From the NCBI GenBank assembly GCA_002711105.1, contig PAIH01000023.1, forward strand, positions 86,529 through 126,740: a stretch of DNA of 40,212 nt, written 5' to 3'. Of the stretch, positions 1 through 40,212 are shown in pieces. Each line of letters opens with the position of its first letter. Position 1 is the stretch's first letter. This stretch comes from Planctomycetota bacterium. GTDB taxonomy: Bacteria > Planctomycetota > UBA8108 > UBA1146. A model generated the notes under the pieces. It was not told the DNA's origin and did not search any database. It saw only the letters and a list, made by a program, of their open reading frames with translations. The position numbers were made by a program, and so were the translations under genes.

Positions 1-1755
1 CGATAACTGGACCCAGTTTCCGGGTTCGGTGACTTGATAGAGTTCATCGTCAGGTAAATCCTTCAACCTCTTTTGCCAGTATCGAGCACGCCTTTGTTTG
101 TAGTCGGGGGTCTTGGTGCGTTGTTGAGGTTGTTTCTCACCACCCACTCCTTTTGAAAGCAACTGTTCAGCAATCGATTGCTGATTCTGCGCCCCTTCCG
201 AGAGTGACACTGACAGCATGTTGAGAAAGGCCCTCCTGACCGGGTAGGAGAGAAAATCAAAACTGGCAAATCGAGTGAGGCCAGAGCGAATTCGATAACT
301 GACGGTGCTGTCAGAATTTGTCATCCCGATGCCGAATTCTTTGATGACCTTTAACCAGACCTCTTCAGAGAGGTTGGCCTGACGATTCTGTGCGGTGAGA
401 ACCCCCAGGGCTATTTCTGCATGGTGGGTAGAGAGGAGTTTTACGACCGGTTCTTCCCAGCCCTTCGGCAGAGAATGTGAACGATTGGACAGATAGCACA
501 GTGTTCCCAGCACAAGCGGGATTCGGCCGCTTGACTGGGCAATATCTTCTGCCAGTGCGTCGGCAATCCTGCCTGTGAGAACCTCATCCCACGTACTGGC
601 GGGTATTGCGTCATGGAGAGCTGTCCACAGAGATGCCATCCGGGGATTGGTCCATCGGAGAATCGGTAGTGCTTCTGGTGATAGGAGGGCTGCCACCAGC
701 TGTTTTCCGTGAGTCTGGACGAATCCAGGATCCTGGATTCGATTTTGTAGAACCAGCCAGGTCAGATGCTGGGTCCAGGGGGAGAGATCTCCACAGTGTC
801 GAACGAATAGATCGATGGACTTTTCGACTCCCGCCTCGATGAGCGGAGCGATCAGCGCATCGACTCGTTCCGTCGAGATCATCACGCTTCCGTCCAGATG
901 CGAGGAGATCAGTTTCGCGAGTTCAGGTAGAGCTTTCTGGTCTTGTCGACAGAGTCGCGCGAGCATTGTTGCGTCCTGGAATCTGGGTTCAGCAGTGGGT
1001 CGGGAAGGAGGAAGCGACCCTGCTTGTGGCCAAACACCTGCCAGGCGCATCAGGTGAGGGTTTTCACTCTTGGGAAGTTGTTTTGCGATGGCAGCTAAGA
1101 TTCTTTCTTGGGGAGAATGGTCAGCATACTGCTCGTCCAGGTCGTCACTGAGAAGGGCTACCCATGTTGCTAACTCTCCACTTGTTTCGGTCTTCCCCTG
1201 GGCTTTTTCCATCACGACTCGCTCTTCGTTGAAGATGACCCATGGGATTCCCGGTTCCACTCCTCGTGCCGGTGGTCCGGAGATACTGGAGGTATTGATC
1301 CCCGGGAACAAAATCTCGACCGAATACGGTGGTTCCGTTCCACGAATCTCAACCTGGATTCGACGTTCCTCTTTCTGGGAAGAGACCGTGGTTTGGCGAA
1401 GATTGTCCTGATGGAATCGGATCGTGGTGCCTGTGATTTCGTCCCGAGGGGAAAGTAGAGAAGAAGCCACGAGGTTGCCAACACGAATGACGTCCAGGTG
1501 TAAAACAGGGGGAGATAGAATCGCCAGCAGTTCTTTTGCTCGTGCGCGGATTTCTGGATCCGGATCCAGCAGGGTCGTGCGGAGAGCCTCTACTGCTACC
1601 GGGCCCGCCTCCAGAATGCGGCGAGCTGCTTCTTCCCTTGTGGCCCAGTCATCTGCACCCAGATCAGCGATCCAGGTCCCTAGATCGTCATCCAGGCCCA
1701 GCATGGCTGGCGGGTTTGAGAGCAGTAGGCACAAGAAAAAGACAGAGGACAACAT
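1..1755 (-). CDS. Secreted HEAT-repeat-like protein, C-terminally truncated by window edge
   Basis: Manual reverse translation from ATG at 1755 stays open to base 1: MLSSVFFLCLLLSNPPAMLGLDDDLGTWIADLGADDWATREEAARRILEAGPVAVEALRTTLLDPDPEIRARAKELLAIL... Signal-like N-terminus followed by a HEAT-like helical repeat. Not in the ORF list because it has no stop inside the window. Confidence 0.7.
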   Translation of the reverse strand, partial: MLSSVFFLCLLLSNPPAMLGLDDDLGTWIADLGADDWATREEAARRILEAGPVAVEALRTTLLDPDPEIRARAKELLAILSPPVLHLDVIRVGNLVASSLLSPRDEITGTTIRFHQDNLRQTTVSSQKEERRIQVEIRGTEPPYSVEILFPGINTSSISGPPARGVEPGIPWVIFNEERVVMEKAQGKTETSGELATWVALLSDDLDEQYADHSPQERILAAIAKQLPKSENPHLMRLAGVWPQAGSLPPSRPTAEPRFQDATMLARLCRQDQKALPELAKLISSHLDGSVMISTERVDALIAPLIEAGVEKSIDLFVRHCGDLSPWTQHLTWLVLQNRIQDPGFVQTHGKQLVAALLSPEALPILRWTNPRMASLWTALHDAIPASTWDEVLTGRIADALAEDIAQSSGRIPLVLGTLCYLSNRSHSLPKGWEEPVVKLLSTHHAEIALGVLTAQNRQANLSEEVWLKVIKEFGIGMTNSDSTVSYRIRSGLTRFASFDFLSYPVRRAFLNMLSVSLSEGAQNQQSIAEQLLSKGVGGEKQPQQRTKTPDYKQRRARYWQKRLKDLPDDELYQVTEPGNWVQLS

Positions 1756-1980
1756 GATATCTGGGTGCTCCCGGGTAATTGCGTGTTGCCCGAGATTCTC
1801 CTATTCTTCCTTACAAGACGGTTCTTCGAGGGGAAAGGCTCAAGGGGGTCACGGTTGAGAGCCGATATTCCCCAGTAGTAAGCCTTCCGAAGTCTCGTCA
1901 TTACCGGAGCTGTTCTCGATTCGAGAGAACTGTATTTCCGGCCAGGTGTTCCCTGGAAGGATACCCCGAATCGGGACCCA

Positions 1981-3621
1981 GTGCAGGTTCGTGAGTGCAC
2001 GGAAAACCAGGAGGCATTCAGCGTGATGGAGAACTCTCTAGAAATGGAACTTCGAGCTGGGCTTCATGGCCTGACCGAAGTGGAGAGTGGGAAACGATTC
2101 GAGGTTTTAGCAGCTTTGCTGCTGGGAGCCTTGCTGAAGAGCTTTAAGGCCCGTTGCGCTGTTCTCCATTTGATTTCGGCTCCGGATCATGAGGGCGTTC
2201 GTCGAGCCGACGAAGTTCTGGTCCGCAGCGTGGGTGGTCAGAGGTTATCGGGGAACATCGATCACGAACTGCTGGAGAGCCTGGGAGCTCTCGAAGTACC
2301 TCAGTTGATCCAGGAATCCGGTCCGAACTCTTTGGCTCCAATTTTGAGTTATTCAATACCCCTCGTCGATGGAGAACGGGTTCTTATTTTGCTCGAGGGA
2401 AGTTCGGAATCAGAGTTCGATAAATCGGCAGCCGCAACTCTCCGTTCGATGATCGACCAGATCCAGTTTGATCTCGTCGATATTTACCTGATCGCTAAGC
2501 AGGCGAGGATGATCTCAAAGCTTGAGTCGAGGCTTGAGAGACTCGAGGAAGTGCTGGTGCAGCAGGATCTTGAAATACAGCTGGAAGATATTGAATCGAG
2601 CGCTCAACAGGTTGAGCCGTCCTACTCTGTAGGTGCGATATCGACGGTAGATCCAGGGATGATACAGGTTCTCTCACAGGTAGAGAGACTGAGAGATACG
2701 GATCTCAACGTCCTCATTCGAGGTGAAACTGGTACTGGCAAGGAACTTCTCGCACGCGCATTTCATGAAAACACGTCAAGATCCGGATGTTGCTTCGAGG
2801 TTGTTTCGTGCGCGTCTCTTGCTCCGACATTGATCGAAGGAGAACTGTTCGGCTGGCGTAAAGGCGCATTCAGTGGTGCTGATGAAGATCGGAAGGGTGT
2901 GTTCGAGAGGGCCAGTGGCGGCACGGTACTGCTCGATGAAGTGGGAGATATGCCGCTGGAGATCCAGCAAAGATTACTCCGGGTTCTACAAGAGGGTGCT
3001 CTCCGTCCGGTTGGGGCATCAGAATTGGTTACCGTCGACGTGCGAGTCATTGCATCCACTCGCCACGATCTTCAAGAACTTGTGAGTGCTGGAAAATTCC
3101 GAGAGGACCTTTACTACCGCCTTGCGGGTTTCGTACTGGAGGTCCCACCGTTACGAGAGCGAACCGCAGACATCCCAATCCTGATAAAGCAGTTCATCTC
3201 GGAGTCGGGCGGAACGGGTGATCATTCAAAGCGTTTCTCTGATAGTGCCGTGGGTGAACTGAAGGTTTACCCGTGGCCGGGGAATACTCGGCAGCTCAAA
3301 AATGTTGTCCAGCAAGCTCTTCTGACCTGCAATGGCCGCGTGATTCCTCGCAAGTTGGTTCAGCAGTATTTGGAGGAGTCGACCAGCGAACGACTACAAG
3401 GGGAAAAGGTCCAATCGACCCAGGATGAAATAGTACTGAGGATCCCCGCCACTGAAGGCTTTAATGACATTATCGCCGAGGTGGAGCGATTGGTGATCTT
3501 GACGGCATTGCAGAGGAATCGGGGTAACAAGTCCAGGGTGACCAAACAACTCAAGATTCCTCGCCAGACTCTTTATAACAAGATTGATCGTTATGGTATC
3601 GACGAGTCGGAGTACAAGTAG
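1981..3621 (+). CDS. Sigma54-interacting transcriptional activator (N-terminal GAF-like region, AAA+, Fis-type HTH)
   Basis: Walker A GETGTGKE, GAFSGA loop (GAFTGA variant), Walker B GGTVLLDEVGDM, FREDLYYRLAGFVLEVPPLRER, C-terminal HTH NRGNKSRVTKQLKIPRQTLYNKIDRYGI. True start may be ATG at 2026. Confidence 0.88.
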   Translation: MQVRECTENQEAFSVMENSLEMELRAGLHGLTEVESGKRFEVLAALLLGALLKSFKARCAVLHLISAPDHEGVRRADEVLVRSVGGQRLSGNIDHELLESLGALEVPQLIQESGPNSLAPILSYSIPLVDGERVLILLEGSSESEFDKSAAATLRSMIDQIQFDLVDIYLIAKQARMISKLESRLERLEEVLVQQDLEIQLEDIESSAQQVEPSYSVGAISTVDPGMIQVLSQVERLRDTDLNVLIRGETGTGKELLARAFHENTSRSGCCFEVVSCASLAPTLIEGELFGWRKGAFSGADEDRKGVFERASGGTVLLDEVGDMPLEIQQRLLRVLQEGALRPVGASELVTVDVRVIASTRHDLQELVSAGKFREDLYYRLAGFVLEVPPLRERTADIPILIKQFISESGGTGDHSKRFSDSAVGELKVYPWPGNTRQLKNVVQQALLTCNGRVIPRKLVQQYLEESTSERLQGEKVQSTQDEIVLRIPATEGFNDIIAEVERLVILTALQRNRGNKSRVTKQLKIPRQTLYNKIDRYGIDESEYK

Positions 3622-3631
3622 ATTTCTCGCC

Positions 3632-5077
3632 TTAGACGGATCTGAGCATCGTCTCTGCTACCGCCATGAAAATAATCGCAGCAGTCACATCATTGAAGCT
3701 GGTGATGAATGGACCCGCTACCAATGCTGGGTCGAGTCCCATCTTGCCGCATAGAATCGGTAAGACGGTTCCGCAGGCATTGGCAAAGATGATTCCAGTT
3801 CCGATACCAGCTGCTACAGCGACAGGTAGCCGCAGGAATTGTCCGGTCATTTCGAATCCTGTAGCGATGAAGAGAACGGCTCCAACGACCATTCCGATGG
3901 CAACAGCGATGAGCAATCCAACGACCACCTCTTGACGGAAAAGACGGAAAGTCGATCTTCCCAGTTCGATGTCTCCCACCGCCATTCCGCGAACCACGAT
4001 TGTCGCTGATTGTGTTCCAACCCCTCCGGCGATTCCCATCACGAGTGGGATGAATGCGGCCAGTAACAACCGTTGCTCGGTTGTAGAAGTGAGGATTTCT
4101 GTGAAATCCAGATCGCCTGGATGCATCCATGCCAGAATGAAACCGCTGATCACCGGTAACAGCAGCCAGGGGATTCTAACAAGAGCTCTCTTGAGTACTT
4201 TTTGCTGTGCCGGGTGGCTCTCTGGTGCTCCGGCGAGTCGGTATATGTCCTCGTCTGCCTCGTCGGAAAGGATTTCCAGGATGTCATCGATGGTTGCGAC
4301 GCCGAGCAGATGATCATCATCGTCGACCACCGGGATAGCTTGTAGATTATATTTCAGGGCCAGTTGTGCGACATCTTCCTGATCTTCATCTACCGGAACT
4401 GAGATCACTTCGGTGGTCATCAGTTCGCTAACGTTTTGGTGAGGATCTGCTCCGAGTAAATCCCGGATCGAGATGACTCCGATCAGGTGCCGATTTTTAT
4501 CGATGATGTAAACGTAGTTCACCACTTCTGTGTCGATATGTTCCTGAATCCGGATGAGGGAATCCTCTGCGGAGAGGCCTGGATCGATTGCGATATAATC
4601 CAGTGTCATGATTCCGCCGGCAGAGTGTGGCGGGTGTTGCATCAGTCGCAACAATTCGACCGTAGTCGACGGTTCCATTTCCGCCAGTACTTCCCTGCGT
4701 TGTCCTTGAGGAAGATCGTTGAGTAGATCGGTGGCCTCGTCAGGCGGCATTTCCTCGAGGATCTTCTTGAGCCGATTTACGTCGAGGTTCTCGATGACCT
4801 GTTCACGGGAAGTGGCATCCGTTTCGTCGATCACCTCCGCCTGTGCTTCGGTGCCGATGGCAGCAAAGACTTTCAACTTTTCGTTAGGCTCGAAATCGTC
4901 GAGAATGTCTGCGATATCCTCGGGGCGGATGCCTTCGAGAACCCTCCTGAGCCCCTCACCTATGTCGGCGGAATCGATGCAGGAACGGATCTCCTCGATG
5001 AGGTTCGTGGGGTCGTGGGGGAGCTGGGACAAGACGTAAACCTCTTCTTTCCAGAATCGGTTGCTGATGGTCTCCAT
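3632..5077 (-). CDS. mgtE: Magnesium transporter MgtE
   Basis: 481 aa with MgtE N domain (LEEMPPDEATDLLNDLPQGQRREVLAEM), paired CBS domains, and a C-terminal transmembrane domain including VMGIAGGVGTQSATIVVRGMAVGDI. Confidence 0.93.
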   Translation of the reverse strand: METISNRFWKEEVYVLSQLPHDPTNLIEEIRSCIDSADIGEGLRRVLEGIRPEDIADILDDFEPNEKLKVFAAIGTEAQAEVIDETDATSREQVIENLDVNRLKKILEEMPPDEATDLLNDLPQGQRREVLAEMEPSTTVELLRLMQHPPHSAGGIMTLDYIAIDPGLSAEDSLIRIQEHIDTEVVNYVYIIDKNRHLIGVISIRDLLGADPHQNVSELMTTEVISVPVDEDQEDVAQLALKYNLQAIPVVDDDDHLLGVATIDDILEILSDEADEDIYRLAGAPESHPAQQKVLKRALVRIPWLLLPVISGFILAWMHPGDLDFTEILTSTTEQRLLLAAFIPLVMGIAGGVGTQSATIVVRGMAVGDIELGRSTFRLFRQEVVVGLLIAVAIGMVVGAVLFIATGFEMTGQFLRLPVAVAAGIGTGIIFANACGTVLPILCGKMGLDPALVAGPFITSFNDVTAAIIFMAVAETMLRSV

Positions 5078-5332
5078 CCGGTCCCGTTATATCAACAGAA
5101 CCAGAGCCCTGAACTGTCTGCCACGGTGGCAGGACGACTCTGCCGTACCGGACGCGATCTGACAAAATGGCAGCTTTTCTCGATCGGATGTCGATGAAAA
5201 GTTACCCGGATCGTGTGCAAGTTTCTGTTTCACAACAACTTGTGAATACAGTGGTGGGCTGAGGTCTGGCGGCACGATCATTGCAAAATAAGAGGTTACC
5301 CGGAAAGGGCCGGGTTCTGGGAGGTCGCTCCT

Positions 5333-5803
5333 ATGCTGTCTGAGATTTCTATCCCGGGATCAGGGTCCTCGGGAACGAGCTTTTCGGGATCTCAGTACCG
5401 GGTGTTGCTGGCAGACGACGATGCGGGAGTGCGCACCAGTCTGGCCGCCCTGCTCGATGGGGATGGATTCCTCACGGAGCACGCCAGTGGGGGGCAAGAA
5501 GTCCTCTCCCTGTTGAGAAATTTCCAGCAGAAAAGCACTGCTGGAACACTTGCTGTTCGCCCGTTCGATTTCCTGGTGCTTGACGTACACATGCCGGATC
5601 TCACCGGAGTCGAAGTTCTGAGACGGATTCGCAGCGAATATCGCTGGCGATTCCCGGCGTTGTTCGTCAGCGGTGAGGCCAGTGTCGAATTGGAGAGAGA
5701 TGTTGAGGAAGTTGGTGGTTTCGCGTTGTTGCCGAAACCGGTCGAGCCAGATCTGTTCCGGAGCAGAATCCGGGATCTCGTTCGTACCTTGCTAGAGAAT
5801 TGA
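5333..5803 (+). CDS. Receiver-only response regulator
   Basis: YRVLLADDDAGVRTSLAALLDGDGF...FDFLVLDVHMPDLTGVEVLRRIRS...PALFVSGEAS...LLPKPVEPD: phospho-Asp, switch Ser and conserved Lys all present; no output domain. Confidence 0.85.
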   Translation: MLSEISIPGSGSSGTSFSGSQYRVLLADDDAGVRTSLAALLDGDGFLTEHASGGQEVLSLLRNFQQKSTAGTLAVRPFDFLVLDVHMPDLTGVEVLRRIRSEYRWRFPALFVSGEASVELERDVEEVGGFALLPKPVEPDLFRSRIRDLVRTLLEN

Positions 5804-5894
5804 TAAGAGTTGATCTCTGAGGGCTCCCGGAACGGAGTTCTTAGGAATTGAGGAGAGAATGTCCACACAGACACGAGAAAGGGAGGAGACTCCA

Positions 5895-6197
5895 ATGTCA
5901 AAACTGAATCTTCGTCCGCTCAATGACAAGATCGTCGTGAAGCGGCTCGAAGCGGAAGACCGGACCAAGGGCGGTATCTTCTTGCCAGACAATGCGAAGG
6001 AAAAGCCGAGAGAGGGCAAGGTCATGGCTCTTGGGGATGGCAAATTGCTCAAGGACGGCAATCGCGCAAAGTTCCAGGTTAGCGAGAATGATCGTGTGAT
6101 CTTCAGTTCCTATGCTGGTACCGAGATCAAAGTGGAAGGTCAGGAGTACCTGATCATGAGTGAGGACGACGTCCTCGCCATCGTTAACGCTGACTAG
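5895..6197 (+). CDS. groES: Co-chaperonin GroES
   Basis: MSKLNLRPLNDKIVVKRLEAEDRTKGGIFLPDNAKEKPREGKVMALGDG... The ORF opens at 5859; the conserved start is ATG at 5895. Confidence 0.93.
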   Translation: MSKLNLRPLNDKIVVKRLEAEDRTKGGIFLPDNAKEKPREGKVMALGDGKLLKDGNRAKFQVSENDRVIFSSYAGTEIKVEGQEYLIMSEDDVLAIVNAD

Positions 6198-6270
6198 TTA
6201 GTAGAGATTAACCGTGTCTTTCGCGAATTGAACTTTGCGAAGGACAGATGATAAGAGAGGAACTGACACG

Positions 6271-7932
6271 ATGGGCGCAAAGCGCATCGCGTTTGACCAC
6301 GAAGCCCGCGACGCTGTACGCCGTGGCGTACAGAAGCTCGCTAAAGCTGTCATGGTCACGCTCGGCCCCAGAGGCCGTAATGTCGTTCTTGAGAAATCTT
6401 TTGGCGCACCCACTGTCACCAAGGACGGTGTCACAGTGGCGCGTGAAATCGAACTCGAGGACTCGTTTGAAAACATGGGAGCGCAGATGGTAAAGGAAGT
6501 TTCTTCGAAAACTTCAGACAACGCCGGAGACGGCACCACCACTGCGACCGTGCTTGCCAGTGCAATCTTCCACGAAGGTCTGCGCAATGTTACAGCGGGT
6601 GCGAACCCGGTGTGCCTTCAGCGTGGAATCCAGAAAGCTGTTGAGAACATCATCGAGCAGCTGGGTGTCATGTCCACCGAGGTGAAAGACAAGACTGAGA
6701 TTGCTCAGGTCGGCAGCATCGCGGCCAACAATGACCCTGAGATCGGCAACATCATTGCGGATGCGATGGAGAAGGTCGGCAAGGATGGAGTCATCACCGT
6801 GGAGGAGGGTAAATCCCTTGATACCACCGTGGACTGGGTCGAAGGGATGCAGGTCGACAAGGGCTACCTCTCTCCTCACTTCGTGACCGATACCGAGGAG
6901 ATGTCCTGCATTCTTGAGGATCCGTACATCCTTATCCATGAGAAGAAGGTTGGTTCCATCAAGGACCTTGTCCCGCTGCTGGAGAAGATCGCTCAGTCTG
7001 GAAAGCCGATCCTGGTACTCGCAGAGGATGTTGAAGGCGAAGCTCTCGCAACCCTGGTTGTGAACAAGCTGCGCGGCACCTTCTCTTGCTGTGCCGTGAA
7101 GGCACCAGGTTTTGGAGATCGTCGCAAAGCGATGCTCGAAGACATTGCCATCCTCACCGGTGGCCGTGCCATCTTCGATGATCTTGGAATTGACCTGAAG
7201 AACGTAGATATCTCGTTCCTGGGTCGCGCCAAGAAAGTCATCATCGAAAAAGAAGCGACGACCCTCATCGAGGGAGCAGGTTCTTCTGCCGATATCAAGA
7301 GTCGGATTGATCAGATCCGTGCCGAGATAGAGAAGGCTTCCTCCGACTACGATCGCGAAAAGCTTCAGGAGCGCCTGGCAAAGCTCTCCGGTGGTGTTGC
7401 CCAGATTAACGTGGGTGCTGCGACCGAGACCGAAATGAAGGAAAAGAAGGCTCGCGTCGAAGATGCTCTTCACGCAACCCGTGCAGCGGTTGAAGAGGGC
7501 ATTGTACCGGGTGGTGGTGTCGCTCTTCTGCGCGCCAGCCTGATGCTCGACGATGTTGTCGTCAAGGGTGACGAAGCCATCGGTGTTGATATCGTCCGTC
7601 GGGCGGTCGAGGCTCCGATCCGTCAAATCGCCGAAAATGCTGGTGTCGATGGCGCCATCGTTAGCGAGCGTGTCAAGGCAGGTAAGGACTCTCATGGTTT
7701 CGATGCTCTCAATATCGACTACGTCGACATGATTGAGGCAGGAATCATCGATCCAACCAAGGTCACTCGCACGGCGCTTGAGAATGCCGCTTCCATTGGA
7801 GGATTGCTTCTCACGACAGAGGCTGTGGTCAGCGACATGCCCAATAACGACAATGCTAGTGGTGGCGGTGGTGGTGCTCCCGCCGGCATGGGTGGCATGG
7901 GCGGTATGGGCGGCATGGGCGGGATGTACTAA
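6271..7932 (+). CDS. groEL: Chaperonin GroEL
   Basis: [62 protein letters not shown]..., C-terminal [13 protein letters not shown] repeat. Start set at ATG 6271; the ORF call opens at 6235. Confidence 0.97.
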
Positions 7933-7961
7933 TCCCGGATTGGTTCATTTGAAAACGGAAG

Positions 7962-7998
7962 GGCCCTGCAGCGTACGCCGTTGCAGGGCCTTATTTGT
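7962..7998 (+). terminator. Probable rho-independent terminator after groEL
   Basis: Perfect 9-bp inverted repeat GGCCCTGCA (7962-7970) / TGCAGGGCC (7982-7990), 11-nt loop, followed by TTATTTG, 30 nt after the groEL stop. Confidence 0.75.
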
Positions 7999-8044
7999 AA
8001 GCTGCAATGAGGTGATTCAGCATAGACCGTATCGATGGACACGA

Positions 8045-9437
8045 TCAACGAGGGCCGCTAGGCCGTTTCTTCTGCCCCGATGACTGGCGATTACGACTCT
8101 TGGGATTCCCTTTGCGCCCATCGCGAGCTGATCCTCCAGGTCTCTTTCCGGGTCGGCTTCCAGGTTTGCCCCCAGCTCTACCCATCGGTCTGCCTCGAGC
8201 AGGTCTGGAGCGAGAATGCGTATCGGGGCGGGCACCACGAGGTGGATGCCAAGTTACCTCGGAGATGGGGAACCCTGTTTCCCGAACGATGCGATTCCAC
8301 GATAGCCTGGAGCGCGAATCGACGAGACTGATGGCGGAGCCCTTTGCCCCGGCTCGACCGGTTCTGCCGATGCGGTGGACATAGGTCTCGACCTCGTCAG
8401 GTATATCGTAATTCACGACTCGAGAAACCGCTTCCACATCGAGTCCTCGGGCAGCCACATCGGTTGCAACCATGGTGGTGATTTGCTTCTTTTTAAATCC
8501 TTCGAGGATCTTGAAACGCCGATCCTGGTCATGCTCCCCGTGCAGGGAGCCCGCCGGATAACCGCGTCCCCAGAGATCTCGATCAAGTTCGATCACCGCC
8601 CTGCGTGTGTTGCAGAATATGATGCAGGTCTCTTCCTTGTATTGATCCAGCAGCTGGTGGATCCAGTACTTCTTCGCCCAGTCTTCACAATGAATAAATT
8701 TCTGATCGATTTCTGGGACCGTGGCGATCTCCTGGATGGTCGATATGACCTGCGGATTTTTCATGAACCGTTTCATGAGTGATTTGATCCGTGGCGGTAG
8801 AGTTGCGGAAAATAGATAGGTCTGTCGGTCAGATGAGGTGTGTTCGAGGATCTCGGATACGTCGTCGATGAAGCCCATGTCGAGCATTCGATCTGCTTCA
8901 TCAAGAACGACATGATCAGCCCAACCGAGACGAATCTTGCCGCTTCGCAGGAAGTCGAGCACCCTGCCAGGTGTTCCTACGACCATTTGTGCGCCCCGCC
9001 GCAGTTGCAGTAATTGTTGAGATTGATGGACTCCCCCGACAACAAGAGCGACACGAATGCCAAGTGCTTCCCCCATGGCGGAAGCCACTTCCTCTACTTG
9101 CTGGGCAAGTTCACGTGTAGGACACAAGACCAGGGCTTGCACCGCGACTCGCTCCGAATCCAGCTTGCCGATGATGGGAGCAGTGAAGGCGAGGGTCTTA
9201 CCCGTTCCAGTCTCCGCCTTGCCAATCAGATCAATGCCATCCATGGCAACCGGAATCGCCATTTCTTGAATCGGTGTGGGATAGAGGAATCCCATCTGGG
9301 CAAGGCGCTGCAAAACCTCGTCAGGGAGTTGAAGATCAGAGAAGGAAGTCTTGGAAGAATCTTCTTCGGGAGTTTCTTTGGCTTCCGAAGAGGGATCGGG
9401 CTGATCCAGTCCGGAGAGGAAATCATCGCTATGCATG
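8045..9437 (-). CDS. DEAD-box ATP-dependent RNA helicase (RhlE-like) with basic Gly/Arg/Lys tail
   Basis: QMGFLYPTPIQEMAIP, AETGTGKTLAF, PTRELAQQ, TPGRVLDFL, VLDEADRMLDMGF, SATLP, HRIGRTGRAG; C-terminal RPARGRPMGRAGGKPGSRPGKRPGGS... ORF extends to 9577, but ATG 9437 (MHSDDFLSG) is more likely. Confidence 0.92.
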
Positions 9438-9598
9438 GTTTTATTGTACGCATCTCGACTTCCCAGCGACATCAGACCGGTGAGAATTCCTTCAGCTTTG
9501 GTGTAGGAAGGGGATGGCTCTGATATGATTCCTGAGATTATTGACGATGCGTTGCGACGCGTCGGCCTCCTTAACACCTGGAATGAAGGTATTCAGGC

Positions 9599-10918
9599 AT
9601 GCGAATCACGGTTGTGGGAACGGGTTACGTTGGATTGGTCACTGGGACCTGTTTTGCTGAAAGCGGCAATACGGTCACCTGCGTGGACCACGATATCTCC
9701 AAAGTAGAGCGTCTCCGGGCTGGTGAAATCCCCATTTACGAACCTGGGCTCGAGGAACTGGTAGAACGGAATACCAACTCCGGACGCCTTTCTTTCTCTA
9801 CCGATCTCGCAGCCGCCATCGACGGAACAGAAGTCGCGTTCATAGCGGTGGGAACTCCACAGTGTCCTGATGGATCTTGTGACCTTTCGGCGGTTCGCGC
9901 CGTTGCGAAGGAGATCGGTAATGCGATGACAGCCCCGCTTGTAGTGGTCAACAAATCCACTGTTCCGGTGGGTACCTCCAGAGTGGTCCAAGAAATCATC
10001 TCGTCCAATACATCCTATTCAGTCAATGTCGTGTCGAATCCTGAGTTCCTCAAGGAAGGTGCAGCGATCGATGACTTCATGAAGCCAGATCGAGTGGTGA
10101 TCGGAACCGATAGCGATACTGCGGCAGCGCTGATGCGAGAACTTTACTCACCATATGTTCGGACCGGAAAGCCGTTGTTGATCATGGAACCGGCTTCGGC
10201 CGAGATGACGAAATATGCAGCAAATGCGATGCTTGCCACGAAGATTTCTTTCATAAACGACATCGCTAGACTGTGTGAGATCGTCGGTGCAAACGTCTCG
10301 AAGGTGAGGCAGGGAATGGGCAGTGACCGACGCATCGGACCCCACTTCCTATTTCCTGGAGTCGGTTACGGTGGGTCATGTTTTCCCAAGGATGTCAGAG
10401 CACTATCGGCTCTCGCCAAGGAGCACGGTACCACGCTGGATATTCTCGATGCCGTGGACGCTGTAAATGATCGACAGAAGAAATTCCTTGCTGAAAAAGT
10501 GGTGGAAAGATTCGGAGAAGACCTGTCGGGACGTGTTTTTGCAATCTGGGGACTCGCCTTCAAGCCACGTACCGATGATATGAGAGAAGCTCCCTCGATA
10601 GTGATCGCCGAAGAGTTGGTCCGGCGGGGAGCCACGGTACATGGACATGATCCCGAGGCGATCACAAATGCCAGGGAAGAGCTGGGTGACCTCATCGAAT
10701 ATTTTGAACATCCCTACGAAGCGGTTTCGGGAGCTAGCGCTCTTCTCCTTGTGACCGAGTGGAATGAGTATAGAAGGCCTGAATTCGATCGATTGAAGGA
10801 TCTTCTCATCGAACCGGTTGTTTTTGATGGTCGAAACATCTGGAATGCAGAGATGACAGTCAAACATGGGCTCGAATATCACGGGATCGGAAGCGGGAGT
10901 TCTCAAGATGGCGATTAG
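9599..10918 (+). CDS. ugd: UDP-glucose 6-dehydrogenase
   Basis: [32 protein letters not shown]..., [41 protein letters not shown] (catalytic Cys), [16 protein letters not shown]. Confidence 0.95.
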
Positions 10919-11885
10919 CAGGGTACTGATCACGGGTGGGGCAGGATTCATCGGTTCTCATCTAGCGGATCTGTTTCTTGAAAGAGATTGTGATGTCGTG
11001 GTGATGGATAATCTCCTTACGGGAGATATTCGAAACATTGAACACCTCTTTGGAAATCCTAGATTTCAGTTTATTCACCATGACGTGACCGATTTCATTC
11101 ACGTGACCGGGAAAATCGATGCGATCTTGCACTTTGCTTCTCCTGCGAGCCCCATCGATTACCAGGAGTACCCGATCCAAACCCTCAAGGTAGGCTCACT
11201 GGGTACCCACAAGGCTCTTGGCCTTGCCAAGGCCTGCGGAGCCAGATTCCTGCTGGCGAGTACCAGTGAGGTATATGGTGATCCATTGGTGCATCCTCAG
11301 CCGGAAACTTACTGGGGAAACGTCAACCCGATCGGAGTTCGGGGGGTCTATGATGAGGCGAAGCGATTTGCGGAAGCAATGACACTTGCCTACCATCGCG
11401 CTCACGGAGTTGACACTCGGATCGTCCGTATCTTCAATACCTATGGTCCTCGCATGAGGCTCGACGATGGACGAGCACTTCCCAATTTCATCTGTCAGGC
11501 GTTATCGGAGCAGTCGCTGACTGTTTTCGGGGATGGGAGTCAGACCCGTTCCTTCTGCCATGTCAGTGATCTGATCGATGGGATCTGGCGATTGCTTGAA
11601 TCCGATGTGGTGGAACCCGTGAACCTGGGTAATCCAGATGAGATTCCCATCATCGATTTTGCCAAAGAAGTCATCGCGATGACAAAATCGGACAGTGGCA
11701 TTTCATATCTACCTTTGCCAGAAGATGATCCGCAGGTTCGACAACCAGATATAACTCTGGCAAAGTCGCTGCTGGGTTGGAGTCCAGAGGTATCTCTAGC
11801 CGAAGGGTTGAGCAGCACAATTCCCTATTTCGAGCGAGCTCTTCGTTCCCGGGGAAGTGAATCGGTCACCTTCACTGAAAGTTGA
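10908..11885 (+). CDS. UDP-glucuronate decarboxylase (UDP-xylose synthase) type SDR epimerase
   Basis: [47 protein letters not shown]...HHDVTDF...[32 protein letters not shown]...[36 protein letters not shown]. Typical UXS sequence, directly after ugd. ORF opens at 10866; ATG 10908 overlaps the ugd end. Confidence 0.9.
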
Positions 11886-11901
11886 TCGAGGAGGTCTTTC
11901 G

Positions 11902-12747
11902 GTGCCGAAACTCGAACGAATCCTCATCGTGGCAGAAGCCTCATCCGAGGAGATCGATCACTTTGTTTCAGCTCTGTACTCCTGTTTGCAGAGTGCTGGA
12001 GTGGATTCAATTTGCTGGTCGCCCAAAGAACGTGATCTGCCCAACATCGAGCAGGATCTGATCATCGTCATAGGGGGAGATGGCTCCCTGATGTCTTTGC
12101 TCAGAGTTCTCGGTCATCCTCCAGTTCCGATTTACGGAGTCAATTTCGGTCGTGTGGGATTCCTGATGAATCCGCGTCAGGAACCAGAGGCCCTGGTCGA
12201 CACCCTCCTGGGTGGAGCTTTTGTCGAGCAACAACTGCCGGTTCTTTCAGCCAGCTGGACTATTTCCGGCGGGGAGAGTGGCAATGCGGCGGGTATCAAT
12301 GACGTGGTGTTGGAAAGAGATTCAGGCCAAACAGTTCATCTGGGGCTCTACATCGACGATGTACTACTGAATGCCTATTCCGGAGACGGTCTGGTCATCT
12401 CGACTCCGGCTGGATCCACGGCCTATTCTCTTGCTGCCGGAGGACCGGTGGTGCATCCCGATGTCGATGGAATTGTTGTGACGCCACTCAATGCCCATCG
12501 ACCTGTCCAGTTCCACTCGTTGCAATTCCCCTTGATCGTTCCACTGGGAGCAAAAATCAGGGTTGTTGGAGAAGGGTGTGATAAGAGGCCGATTCGTGTA
12601 GTCGTAGATGGTGAGTCCTTTTCCGGTATTGAGGAACTGTCGGTGTCTGCCAGAGGTGATTCAGTGCACCTGTTGAGGCCACAGGGTTATCAGTACATCC
12701 AGCGAATCGTGTCCCGGATCATCGGTAACGGCGAAGACGCGAACTGA
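11902..12747 (+). CDS. nadK: NAD kinase
   Basis: IVIGGDGSLMSLLRVL, GVNFGRVGFLMN, INDVVLERDSG, GDGLVISTPAGSTAYSLAAGGPVVHPDV. GTG at 11902 preceded by GAGGAGG; the ORF call opens at an upstream GTG (11857). Confidence 0.92.
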   Translation: MPKLERILIVAEASSEEIDHFVSALYSCLQSAGVDSICWSPKERDLPNIEQDLIIVIGGDGSLMSLLRVLGHPPVPIYGVNFGRVGFLMNPRQEPEALVDTLLGGAFVEQQLPVLSASWTISGGESGNAAGINDVVLERDSGQTVHLGLYIDDVLLNAYSGDGLVISTPAGSTAYSLAAGGPVVHPDVDGIVVTPLNAHRPVQFHSLQFPLIVPLGAKIRVVGEGCDKRPIRVVVDGESFSGIEELSVSARGDSVHLLRPQGYQYIQRIVSRIIGNGEDAN

Positions 12748-12822
12748 AGCCCTTTAGCGCCAAGATTGCTTTACAGGGTGGGACTCGCTCGATCGTCTTC
12801 CGTCGCCTACCATCTAGATGTC

Positions 12823-14355
12823 ATGTCGAACCCCGATAACCAACTTCTGAGTCTGTTGAGAGCGGCTTTTTCCAAGGTCGATCAAAAAGGCTCAAGGCTG
12901 AAGGCATTACCTTCTCTGCTGGCTTGGTTTCAGCAGAGGAGCGGGGGGCAGCGAGCGTTTTTGATCAGCACCAGGGAGGATGGGAGCTACCGAGTCTGGT
13001 GTTCTCGAGATGGTGATGGGCGAAAGATTCGCAAGGCAGCCGATTCCATTTCGCATCATGCATTTCAGCTGGGTTGTCAGAAGAAAGAGCAGACTCTCTT
13101 TTCGGATGTCCATCTCGATCGTCGATTCAGAGCTCCCTCTGAGACGAAGGGAGTTACCCGTTCCCGTTGGATATTAGTGATTCCGATCTCTGTACAAGGA
13201 GAGCAGACCGCTCTGTATCTCGATTCAAAATTCGGCTCCTTTGATTCGGATGTGGTTAAAGATCAAGATGTGGATCTTGTGCGCTCCTTCATCGAGTTGA
13301 TTGTTGATTTTGAGTTGAGTCGGGAGCGGCTACCTGTTGTTGAGGTACCCTCGTCCACTCCTCAGGACACCCGCGAGAAACCTCTTCCAGTCGTCGAGAC
13401 TCCCCCGGAGCGTGTCGAGAGTAGCCTCGGTGATTTCATTACCCACTCCTCAACCCTCACCCAGACCATCGGGGAACTGAAAAAGATTTCTCAGACGAAA
13501 ATCCCGGTGCTTATCGAGGGGGAAAGCGGGACCGGCAAGGAACTGCTCGCGAAAGCCATACATGAGCACAGTGGATGCGATGGGCCGATGGTAGTCCTGC
13601 ACTGTGGTTCGATTACCGAATCTCTCATCGAGGTCGAGCTTTTCGGAAATGAAAAAGGCGCCTTTACCGATGCGGATACCGAGAAGCCTGGTCTGATCGA
13701 AACTGCGGATGGAGGTACGCTTTTGCTCGATGCGATCGACGAGAGTTCTATTGCTCTCCAGGTATCGCTGTTACGTTTTCTGGAATCCGGAAAGTATCGA
13801 AGGGTGGCGGGGGAAGATGAGAGAACCGCGAATGTGCGAATAATTGCTTGTTCCTCGACGAGCGACAAAACCACCGGTATTCGAGATGATTTGCATTACC
13901 GACTCGCCGGGTTTCGAGCATGGCTTCCACCTTTGCGAGAGAGGCCCGGAGATGCGTTGTTGATCATCGAGAAAGAGCTCTCGGCAGCGGAACAAGAGTC
14001 GCCGGTACTGGAACCGGAGGCACAAGCACTCATCCTTGCACATACGTGGCCAGGAAACGGTTGGGAAGCTGTCCATCTTACCAAGCGGATTCTCGCCTTG
14101 GGCTGTCAGAGGATCGACGGTACGTTGCTTCTGGAAGTGCTGGGCAACCAGGGCGGGGGCGATGTCGCCACTGATCCCGGAGTTCGTGAAGTACTCGGAT
14201 TTGCCGAGCGAGAGGTGATTCTTCGAGCTCTTGAGGGAGCTGAGGGGAATAAAACCATCGCTTGCAAAACCCTCGGAATTTCCAGACGCACCCTCTATAG
14301 AAGGATGCGAAAGCACGGAATCCCACTCAAGGGATCACCTCGGGTTGATTCCTGA
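12823..14355 (+). CDS. Divergent sigma54-activator-like protein (GAF-like, degenerate AAA+, Fis HTH)
   Basis: Walker A GESGTGKELLAKAIHEHSG; GAFTDA in place of GAFTGA; GGTLLLDAIDESS in place of GGTLxLDEIxxxS; IRDDLHYRLAGFRAWLPPLRERPGD; HTH EGNKTIACKTLGISRRTLYRRMRKHGI. ORF opens at 12766; MSNPDN at 12823 is likely. Confidence 0.82.
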   Translation: MSNPDNQLLSLLRAAFSKVDQKGSRLKALPSLLAWFQQRSGGQRAFLISTREDGSYRVWCSRDGDGRKIRKAADSISHHAFQLGCQKKEQTLFSDVHLDRRFRAPSETKGVTRSRWILVIPISVQGEQTALYLDSKFGSFDSDVVKDQDVDLVRSFIELIVDFELSRERLPVVEVPSSTPQDTREKPLPVVETPPERVESSLGDFITHSSTLTQTIGELKKISQTKIPVLIEGESGTGKELLAKAIHEHSGCDGPMVVLHCGSITESLIEVELFGNEKGAFTDADTEKPGLIETADGGTLLLDAIDESSIALQVSLLRFLESGKYRRVAGEDERTANVRIIACSSTSDKTTGIRDDLHYRLAGFRAWLPPLRERPGDALLIIEKELSAAEQESPVLEPEAQALILAHTWPGNGWEAVHLTKRILALGCQRIDGTLLLEVLGNQGGGDVATDPGVREVLGFAEREVILRALEGAEGNKTIACKTLGISRRTLYRRMRKHGIPLKGSPRVDS

Positions 14356-14358
14356 AAT

Positions 14359-14526
14359 CTACTTCTGCGGTGGGAGGGGACTTTGCAGTTCCTCCTCAGG
14401 ATCCAGGAATGACTCACCGAACTGATCCTCGAATCCGAGTTGACGCCACACCAGATAATCAAGGATTTCTCCAGGGTCTGGAGGTGGCCCACTGGACTTC
14501 CGACAATGACCATTTGTTTGACTCAT
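14359..14526 (-). CDS. Small conserved-looking hypothetical protein (about 55 aa)
   Basis: MSQTNGHCRKSSGPPPDPGEILDYLVWRQLGFEDQFGESFLDPEEELQSPLPPQK: protein-like composition, occupies an intergenic gap, no overlap with other genes. Confidence 0.4.
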   Translation of the reverse strand: MSQTNGHCRKSSGPPPDPGEILDYLVWRQLGFEDQFGESFLDPEEELQSPLPPQK

Positions 14527-14632
14527 ATTGCTAACCGGGGCCGGAACAAAACCCCTAATTCCCATCGCCCTCTTATCCGGGAATGTATCCATCTCGGACC
14601 GTTAATATTGGATTTATTTTCAGGTGTATCAG

Positions 14633-15634
14633 TTAGTCAGAAATGAGTTGCCTCAGTTCGGAGCAGATACGTTCGCTGGACGGAATTCGATCTGCTTCGA
14701 GGCTTTTATGGAAGGGTGCTGGACTGTCAGGATAGGCTATGCGTCGTACCGGAGCGTCCAGGTCCCAGATGTTGTCGTCGCAGAGCCGTGCGGCGAGTTC
14801 GGCTCCGAATCCTCCTGTAATTGTGGCCTCATGAATGATGGCAACATGTTGAGTTTGCCGCACCGATTCGATGATGGGTTGAAGGTCCAGCGGGGATAGG
14901 ACCGGAAGATCGATGACTTCAACCTCGATACCCTCTCCGGAGAGGGTCTGTGCGGCTTCCAGCGCTTTGTGTGTCATCCAGCCCCAGGAGATCGTGGTGA
15001 TAGAACTCCCTCTTCTCACTACTCGTGCCTCGCCCTGGATGTGGTTCGAAATCGGCGCCTCGGACAGAGGAGATTGTTCCCGTCGGTAGAGAAACTTGTG
15101 TTCGAAGTAGAGGACCGGATTGGGGTCGCGAATCGCTGATCGAAGAAGTCTGTAGGCATCACCGGAAAAAGCCGGTGAGACCACTTTCAAGCCAGGAGTG
15201 TGAATGAACCAGCTCTCAATATTCTGGGAGTGAAATGCACCAGCTCCCACTCCGCCCCCGCTTGGAAGTCGAATTACAACCGGTACCGCTCTTTCAGTTC
15301 TCCAGAACATCTTTGCGGCCACGTTCACCAGCTGGTTGAAGCCACAGGAAATAAAATCTGCGAACTGCATTTCAATAACGGGGCGCATGCCGAGCATCGC
15401 TGCTCCTGTGGCGATTCCGATGGTTCCACTTTCTGCAATGGGAGTATTACGGACTCGTTGGTCACCGAATTCATCGAGGAATCCACGTGTGATTTTGAAG
15501 GCCCCACCATGATCAGCGATATCCTGCCCCATCAATACAACTGTTTCATCGGCTCGCATTTCGTCCTGAAGAGCCTGGCTGATGGCGTCGATGTATAAAG
15601 TGTTTTGTTCTTGGGTCGGAACTTCATTCGGCAT
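14633..15634 (-). CDS. 2-oxoacid (pyruvate / branched-chain) dehydrogenase E1 component, beta subunit
   Basis: LYIDAISQALQDEMRADETVVLMGQDIADHGGAFKITRGF...VRNTPIAESGTIGIATGAAMLGMRPVIEMQFADFISCGFNQLVN...RLPSGGGVGAGAFHSQNIESWFIHTPGLKVVSP. Confidence 0.93.
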   Translation of the reverse strand: MPNEVPTQEQNTLYIDAISQALQDEMRADETVVLMGQDIADHGGAFKITRGFLDEFGDQRVRNTPIAESGTIGIATGAAMLGMRPVIEMQFADFISCGFNQLVNVAAKMFWRTERAVPVVIRLPSGGGVGAGAFHSQNIESWFIHTPGLKVVSPAFSGDAYRLLRSAIRDPNPVLYFEHKFLYRREQSPLSEAPISNHIQGEARVVRRGSSITTISWGWMTHKALEAAQTLSGEGIEVEVIDLPVLSPLDLQPIIESVRQTQHVAIIHEATITGGFGAELAARLCDDNIWDLDAPVRRIAYPDSPAPFHKSLEADRIPSSERICSELRQLISD

Positions 15635-16751
15635 AAATGCTCCTGTGTTTTCCGACTTCTGGTTCAGGCAACGACATCGCTTCATCGACGTACTTCACGA
15701 TCAGAGCAGCACACCGTTCTCTGATTTCTTCGATCCAGGCGTGCGAAGCGATGCCCTTATCGGTAAGTTCTTTCTCCAGCAAATCCAGTGGATCATTTTC
15801 GTGATACTGTTCCAGTTCTTCGGCGGGAACCTGGGTGAGTGAATCATCCCCTTCCGAATGACCTCGTTGACGACCCAGCATCGCTTCGATGAGGGTTGGC
15901 CCTTCACCAGCACGTGCTCTGGCAACTGCGGTTTCCATCACCTGTAGGACGGCTTTCGGATTGTTGCCATCCACCTGCACGCCGGGGATCCCGTATCCGA
16001 TGGCCCGATCTACCAGTCGATCGCAGGCATATTGCTGAGAGGTGGGTGTGGAGAATGCCCATTGATTGTTTTCGATGACGAGGATGAAGGGGAGCCGCCA
16101 CACTGAGGCTATGTTGAGTCCTTCGTGGAAATCTCCAGTTGAGGTGGCACCCTCTCCGATGAAGTTAATGGCGACACGATCTTTTCCTGCTTGTTGAAAC
16201 GCGAGGGCGACCCCCGCAGCAACTGGAATCATCGATCCCAGATGACTGATCATGCCGATATGTATCAATCCATGTTCTTCCTCGAAATGGTTGTAGTGAT
16301 ATGAACGTTCGTGTCCTGCAGAAAAACCTGCTTGTCGGCCAAACATCTGGCATGTCAGGCGAAGAAGTCGTTGCTGAGAATCACCGGGCAATGGGCTTCG
16401 ACTGCGTTTTCCTGCTGGCAAGGCTCCCGGAAGGATCTGATCTATATCGAGATAGTGCCTGAGAATCGCTCCGGAATCCCTGTGAAGGGTCAGTAATGCA
16501 TCGCCTGCTTCTATTGCCGAAGCACATGCGACTGTAGTGGCCTCGTTACCGACCGACGAGTACCACTTCGAGAGGGCTCCGGTTCGAAACAACTTTTCGA
16601 AACGAAGATCCCATTCGCGGGCCAACCTCATGTAGAGGTGCATCTCTTGAAGCGTACGATCCGGCGTTTCCGTGACGGTGGGACACGAATCGGCAGCACT
16701 GTAAGTGTCTTCTGCCGGAGATAGTGGAGTTCTGGCCCGCGGGTCGATCAT
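15624..16751 (-). CDS. 2-oxoacid dehydrogenase E1 component, alpha subunit
   Basis: TPP-binding features: GNEATTVACASAIEAGDALLTLHRDSGAILRH, FIGEGATSTGDFHEGLNIASVWRLPFILVIENNQWAFSTPT, QRGHSEGDDS. 3' end overlaps the beta start by 11 nt. Confidence 0.92.
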   Translation of the reverse strand: MIDPRARTPLSPAEDTYSAADSCPTVTETPDRTLQEMHLYMRLAREWDLRFEKLFRTGALSKWYSSVGNEATTVACASAIEAGDALLTLHRDSGAILRHYLDIDQILPGALPAGKRSRSPLPGDSQQRLLRLTCQMFGRQAGFSAGHERSYHYNHFEEEHGLIHIGMISHLGSMIPVAAGVALAFQQAGKDRVAINFIGEGATSTGDFHEGLNIASVWRLPFILVIENNQWAFSTPTSQQYACDRLVDRAIGYGIPGVQVDGNNPKAVLQVMETAVARARAGEGPTLIEAMLGRQRGHSEGDDSLTQVPAEELEQYHENDPLDLLEKELTDKGIASHAWIEEIRERCAALIVKYVDEAMSLPEPEVGKHRSIYAE

Positions 16752-16845
16752 GGACGGATATTATCAGCGACTCTTTCTTTGGGCTACACCGACTCACGGC
16801 TGGGCCCCAGCTTTCACCGAGGTCAGATTTGTAACGGCGTTTGTG

Positions 16846-17535
16846 TTAGTCCTTTGCGGTGATTTTTGGCGATGGAGACGAATTCTTTGAAGTGGCTCCG
16901 ATGATCACTTTACCGTGTCGGAAAGGTGCCAGTTGCTCAGGATTTTCCTGTTGGGCCTGCTCCCAGAGCTGCTGGAAATCCCCCCTTTCGCTACGCCAAC
17001 GTTTTTGATTTTGATGGTCGTGGTGAATCTCGAAGGTAACGATGAATAGCTCTTTGGAGAGCTGGACGTCGGGTCTATCCGTGGAGTGCGAACTCCAGGG
17101 GAGGATCACTTTCTGGTTGTGGAGGATGCCACCGATCAGCTCATCAATATTGATGTCACCTGGCAACAGGAAAGCACCTAGTTTTCCACGGGTCGTGCGA
17201 TAAAGAACTGGGGTTTCATCTTCGAGCTGGATCTTCTGGAGGCGCAGGGCATCCGTTTCTCCGTCGAGAAGTAGCGGGGTAATTGCGTTTCCTGTCCAGA
17301 TGGCGGTTCCGACGATCAGTGAGCATCGTTGCTGGTTATCATCCTTGGCAGGTAAAGAAGCGATGAGCAATAACGGTGGATTTTCGAGCAAACCGGTATC
17401 GATCTCCAGCACCAATCCTGACCAGGGACTCTGGCTGCCGAAATCGAGAGGTCCGGTAGGCCAGTTCCACAAGATGATTGCCGCCAGCAAAATCATCGGT
17501 AGTGCGGTTCTCCAGAAGTTCAACCGTAGGTCCAT
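16846..17535 (-). CDS. Hypothetical single-TM / secreted protein
   Basis: MDLRLNFWRTALPMILLAAIILWNWPTGPLDFGSQ...; N-terminal hydrophobic segment, otherwise soluble; no family recognised. Confidence 0.6.
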   Translation of the reverse strand: MDLRLNFWRTALPMILLAAIILWNWPTGPLDFGSQSPWSGLVLEIDTGLLENPPLLLIASLPAKDDNQQRCSLIVGTAIWTGNAITPLLLDGETDALRLQKIQLEDETPVLYRTTRGKLGAFLLPGDINIDELIGGILHNQKVILPWSSHSTDRPDVQLSKELFIVTFEIHHDHQNQKRWRSERGDFQQLWEQAQQENPEQLAPFRHGKVIIGATSKNSSPSPKITAKD

Positions 17536-17638
17536 TCCCGCAATATAGGTAAAGTTTCCAGTACTGATGGTTGCCAATATCCATCATCAAAGATGGATGC
17601 GCCATTCCAATCGGCGGCTCTTGCCAGAAGAAAGCGAC

Positions 17639-19567
17639 TCAGGGGCAGGGATAGTCGTAGCAACGTAATAAATCTGGAGTCGGATCGGCGCCGCAATCTG
17701 GATAGGGGGGCGGTGGTGGCGAACCACCGAGGAAGAAAGCGTTCAATACGTAAATGACATCGGAGATGTTGATGCTACCGTCATCGTTTCCGTCCGCGGC
17801 GATGGGACAGTAGCCGACTTCATCCCCCAAGAAGAGCCAACTGAGAATGGTTACGGGATCGGAAACAGTCAGCATGCCATCCGTATTGGCATCGCCACGG
17901 ATGAATGGTTCGAGCCCGATTTCCAGAGAGACTTCATCCAGCAACACTGGTGGTCCTTTGTCCTGCTGGAGCCACTGCTCGTAGAGGATGTCGCCTGCGT
18001 CATTGGTAATATTTTCGTCCTTCAGAAACTCGATATATTCCTTCGTGGCGGTTTGATACCACACTTTGACGGCCAGCAGAAAGGCGCCGTCAGGGATGTC
18101 GTAATACGTGTCGTGCCAGTGTTGACCATCTTCATAGACGATCCCGACCGGTTCGGCTTGAACCGATTCAAAACCTGCGTTGGTGAATCCACGTGGTGGA
18201 ATTCGATTGTCCTTGAAAATCTTGTTGTTGAGTACGAAGTGGAAGGACGGTCCTTCGGGAAGTCCGGACAGGACGGAGGTTAGCCCGTCGATACCATGTT
18301 TTGCCTCGAAGACGGTGGTGGTGGAGGATTCGAGTTCAGCAGTCTCGAAATTATAGGAGCCGTGATGGGCGAGGGTTCGCCCGAAGGCACTCTGGAAGTG
18401 AACCTCTATCCAAATTCTGCGACCCTCCGGATAACCGGTGGGGAGCTTGTGTCCACTCTGATTGATGACCCTCACCCTGAGCTGGTCATTCTCGATAGAG
18501 ACTTCTAGATCACTGGCAGCCTGTAGCATCGAGGTATTGAGAGACTTGGCCAGGTTAATCAGTGCCGGATCCATGTATGCAGGTGTATCCCAAAGCAGAT
18601 AACTGGTATCGAGAGCATGAATCGCATCGAGTACCCAGGTTTGAGCACCAGAGAAGTAGTGTATCGCCAGGTCGTTTCGAACTGGTCCTCCCAGGTTGCA
18701 GCCAATTCCCGAGGTACTGGGCATGTGGCAATCCTGGCAAGTGCTTACGTTCGGATTGTTCCCTCCGAAACGGCCTCCCATGTTGACGGGTCCCTGTCCG
18801 AAATCGCTTTGACTCCACTCACCGTAGGTCCTCTCCATTGGAAACTCATCGGCGGGATCGTGAGTGGGATGAGGCGAATCGAGGCCCAGGAGCACGTATG
18901 ACTCTCCTTGACGGACGTAGGCCGGGTTTGAAACGTCGTGGCAAGTTCTACACAGTTCAGAACTGTGATGAAATGGCGACTGCAAGGCGGGATGCCACGG
19001 GAAATTTGAACCGAGATTGTAGGGACCTCTGCGGCGATCAATCGGATCGATGACATATTGTCCGGTGTGCGGGGGATCGGGGATTTCAGCGAGGGCGTTG
19101 AGGATGTCGACGTCTGCTGTCGGACTCTGTCCCGGGACGTATTGAGGGTCGACCATTCGATGACATAGATTGCAGGTCACTCCGTCGAAATCGTTGACGC
19201 CACTGACGTTGGATCCATCGGTAGGGGTACTGTTTCCTGCCAACCAGGCTCCGGGGGTGTGGCATCGAAGGCACAGATCTCCAGAAGCTCCCGCGTCTTG
19301 TTCTGCGATCGCCAGGCAAGCATGGAAGAGCGGATCTCTACCGGCCTGGGCCATGATGCTGGTTTTCCACCGGTCGACCGGGGCGTTGCTGAAAGACGAG
19401 TGACACAGGTTGCAGGCACTCCCGGCGATAATTGGCTCGAGGATGGTGTTCGGTTGAGTTCCCGGTTGTGCCCAGTCCGCAAGCGTGGTCGGAATCGGTA
19501 AGCCCTGACCAAAAAGTGAGGCACAGGTTGCGAGGGGAATCAAAAGTACGATCAGCCGTTGGATCAT
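17639..19567 (-). CDS. Secreted multiheme (5x CxxCH) cytochrome-like protein with C-terminal dockerin-like repeats
   Basis: Signal peptide MIQRLIVLLIPLATCASLFGQG; CNLCH, CLRCH, CNLCH, CRTCH, CQDCH; C-terminal GDANTDGMLTVSDPVTILSWLFLGDE...ADGNDDGSINISDVIYVLNAFFLGGSPPPPPYPDCGADPT. Confidence 0.85.
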   Translation of the reverse strand: MIQRLIVLLIPLATCASLFGQGLPIPTTLADWAQPGTQPNTILEPIIAGSACNLCHSSFSNAPVDRWKTSIMAQAGRDPLFHACLAIAEQDAGASGDLCLRCHTPGAWLAGNSTPTDGSNVSGVNDFDGVTCNLCHRMVDPQYVPGQSPTADVDILNALAEIPDPPHTGQYVIDPIDRRRGPYNLGSNFPWHPALQSPFHHSSELCRTCHDVSNPAYVRQGESYVLLGLDSPHPTHDPADEFPMERTYGEWSQSDFGQGPVNMGGRFGGNNPNVSTCQDCHMPSTSGIGCNLGGPVRNDLAIHYFSGAQTWVLDAIHALDTSYLLWDTPAYMDPALINLAKSLNTSMLQAASDLEVSIENDQLRVRVINQSGHKLPTGYPEGRRIWIEVHFQSAFGRTLAHHGSYNFETAELESSTTTVFEAKHGIDGLTSVLSGLPEGPSFHFVLNNKIFKDNRIPPRGFTNAGFESVQAEPVGIVYEDGQHWHDTYYDIPDGAFLLAVKVWYQTATKEYIEFLKDENITNDAGDILYEQWLQQDKGPPVLLDEVSLEIGLEPFIRGDANTDGMLTVSDPVTILSWLFLGDEVGYCPIAADGNDDGSINISDVIYVLNAFFLGGSPPPPPYPDCGADPTPDLLRCYDYPCP

Positions 19568-19665
19568 CCGATGCCCTCTCACGATAATTGGCTAGATTCC
19601 ACAGTAGTTTACCTCAGTGCTCAGATACAAGCACAAGAAACCTTACCGAGGGCCATCTGTGGCCC

Positions 19666-20703
19666 TCAAGCTGGTTCTGTAGGAAAGTTCCCCTGCAGAA
19701 ATTCCCGCATCTCCAGAGTGTCGAGAAGCGCTGCCTGGTTGCTGCGAAACTGAAATCTCTCGGTGACAGGAGTGCCGTCAGTTCGTGAACTGGTCGATGA
19801 GTATTCAGGAACTATTACCAGATATTCTTCAAATTCTCGAATCCGACAGGCTTCCTCACGAGCGGTCAGCGCTTCGTGTCGCTTTTCTCCCGGACGAGCA
19901 CCGATGATCTCGATAGTCGCATCCTGATTGATGGCTTTGACCAGAGTGTCGAGTCGGCAAGCTGGGAGTTTCGGGACAAAGATTTCTCCACCCCGACCGT
20001 CCACGATGGTGCGATGAACAATGGAGACCAAAGTTGTACCGTTGATCCAGAAGCGCGTCATTTCCGGATCGGTGACCGTCAATTTTCCTGATGACATCTG
20101 CTCTTCAAAAAGAGGTATGACACTGCCTCGACTGCCGACGAGATTCCCGTGCCGGACGATGTCGAAGCGAGGTCCAGAGGTGCCTGATTCGGCGTTAGCC
20201 CGGATGAGTAACTTCTCCATCACGAGTTTGGTGGCGCCATAGATGCAGGCAGGCTCAACGGCCTTATCGGTAGAGTGAGCGATGACCCGAGATACCCCTG
20301 CGTCGCGGGAGGCATCGATGAGGTTCATCGTCCCCTCGATGTTGGTACGTACCGCTTCCGTTGGATTGGCTTCTGCGATCGGGACGTGTTTCATGGCCGC
20401 GGTATGGAGGACCAGCGAGACTCCTTCAAGAGCATGACGAAGTCGACTCTGATCGCGGATATCTCCGACCATCGACTGCAGAGCCGGATGTTGAAATCTG
20501 GGATCCTGAATCAGATCGTGGTGTTTTTGTTCGTCGCGCGAGAAGGCGATCACCCGGGATGCTCCGGCTTCTTGCAGTAGCCACTGGATGAGCAGTTTTC
20601 CGGTCGTTCCCGTGCCTCCGGTGACCAGCACTGAGGCCCCTGCCAGAGCTTCTGGAAGGCGCCGAACTCCCGGTTCGTGACGAGGATCTGGAAACGGCTC
20701 CAT
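19666..20703 (-). CDS. Polysaccharide-biosynthesis nucleotide-sugar dehydratase (CapD/PseB/FlaA1-like)
   Basis: SVLVTGGTGTTGKLLIQWLL, VLHTAAMKHVPIAEANPTEAVRTNIEGTMNLIDASRDAGVSRVIAHSTDKAVEPACIYGATKLVMEKL, RHGNLVGSRGSVIPLF. Confidence 0.87.
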   Translation of the reverse strand: MEPFPDPRHEPGVRRLPEALAGASVLVTGGTGTTGKLLIQWLLQEAGASRVIAFSRDEQKHHDLIQDPRFQHPALQSMVGDIRDQSRLRHALEGVSLVLHTAAMKHVPIAEANPTEAVRTNIEGTMNLIDASRDAGVSRVIAHSTDKAVEPACIYGATKLVMEKLLIRANAESGTSGPRFDIVRHGNLVGSRGSVIPLFEEQMSSGKLTVTDPEMTRFWINGTTLVSIVHRTIVDGRGGEIFVPKLPACRLDTLVKAINQDATIEIIGARPGEKRHEALTAREEACRIREFEEYLVIVPEYSSTSSRTDGTPVTERFQFRSNQAALLDTLEMREFLQGNFPTEPA

Positions 20704-20921
20704 CGTAGTTGGGCTCCCTGGCGGTTGATCGGGGTCGTATTCCCCCTCGGTGTACCCTCGTCCCCGCTCGTCAGCAACCGCCCCGATTCGGTACGAAATC
20801 GAGGAATGGGGCCGAGAAGTGGCCCGGGGATGCCGTTTTCCTTGACGATGGAAGGGGGGGATGGTTCGATGCTGGGCTCTACCGCAGTAACGGTGGAGCC
20901 AGATATCTTTCCGGAAGCGAG

Positions 20922-21107
20922 ATGGTCGTGGCCAAGGGCAAGATGAATCGTGAGTACGTGTGGCTTCAGTGTACCGAGACCGGGGATCTCAATTACAGGA
21001 CCCAGGTTAACGTCAAGGGTGGACTTCCCGAGAAGCTCAAAGTAGGTCTAAAGAAGTATTCCCCTCGACTGCGCAAGCACACTCTTCACAAGATCAAGCG
21101 CAAGTAG
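20922..21107 (+). CDS. rpmG: 50S ribosomal protein L33
   Basis: [61 protein letters not shown]; matches L33 organisation, in frame within the longer ORF 20709-21107. Confidence 0.85.
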
Positions 21108-21165
21108 TCCGCGAAGTCGATACCCACGACTCGATAAAATCCCGGTCCACCGGGTGCTGATCGCG

Positions 21166-21606
21166 CTAGAACCCCAGTTCCGGTCGCCGAAGAATTCCGC
21201 CCAGATGTGCGGTCCAGACTGAACTGGTAAAACCGATCAGGGTCAACCCGAGCACAATACGTAATAGTAACGGATGAGGTTCTTCCTCTTGCAGGTATGC
21301 GATGAGGGTCATCAGTGCCGCAACACCGGCTATCGCCATGATGGTGAAAGAGATCCGACCCCATAGTCCGTGATTTTCCACCTGCTCCTGGTCGAGCTGG
21401 ATGATCCCATCAAGCCATTCGGCTGAGCTGGTTCCCGTGAAGTAGGCGATCACTGTTGCGATGGCGCAGATCAGCACAAAGACGTGACCGATCTTGGAGT
21501 CAGCTACTGCCGAGGATCTGATCGCACGGATCAGAAAGAAAAGTGCCACCGGGCAAAGTAAAACCGGTATATGAACCACTAGCAAATGAACCCAGGTTGA
21601 GCCCAT
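21166..21606 (-). CDS. Small integral membrane protein, DUF2231-like
   Basis: Four hydrophobic segments, begins MGSTWVHLLVVHIPVLLCPVALFFLIRA, Glu-Asn-His loop (QVENHGLWGRISF). Confidence 0.55.
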   Translation of the reverse strand: MGSTWVHLLVVHIPVLLCPVALFFLIRAIRSSAVADSKIGHVFVLICAIATVIAYFTGTSSAEWLDGIIQLDQEQVENHGLWGRISFTIMAIAGVAALMTLIAYLQEEEPHPLLLRIVLGLTLIGFTSSVWTAHLGGILRRPELGF

Positions 21607-22490
21607 CAGTCACCTGTTCCGATCGCCTCGGTGGGATTCACGCCCTGGTCCACTTTTGTGTAATTGAGTTCAGAGCCTCGCATGCTGTGGGGGATCAAAT
21701 AGACCACGGTCATCACCAGAGCAGCGCACAGGACTAGGGTTCGACTGACCTTTTCGTTCTTCTTCTCACGTGTTCCGATAGTACCCACGGCGATCAGCCA
21801 GCTAACCCACATGATCAGCATTTTGTTATCGGTGAGATCTCCACCGAAAGGGAATCCAGTCCAGTATTCCCCGAAGGCAAACTTCTGAACGATCGGTCCG
21901 AGGATCATCCCCCCTGCGGTCATTCCTCCGAGGGCGATGAAGGACAGTTTACGCATGTCATCGGTACCAAAAATGGCTGCCAGTCCCGCTCGCATGCCGA
22001 TCAATACCGAAAAGAACATCATGATGATGTGTGGCCACAGGATGGCTCCCGGCACCGGATCCTTGTAGCGCAATACGATGTTGTCCTGTCCTTCTGCAGG
22101 AATCCTGAAGCTCTCACCTTCGACATCGAGGGTGATGTAGTATTCCATCTTTCCGGCCGAGGGTTGGATGGGTAGGTAGGCGGCCCACTCAAATCCCTCT
22201 TTGATCGGCTCTCGGACCAGAGGCTCCACTGTGAAAGAGTCATCGGTCGGGTAACGTTTGTGATGCAGTTTCGCCTCGAACTTTGTCATTTCGGAAGAAT
22301 CACCAGGATCGGGGAGAACGACACGTGCCTTGTGGGTGGTCTCTTGTGATCGAATGAGGCGGTACTTGTGCGATTTACCGCCGGCAACAAAGTCGCCGCG
22401 AAATGGATATGTCGGCCCCGTCGTTCTCTGATAGAACACCGCGGAGACCATGATGAGTACCGCCAGAACCCACAACCAGCCCTTGCTCAT
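21606..22490 (-). CDS. Hypothetical membrane protein (N-terminal TM, soluble domain, several C-terminal TMs)
   Basis: 294 aa; MSKGWLWVLAVLIMVSAVFYQRTTG..., then ILWPHIIMMFFSVLIGMRAGLAAIF..., abuts the DUF2231-like gene. Confidence 0.6.
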   Translation of the reverse strand: MSKGWLWVLAVLIMVSAVFYQRTTGPTYPFRGDFVAGGKSHKYRLIRSQETTHKARVVLPDPGDSSEMTKFEAKLHHKRYPTDDSFTVEPLVREPIKEGFEWAAYLPIQPSAGKMEYYITLDVEGESFRIPAEGQDNIVLRYKDPVPGAILWPHIIMMFFSVLIGMRAGLAAIFGTDDMRKLSFIALGGMTAGGMILGPIVQKFAFGEYWTGFPFGGDLTDNKMLIMWVSWLIAVGTIGTREKKNEKVSRTLVLCAALVMTVVYLIPHSMRGSELNYTKVDQGVNPTEAIGTGD

Positions 22491-22705
22491 ATTCAGCCCT
22501 CTTCCCTCGGATTCGTGACGAGATGAAACGTTGCATCTGAAATGGCGATGGCCCCCCCCTGGATGATATGGATCTTTTACTTTCTGTCGAGTGGGGTTAC
22601 TTTTTACGGCAGTGCCAAGAAGGGCACGGTTAGTTTATCCTAAGTCCAGAGCTGCCTCCTGAGGCGATCTGCACACCCTTGAATTGATTTGGAATCGATC
22701 ACCCG

Positions 22706-23539
22706 GTGCTTACTTGTACAGTTTTTTCTTCTACTCATGGCGACCCTGGTTTGTTGAGAAGCACGCTGGCGGCGGGCTTTGGGACGGTTGGACTGCTCCT
22801 GATCGGGTTTCTGGTGGGGTGCCACTACAGCAACTCTGATGAGAGAGTGGTTTTCCGTGTCCATGCCGCCTCGTCGTTGACAGAGGCCTTTCAGGAACTA
22901 GCACAGGAGTTTGAGAACACCCACCCTTCGATAGACGTTTCGATGGTCTTTTCAGGCAGTCAGGTTTTACGGATTCAAATCGAGCAAGGTGTCTCGTCGG
23001 ATGTTTTGGCTACTGCAAATCCCGAGCATATGGAGATCCTGGTTGAGTCCGGTCACGTAAAGAAGCCTCTGGTTTTTGCTCGTAACGAACTGGTACTGAT
23101 TGTTCCACTCGATAATCCCGCGGGCATCGTTTCCTTTGAGGATCTTCCAAAGGTCTCAAGCATGGTGGTGGGAACCGATCAGGTTCCTGTGGGTAGTTAC
23201 ACCGGGATGATGCTAGGTAAAGCCGGTCAAAAACTGGGAGTGGACTTCGAGAAGCAGAGTCGATCTCGGGTGGTTTCGCGTGAGAGTAACGTTCGCCTGG
23301 TACGGGCCAAAGTTGAAATGGGAGAAGCGGATGCTGCCGTCGTTTATCGCAGCGATGCGTTGGCTTCGGACCGGGTACAGTCGATTTCTATTCCGCATGA
23401 CATCAACATCCAGGCCAGGTATTTCATTGCAGAACTGGCCAACACAAATAACCGTCAGCTGGTCGGTGACTGGATTCAATTTGTCCTATCTGCTGCGGGC
23501 CAGGAGATCCTGGCTCGACATGGATTCGTGGAGGGATGA
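22706..23539 (+). CDS. modA: Molybdate ABC transporter substrate-binding protein
   Basis: [60 protein letters not shown]...VPVGSYTG...[13 protein letters not shown]; lipoprotein-like LLIGFLVGC upstream. Confidence 0.88.
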
Positions 23540-24390
23540 TGTTGAAACGTCGTCATTCCTCCGGTCGTCTCTGGCCCGTGTTTCTTTGTGCATTGCCAAT
23601 GCTGGCGCTGCTGGTGTTGCCCATCATCGCCATTGTCACCGCCTCTTCACCTGCGGATCTGTTGGCTGGAGTGAGTCATCCATTGTTTGCCCCGGCATTG
23701 TGGCTCAGTGCCAAGACTACTCTATTCAGCCTCGTCGTCGTCGTTGTCACGGGAACTCCCCTGGCCTGGTGGTTGGCTCGATCTCCGGCGAGTCGTGCTC
23801 GCTGGGTCGAGTTGTTGGTTGATCTTCCCATCGTTTTACCGCCAGCGGTGGTGGGGATCGCCCTGTTGCAGACCTTTGGTCGCCGAGGGTTGCTCGGTTC
23901 TCCGCTGGAAGCTTTTGATTTGCAAATCCCCTTCACCACCGTTGCCGTTGTGCTGGCACAGGTGGTGGTCTCTGCTCCTTTTTACATCCAGTCGGCAGCG
24001 ACCGCTTTTCGGAAGGTCGATGACGATCTTCTGATCGTCGCAAGGACTCTCGGTCAATCTCCTGCGGGTGCTTTCTTCCGGGTCGCTTTACCGCTTGCAA
24101 TGCCAGGTCTCATCAGCGGCGCGGCACTTTGCTGGGCTCGAGCGCTGGGTGAATTCGGGGCGACCCTGCTTTTTGCTGGCAACATGCCAGGAACCACCCA
24201 GACGATGCCGCTCGCCATCTACATGGCTCTGGAATCGGATGTCCGTACTGCGTTAGCGATATCGCTGGTACTGGCGGCGGTGGCGGTGCTACTTCTCTTT
24301 GCATTGCGTTTCATCCCATCCGTCTGGTCGCGTCGTCGTATTCCGGGCATCCCCGTCAATGACGACAACCCGATAGGAGCGCAAAGATGA
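23536..24390 (+). CDS. modB: Molybdate ABC transporter permease
   Basis: Hydrophobic permease with [33 protein letters not shown] motif characteristic of ModB. Confidence 0.9.
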
Positions 24391-25136
24391 GCTGGCAGTT
24401 GAGCATCCGTTTACGACTGGGGGATCTGGATCTCGATGTGGAAATGGAAGGCGCTTCCACACCTGTTGCCCTGGTGGGGCCGAACGGTTCGGGAAAGACG
24501 ACCTTATTACGCACCATCGCCGGAGCTCATCACCCGGATTCGGGGCGAATCGTGGTGGGGGGGCGTGCTCTCTTCGATTCGGAAAAGGGAATCCACCTGG
24601 CACCGAATGAACGGCGAGTCGGATACGTGCCTCAGGGTTACGGCCTCTTTCCTCATTTGCGTGTGGCTGACAACGTCGCGTTTGGAACCCGTACGCAGCC
24701 TCAATTATCCCGACAGGATCGTCGTACCATCGCCCTGGAAACCCTGGAGCAACTGGGAGCGGTACGCCTGGCGGATCGGTGGCCGTCGACCCTCTCCGGG
24801 GGTGAACAGCAGACCGTGGCCCTGGCAAGAACCCTGGTTATCGATCCCCAGCTATTACTTCTGGATGAACCGCTGGCGGCTCTGGATGCCTCAGCACGTC
24901 GGGCACTACGAGCGCATCTTGCCCAGCATCTTGCCGAACGAAGTATTCCATCGATCGTGATCACCCATGACGTGCGAGATGTACGAGCTCTCGGAGCCAC
25001 CGTAAATGTCATCGAGAAGGGCAAGATCATCCAGCGTGGCAGTGCACACGAGCTAACCGAACAACCTGCTACCGAGTTTGTTGCGGAGTTTTTCGACACG
25101 GAGGTGTCAGATTTTACTCCCCCGAAGTTCCACTAG
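24387..25136 (+). CDS. modC: Molybdate ABC transporter ATP-binding protein (no obvious C-terminal Mop/TOBE domain)
   Basis: [71 protein letters not shown]; ends soon after the ABC domain (249 aa). Confidence 0.87.
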
Positions 25137-25208
25137 GATTGCCTCCAGGCCGGTTTGCCCTGGATCCGGAAGAAGTGTCAGAAGCGGTCCAGCACCTTCG
25201 AGCAATAG

Positions 25209-28109
25209 TTAGCCGGTCTGACGAGCCAGCAGTGTAGCAAAAGTACCGCCGGCATTCGCGAGCTCGCCATACGTACCCTGTTCAATGACACGGCCCTGGT
25301 CGAGCACATAGATACAATCAGAATCCCGTATTGAGCTCAATCTATGGGCGATCACGATACGAGTTACCTGTCGACGATTGAGGCTATCGTTGACGATTTT
25401 CTGCGAGCGGTTGTCGAGAGCGCTCGTGGCTTCATCAAGGAAGATGATTTTAGGTTTACGAATCAGGGCCCGACAGATGAGAAGTCGTTGACGCTGGCCC
25501 CCGGATAAGTTGGTTCCACCTTCGCTGACCACGGTGTGCATCTGCATCGGCATCGATCGGATATCGTCGGCGATGCCTCCCTCTTCCGCTGCTTCCCAGG
25601 CTTCTTCAAGACTGTAGACCGATCCCACGGTGATGTTTTCGTAGATGGAACCGGCTCCGATATGGCCAGATTGCAGCACCACCCCCAACTGGCGTCGGAC
25701 TGCAGTCGTATCGATGGAATTAACGTCTTGCCCATCAAATCGAACTTCCCCGCTCTCGGGAGTTTCAAATCCGAGCATCAATCGGAGCAAGGTCGATTTA
25801 CCGCAGCCAGAAGTGCCGGTCAGGGCTATGCACTGGCCGGGCTTGGCGTGGATGGAAACATCTTCGAGGATCTTGGGTCCTTCTGGCGAGTATCGGAAAT
25901 GAATCCTGGAGAGTTCGATATCCCCTTTGAGTTGGCCAGGGTCGACACTTGCCGAAACAGTTTCCAGCTCGGCAGAAAGCAGAGGTTGCATCCGATTAGC
26001 CAGGACCGTGGTGTCTAGAAATCCCACGATGGTCGAACTCAAGGTCAGAGCTCCACCCAGGAATATTCCCAGAGCAGCATTGAACGCAAGGAAGATACCA
26101 ATCGATAGGCTGGTACCCGCTGGTCCCTGCCCGATTACCATTGGGATCGCGAGCATGAACAGAATCAGCGTGCTCAACATCGGAATGGCTTGGTTGAAAA
26201 GGTTGAGTACATCAACGGTCCGCTGGACCTTGTTGGATAGATTTAACTGACGAGCCACCCGCTCCATCCACAGTGCAAATGCCCTTCGCTCGGCTCCAGC
26301 CACCCGTAATTTACTGACAGCATTGATGAGCTGAACTTCGAAACCGAAAAGCTCGCCTTCTTCTTCCATCAATTTTCGGGCGTGACGACGAATAATAGCA
26401 CCGCCGATGACTGTGACGATGGCGACAACCAGTGCTATTGCGATTGCGACCAGAGCAAGTTGAGAGTTGTAGTAAATCAGAAGGCCTACATTGAGTAAGG
26501 CCATGAATGAGGTCATCAGGGTCAGCAAGGTGGACCCGCTCAACTCCTGACTGATGGAATGTGCTGCAGAAACACGCTGTAACAAATCTCCGGTGGAGTA
26601 TTTCGAGAAAAATGAAACGCGTAATCGAAGAAGCCGATCCCAGATCGCAGCCTGTGCAGCGAAATCCGTACTTACTGAGAGTCGAATGCTTACGAAAGAC
26701 TGGAATACATTCAAGATGGTCATCCCGATGGAAACGGCAACAAGAGCAGCGCCAAGTTCTATCAGTAGCCGGGAGTTAGCATTGGGAATTGCGTTATCGA
26801 GCACAATGGCCATCGCTTGGGGAAGGAGCATTCCCATCAGAGTGAGGAAAATCGCAGCGACGAAGAAGGAGACCATATCTGGTAACTTCTTGTGAAGACA
26901 GAAAGCTACAAGGCCGTAAGGGCTCTTTTCCTTCTCGTCCAGGGATCTGATCAAAACGATAGCATCCTGATGTAGCAAGGATGCGGAGTTGGCATCAACA
27001 GGAGTACGCGAGTCGTCCTGGGGGTCATAGATCAGATAACGCCCCTTGCTTGCCTGTAGAATCGCTACCGGTCTGCCATCTTCATTCAGATATCCGACAA
27101 GAGGGCCAACATCACTTTTCCACCACTTTCCTCTGAGCATGACTCGGCGGTACTGAATGCGTGATGCTCGAGTGATCGCTTCTGCAGGATCGTTCAGTGT
27201 TTCGAGATTGGTGGAATCTGCGATCGGTAGGATCTCGATGCCTTTTTCAGAACCAACTAACTTCATCACCGAATAGAGATCGTCACCCTGACCAATAGCA
27301 GTGGATTGTGGATTCAAGACTGATGCAAGTTTGGAGAGTGCGCGTTCCGATTCCTTTTTCTCGACCAGGTCCCTCTGGTAAACGCGTTCAGAGTTCGATG
27401 AGAGTTCCTGTTTTCTGAATAGTTCTCTTTTTACCTGGATCCAGCGATTGAGCCGCTGAAGCGCTGCCAGTGAACCCTCAATAGAAACTTGTGTAGAATC
27501 GAGTGTCTCGATTTGAAGTTCTTCGGAAGCCTCAAGCCAGCTGCCAGAAGGTAGCAAGAGAAGATCGTCTTGTTCAAAAACAGATTCAGTCCCGACAAAA
27601 GTTCCCCTGCCTTGACTTAATCGGACCCATAATCCTGTATCGGAAATTGGCTCTACCTGATGGCCTGGTGACATGACGAGGTTGTCTCCAGTTTTTAACC
27701 TCTGGCATGAAGAAGGAACGGAACCAGGATCAAGCAAGGAAATGATCTTGGATGACCAGGCCTGGATAGCCGTTACAGCAGAAACCTTCATCGATTCGGC
27801 AACGTATTCGAGGTGTTCCTTCGGCAGTTCAATTACCCGGAGAGTTTCTTGAGCAAGCAACATCACAGCATGATTAATCGGGGAATCTTCGTCCTGGATG
27901 GAAAACAAGATCTCGCCAGGTTTGGTATTACTGATGAACTGGCGACGACCTGTTGCATGAGAATCCAGAACATCTGTGGAAACAACTTCGCCCTCTCCGT
28001 CGAGAACCACCCAGATCATCGTCGGATCGTTCAGCAGCAGAGAGCGATGCCCTGAGATTTCTTGAATCGTACCGTCGCGCTCTAGTAGTTGTGCTTCAGG
28101 TACCATCAC
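25209..28109 (-). CDS. NHLM-type bacteriocin/peptide export ABC transporter, ATP-binding/permease protein (no peptidase domain)
   Basis: 966 aa; long N-terminal region, ABC TM domain, GTSGCGKSTLLRLMLGFETPESGEVRFDGQDV, LSGGQRQRLLICRALIRKPKIIFLDEATSALD; in operon with C39-ABC and HlyD. Confidence 0.85.
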   Translation of the reverse strand: MMVPEAQLLERDGTIQEISGHRSLLLNDPTMIWVVLDGEGEVVSTDVLDSHATGRRQFISNTKPGEILFSIQDEDSPINHAVMLLAQETLRVIELPKEHLEYVAESMKVSAVTAIQAWSSKIISLLDPGSVPSSCQRLKTGDNLVMSPGHQVEPISDTGLWVRLSQGRGTFVGTESVFEQDDLLLLPSGSWLEASEELQIETLDSTQVSIEGSLAALQRLNRWIQVKRELFRKQELSSNSERVYQRDLVEKKESERALSKLASVLNPQSTAIGQGDDLYSVMKLVGSEKGIEILPIADSTNLETLNDPAEAITRASRIQYRRVMLRGKWWKSDVGPLVGYLNEDGRPVAILQASKGRYLIYDPQDDSRTPVDANSASLLHQDAIVLIRSLDEKEKSPYGLVAFCLHKKLPDMVSFFVAAIFLTLMGMLLPQAMAIVLDNAIPNANSRLLIELGAALVAVSIGMTILNVFQSFVSIRLSVSTDFAAQAAIWDRLLRLRVSFFSKYSTGDLLQRVSAAHSISQELSGSTLLTLMTSFMALLNVGLLIYYNSQLALVAIAIALVVAIVTVIGGAIIRRHARKLMEEEGELFGFEVQLINAVSKLRVAGAERRAFALWMERVARQLNLSNKVQRTVDVLNLFNQAIPMLSTLILFMLAIPMVIGQGPAGTSLSIGIFLAFNAALGIFLGGALTLSSTIVGFLDTTVLANRMQPLLSAELETVSASVDPGQLKGDIELSRIHFRYSPEGPKILEDVSIHAKPGQCIALTGTSGCGKSTLLRLMLGFETPESGEVRFDGQDVNSIDTTAVRRQLGVVLQSGHIGAGSIYENITVGSVYSLEEAWEAAEEGGIADDIRSMPMQMHTVVSEGGTNLSGGQRQRLLICRALIRKPKIIFLDEATSALDNRSQKIVNDSLNRRQVTRIVIAHRLSSIRDSDCIYVLDQGRVIEQGTYGELANAGGTFATLLARQTG

Positions 28110-30292
28110 GCGCTCTTCTCTTTGAACTGGTCATCTAGCTTGAGAAGTTCTGAGTAGGCACCACCTGAATGGAATAGCTCATCATGATTGCCGCGTTCAA
28201 CAACCTTGCCCTGTTCCAGCACTACAATCTCTGTGCAGTCACGAATAGTGCTCAGTCGGTGAGACACGAAGATAGAGGAGCAACCCCGCATCCTCATCCG
28301 GTCAAGAACAACTCGTTCCGTTTCTGTATCGAGAGCACTAGTGGCTTCATCGAGGATCAGGATGGTGGGATTGGTTACGAGAGTTCTCGCGATCTCTAAC
28401 CTTTGTCTTTGCCCTCCGCTCAGATTGTTGCCACCCTCGATCAGTTCGGAGTCGAATCCGCCAGGTAAAGCGGTAATGGTCTCCAGAATGGCGGCATCTT
28501 CACACGCTTGTTGCAGATCAATTTCAGGAACTGTCGAATCCCAGAGTGTGAGGTTGTCTCGGACGGTACCACTGAAAAGCAGGATTTCCTGGCTGATGAA
28601 GGAGAAGGAATTGACGAACAGGCTTCGGGGCAATTCTTCACGCGGAATGCCATCGAAGTAGATCTTGCCGCTCCAGGGAGAGAGTTCTCCTGAGATCAAT
28701 TTCGCAAGCGTTGATTTTCCTGATCCGCTGCCTCCAACCAGGGCAACCCGATCCCCCGGTTTGATATGCAGATTGAGGTTCTCCAGCAGTGGGGGATCAA
28801 GAGGGTTGTATCCGAAGGAGATATCTTCAAGTCGTACATCTCCATTGAGAAAAGTGCTGCCATTTTTGGAACTGCCGTCGGTTGGTTCTTCGACATAGTT
28901 TTCAATGGGATACTTCAATACATCATCGATACGATCAAGATCTCCGCGCATCTCCTGAGTTACCGAGCCAAGATCGAGTAAGTTCTCTATGGGGCTCAAG
29001 AAGCTGGTCATCAACGATTGGAAAGCGACCAGCATTCCTATTGTCATGAATCCATCGAGCACCCTGAATCCACCAACGATGATGACCAGAACGGTAGCAA
29101 TTGAACCGAGCAGGACAGGCATGGTATTCAGAAGAATGCTGGAAACCTGTAGCTTTTGTTGAGCATTGATCGCCTTGGAATAGTATCCAGACCATTTTTC
29201 AAAAAAGCCTGCTTCGAGTCCACTGGCCTTGATCGTTTCCATCCCCTGCAAGCCAGCCATCGCAGAACCTTCGGCTTTTCCAAACTCCTGCAGAACACGC
29301 ATTGAAGATTCAACTCGACTGCCGGAAATCCATCTCAAGACGATGAAGTTGAGCAACGCAAAACAGAGTCCGATACAGGTCAGTAGTACGTCGTAATACA
29401 GCATCACGGTCAAATACAGAGCTGCCATGACCACATCGATAACAGTTTGGGCCAGTCTACCGGACAGATCCGCCGCCAGGTCTTGATTCAGCTGGCTACG
29501 ACTGGCGACTTCACCAGCAAATCTCTGAACGTAGAACTCGTTTGGTAATTTTAATAGATGCCATAAGAACTGGCTTGAGAGTTTGATCGTCAAATTTAGC
29601 CGTAGTCTACGGAGTGAATTTAGCTGCAAGTACTTTAGCCCGATGCTCAGCAGGATGGAGGCTGCCAGGGCGATCATGATGGGCCGTGCCCAGTCGGTCC
29701 GGCCCTCCAGGATGATGTCGTCGAGGAATACTTGCAAAAGTACAGGGAACAGGATTCCCGGAATTACCATCAAGAAGCCGATTAAGATGCAGAACGCTAT
29801 TGGAAGTGAAGAGCCTTCCAATCTATCTGCTACTGCACGAAGCAGGCTTGGCTTCTTTCCGCCTTTTTTAAACTCTTCACCAGGTTTCATCGCCAGTGCT
29901 ACACCAGTGAAACTCCGCTCAAAATCAGCAAGAGGTATCACGCGATGACCCATGGCAGGATCATTGATGTAGACCTTGTCCTTCTTGAAACCTTCAAGAA
30001 CAACAAAGTGATTGAACTCCCAGAATAGAATACAAGGTAACTGCTGAGCACGGAGAGAAGAGATGCTGGCCTTCAGGCCATTGGCTTCCATCCCGTACTT
30101 GCGGGCAGCCCTGAGGACATTGGCAGCTTTACTCCCATCGCGTGAGACACCACAGTTTTGTCTCAGTTTGGCAAGGGGCTCAATTCTGCCGTAGTAACCC
30201 AATACCATCGCTAACGATGCAGCACCACATTCTACTGCTTCGAGCTGTAGAACAGTTGGAGTCTTGACACGTTTGTTGGCGCCTTTGTTCAT
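28106..30292 (-). CDS. NHLM-type peptide export ABC transporter with N-terminal C39 peptidase domain
   Basis: C39 catalytic residues: TPTVLQLEAVECGAASLAMVLGYYG (Cys), EFNHFVVLEGF (His), INDPAMGHRVI (Asp); TM domain; GGSGSGKSTLAKLISGE; LSGGQRQRLEIARTLVTNPTILILDEATSALD. ORF call opens at an upstream GTG (30310). Confidence 0.93.
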   Translation of the reverse strand: MNKGANKRVKTPTVLQLEAVECGAASLAMVLGYYGRIEPLAKLRQNCGVSRDGSKAANVLRAARKYGMEANGLKASISSLRAQQLPCILFWEFNHFVVLEGFKKDKVYINDPAMGHRVIPLADFERSFTGVALAMKPGEEFKKGGKKPSLLRAVADRLEGSSLPIAFCILIGFLMVIPGILFPVLLQVFLDDIILEGRTDWARPIMIALAASILLSIGLKYLQLNSLRRLRLNLTIKLSSQFLWHLLKLPNEFYVQRFAGEVASRSQLNQDLAADLSGRLAQTVIDVVMAALYLTVMLYYDVLLTCIGLCFALLNFIVLRWISGSRVESSMRVLQEFGKAEGSAMAGLQGMETIKASGLEAGFFEKWSGYYSKAINAQQKLQVSSILLNTMPVLLGSIATVLVIIVGGFRVLDGFMTIGMLVAFQSLMTSFLSPIENLLDLGSVTQEMRGDLDRIDDVLKYPIENYVEEPTDGSSKNGSTFLNGDVRLEDISFGYNPLDPPLLENLNLHIKPGDRVALVGGSGSGKSTLAKLISGELSPWSGKIYFDGIPREELPRSLFVNSFSFISQEILLFSGTVRDNLTLWDSTVPEIDLQQACEDAAILETITALPGGFDSELIEGGNNLSGGQRQRLEIARTLVTNPTILILDEATSALDTETERVVLDRMRMRGCSSIFVSHRLSTIRDCTEIVVLEQGKVVERGNHDELFHSGGAYSELLKLDDQFKEKSA

Positions 30293-30299
30293 GTTGGTT

Positions 30300-31742
30300 C
30301 TAGTAACCACCGAGTTCTCTTAGGAAAGGCAACAGGAAGGTGATCGGCTTTCTGTATTCGATGGTCGCATCGAGTGTGAGAGTCATTCCTGAGGTAATTT
30401 TGATGTCAGGACCGCTACCTGAAGACCAGTTGTATCCACTCGGATTTTGGTCATCGGTTGTTAGTCTACTCCGAATTTCGATCATCGATCCGGCTGTTCC
30501 GAAGCTCATGGCAAGTTCACGATTGCCAACAATCGCTGCGATTGAATCTGTTGACCTTGGAACAGAAGAAACACTAGTGATTTCACCGATGATGCTTCCG
30601 TATCGTTCTCTCTTGATCGTTGTGGGGGTGATGCGAGTTTGCATTCCGGATTTGATTTTCTTGCCGTCCTTCATGGGGAAATAGGCAACTGCAACGAGCC
30701 CGTCTGGTGAACTGTTTGACTCTATCGATCCGATTTGCTGGCCCGGGGTCAAAATTTGTCCCGTTACGACAGTGAGCTCAAGAATTTTGCCCGAATGCGG
30801 CGAAACGATTTGTGATTGATGGGCAAGATCCTGCTCAAGCCTCTGGAGACGACCTTCAGCCTCTACCAGTTCAAGTTTTGTATTTGTTTCGGAGGTAAGT
30901 TCGGCTTGATCCAGTCTGGCAACCTGGACGTCCAGCTCTTCTATTTGTTTTTGCAGTTCTTCAATGCCATCCAGGCGTTCTTGATGCTCGGACAAAAACT
31001 TGAGCCTCTGGAACTCAATTTCCTGTTGCTTCAAGCTCAGTTCCGAGAGCGCAATTTTGTTGCTCAGTAATTGCTGCCGTGTATCTGTCAATTCTTGATC
31101 GTATGCAGCAAAAATCTTCTGTTGAGTCAGCGCCTCGAAATCGGACAGTTTCTTTTCCAGGAATTTGCCTAGAGTTTTCAGATCAGATTTATGCTCCTTC
31201 AGTTGATTCGATTGATTCTCAAGATAGCGCTGACTTTCAGCCTGCCTTGCTGTAGCCAGTTCACCGTTGTCTTCGATTCGCTGCTGATACCAGTTTCGCT
31301 TGGCCTGGATGAACTGCTTTTCGGATGCCAGTGTGAATTTACGAAGCGGCTCGACTGTTGCCACCCTGATACGCAACTCTCGGAGGAGCTCCTTATCGAC
31401 ATTGAATTGTTCTGTCAGTGTCGGTTGGTAGATCTCTGCCAGTACCTGTCCTTTTTCAACGGAGTCCCCGATCTCGAAGTTGAGATGCATGAGCTGACCA
31501 TGCGAATGGCTCTGTAAAGGAACGATTCGGCCCGGATGGACCATGATGCCGTTGGAGCTCACGTTGACCGGAATCTGCCCGAAGACGCACCAGATTCCGA
31601 ACCCCAGGCAGCCAAGCCCGACCACGAGGAGAGGGATCCAGTTACGCCTGGGTAGGACCTGTAACATCGTGTCCAGTTGTTCCGGCGTCGAGATGTGATC
31701 AAGAGCCTTCTGGCGAAATAATGAAGACTGTTCGGCGGGCAC
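30300..31742 (-). CDS. HlyD-family (NHLM-type) secretion adaptor protein
   Basis: Single N-terminal TM (PLLVVGLGCLGFGIWCVFGQIPVNVSSNGIMVHPGRIVPLQSHSHGQLMHLNFEIGDSVEKGQVLAEI), long coiled coil, second lipoyl half (SPHSGKILELTVVTGQILTPGQQIGSIE). GTG start. Confidence 0.88.
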   Translation of the reverse strand: MPAEQSSLFRQKALDHISTPEQLDTMLQVLPRRNWIPLLVVGLGCLGFGIWCVFGQIPVNVSSNGIMVHPGRIVPLQSHSHGQLMHLNFEIGDSVEKGQVLAEIYQPTLTEQFNVDKELLRELRIRVATVEPLRKFTLASEKQFIQAKRNWYQQRIEDNGELATARQAESQRYLENQSNQLKEHKSDLKTLGKFLEKKLSDFEALTQQKIFAAYDQELTDTRQQLLSNKIALSELSLKQQEIEFQRLKFLSEHQERLDGIEELQKQIEELDVQVARLDQAELTSETNTKLELVEAEGRLQRLEQDLAHQSQIVSPHSGKILELTVVTGQILTPGQQIGSIESNSSPDGLVAVAYFPMKDGKKIKSGMQTRITPTTIKRERYGSIIGEITSVSSVPRSTDSIAAIVGNRELAMSFGTAGSMIEIRSRLTTDDQNPSGYNWSSGSGPDIKITSGMTLTLDATIEYRKPITFLLPFLRELGGY

Positions 31743-31778
31743 GAAATCCTCCAGGCTAGATCTGTTGTCAGTTTGAAA

Positions 31779-32336
31779 TTAGTTCTTGGTCGCTCTTTCG
31801 ACAAGGTATTCAAATCGGCGACTAGCCAAGGACATCGCTTCAAGAACATCCGGATCCAGCACCGTGCCGGTATCCTCTTCTTGCTCGGTATCTTTATCGA
31901 CAACCCCGAGAGTGCTGATGGTGAGAGTAGTCTGGGTCAGGTGGATCAAGCGTTGAGCTACGCATACTCCAATGGCTCGATAGAACCGACTTGCGAAGCT
32001 GAAGTCGTTCTGGAGTTTGATCTGCAGTTCCTTACGAGTGATTTCTAGCAAAGTGGTTCGTTCGGCAGCGATCAAAGTGACGGAGGGAGGTCGGGAGTCC
32101 AAAAACGAAACTTCGCCGACGATCTCTCCGGGATATGTGGTGGCCAGCTTGATACTGGTATCTTTGATCGTTGTTACGGATAGTGAGCCCTCAAGGACGA
32201 ACCAAAGCGATTCGATAGGATTTCCTTCTTCAATCAAAATGTCGCCTGTAGAAAGCACAGATTTCTGCCCTATGCGTGTAAACCACTCAATATCTTGATC
32301 TTCAAGTATCCCAAGAATGACGAGAGAATTTCGCAA
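31779..32336 (-). CDS. Cyclic nucleotide-binding (Crp-like sensor) domain protein without HTH
   Basis: LSTGDILIEEGNPIESLWFVLEGSLSVTT...YPGEIVGEVSFLDSRPPSVTLIAAERTTLLEITRKEL. Only plausible start is TTG at 32336, preceded by AGAGG. First gene of the export operon. Confidence 0.8.
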   Translation of the reverse strand: MRNSLVILGILEDQDIEWFTRIGQKSVLSTGDILIEEGNPIESLWFVLEGSLSVTTIKDTSIKLATTYPGEIVGEVSFLDSRPPSVTLIAAERTTLLEITRKELQIKLQNDFSFASRFYRAIGVCVAQRLIHLTQTTLTISTLGVVDKDTEQEEDTGTVLDPDVLEAMSLASRRFEYLVERATKN

Positions 32337-32443
32337 TGGCCCACCTCTACAGACAAGGAAATCGGTGACGCAATTCGATATCCAATAACGGGTCGAATCA
32401 AGTCAATAAAACTGACGAAAAGTAATGAAAAGTAAACAAAAGA

Positions 32444-32488
32444 GTAGTCGACCGCTCCCATGCCAATCGGCAGGAAACGATCGACTAC
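32444..32488 (-). terminator. Hairpin with T-rich tract on the minus strand between peptide gene 1 and the export operon (terminator / attenuator candidate)
   Basis: 8-bp inverted repeat GTAGTCGA (32444-32451) / TCGACTAC (32481-32488) with an inner TGCC-aatc-GGCA helix; the minus strand continues TCTTTTGTTTACTTTTC. Confidence 0.45.
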
Positions 32489-32539
32489 CTTCAGTCTTCT
32501 ATTGAGACTGCAAAAAAGCGTCAAGCACGTTTCAGGCGA

Positions 32540-32743
32540 CTACTTGCCCATGCTGGGTGCTTTGCCGTCACCCTTACCGCCTTTGTAAGGTCCGGCTCCG
32601 GTACCTGGAAGGCCTGCATCACCTTTACCGGCATCGCCAATCTTGTCTTTCTTGCCGCTATCCATTTTGCCTTTGCTCGATTTTCCTGCGCCACCGGCAA
32701 TGTCTTCCATGTCTGAATCGGATACAAACTTCTCGTCGTTCAT
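32540..32743 (-). CDS. Double-glycine leader precursor peptide 1
   Basis: MNDEKFVSDSDMEDIAGGAGKSSKGKMDSGKKDKIGDAGKGDAGLPGTGAGPYKGGKGDGKAPSMGK; SD TAAGGAGG upstream; leader shared with the other three peptides. Confidence 0.82.
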   Translation of the reverse strand: MNDEKFVSDSDMEDIAGGAGKSSKGKMDSGKKDKIGDAGKGDAGLPGTGAGPYKGGKGDGKAPSMGK

Positions 32744-32858
32744 TTTTCCTCCTTAGGAAATCAAAAGTTCTCCAGAGTACAGTGACCTTTACTCAGGCCA
32801 CAATTTACAAATCGCACTAAAACATTCATCAAACTAAAACGCTAATGTCACGGTTGCT

Positions 32859-33059
32859 CTACCCGATGTGGTTCCCCTGTTGGCCTGGGAAGCCGGTGTT
32901 TCCTTGGTTGGGGTTCGGCTTGGCGCCGGTCGGCTTAGGGCTGTCAGAGCCAGTACCGGGGTTTTTACCCGCTGGCTTCTTTCCAGGGCCGGTTTTTCCG
33001 GCACCACCAGCAACATCTTCCAGGTCTGCATCGGAAAGGCGCTCAGGATTATCACTCAT
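32859..33059 (-). CDS. Double-glycine leader precursor peptide 2
   Basis: MSDNPERLSDADLEDVAGGAGKTGPGKKPAGKNPGTGSDSPKPTGAKPNPNQGNTGFPGQQGNHIG; leader LSDADLEDVAGG fits the LSxxELxxVxGG-type consensus. Confidence 0.82.
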   Translation of the reverse strand: MSDNPERLSDADLEDVAGGAGKTGPGKKPAGKNPGTGSDSPKPTGAKPNPNQGNTGFPGQQGNHIG

Positions 33060-33113
33060 CGTCGTCCCTCTCTTCTAAACTTCTAAATCAAAAATTGTCT
33101 ATAGCACCAAACG

Positions 33114-33329
33114 TCACGAATTCTTGGAGCCACCAGTAGGATCGGGCTGACTCCCCGGCAACAAATCTCGGTCCTCGTGAGCTTTCTTGGCAGGAGAGAA
33201 GCCGGTGGGCTTCTTTCCGGAACCCGGCTTGGCTGCCGGACCCTTTTTGCTCACTGACCACTTTCCGGCTCCACCGACGATATTTTCAAGACTGTTGTCG
33301 GCCAGCTCATTCGGCTTATACGAGCTCAT
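33114..33329 (-). CDS. Double-glycine leader precursor peptide 3
   Basis: MSSYKPNELADNSLENIVGGAGKWSVSKKGPAAKPGSGKKPTGFSPAKKAHEDRDLLPGSQPDPTGGSKNS; ATG 33329 has GGAGAG upstream (ORF opens at 33338). Confidence 0.8.
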   Translation of the reverse strand: MSSYKPNELADNSLENIVGGAGKWSVSKKGPAAKPGSGKKPTGFSPAKKAHEDRDLLPGSQPDPTGGSKNS

Positions 33330-33341
33330 CAGCACCACTCT

Positions 33342-33362
33342 CCAAATCTATAACTCAAATTC
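33342..33362 (-). promoter_or_regulatory. Conserved upstream block A of peptide gene 3 (possible promoter region)
   Basis: Minus strand GAATTTGAGTTATAGATTTGG, 17/21 identical to the block upstream of peptide gene 4. Confidence 0.4.
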
Positions 33363-33435
33363 GTGTCTTGACGGGTTGAGCAGGTTTCTCAGCCCAGACT
33401 TCAGCAAAGCGGAATCTGAATCCTCTCCAAACTGT

Positions 33436-33457
33436 GAAATGGCATGGCGAGCATTTC
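33436..33457 (-). promoter_or_regulatory. Conserved palindromic block B upstream of peptide gene 3
   Basis: GAAATG-N10-CATTTC (plus strand GAAATGGCATGGCGAGCATTTC), begins 107 bp upstream of the peptide 3 start codon. Confidence 0.45.
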
Positions 33458-33682
33458 ATTTAAGACACGATCAGCTTCTAAATTTGGTCAAATTTACCGA
33501 TCAGCCTGATACTAATTGACGGCTGAGGAGTTTGCCACAGTTATTCGGCAGCACCCAGTCGCGAATCCATAAGCCGATAAGTTTGAACAAATTAGACTGG
33601 TTGCCCGTATCGGTTCGATGGCACGGCCAACCCGTCGCCGGACCTTTTCAGGGCCGGATAAAAGCAAAAATAAACCAGAGAG

Positions 33683-33862
33683 CTATTTTCCCAGAGTCGG
33701 TCTACCTTTGGTTTTCTGTTCTGGAGAACCAAAATCCGGTTGGGGTTTTGAGCCAGAATCTGTTTTATCTGCATGCTTCTTCTTTTTGTCGTAATCAGAC
33801 TTCCCGGCACCGCCGGCAACGTCTTCCATATCAGCATCAGATACGCGTTCGCTATCGTTCAT
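33683..33862 (-). CDS. Double-glycine leader precursor peptide 4
   Basis: MNDSERVSDADMEDVAGGAGKSDYDKKKKHADKTDSGSKPQPDFGSPEQKTKGRPTLGK; ATG 33862 preceded by TTGGAGGAAAATT (strong SD). ORF opens further upstream at 33910. Confidence 0.82.
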   Translation of the reverse strand: MNDSERVSDADMEDVAGGAGKSDYDKKKKHADKTDSGSKPQPDFGSPEQKTKGRPTLGK

Positions 33863-33896
33863 AATTTTCCTCCAAGAATAAAAGAAAGAGTGTGAG

Positions 33897-33917
33897 CCAA
33901 ATCGATACATCTAATTC
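33897..33917 (-). promoter_or_regulatory. Conserved upstream block A of peptide gene 4 (possible promoter region)
   Basis: Minus strand GAATTAGATGTATCGATTTGG, 17/21 identical to the block upstream of peptide gene 3. Confidence 0.4.
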
Positions 33918-33972
33918 AGAACCAGTTAATACACTCGAAACCTCGCGATATCTCACCCTTCTCATCCAGCGC

Positions 33973-33994
33973 GAAACGTTATGGCAGGCATTTC
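33973..33994 (-). promoter_or_regulatory. Conserved palindromic block B upstream of peptide gene 4
   Basis: Plus strand GAAACGTTATGGCAGGCATTTC, 17/22 identical to the block upstream of peptide gene 3, begins 111 bp upstream of the peptide 4 start codon. Confidence 0.45.
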
Positions 33995-34177
33995 GTACGA
34001 GATACTAATATCCAGATAAACTGGAGTTCAACGCTAGATGATAATTATCAGTTGGACACGTTGCGAGGGAAATCCACTTGTTGCATCTTCAAGATGTCGT
34101 TAAGGACCATGCACCTGGTCGGAATTCGAGTTGTCGCCCGGTAGTGTGAATCTACGCAGCAGTGAAAAAAGTCACGA

Positions 34178-37100
34178 TTATCCTAAGTACGTGGAGAGGC
34201 ATGTCGGAGTGGTTTTGGTCGCATGCTCTTCGACAGTCTCTTTTCTGTTGCCTGGATTGTTGTTGCTCTCTCCAGATAGGATTCGTCGTCTCTTGTTAAG
34301 TCGAAGTATCCCGAGGCGATGTAGTTTCTCTATCCAAGATTCAGAAGAATCCAATATCCGTTTCAGCTCTGGTTCCGTCAGGTAAATCCTACGGAGTTCA
34401 TCGGCGATACGGTTGGTTATTCCGTAGGTGGTGAAGAATGGATTTTCTCCAAACCTCAACTCTACTTGGTGCTCGTCGCTACCTATCGTCTCCTCGGTAT
34501 TAATTCGCAATTCCGGATGTAGAGCCAGGATCATCGAATCCGATTGGTTGCTATCCCAGTGTTGCCGTTGCTCCAACCAGTCCTGGGCTTGCTCCCAGAT
34601 CTGAGTCGTAGGGTTGTGAATTGTCCGCTGAGTGAGATCGCAACCGACCTCTTCAGGACGTTTCCATAGAAGGATGTATCCGAAGTTGACGGCTTTGAGA
34701 TCAGCACCTCGGAAGTTGTTGATCCAGCGTTCGAGCTCCCTGTTGTAGTCTTCCAGTGATTGAGAAAAAGGAGCGTGACAGTGAGGAACCGAGAACAGGA
34801 TTTCGTCACGATCAGCGGTACTGAGGATCAAACCGTAAGCGTTCACTTGCCCCAACCACGAAGACAGCTTCTGGTTATAAGTTTCGACGTTGACCAGATC
34901 GGTAACGATACAAAGACGGCCCTCAGCAGTCAGGTGTGACCAGGAACCCTCGATGATCGATCGAAGTATATTCTCTCCGGAAACCCCTCCATCTCGAAAC
35001 TTCAGTCCTTCGTCAGGACTTGGAACGAAGGGAGGGTTGGCCAGGATGCAGTCGAACTTCTGGTTGTCCACGACGTCATACAAGTTGCCTAGTTTGGCGT
35101 GGTAGTTTTCGATTCCATTCAGTTGTGCGTTGAATCGTGCGAAACGTATCGCCCTCGGGTTGATGTCCACCGCTGTCACATTGCGGGCGTATCGACTCGC
35201 AACGATTCCCTGAACACCGGAACCAGAGCAGAGATCGAGTACATGTTCACAGTGTTCTCTGGGAGCAGTTTGGACCAGGCCATGGCTATCCATTCCGATG
35301 TACATCACGGGATCTTCATCGAGATGGTCATCGGCTTGGATCATGTAGCGGTGGTCGGTAGCGAACAGCAATCCTCCACAGCAAAACAGATCAATCGCAC
35401 TGGAAAATTCATCTCCTTTACGGTTCAGCATCCCCAAGGATTCAAGAAGATTGGTATTTTGCTGGCCAAAGATCTCTTCGATACTTTGTTGCGGAACTGA
35501 TCCTCTGAGCTGGAAGAGTCTGATCAAATCCGCTCGGGGTGTTTGAGGTAAGACGTGTTTATCGAGATAGTGTAGTTTTGTCGGTTCGATTGTCTGAAGC
35601 GATTCCACAGCCAAAAGTTCGCAGATGGATTGTTCATCGTAACCATGGTCGAGAATTGTACGTCTTATGACACGTAGCTGCTGATCCAATCGGAAATCTT
35701 CGTTTTCGAATACGCCCAAGGTATTGCTGAAGGACGGAATCGGATCAAGTTGGGTTTCTTCGATGAATCTGTCGATCCATCCTCCAGCGATCGGAACTTT
35801 AAATTGTTCCAGAACTTTGATCATTTGCATGATCAGTTCATCGAATTCCACTGGGGTGCTTCTGAATTCGAGACGCAGGTTCTCACTCAAAGTTCCAGGG
35901 TCGTGTTGTAGAGCCAAAACTGTATGGACCTGATTCATGTCGAGCGGTAGATCAGCAAGTTTGCCAGTTTCATCAATCAGTAGCGATTGTGTGTGGGGGT
36001 CGACGATCAAGGTTGCGTTTTCGCTCAACTGGGTTTTGAGAGGAACCAGGAAGGGTGTTTGAGGAAAGAGTTTGCTGGTTTCCTTGAATCGAGCTCCCTG
36101 CGAGGAGAGTGCTGTCACTTCGGTTTCACTCCAGCTCTGGCTCTGGGCACCACGGAAGATCGCTTCGTCCAGTTCTTCCATCAGCGCCAGAACACTGGGT
36201 TGATTTGGTTCCAAACCGTGTGGGAGAGGTTCTTTCGGCAGGTCGAGGATGTGGTCGGAGTAATCTTTGACGGGTTGGTGGCTTCTTTTGATCCATCGAT
36301 CTTCGAGGGCAAGATAATCGATATCTGTACGGAGGAAGGTTTCGATGGCTTGTTCCGGAGTTTCAACGATCGGTTGTCCCGCCACATTGAAGCTAGTGTT
36401 CAGCAGCACCGGAACGCCCCCTCGTATCCGTTCAGCCTCAAGGCACAGATCATGGAAGAAAGGATTTTGATCGGAGGTGCAGGTTTGCACGCGACCAGTA
36501 CCGTCCTGATGCGTGATGGCAGGTAGTTTTTCTCGATACTCTTGGCGCACCGGAGCTACCAGAAGCATGTAGGGGGAAGGGATACTGAGATCAAAAACCT
36601 CGTTAGCTCGTTCAAGGGGCACGAACGGTGCGAAGGGGCGAAATGCCTCACGGAATTTGACCCGTGCGTTAACCACATCCTTCATTCGTTCGAAAGCTGG
36701 ATCGGCCAGGATCGACCGGTGGCCCAGAGCTCGAGGTCCGTACTCTGATCCTGACTCAAAACGAGCGACGATGTTGCCTCTGGTCAGCGCTTTCGCTACC
36801 TGATGGGTTAGATCCTCTGGTTCATGTTGCTGAACATCAATTCGATCAGAAAAAGCATCGATCGCCGCATCGACTTCGTTTTTCGAGTAACTGCGGCCAA
36901 AGCAAACCGATCCCAGGGCCGGTCGCTCCCTTCCACCTTCCTGAGTGTGATACGCCCACAGTGCGCAACCGGCAGCGATGCCGTTGTCGGCGGCTGCGGG
37001 AAAGGTGAAGACATTCTCCAGCCCGCAATTTTGCAAGATCTTGTAGTTGGCCACTGAGTTGAGTCCGACTCCGCCCGCGATGCACAGCTTGTTTAATCGG

Positions 37101-37993
37101 GTTTTCTGACATGCTTCGGAAACCAGATCACTGAGGATTTGTTCCAACTCGGCTTGCACCTTGTAGGCGAGGTCGACGAGCCATGGACGGAAATATGGTT
37201 TTCCTTGACCATCATCGTAACGTTTCTCAAGTGCAGCCATCTCGAGAAAGATGTCGTAAGCGGACATCTTGATTTCGAATGAACTCTTTTCGCTCGCCAT
37301 CCAATTTTGCCAGTTGTCCTGGGGGCCACCATAGGCGGCAAGCCCCATTAGCTTTCCAGATTCGGGAAAACTCAAACCGGATTTGAGATTGGTAACAAAG
37401 CCCGCGCGTCGCGAAACGGTCTCGTAAACAAATCCAATCGTTGAGAGAGCTGCAAGATGAGATTTTACCCGTTCGGAATGAATTTCCTTCAGTTCCGTTC
37501 CACGACCTTCGTAGAGTGTGTAGGACTCAGTTCGTCTTCCTTCTCGGTTTTCCGTGATACTGCCGCTGGCATCGACGACCAGGACCAGAGCTTCATCAAA
37601 TCCAGAAGGCCAGAAGGCGGAGTAAGCATGAGCCAGGTGGTGACTGGGTATCGTCCGGAGACGATCAGCCAGTTCAGCTGAGAATTTTCCGCGCATGATC
37701 TGTGGTGCCAGATCTTCGCCAGGCATGTTGGCTGTGATGGTTGCCATGGCGCTGAGGGGAATGCCGAAATGGTCGAGGCAATAGGCGATGCTCTCGCCGG
37801 GAACCTGGACCAATTCCATGTCATGAGGAGCTTGCAGCATGAAACCGACGCTGTGTTTGATACGGTCGAGTCTCTCTTGCTCGATGGCGATGATGATCTT
37901 GCCGTTTTCGACCACGGCTACAGACCGGTCATGGCCCATATTGATCCCCATATGAAATTGCCCCAAATGACCTCCTTTAGCCGATGGTTTCAT
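34178..37993 (-). CDS. NodU/CmcH-family carbamoyltransferase fused to a class I SAM-dependent methyltransferase (NPPF motif)
   Basis: N-terminus: MGINMGHDRSVAVVENGKIIIAIEQERLDRIKHS, HHLAHAYSAFWPSGFDEALVLVVDASGS, LCIAGGVGLNSVANYKIL, FESGSEYGPRALGHRSILADP, FREAFRPFAPFVP, LLNTSFNVAGQPIVETPEQAI. C-terminus: VLDLCSGSGVQGIVASRYARNVTAVDINPRAIRFARFNAQLNG...FDCILANPPFVPSP. Confidence 0.9.
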   Translation of the reverse strand: MKPSAKGGHLGQFHMGINMGHDRSVAVVENGKIIIAIEQERLDRIKHSVGFMLQAPHDMELVQVPGESIAYCLDHFGIPLSAMATITANMPGEDLAPQIMRGKFSAELADRLRTIPSHHLAHAYSAFWPSGFDEALVLVVDASGSITENREGRRTESYTLYEGRGTELKEIHSERVKSHLAALSTIGFVYETVSRRAGFVTNLKSGLSFPESGKLMGLAAYGGPQDNWQNWMASEKSSFEIKMSAYDIFLEMAALEKRYDDGQGKPYFRPWLVDLAYKVQAELEQILSDLVSEACQKTRLNKLCIAGGVGLNSVANYKILQNCGLENVFTFPAAADNGIAAGCALWAYHTQEGGRERPALGSVCFGRSYSKNEVDAAIDAFSDRIDVQQHEPEDLTHQVAKALTRGNIVARFESGSEYGPRALGHRSILADPAFERMKDVVNARVKFREAFRPFAPFVPLERANEVFDLSIPSPYMLLVAPVRQEYREKLPAITHQDGTGRVQTCTSDQNPFFHDLCLEAERIRGGVPVLLNTSFNVAGQPIVETPEQAIETFLRTDIDYLALEDRWIKRSHQPVKDYSDHILDLPKEPLPHGLEPNQPSVLALMEELDEAIFRGAQSQSWSETEVTALSSQGARFKETSKLFPQTPFLVPLKTQLSENATLIVDPHTQSLLIDETGKLADLPLDMNQVHTVLALQHDPGTLSENLRLEFRSTPVEFDELIMQMIKVLEQFKVPIAGGWIDRFIEETQLDPIPSFSNTLGVFENEDFRLDQQLRVIRRTILDHGYDEQSICELLAVESLQTIEPTKLHYLDKHVLPQTPRADLIRLFQLRGSVPQQSIEEIFGQQNTNLLESLGMLNRKGDEFSSAIDLFCCGGLLFATDHRYMIQADDHLDEDPVMYIGMDSHGLVQTAPREHCEHVLDLCSGSGVQGIVASRYARNVTAVDINPRAIRFARFNAQLNGIENYHAKLGNLYDVVDNQKFDCILANPPFVPSPDEGLKFRDGGVSGENILRSIIEGSWSHLTAEGRLCIVTDLVNVETYNQKLSSWLGQVNAYGLILSTADRDEILFSVPHCHAPFSQSLEDYNRELERWINNFRGADLKAVNFGYILLWKRPEEVGCDLTQRTIHNPTTQIWEQAQDWLEQRQHWDSNQSDSMILALHPELRINTEETIGSDEHQVELRFGENPFFTTYGITNRIADELRRIYLTEPELKRILDSSESWIEKLHRLGILRLNKRRRILSGESNNNPGNRKETVEEHATKTTPTCLSTYLG

Positions 37994-38162
37994 GCTGAAT
38001 CAAGAAATGGTCCCACTGCTGCCCATAGACATCCATCTGATGGATCCGACTTCTGTACCGGATCGGACATCAGAAATCACCGTGGGTAGATTTACAAGCT
38101 TCACGCAATTCTCGATGGAACCATGGTGAATAGAAAACGCTATTTATGCAAGGGTGCTGATG

Positions 38163-38822
38163 CTAACGCTGGGCGCGAGGATCGGGTCGCCAGCGACCGT
38201 TGTGGAAGTCCCAGATCAACGAGCGAGTCTGACCGGTTGGTTCAGAGCTACCGTCCTTTTGTTGGTAGATGGGGAAGGTGCGCACCAGCATTTCGCTCTG
38301 TCGTTCGATGGTGTCGTGGCCGATGTAACCGACCGATAGATGCTCCGGAATCTCGGACAGATCAGACCACTGACCACTGGTTGGATCTCCCGCTTGTGAG
38401 AAGTTGTACATCAGTACCTGCAGAGAACCGCTGCTGTCGACGGAGCGAATCGCGATGATGACGGCACTGTATCGATCTCCGTCCGGGTCGAGAAACAAAA
38501 CCGTTTCGATAACGCCGTTGCGTTCCCTGGTAGATGAAGCGAGAGATTCGGTTTGTCCCGTTTTTCTGACGGAGACAGCGACTGTATCGATGGAGGCAGC
38601 TTCGTCATGCTCTTGCCCGACGAGATACTCCAGTTCGTCGATTTTCCAGCGACCGCGGAAGTGACCTCCGCCTTCCACCAGCGTGATGACCTCTGCTATG
38701 GGACTCGCCAGACTACGCGACATCCGCAAGGTGGCCACCGGGATCACCACCAAAAGGGTGAGGAACAGGATGATGATCGTCGAGGCGGGTACGATCAGGC
38801 GGTCATCGGAGTTTTCGGTCAT
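38163..38822 (-). CDS. Hypothetical membrane-anchored protein
   Basis: 219 aa; TM segment LIVPASTIIILFLTLLVVIPVATLRM then soluble domain; exosortase-associated EpsI-like feel, but family not confirmed. Confidence 0.6.
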   Translation of the reverse strand: MTENSDDRLIVPASTIIILFLTLLVVIPVATLRMSRSLASPIAEVITLVEGGGHFRGRWKIDELEYLVGQEHDEAASIDTVAVSVRKTGQTESLASSTRERNGVIETVLFLDPDGDRYSAVIIAIRSVDSSGSLQVLMYNFSQAGDPTSGQWSDLSEIPEHLSVGYIGHDTIERQSEMLVRTFPIYQQKDGSSEPTGQTRSLIWDFHNGRWRPDPRAQR

Positions 38823-38890
38823 CGATTCCTTTCCGGATGAGGTGTTTCTCGGTGCTGGAGCCGACCTTCCGGCGCGGATAGCATCCTCGC

Positions 38891-40212
38891 ATGAAGTGCC
38901 GTCCGCTACTGCTTCTATTGTTGGTCTTCGGCCTGATCTCCATTGTCCAGGAGTGGACGGAAGGATCTGTCCGGATTTCCGGATCAGATCAGTCCACTTC
39001 TACCGTCGATTTCGATCTCGAGGTAAGACCGATCCTGGCGAGGTACTGTCTACCCTGTCATGGAAATGATGGTGAGGCGCGGAAGAAGGACCTTCGTCTC
39101 GATGATGAGGGGAGCGCCAAGGCTCTTCTCGATCGCCGGCATCCGGCCATCACTGCCGGAGATCCCGACAGCAGTCTCGCCTTGTTACGGATCCTCGATG
39201 ATGATGATCCGATGCCACCCGATGGAAGGGAGCGGCCTTCAGCATCAGAGGTCGAAACGCTGAGGCACTGGATCGAGCAGGGAGCGCATTACACCCGCCA
39301 CTGGTCGTGGAATCCCCTCGTCGATCCAGAACTTCCTGAGGTGAAGCTTGTCGGCTGGGCACGAGACCCCATCGATCAATACTTGCTGGCAGACATCGAA
39401 TCGTTAGGCCTGGTTCCCGCTCCCGATACCGACCGCCGTACCTGGTTGCGGCGAGTGACCTTCGATCTGACCGGATTGCCTCCGACACCGGAGGAGATCA
39501 GTGTTTTCCTGCAGGACAACGAGGAAGATGCAAGAGAACGAGTGGTCGATCGGTTGCTGGCGAGTACCGCTCACGCCGAGCACTTCGGCCGCCACTGGCT
39601 CGATCTGGTCCGATACGCCGAGACTCACGGTCACGAGTTCGATTACGCCGTCGGTCCGGCGTGGCGCTACCGAGACTGGGTGGTCCGTGCCATCGAGGCT
39701 GACGTTCCGATCGATCGTTTCGTCACCGAGCACATCGCGGGAGACTTGCTCGAGCAGCCGCGCATCCATCCACAAGATGGCACCGATGATTCGGTTCCAG
39801 GGACCAGCTGGTTCTGGCTGTCCCAGGCCACTCACGCCCCGGTCGATGTTCTGCAAGATACCTTTGATCGGGTCGACAACCAGATCGATGTGATCTCCCG
39901 GGCGTTCCTCGGGGCCACCGTTTCCTGTGCCCGTTGCCACGATCACAAGTTCGATGCCATCACTCAGGCGGACTGGACAGGACTATCGGCAATCATCCGT
40001 TCGACCCGGCGTGTGCTACGTCCTCAGGATCCCGGCGGTAAGATCGCCAGCAAGCTCGACGAGATGGCACCAGTAAGGCAGGAACTGACCACTGCCACTC
40101 GGCAGAGCTTGGAGCTACAGCACCAGTTACCGCTGGTGCAACTGGCGAGAGCTGCACGAGGATTGCAAGGGAGTGTCGGTAACGGTGAGTCTGGCGAACA
40201 GGATGCGGCCGC
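38891..40212 (+). CDS. PSCyt1 / DUF1549 planctomycete cytochrome-type protein, truncated by window end
   Basis: Manual translation from ATG 38891: MKCRPLLLLLLVFGLISIVQEW...DFDLEVRPILARYCLPCHGNDGEARKKDLRLDDEGSAKALL...DPIDQYLLADIESLGLVPAPDTDRRTWLRRVTFDLTGLPPTPEEI...HFGRHWLDLVRYAETHGHE...VSCARCHDHKFDAI; no stop before 40212. Confidence 0.85.
   Translation, partial: MKCRPLLLLLLVFGLISIVQEWTEGSVRISGSDQSTSTVDFDLEVRPILARYCLPCHGNDGEARKKDLRLDDEGSAKALLDRRHPAITAGDPDSSLALLRILDDDDPMPPDGRERPSASEVETLRHWIEQGAHYTRHWSWNPLVDPELPEVKLVGWARDPIDQYLLADIESLGLVPAPDTDRRTWLRRVTFDLTGLPPTPEEISVFLQDNEEDARERVVDRLLASTAHAEHFGRHWLDLVRYAETHGHEFDYAVGPAWRYRDWVVRAIEADVPIDRFVTEHIAGDLLEQPRIHPQDGTDDSVPGTSWFWLSQATHAPVDVLQDTFDRVDNQIDVISRAFLGATVSCARCHDHKFDAITQADWTGLSAIIRSTRRVLRPQDPGGKIASKLDEMAPVRQELTTATRQSLELQHQLPLVQLARAARGLQGSVGNGESGEQDAA

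What the first reader, a model, noticed from the sequence alone, without database searches (positions are those of the whole stretch)
32540..33862. Tandem family of four precursor peptides: conserved leader, hypervariable core
All four share S/N-D-x-(D/S)-(M/L)-E-(D/N)-(I/V)-(A/V)-GGAGK, then diverge completely into Gly/Lys/Pro/Ser-rich, hydrophilic, basic tails of about 40-50 aa with no Cys and few aromatics. This fits duplication with a fixed recognition leader and a diversifying cargo. The cores do not look like membrane-active bacteriocins; they look disordered and polyanion-binding.
Basis: partly seen in the sequence, partly recalled or inferred. Interest (0 to 1): 0.75.

Follow-up and report, generated by a model that had tools for sequence, protein, structure and literature searches.

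The report
Tag-and-cargo peptide family for export
The four small genes are real and belong to a genome-wide family found in one family of planctomycete bacteria: each peptide pairs the same short export tag with a different cargo, one export machine appears to serve them all, and whole cargoes seem to have been swapped between some copies while the DNA on both sides stayed the same.

Summary
The shared block is a textbook double-glycine export leader ending at GG; AGK already belongs to the cargo. They lie upstream of a complete NHLM-type exporter (TIGR03794/03796/03797, all above cut-off) with an intact C39 peptidase.

Beyond the window, the genome holds about 16 distinct precursors with this leader at seven loci, but one such exporter. 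Across 17 genomes of the family, precursors occur in 10 of 11 with the exporter and 1 of 6 without. Among 297 sampled genomes of the phylum, strong leader hits occur only in this family. All seven family exporter clusters with sequence upstream carry an adjacent precursor.

In one dispersed subfamily the 5' region plus leader (86-93% identical) and the 3' flank (77-92%) are conserved while the core between GG and stop shows no significant homology in nine gene pairs; true orthologous cores align normally. This suggests whole-core replacement.

LanC and YcaO are absent from all 17 genomes, and PqqD/RRE from all with the exporter, so the peptides are probably exported unmodified. The neighbouring carbamoyltransferase-methyltransferase fusion is unique to this genome. 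What the released peptides do is unknown.

The parts
33683..33862 (-). precursor peptide 1 (59 aa); leader MNDSERVSDADMEDVAGG, core AGKSDYDKKKK...KGRPTLGK (41 aa)
   Evidence: ORF and RBS-like context; leader HMM hit E 5.8e-7; core relatives beside the exporter in other genera
33114..33329 (-). precursor peptide 2 (71 aa); leader MSSYKPNELADNSLENIVGG, core 51 aa
   Evidence: (E 8.9e-5)
32859..33059 (-). precursor peptide 3 (66 aa); leader MSDNPERLSDADLEDVAGG, core 47 aa
   Evidence: (E 6.6e-8)
32540..32743 (-). precursor peptide 4 (67 aa); leader MNDEKFVSDSDMEDIAGG, core 49 aa
   Evidence: (E 4.7e-7)
31779..32336 (-). cyclic-nucleotide-binding-domain protein (185 aa), similar to the C-terminal half of TIGR03896 (below that model's cut-off); conserved between precursor and HlyD genes in relatives
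30300..31742 (-). NHLM-type HlyD membrane-fusion protein, TIGR03794 (309 bits, cut-off 156)
28106..30310 (-). NHLM exporter 1: C39 peptidase + permease + ATPase, TIGR03796 (1035 bits, cut-off 853); Q22, C28, H101, D117 conserved in 86 aligned homologues
25209..28109 (-). NHLM exporter 2: permease + ATPase without peptidase, TIGR03797 (853 bits, cut-off 709)
34178..37993 (-). neighbour only: NodU-like carbamoyltransferase fused to an MTS/PrmC-like methyltransferase (1271 aa); not part of the conserved system
   Evidence: full-length in 1 of 17 family genomes only

Best explanation
A tag-and-cargo secretion system. Each precursor carries a double-glycine leader (canonical V/L-S-x-x-[DE]-[LM]-x-x-[VI]-x-G-G) that addresses it to the single NHLM exporter. 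The C39 peptidase domain cuts after GG during export, with HlyD and the second ABC subunit completing the conduit, and the hydrophilic, mostly basic, probably disordered core is released outside the cell without RiPP-type modification. The same exporter serves precursors encoded far away in the genome. Precursor genes multiply by duplication. Leaders are held fixed by the exporter, while cores either drift fast or, in one dispersed subfamily, are replaced as whole units between a conserved 5'-UTR-plus-leader and a conserved 3' flank. Released peptides most likely act outside the cell as a repertoire of surface, matrix or competitor-directed peptides. SHOWN: ORFs, leader fit, exporter identity, co-occurrence, dispersal, leader/core rate contrast, flank/core discontinuity. 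INFERRED: translation, cleavage, export, lack of modification, replacement as the mechanism. GUESSED: the biological activity.
For: Exporter proteins pass curated cut-offs with the Q/C/H/D set of C39 peptidases conserved. About 16 distinct precursors at seven loci against one TIGR03796 exporter in the genome. Precursors in 10/11 exporter-bearing versus 1/6 exporter-lacking family genomes, Fisher p = 0.005. An adjacent precursor in all 7 family clusters with upstream sequence. Strong leader hits only in this family among 297 sampled genomes of the phylum. LanC-like and YcaO in 0/17 genomes, PqqD in none with the exporter. Of 23 gene pairs with both flanks homologous, 14 have significantly related cores (one only partly, z 5.6) and nine do not (seven plainly, p 0.32-0.96; two borderline, p 0.063 and 0.066) (alignments). 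The conserved 3' flank lies beside precursors at nearly all its occurrences. Exporter-adjacent orthologues: leader pN 0 / pS 0.16, core pN 0.12 / pS 0.10, exporter dN/dS about 0.1. AlphaFold model of peptide 1: mean pLDDT 58.6, pTM 0.15, one short leader helix.
Against: No expression, proteomic or export data. G012 has an exporter and no strong precursor hit (its contig stops at the exporter), and G005 has one precursor and no exporter; both could be assembly gaps. The co-occurrence test ignores shared ancestry. A class I methyltransferase sits beside one precursor type in several genomes, so modification of a subset is possible, and radical-SAM enzymes were not searched directly. Gene conversion of the flanks could mimic core replacement. 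The window's own four do not show the conserved-3'-flank pattern; that evidence comes from the dispersed subfamily.
Confidence: 0.72

Rival explanations
1. Matrix or biofilm peptides: the released cores build or condition the extracellular matrix or cell surface, as EbfG1-4 do in Synechococcus elongatus, where four tandem GG-motif proteins exported by a C39 transporter are jointly required for biofilm.
For: Same layout: four tandem GG precursors, a C39 exporter, mature parts without homologues elsewhere (PMC4997328). Cores are hydrophilic, basic and predicted disordered, and no immunity gene was noticed near the precursors.
Against: Near-complete turnover of cores among close relatives is unusual for a structural role; no functional data; no sequence relationship to EbfG was shown.
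Confidence: 0.3
2. Antagonistic peptides (unmodified bacteriocin or microcin type) diversifying under competition.
For: Lineage-specific, expanded, fast-changing cores on a conserved double-glycine leader; weak leader similarity to bacteriocin models; exporter type named for bacteriocins.
Against: No hydrophobic or amphipathic membrane-active segment, 50 of 59 cores lack Cys, GRAVY median -1.24; no immunity-like gene noticed beside precursors; core pN/pS not clearly above 1.
Confidence: 0.25
3. RiPP precursors: cores are modified before export by enzymes encoded nearby or elsewhere (carbamoyltransferase-methyltransferase fusion in the window, class I methyltransferase beside the SKSNTS-type precursors).
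For: The fusion lies directly upstream of the four on the same strand; a methyltransferase recurs beside one precursor type.
Against: The fusion is full-length in only 1 of 17 family genomes; LanC and YcaO absent throughout and PqqD absent from exporter genomes; cores are poor in Cys.
Confidence: 0.15
4. The flank/core discontinuity is not core replacement but gene conversion that keeps leader and 3' flank alike among old paralogues while cores diverge without limit.
For: Copies are tandem or dispersed paralogues with very similar flanks, which favours homologous recombination.
Against: Core relatedness is largely all-or-none among flank-matched pairs (one partial case, z 5.6) and core lengths differ; copies in different genomes share flanks but not cores.
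Confidence: 0.3
5. Spurious ORFs or non-exported small proteins.
For: No expression data; short and low in complexity.
Against: 14 pattern hits versus 0 in the reversed control; leader conserved across genera with protein-level constraint; co-occurrence with the exporter.
Confidence: 0.03

Closest known systems
NHLM/NHLP export systems of Haft, Basu and Mitchell 2010 (TIGR03794/03796/03797 with NHLP or Nif11-type precursors; PMC2887384)
   Same: Same three-protein exporter; one exporter, multiple precursors; leader conservation attributed to the exporter rather than to modifying enzymes.
   Different: Leaders here are short (about 18-34 aa), not nitrile-hydratase- or Nif11-derived; no YcaO or LanC-type enzyme in the genomes; cores are not rich in heterocyclisable Cys.
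Prochlorosins/synechococsins (Nif11 leaders, ProcM/SyncM; PMC10783134)
   Same: Many precursors scattered through a marine bacterial genome, conserved leader ending in GG, non-conserved cores, one shared machine; suggested role of recombination.
   Different: The shared machine there is a lanthipeptide synthetase acting on Cys-containing cores; here only the exporter is seen to be shared, and 3' flanks are conserved around unrelated cores.
EbfG1-4/PteB of Synechococcus elongatus (PMC4997328)
   Same: Four tandem GG-motif small proteins exported by a C39 transporter; mature parts without homologues.
   Different: No dispersed expansion described in the passages read; function there is biofilm, unknown here; no sequence relationship of the mature parts shown.
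Conotoxin gene superfamilies (own knowledge; PMC4278219 listed, not read)
   Same: Conserved export and pro region with hypervariable mature peptide.
   Different: Animal venom genes, disulfide-rich, unrelated export route; analogy only.

Membership tests
Double-glycine leader peptides | Leader of the form L/V-S-x-x-[DE]-[LM]-x-x-[VI]-x-G-G with cleavage after GG | tested here: met
   All four fit at -12, -11 (S or A), -8 (D; S in peptide 2), -7, -4, -2, -1; alignments. Cleavage itself not tested.
Double-glycine leader peptides | Cognate C39 peptidase-containing ABC exporter | tested here: met
   PF03412 1.3e-35; TIGR03796 above cut-off; Q22/C28/H101/D117 conserved; aligns over nearly full length with PCAT1, 4ry2
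NHLM export system | TIGR03794 + TIGR03796 + TIGR03797 side by side | tested here: met
   309, 1035 and 853 bits against cut-offs of 156, 853 and 709
NHLP precursor (TIGR03793) | Nitrile-hydratase-alpha-like leader | tested here: not met
   No match at E up to 1 for the four window peptides; one weak match (0.0017) among 38 family members
Nif11-type precursor (TIGR03798) | Nif11-like leader domain | tested here: not met
   No match for the four window peptides; four of 38 family members match weakly, best 8.2e-5
RiPP (lanthipeptide or TOMM type) | LanC-like, YcaO or RRE (PqqD-like) modification machinery | tested here: not met
   LanC-like 0/17, YcaO 0/17, PqqD 1/17 and that genome lacks the exporter
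RiPP (other chemistries) | Radical SAM, methyltransferase or carbamoyltransferase acting on the core | not tested
   Radical SAM families not searched; fusion restricted to one genome; methyltransferase beside one precursor type noted
Class II bacteriocin | Membrane-active core and immunity gene | tested here: inconclusive
   Cores strongly hydrophilic; no bacteriocin model matched the four at a significant level; immunity genes were not searched systematically
EbfG-type biofilm peptides | Required for biofilm formation | not testable with these tools
   Needs a cultured relative

The most novel reading that the evidence does not exclude
A bacterial cargo-exchange platform: recombination installs entirely new coding cores, precisely between the GG codons of a fixed leader and a fixed 3' flank, so that one exporter secretes a fast-renewing library of unmodified peptides from loci across the genome.
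Probability: 0.4. Interest if true: 0.8.

Novelty: new variant of a known kind. Interest (0 to 1): 0.62.

Why it matters
It shows leader/core modularity where no shared core-modifying enzyme could be found, so the conservation of the leader can be credited to the exporter alone. It also gives a concrete, testable case in which new secreted peptides appear to arise by swapping cargo behind a ready-made export tag. If confirmed, the tag is a search handle for hidden small secretomes in planctomycetes and a possible tool for exporting chosen peptides. None of the four window peptides has a convincing family match in Pfam or NCBIfam.

Tried and rejected
Carbamoyltransferase-methyltransferase fusion as obligatory maturase: rejected, full-length in 1 of 17 genomes. 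Capture of cores from the host's own Flp pilin (ATAIEYGLIA-type cores resemble PF04964): no Flp pilin above cut-off in any of the 17 genomes, and in the four genomes that carry such cores the only hits are the cores themselves, so resemblance only. MopE-like metal-binding motif in two cores: just under the Pfam cut-off (26.7 versus 27 bits), left as a resemblance. Conserved 3' flank as a free mobile repeat: rejected, found almost only beside precursors. Positive selection on cores: not shown. Counting all raw hits as genes: corrected to about 16, because contigs C45/C48 and C35/C50 are 99.5-99.7% duplicates in the assembly. Plasmid search with peptide 1: no match. Terminator and promoter scans: no more than chance. 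One alignment call and one literature call failed on input. Identity values for the methyltransferase between G000 and G003 were computed with wrong frames and are not used.

Full report
OBSERVATION. Four minus-strand ORFs lie at 33683-33862, 33114-33329, 32859-33059 and 32540-32743. Each begins with ATG after a purine-rich stretch. The shared block V/L-S-D-x-[DS]-[ML]-E-[DN]-[VI]-[AV]-G-G has hydrophobic residues at -12, -7 and -4 and ends in GG, the layout of classical double-glycine export leaders (own knowledge of the family). Cores are 41-51 aa, +5 to +6, pI about 10, GRAVY below -1.1, without Cys. DNA similarity among the four is essentially limited to the leader and ends at the AGK codons.

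SURROUNDINGS. Downstream on the same strand follow a cyclic-nucleotide-binding-domain protein, an HlyD protein (TIGR03794), an ABC exporter with C39 peptidase (TIGR03796) and a second ABC exporter (TIGR03797); the last three exceed their curated cut-offs. The C39 domain keeps Q22, C28, H101 and D117, conserved over 86 aligned homologues, and the protein aligns over nearly its full length with the peptidase-containing transporter 4ry2. Upstream is a 1271-aa carbamoyltransferase-methyltransferase fusion. It is full-length in only this genome among 17 of the family, so it is not part of the conserved system.

A GENOME-WIDE FAMILY. A degenerate DNA pattern for the leader hits 14 places in the genome, on eight contigs, against none for the reversed pattern. 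A leader HMM built from 34 sequences gives 21 hits in the genome, two of them weak partial hits. Contigs C45/C48 and C35/C50 duplicate each other at 99.5-99.7%, which leaves about 16 distinct precursors at seven loci, four of them in the window. The genome has one exporter of type TIGR03796 at the threshold used. Over the 17 family genomes held, precursors at E up to 0.01 occur in 10 of 11 with the exporter and 1 of 6 without (Fisher p = 0.005; shared ancestry is not corrected for). In one search all seven genomes with hits at E up to 1e-4, out of 297 sampled from the phylum, belong to this family. In every family exporter cluster whose contig continues upstream of the cNMP gene, a precursor is adjacent (6 of 6 besides the window). 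Named relatives of the exporter at 77% identity or more are nearly all Planctomycetota MAGs, among them Planctomycetia bacterium TMED53.

CORES. Of 59 distinct cores (median 35 aa), 47 are net positive, 55 have GRAVY below -0.5, 50 lack Cys and 51 fall on the disordered side of the charge-hydropathy line. Recurrent types exist: exporter-adjacent AGK...GK cores, cores ending in HN[ST]TRSN or containing YN[ST]SKSNTS, ATAIEYGLIA-type cores, and cores with EVCDGxDNDCDG. AlphaFold on peptide 1 with ten relatives gives mean pLDDT 58.6 and pTM 0.15, with only a four-residue helix in the leader; with so shallow an alignment this is weak support for disorder.

HOW CORES CHANGE. Among close orthologues beside the exporter, leaders show no amino-acid change (pN 0, pS 0.16), cores pN 0.12 and pS 0.10, and the exporter dN/dS of about 0.1. 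Counts are small and core pN/pS does not clearly exceed 1, so this is a contrast in constraint, not proof of positive selection. In one dispersed subfamily a different pattern appears. Copies at different loci and in different species share the 5' region plus leader and the 3' flank, while the stretch between GG and the stop codon is unrelated and of different length. Of 23 pairs with 5' identity at least 80% and 3' identity at least 75%, 14 have significantly related cores (one of them only partly, z 5.6), and nine show no significant core similarity against codon-shuffled controls: seven plainly (p 0.32-0.96) and two borderline (p 0.063, 0.066). The 3' flank is found almost only next to precursors. 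Replacement of whole cores between fixed flanks is the simplest reading; gene conversion of flanks among old paralogues is the main rival.

MODIFICATION. No LanC-like or YcaO protein in any of the 17 genomes, and PqqD-like domains only in one genome that lacks the exporter. Radical SAM enzymes were not searched. A class I methyltransferase recurs beside SKSNTS-type precursors in several genomes, within a neighbourhood that is syntenic anyway.

MECHANISM. Shown: genes, leader type, exporter type, co-occurrence, dispersal, rate contrast, flank/core discontinuity. Inferred: translation, recognition of all leaders by the one exporter, cleavage after GG, export without modification. Unknown: activity. 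By layout the nearest functional precedent is EbfG1-4/PteB, where four tandem GG proteins are needed for biofilm (PMC4997328); by genome organisation it is the prochlorosins (PMC10783134); by exporter it is the NHLM systems (PMC2887384), whose authors also argued that the exporter is what conserves the leader.

VERDICT. The finding is real and larger than reported. It is a new variant of a known kind: a double-glycine/NHLM export system with a lineage-specific, dispersed, apparently unmodified precursor family and modular core exchange. MAG quality (fragmented contigs, 8.8% contamination in the window's genome) limits counts, and nothing here shows expression.

Noticed in passing
window 34178-37993 (-): 1271-aa fusion of a NodU-like carbamoyltransferase with an MTS/PrmC-like methyltransferase; the full-length protein was found in no other of 17 family genomes.
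   Followed up: partly
L256:2089-2971, L246:7111-7966, L248:2853-3702, L249:4555-5410: A class I methyltransferase of about 285 aa recurs beside SKSNTS-type precursors in two genera; possible dedicated modifying enzyme, or ordinary synteny.
   Followed up: partly
L203 (G000 C37), L190 (G003 C25), L191 (G009 C9), L193 (G013 C156): Related neighbourhoods (gene containing ...DVLRGFALLGILVMN) hold precursors in four genomes but with mostly different cores, as if the site were a precursor hot spot.
   Followed up: partly
L187 (G013 C77): One precursor contains a second complete leader motif (KKLSDEELKDVAGG) inside its core, followed by AGASGHNTTRSNRST.
   Followed up: no
L026, L173, L176, L185, L047: Cores beginning ATAIEYGLIA right after GG resemble the start of mature Flp pilins, though no Flp pilin gene above cut-off is present in these genomes.
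   Followed up: yes
L075:322 (-): A planctomycete outside the family with an NHLM exporter encodes a leader ending DDDLESVVGG followed by a run of Arg and Gly/Asp repeats.
   Followed up: no
window 31779-32336 (-): A cyclic-nucleotide-binding-domain protein without other recognised domains sits between precursors and exporter throughout the family; it could couple export to a nucleotide signal.
   Followed up: no
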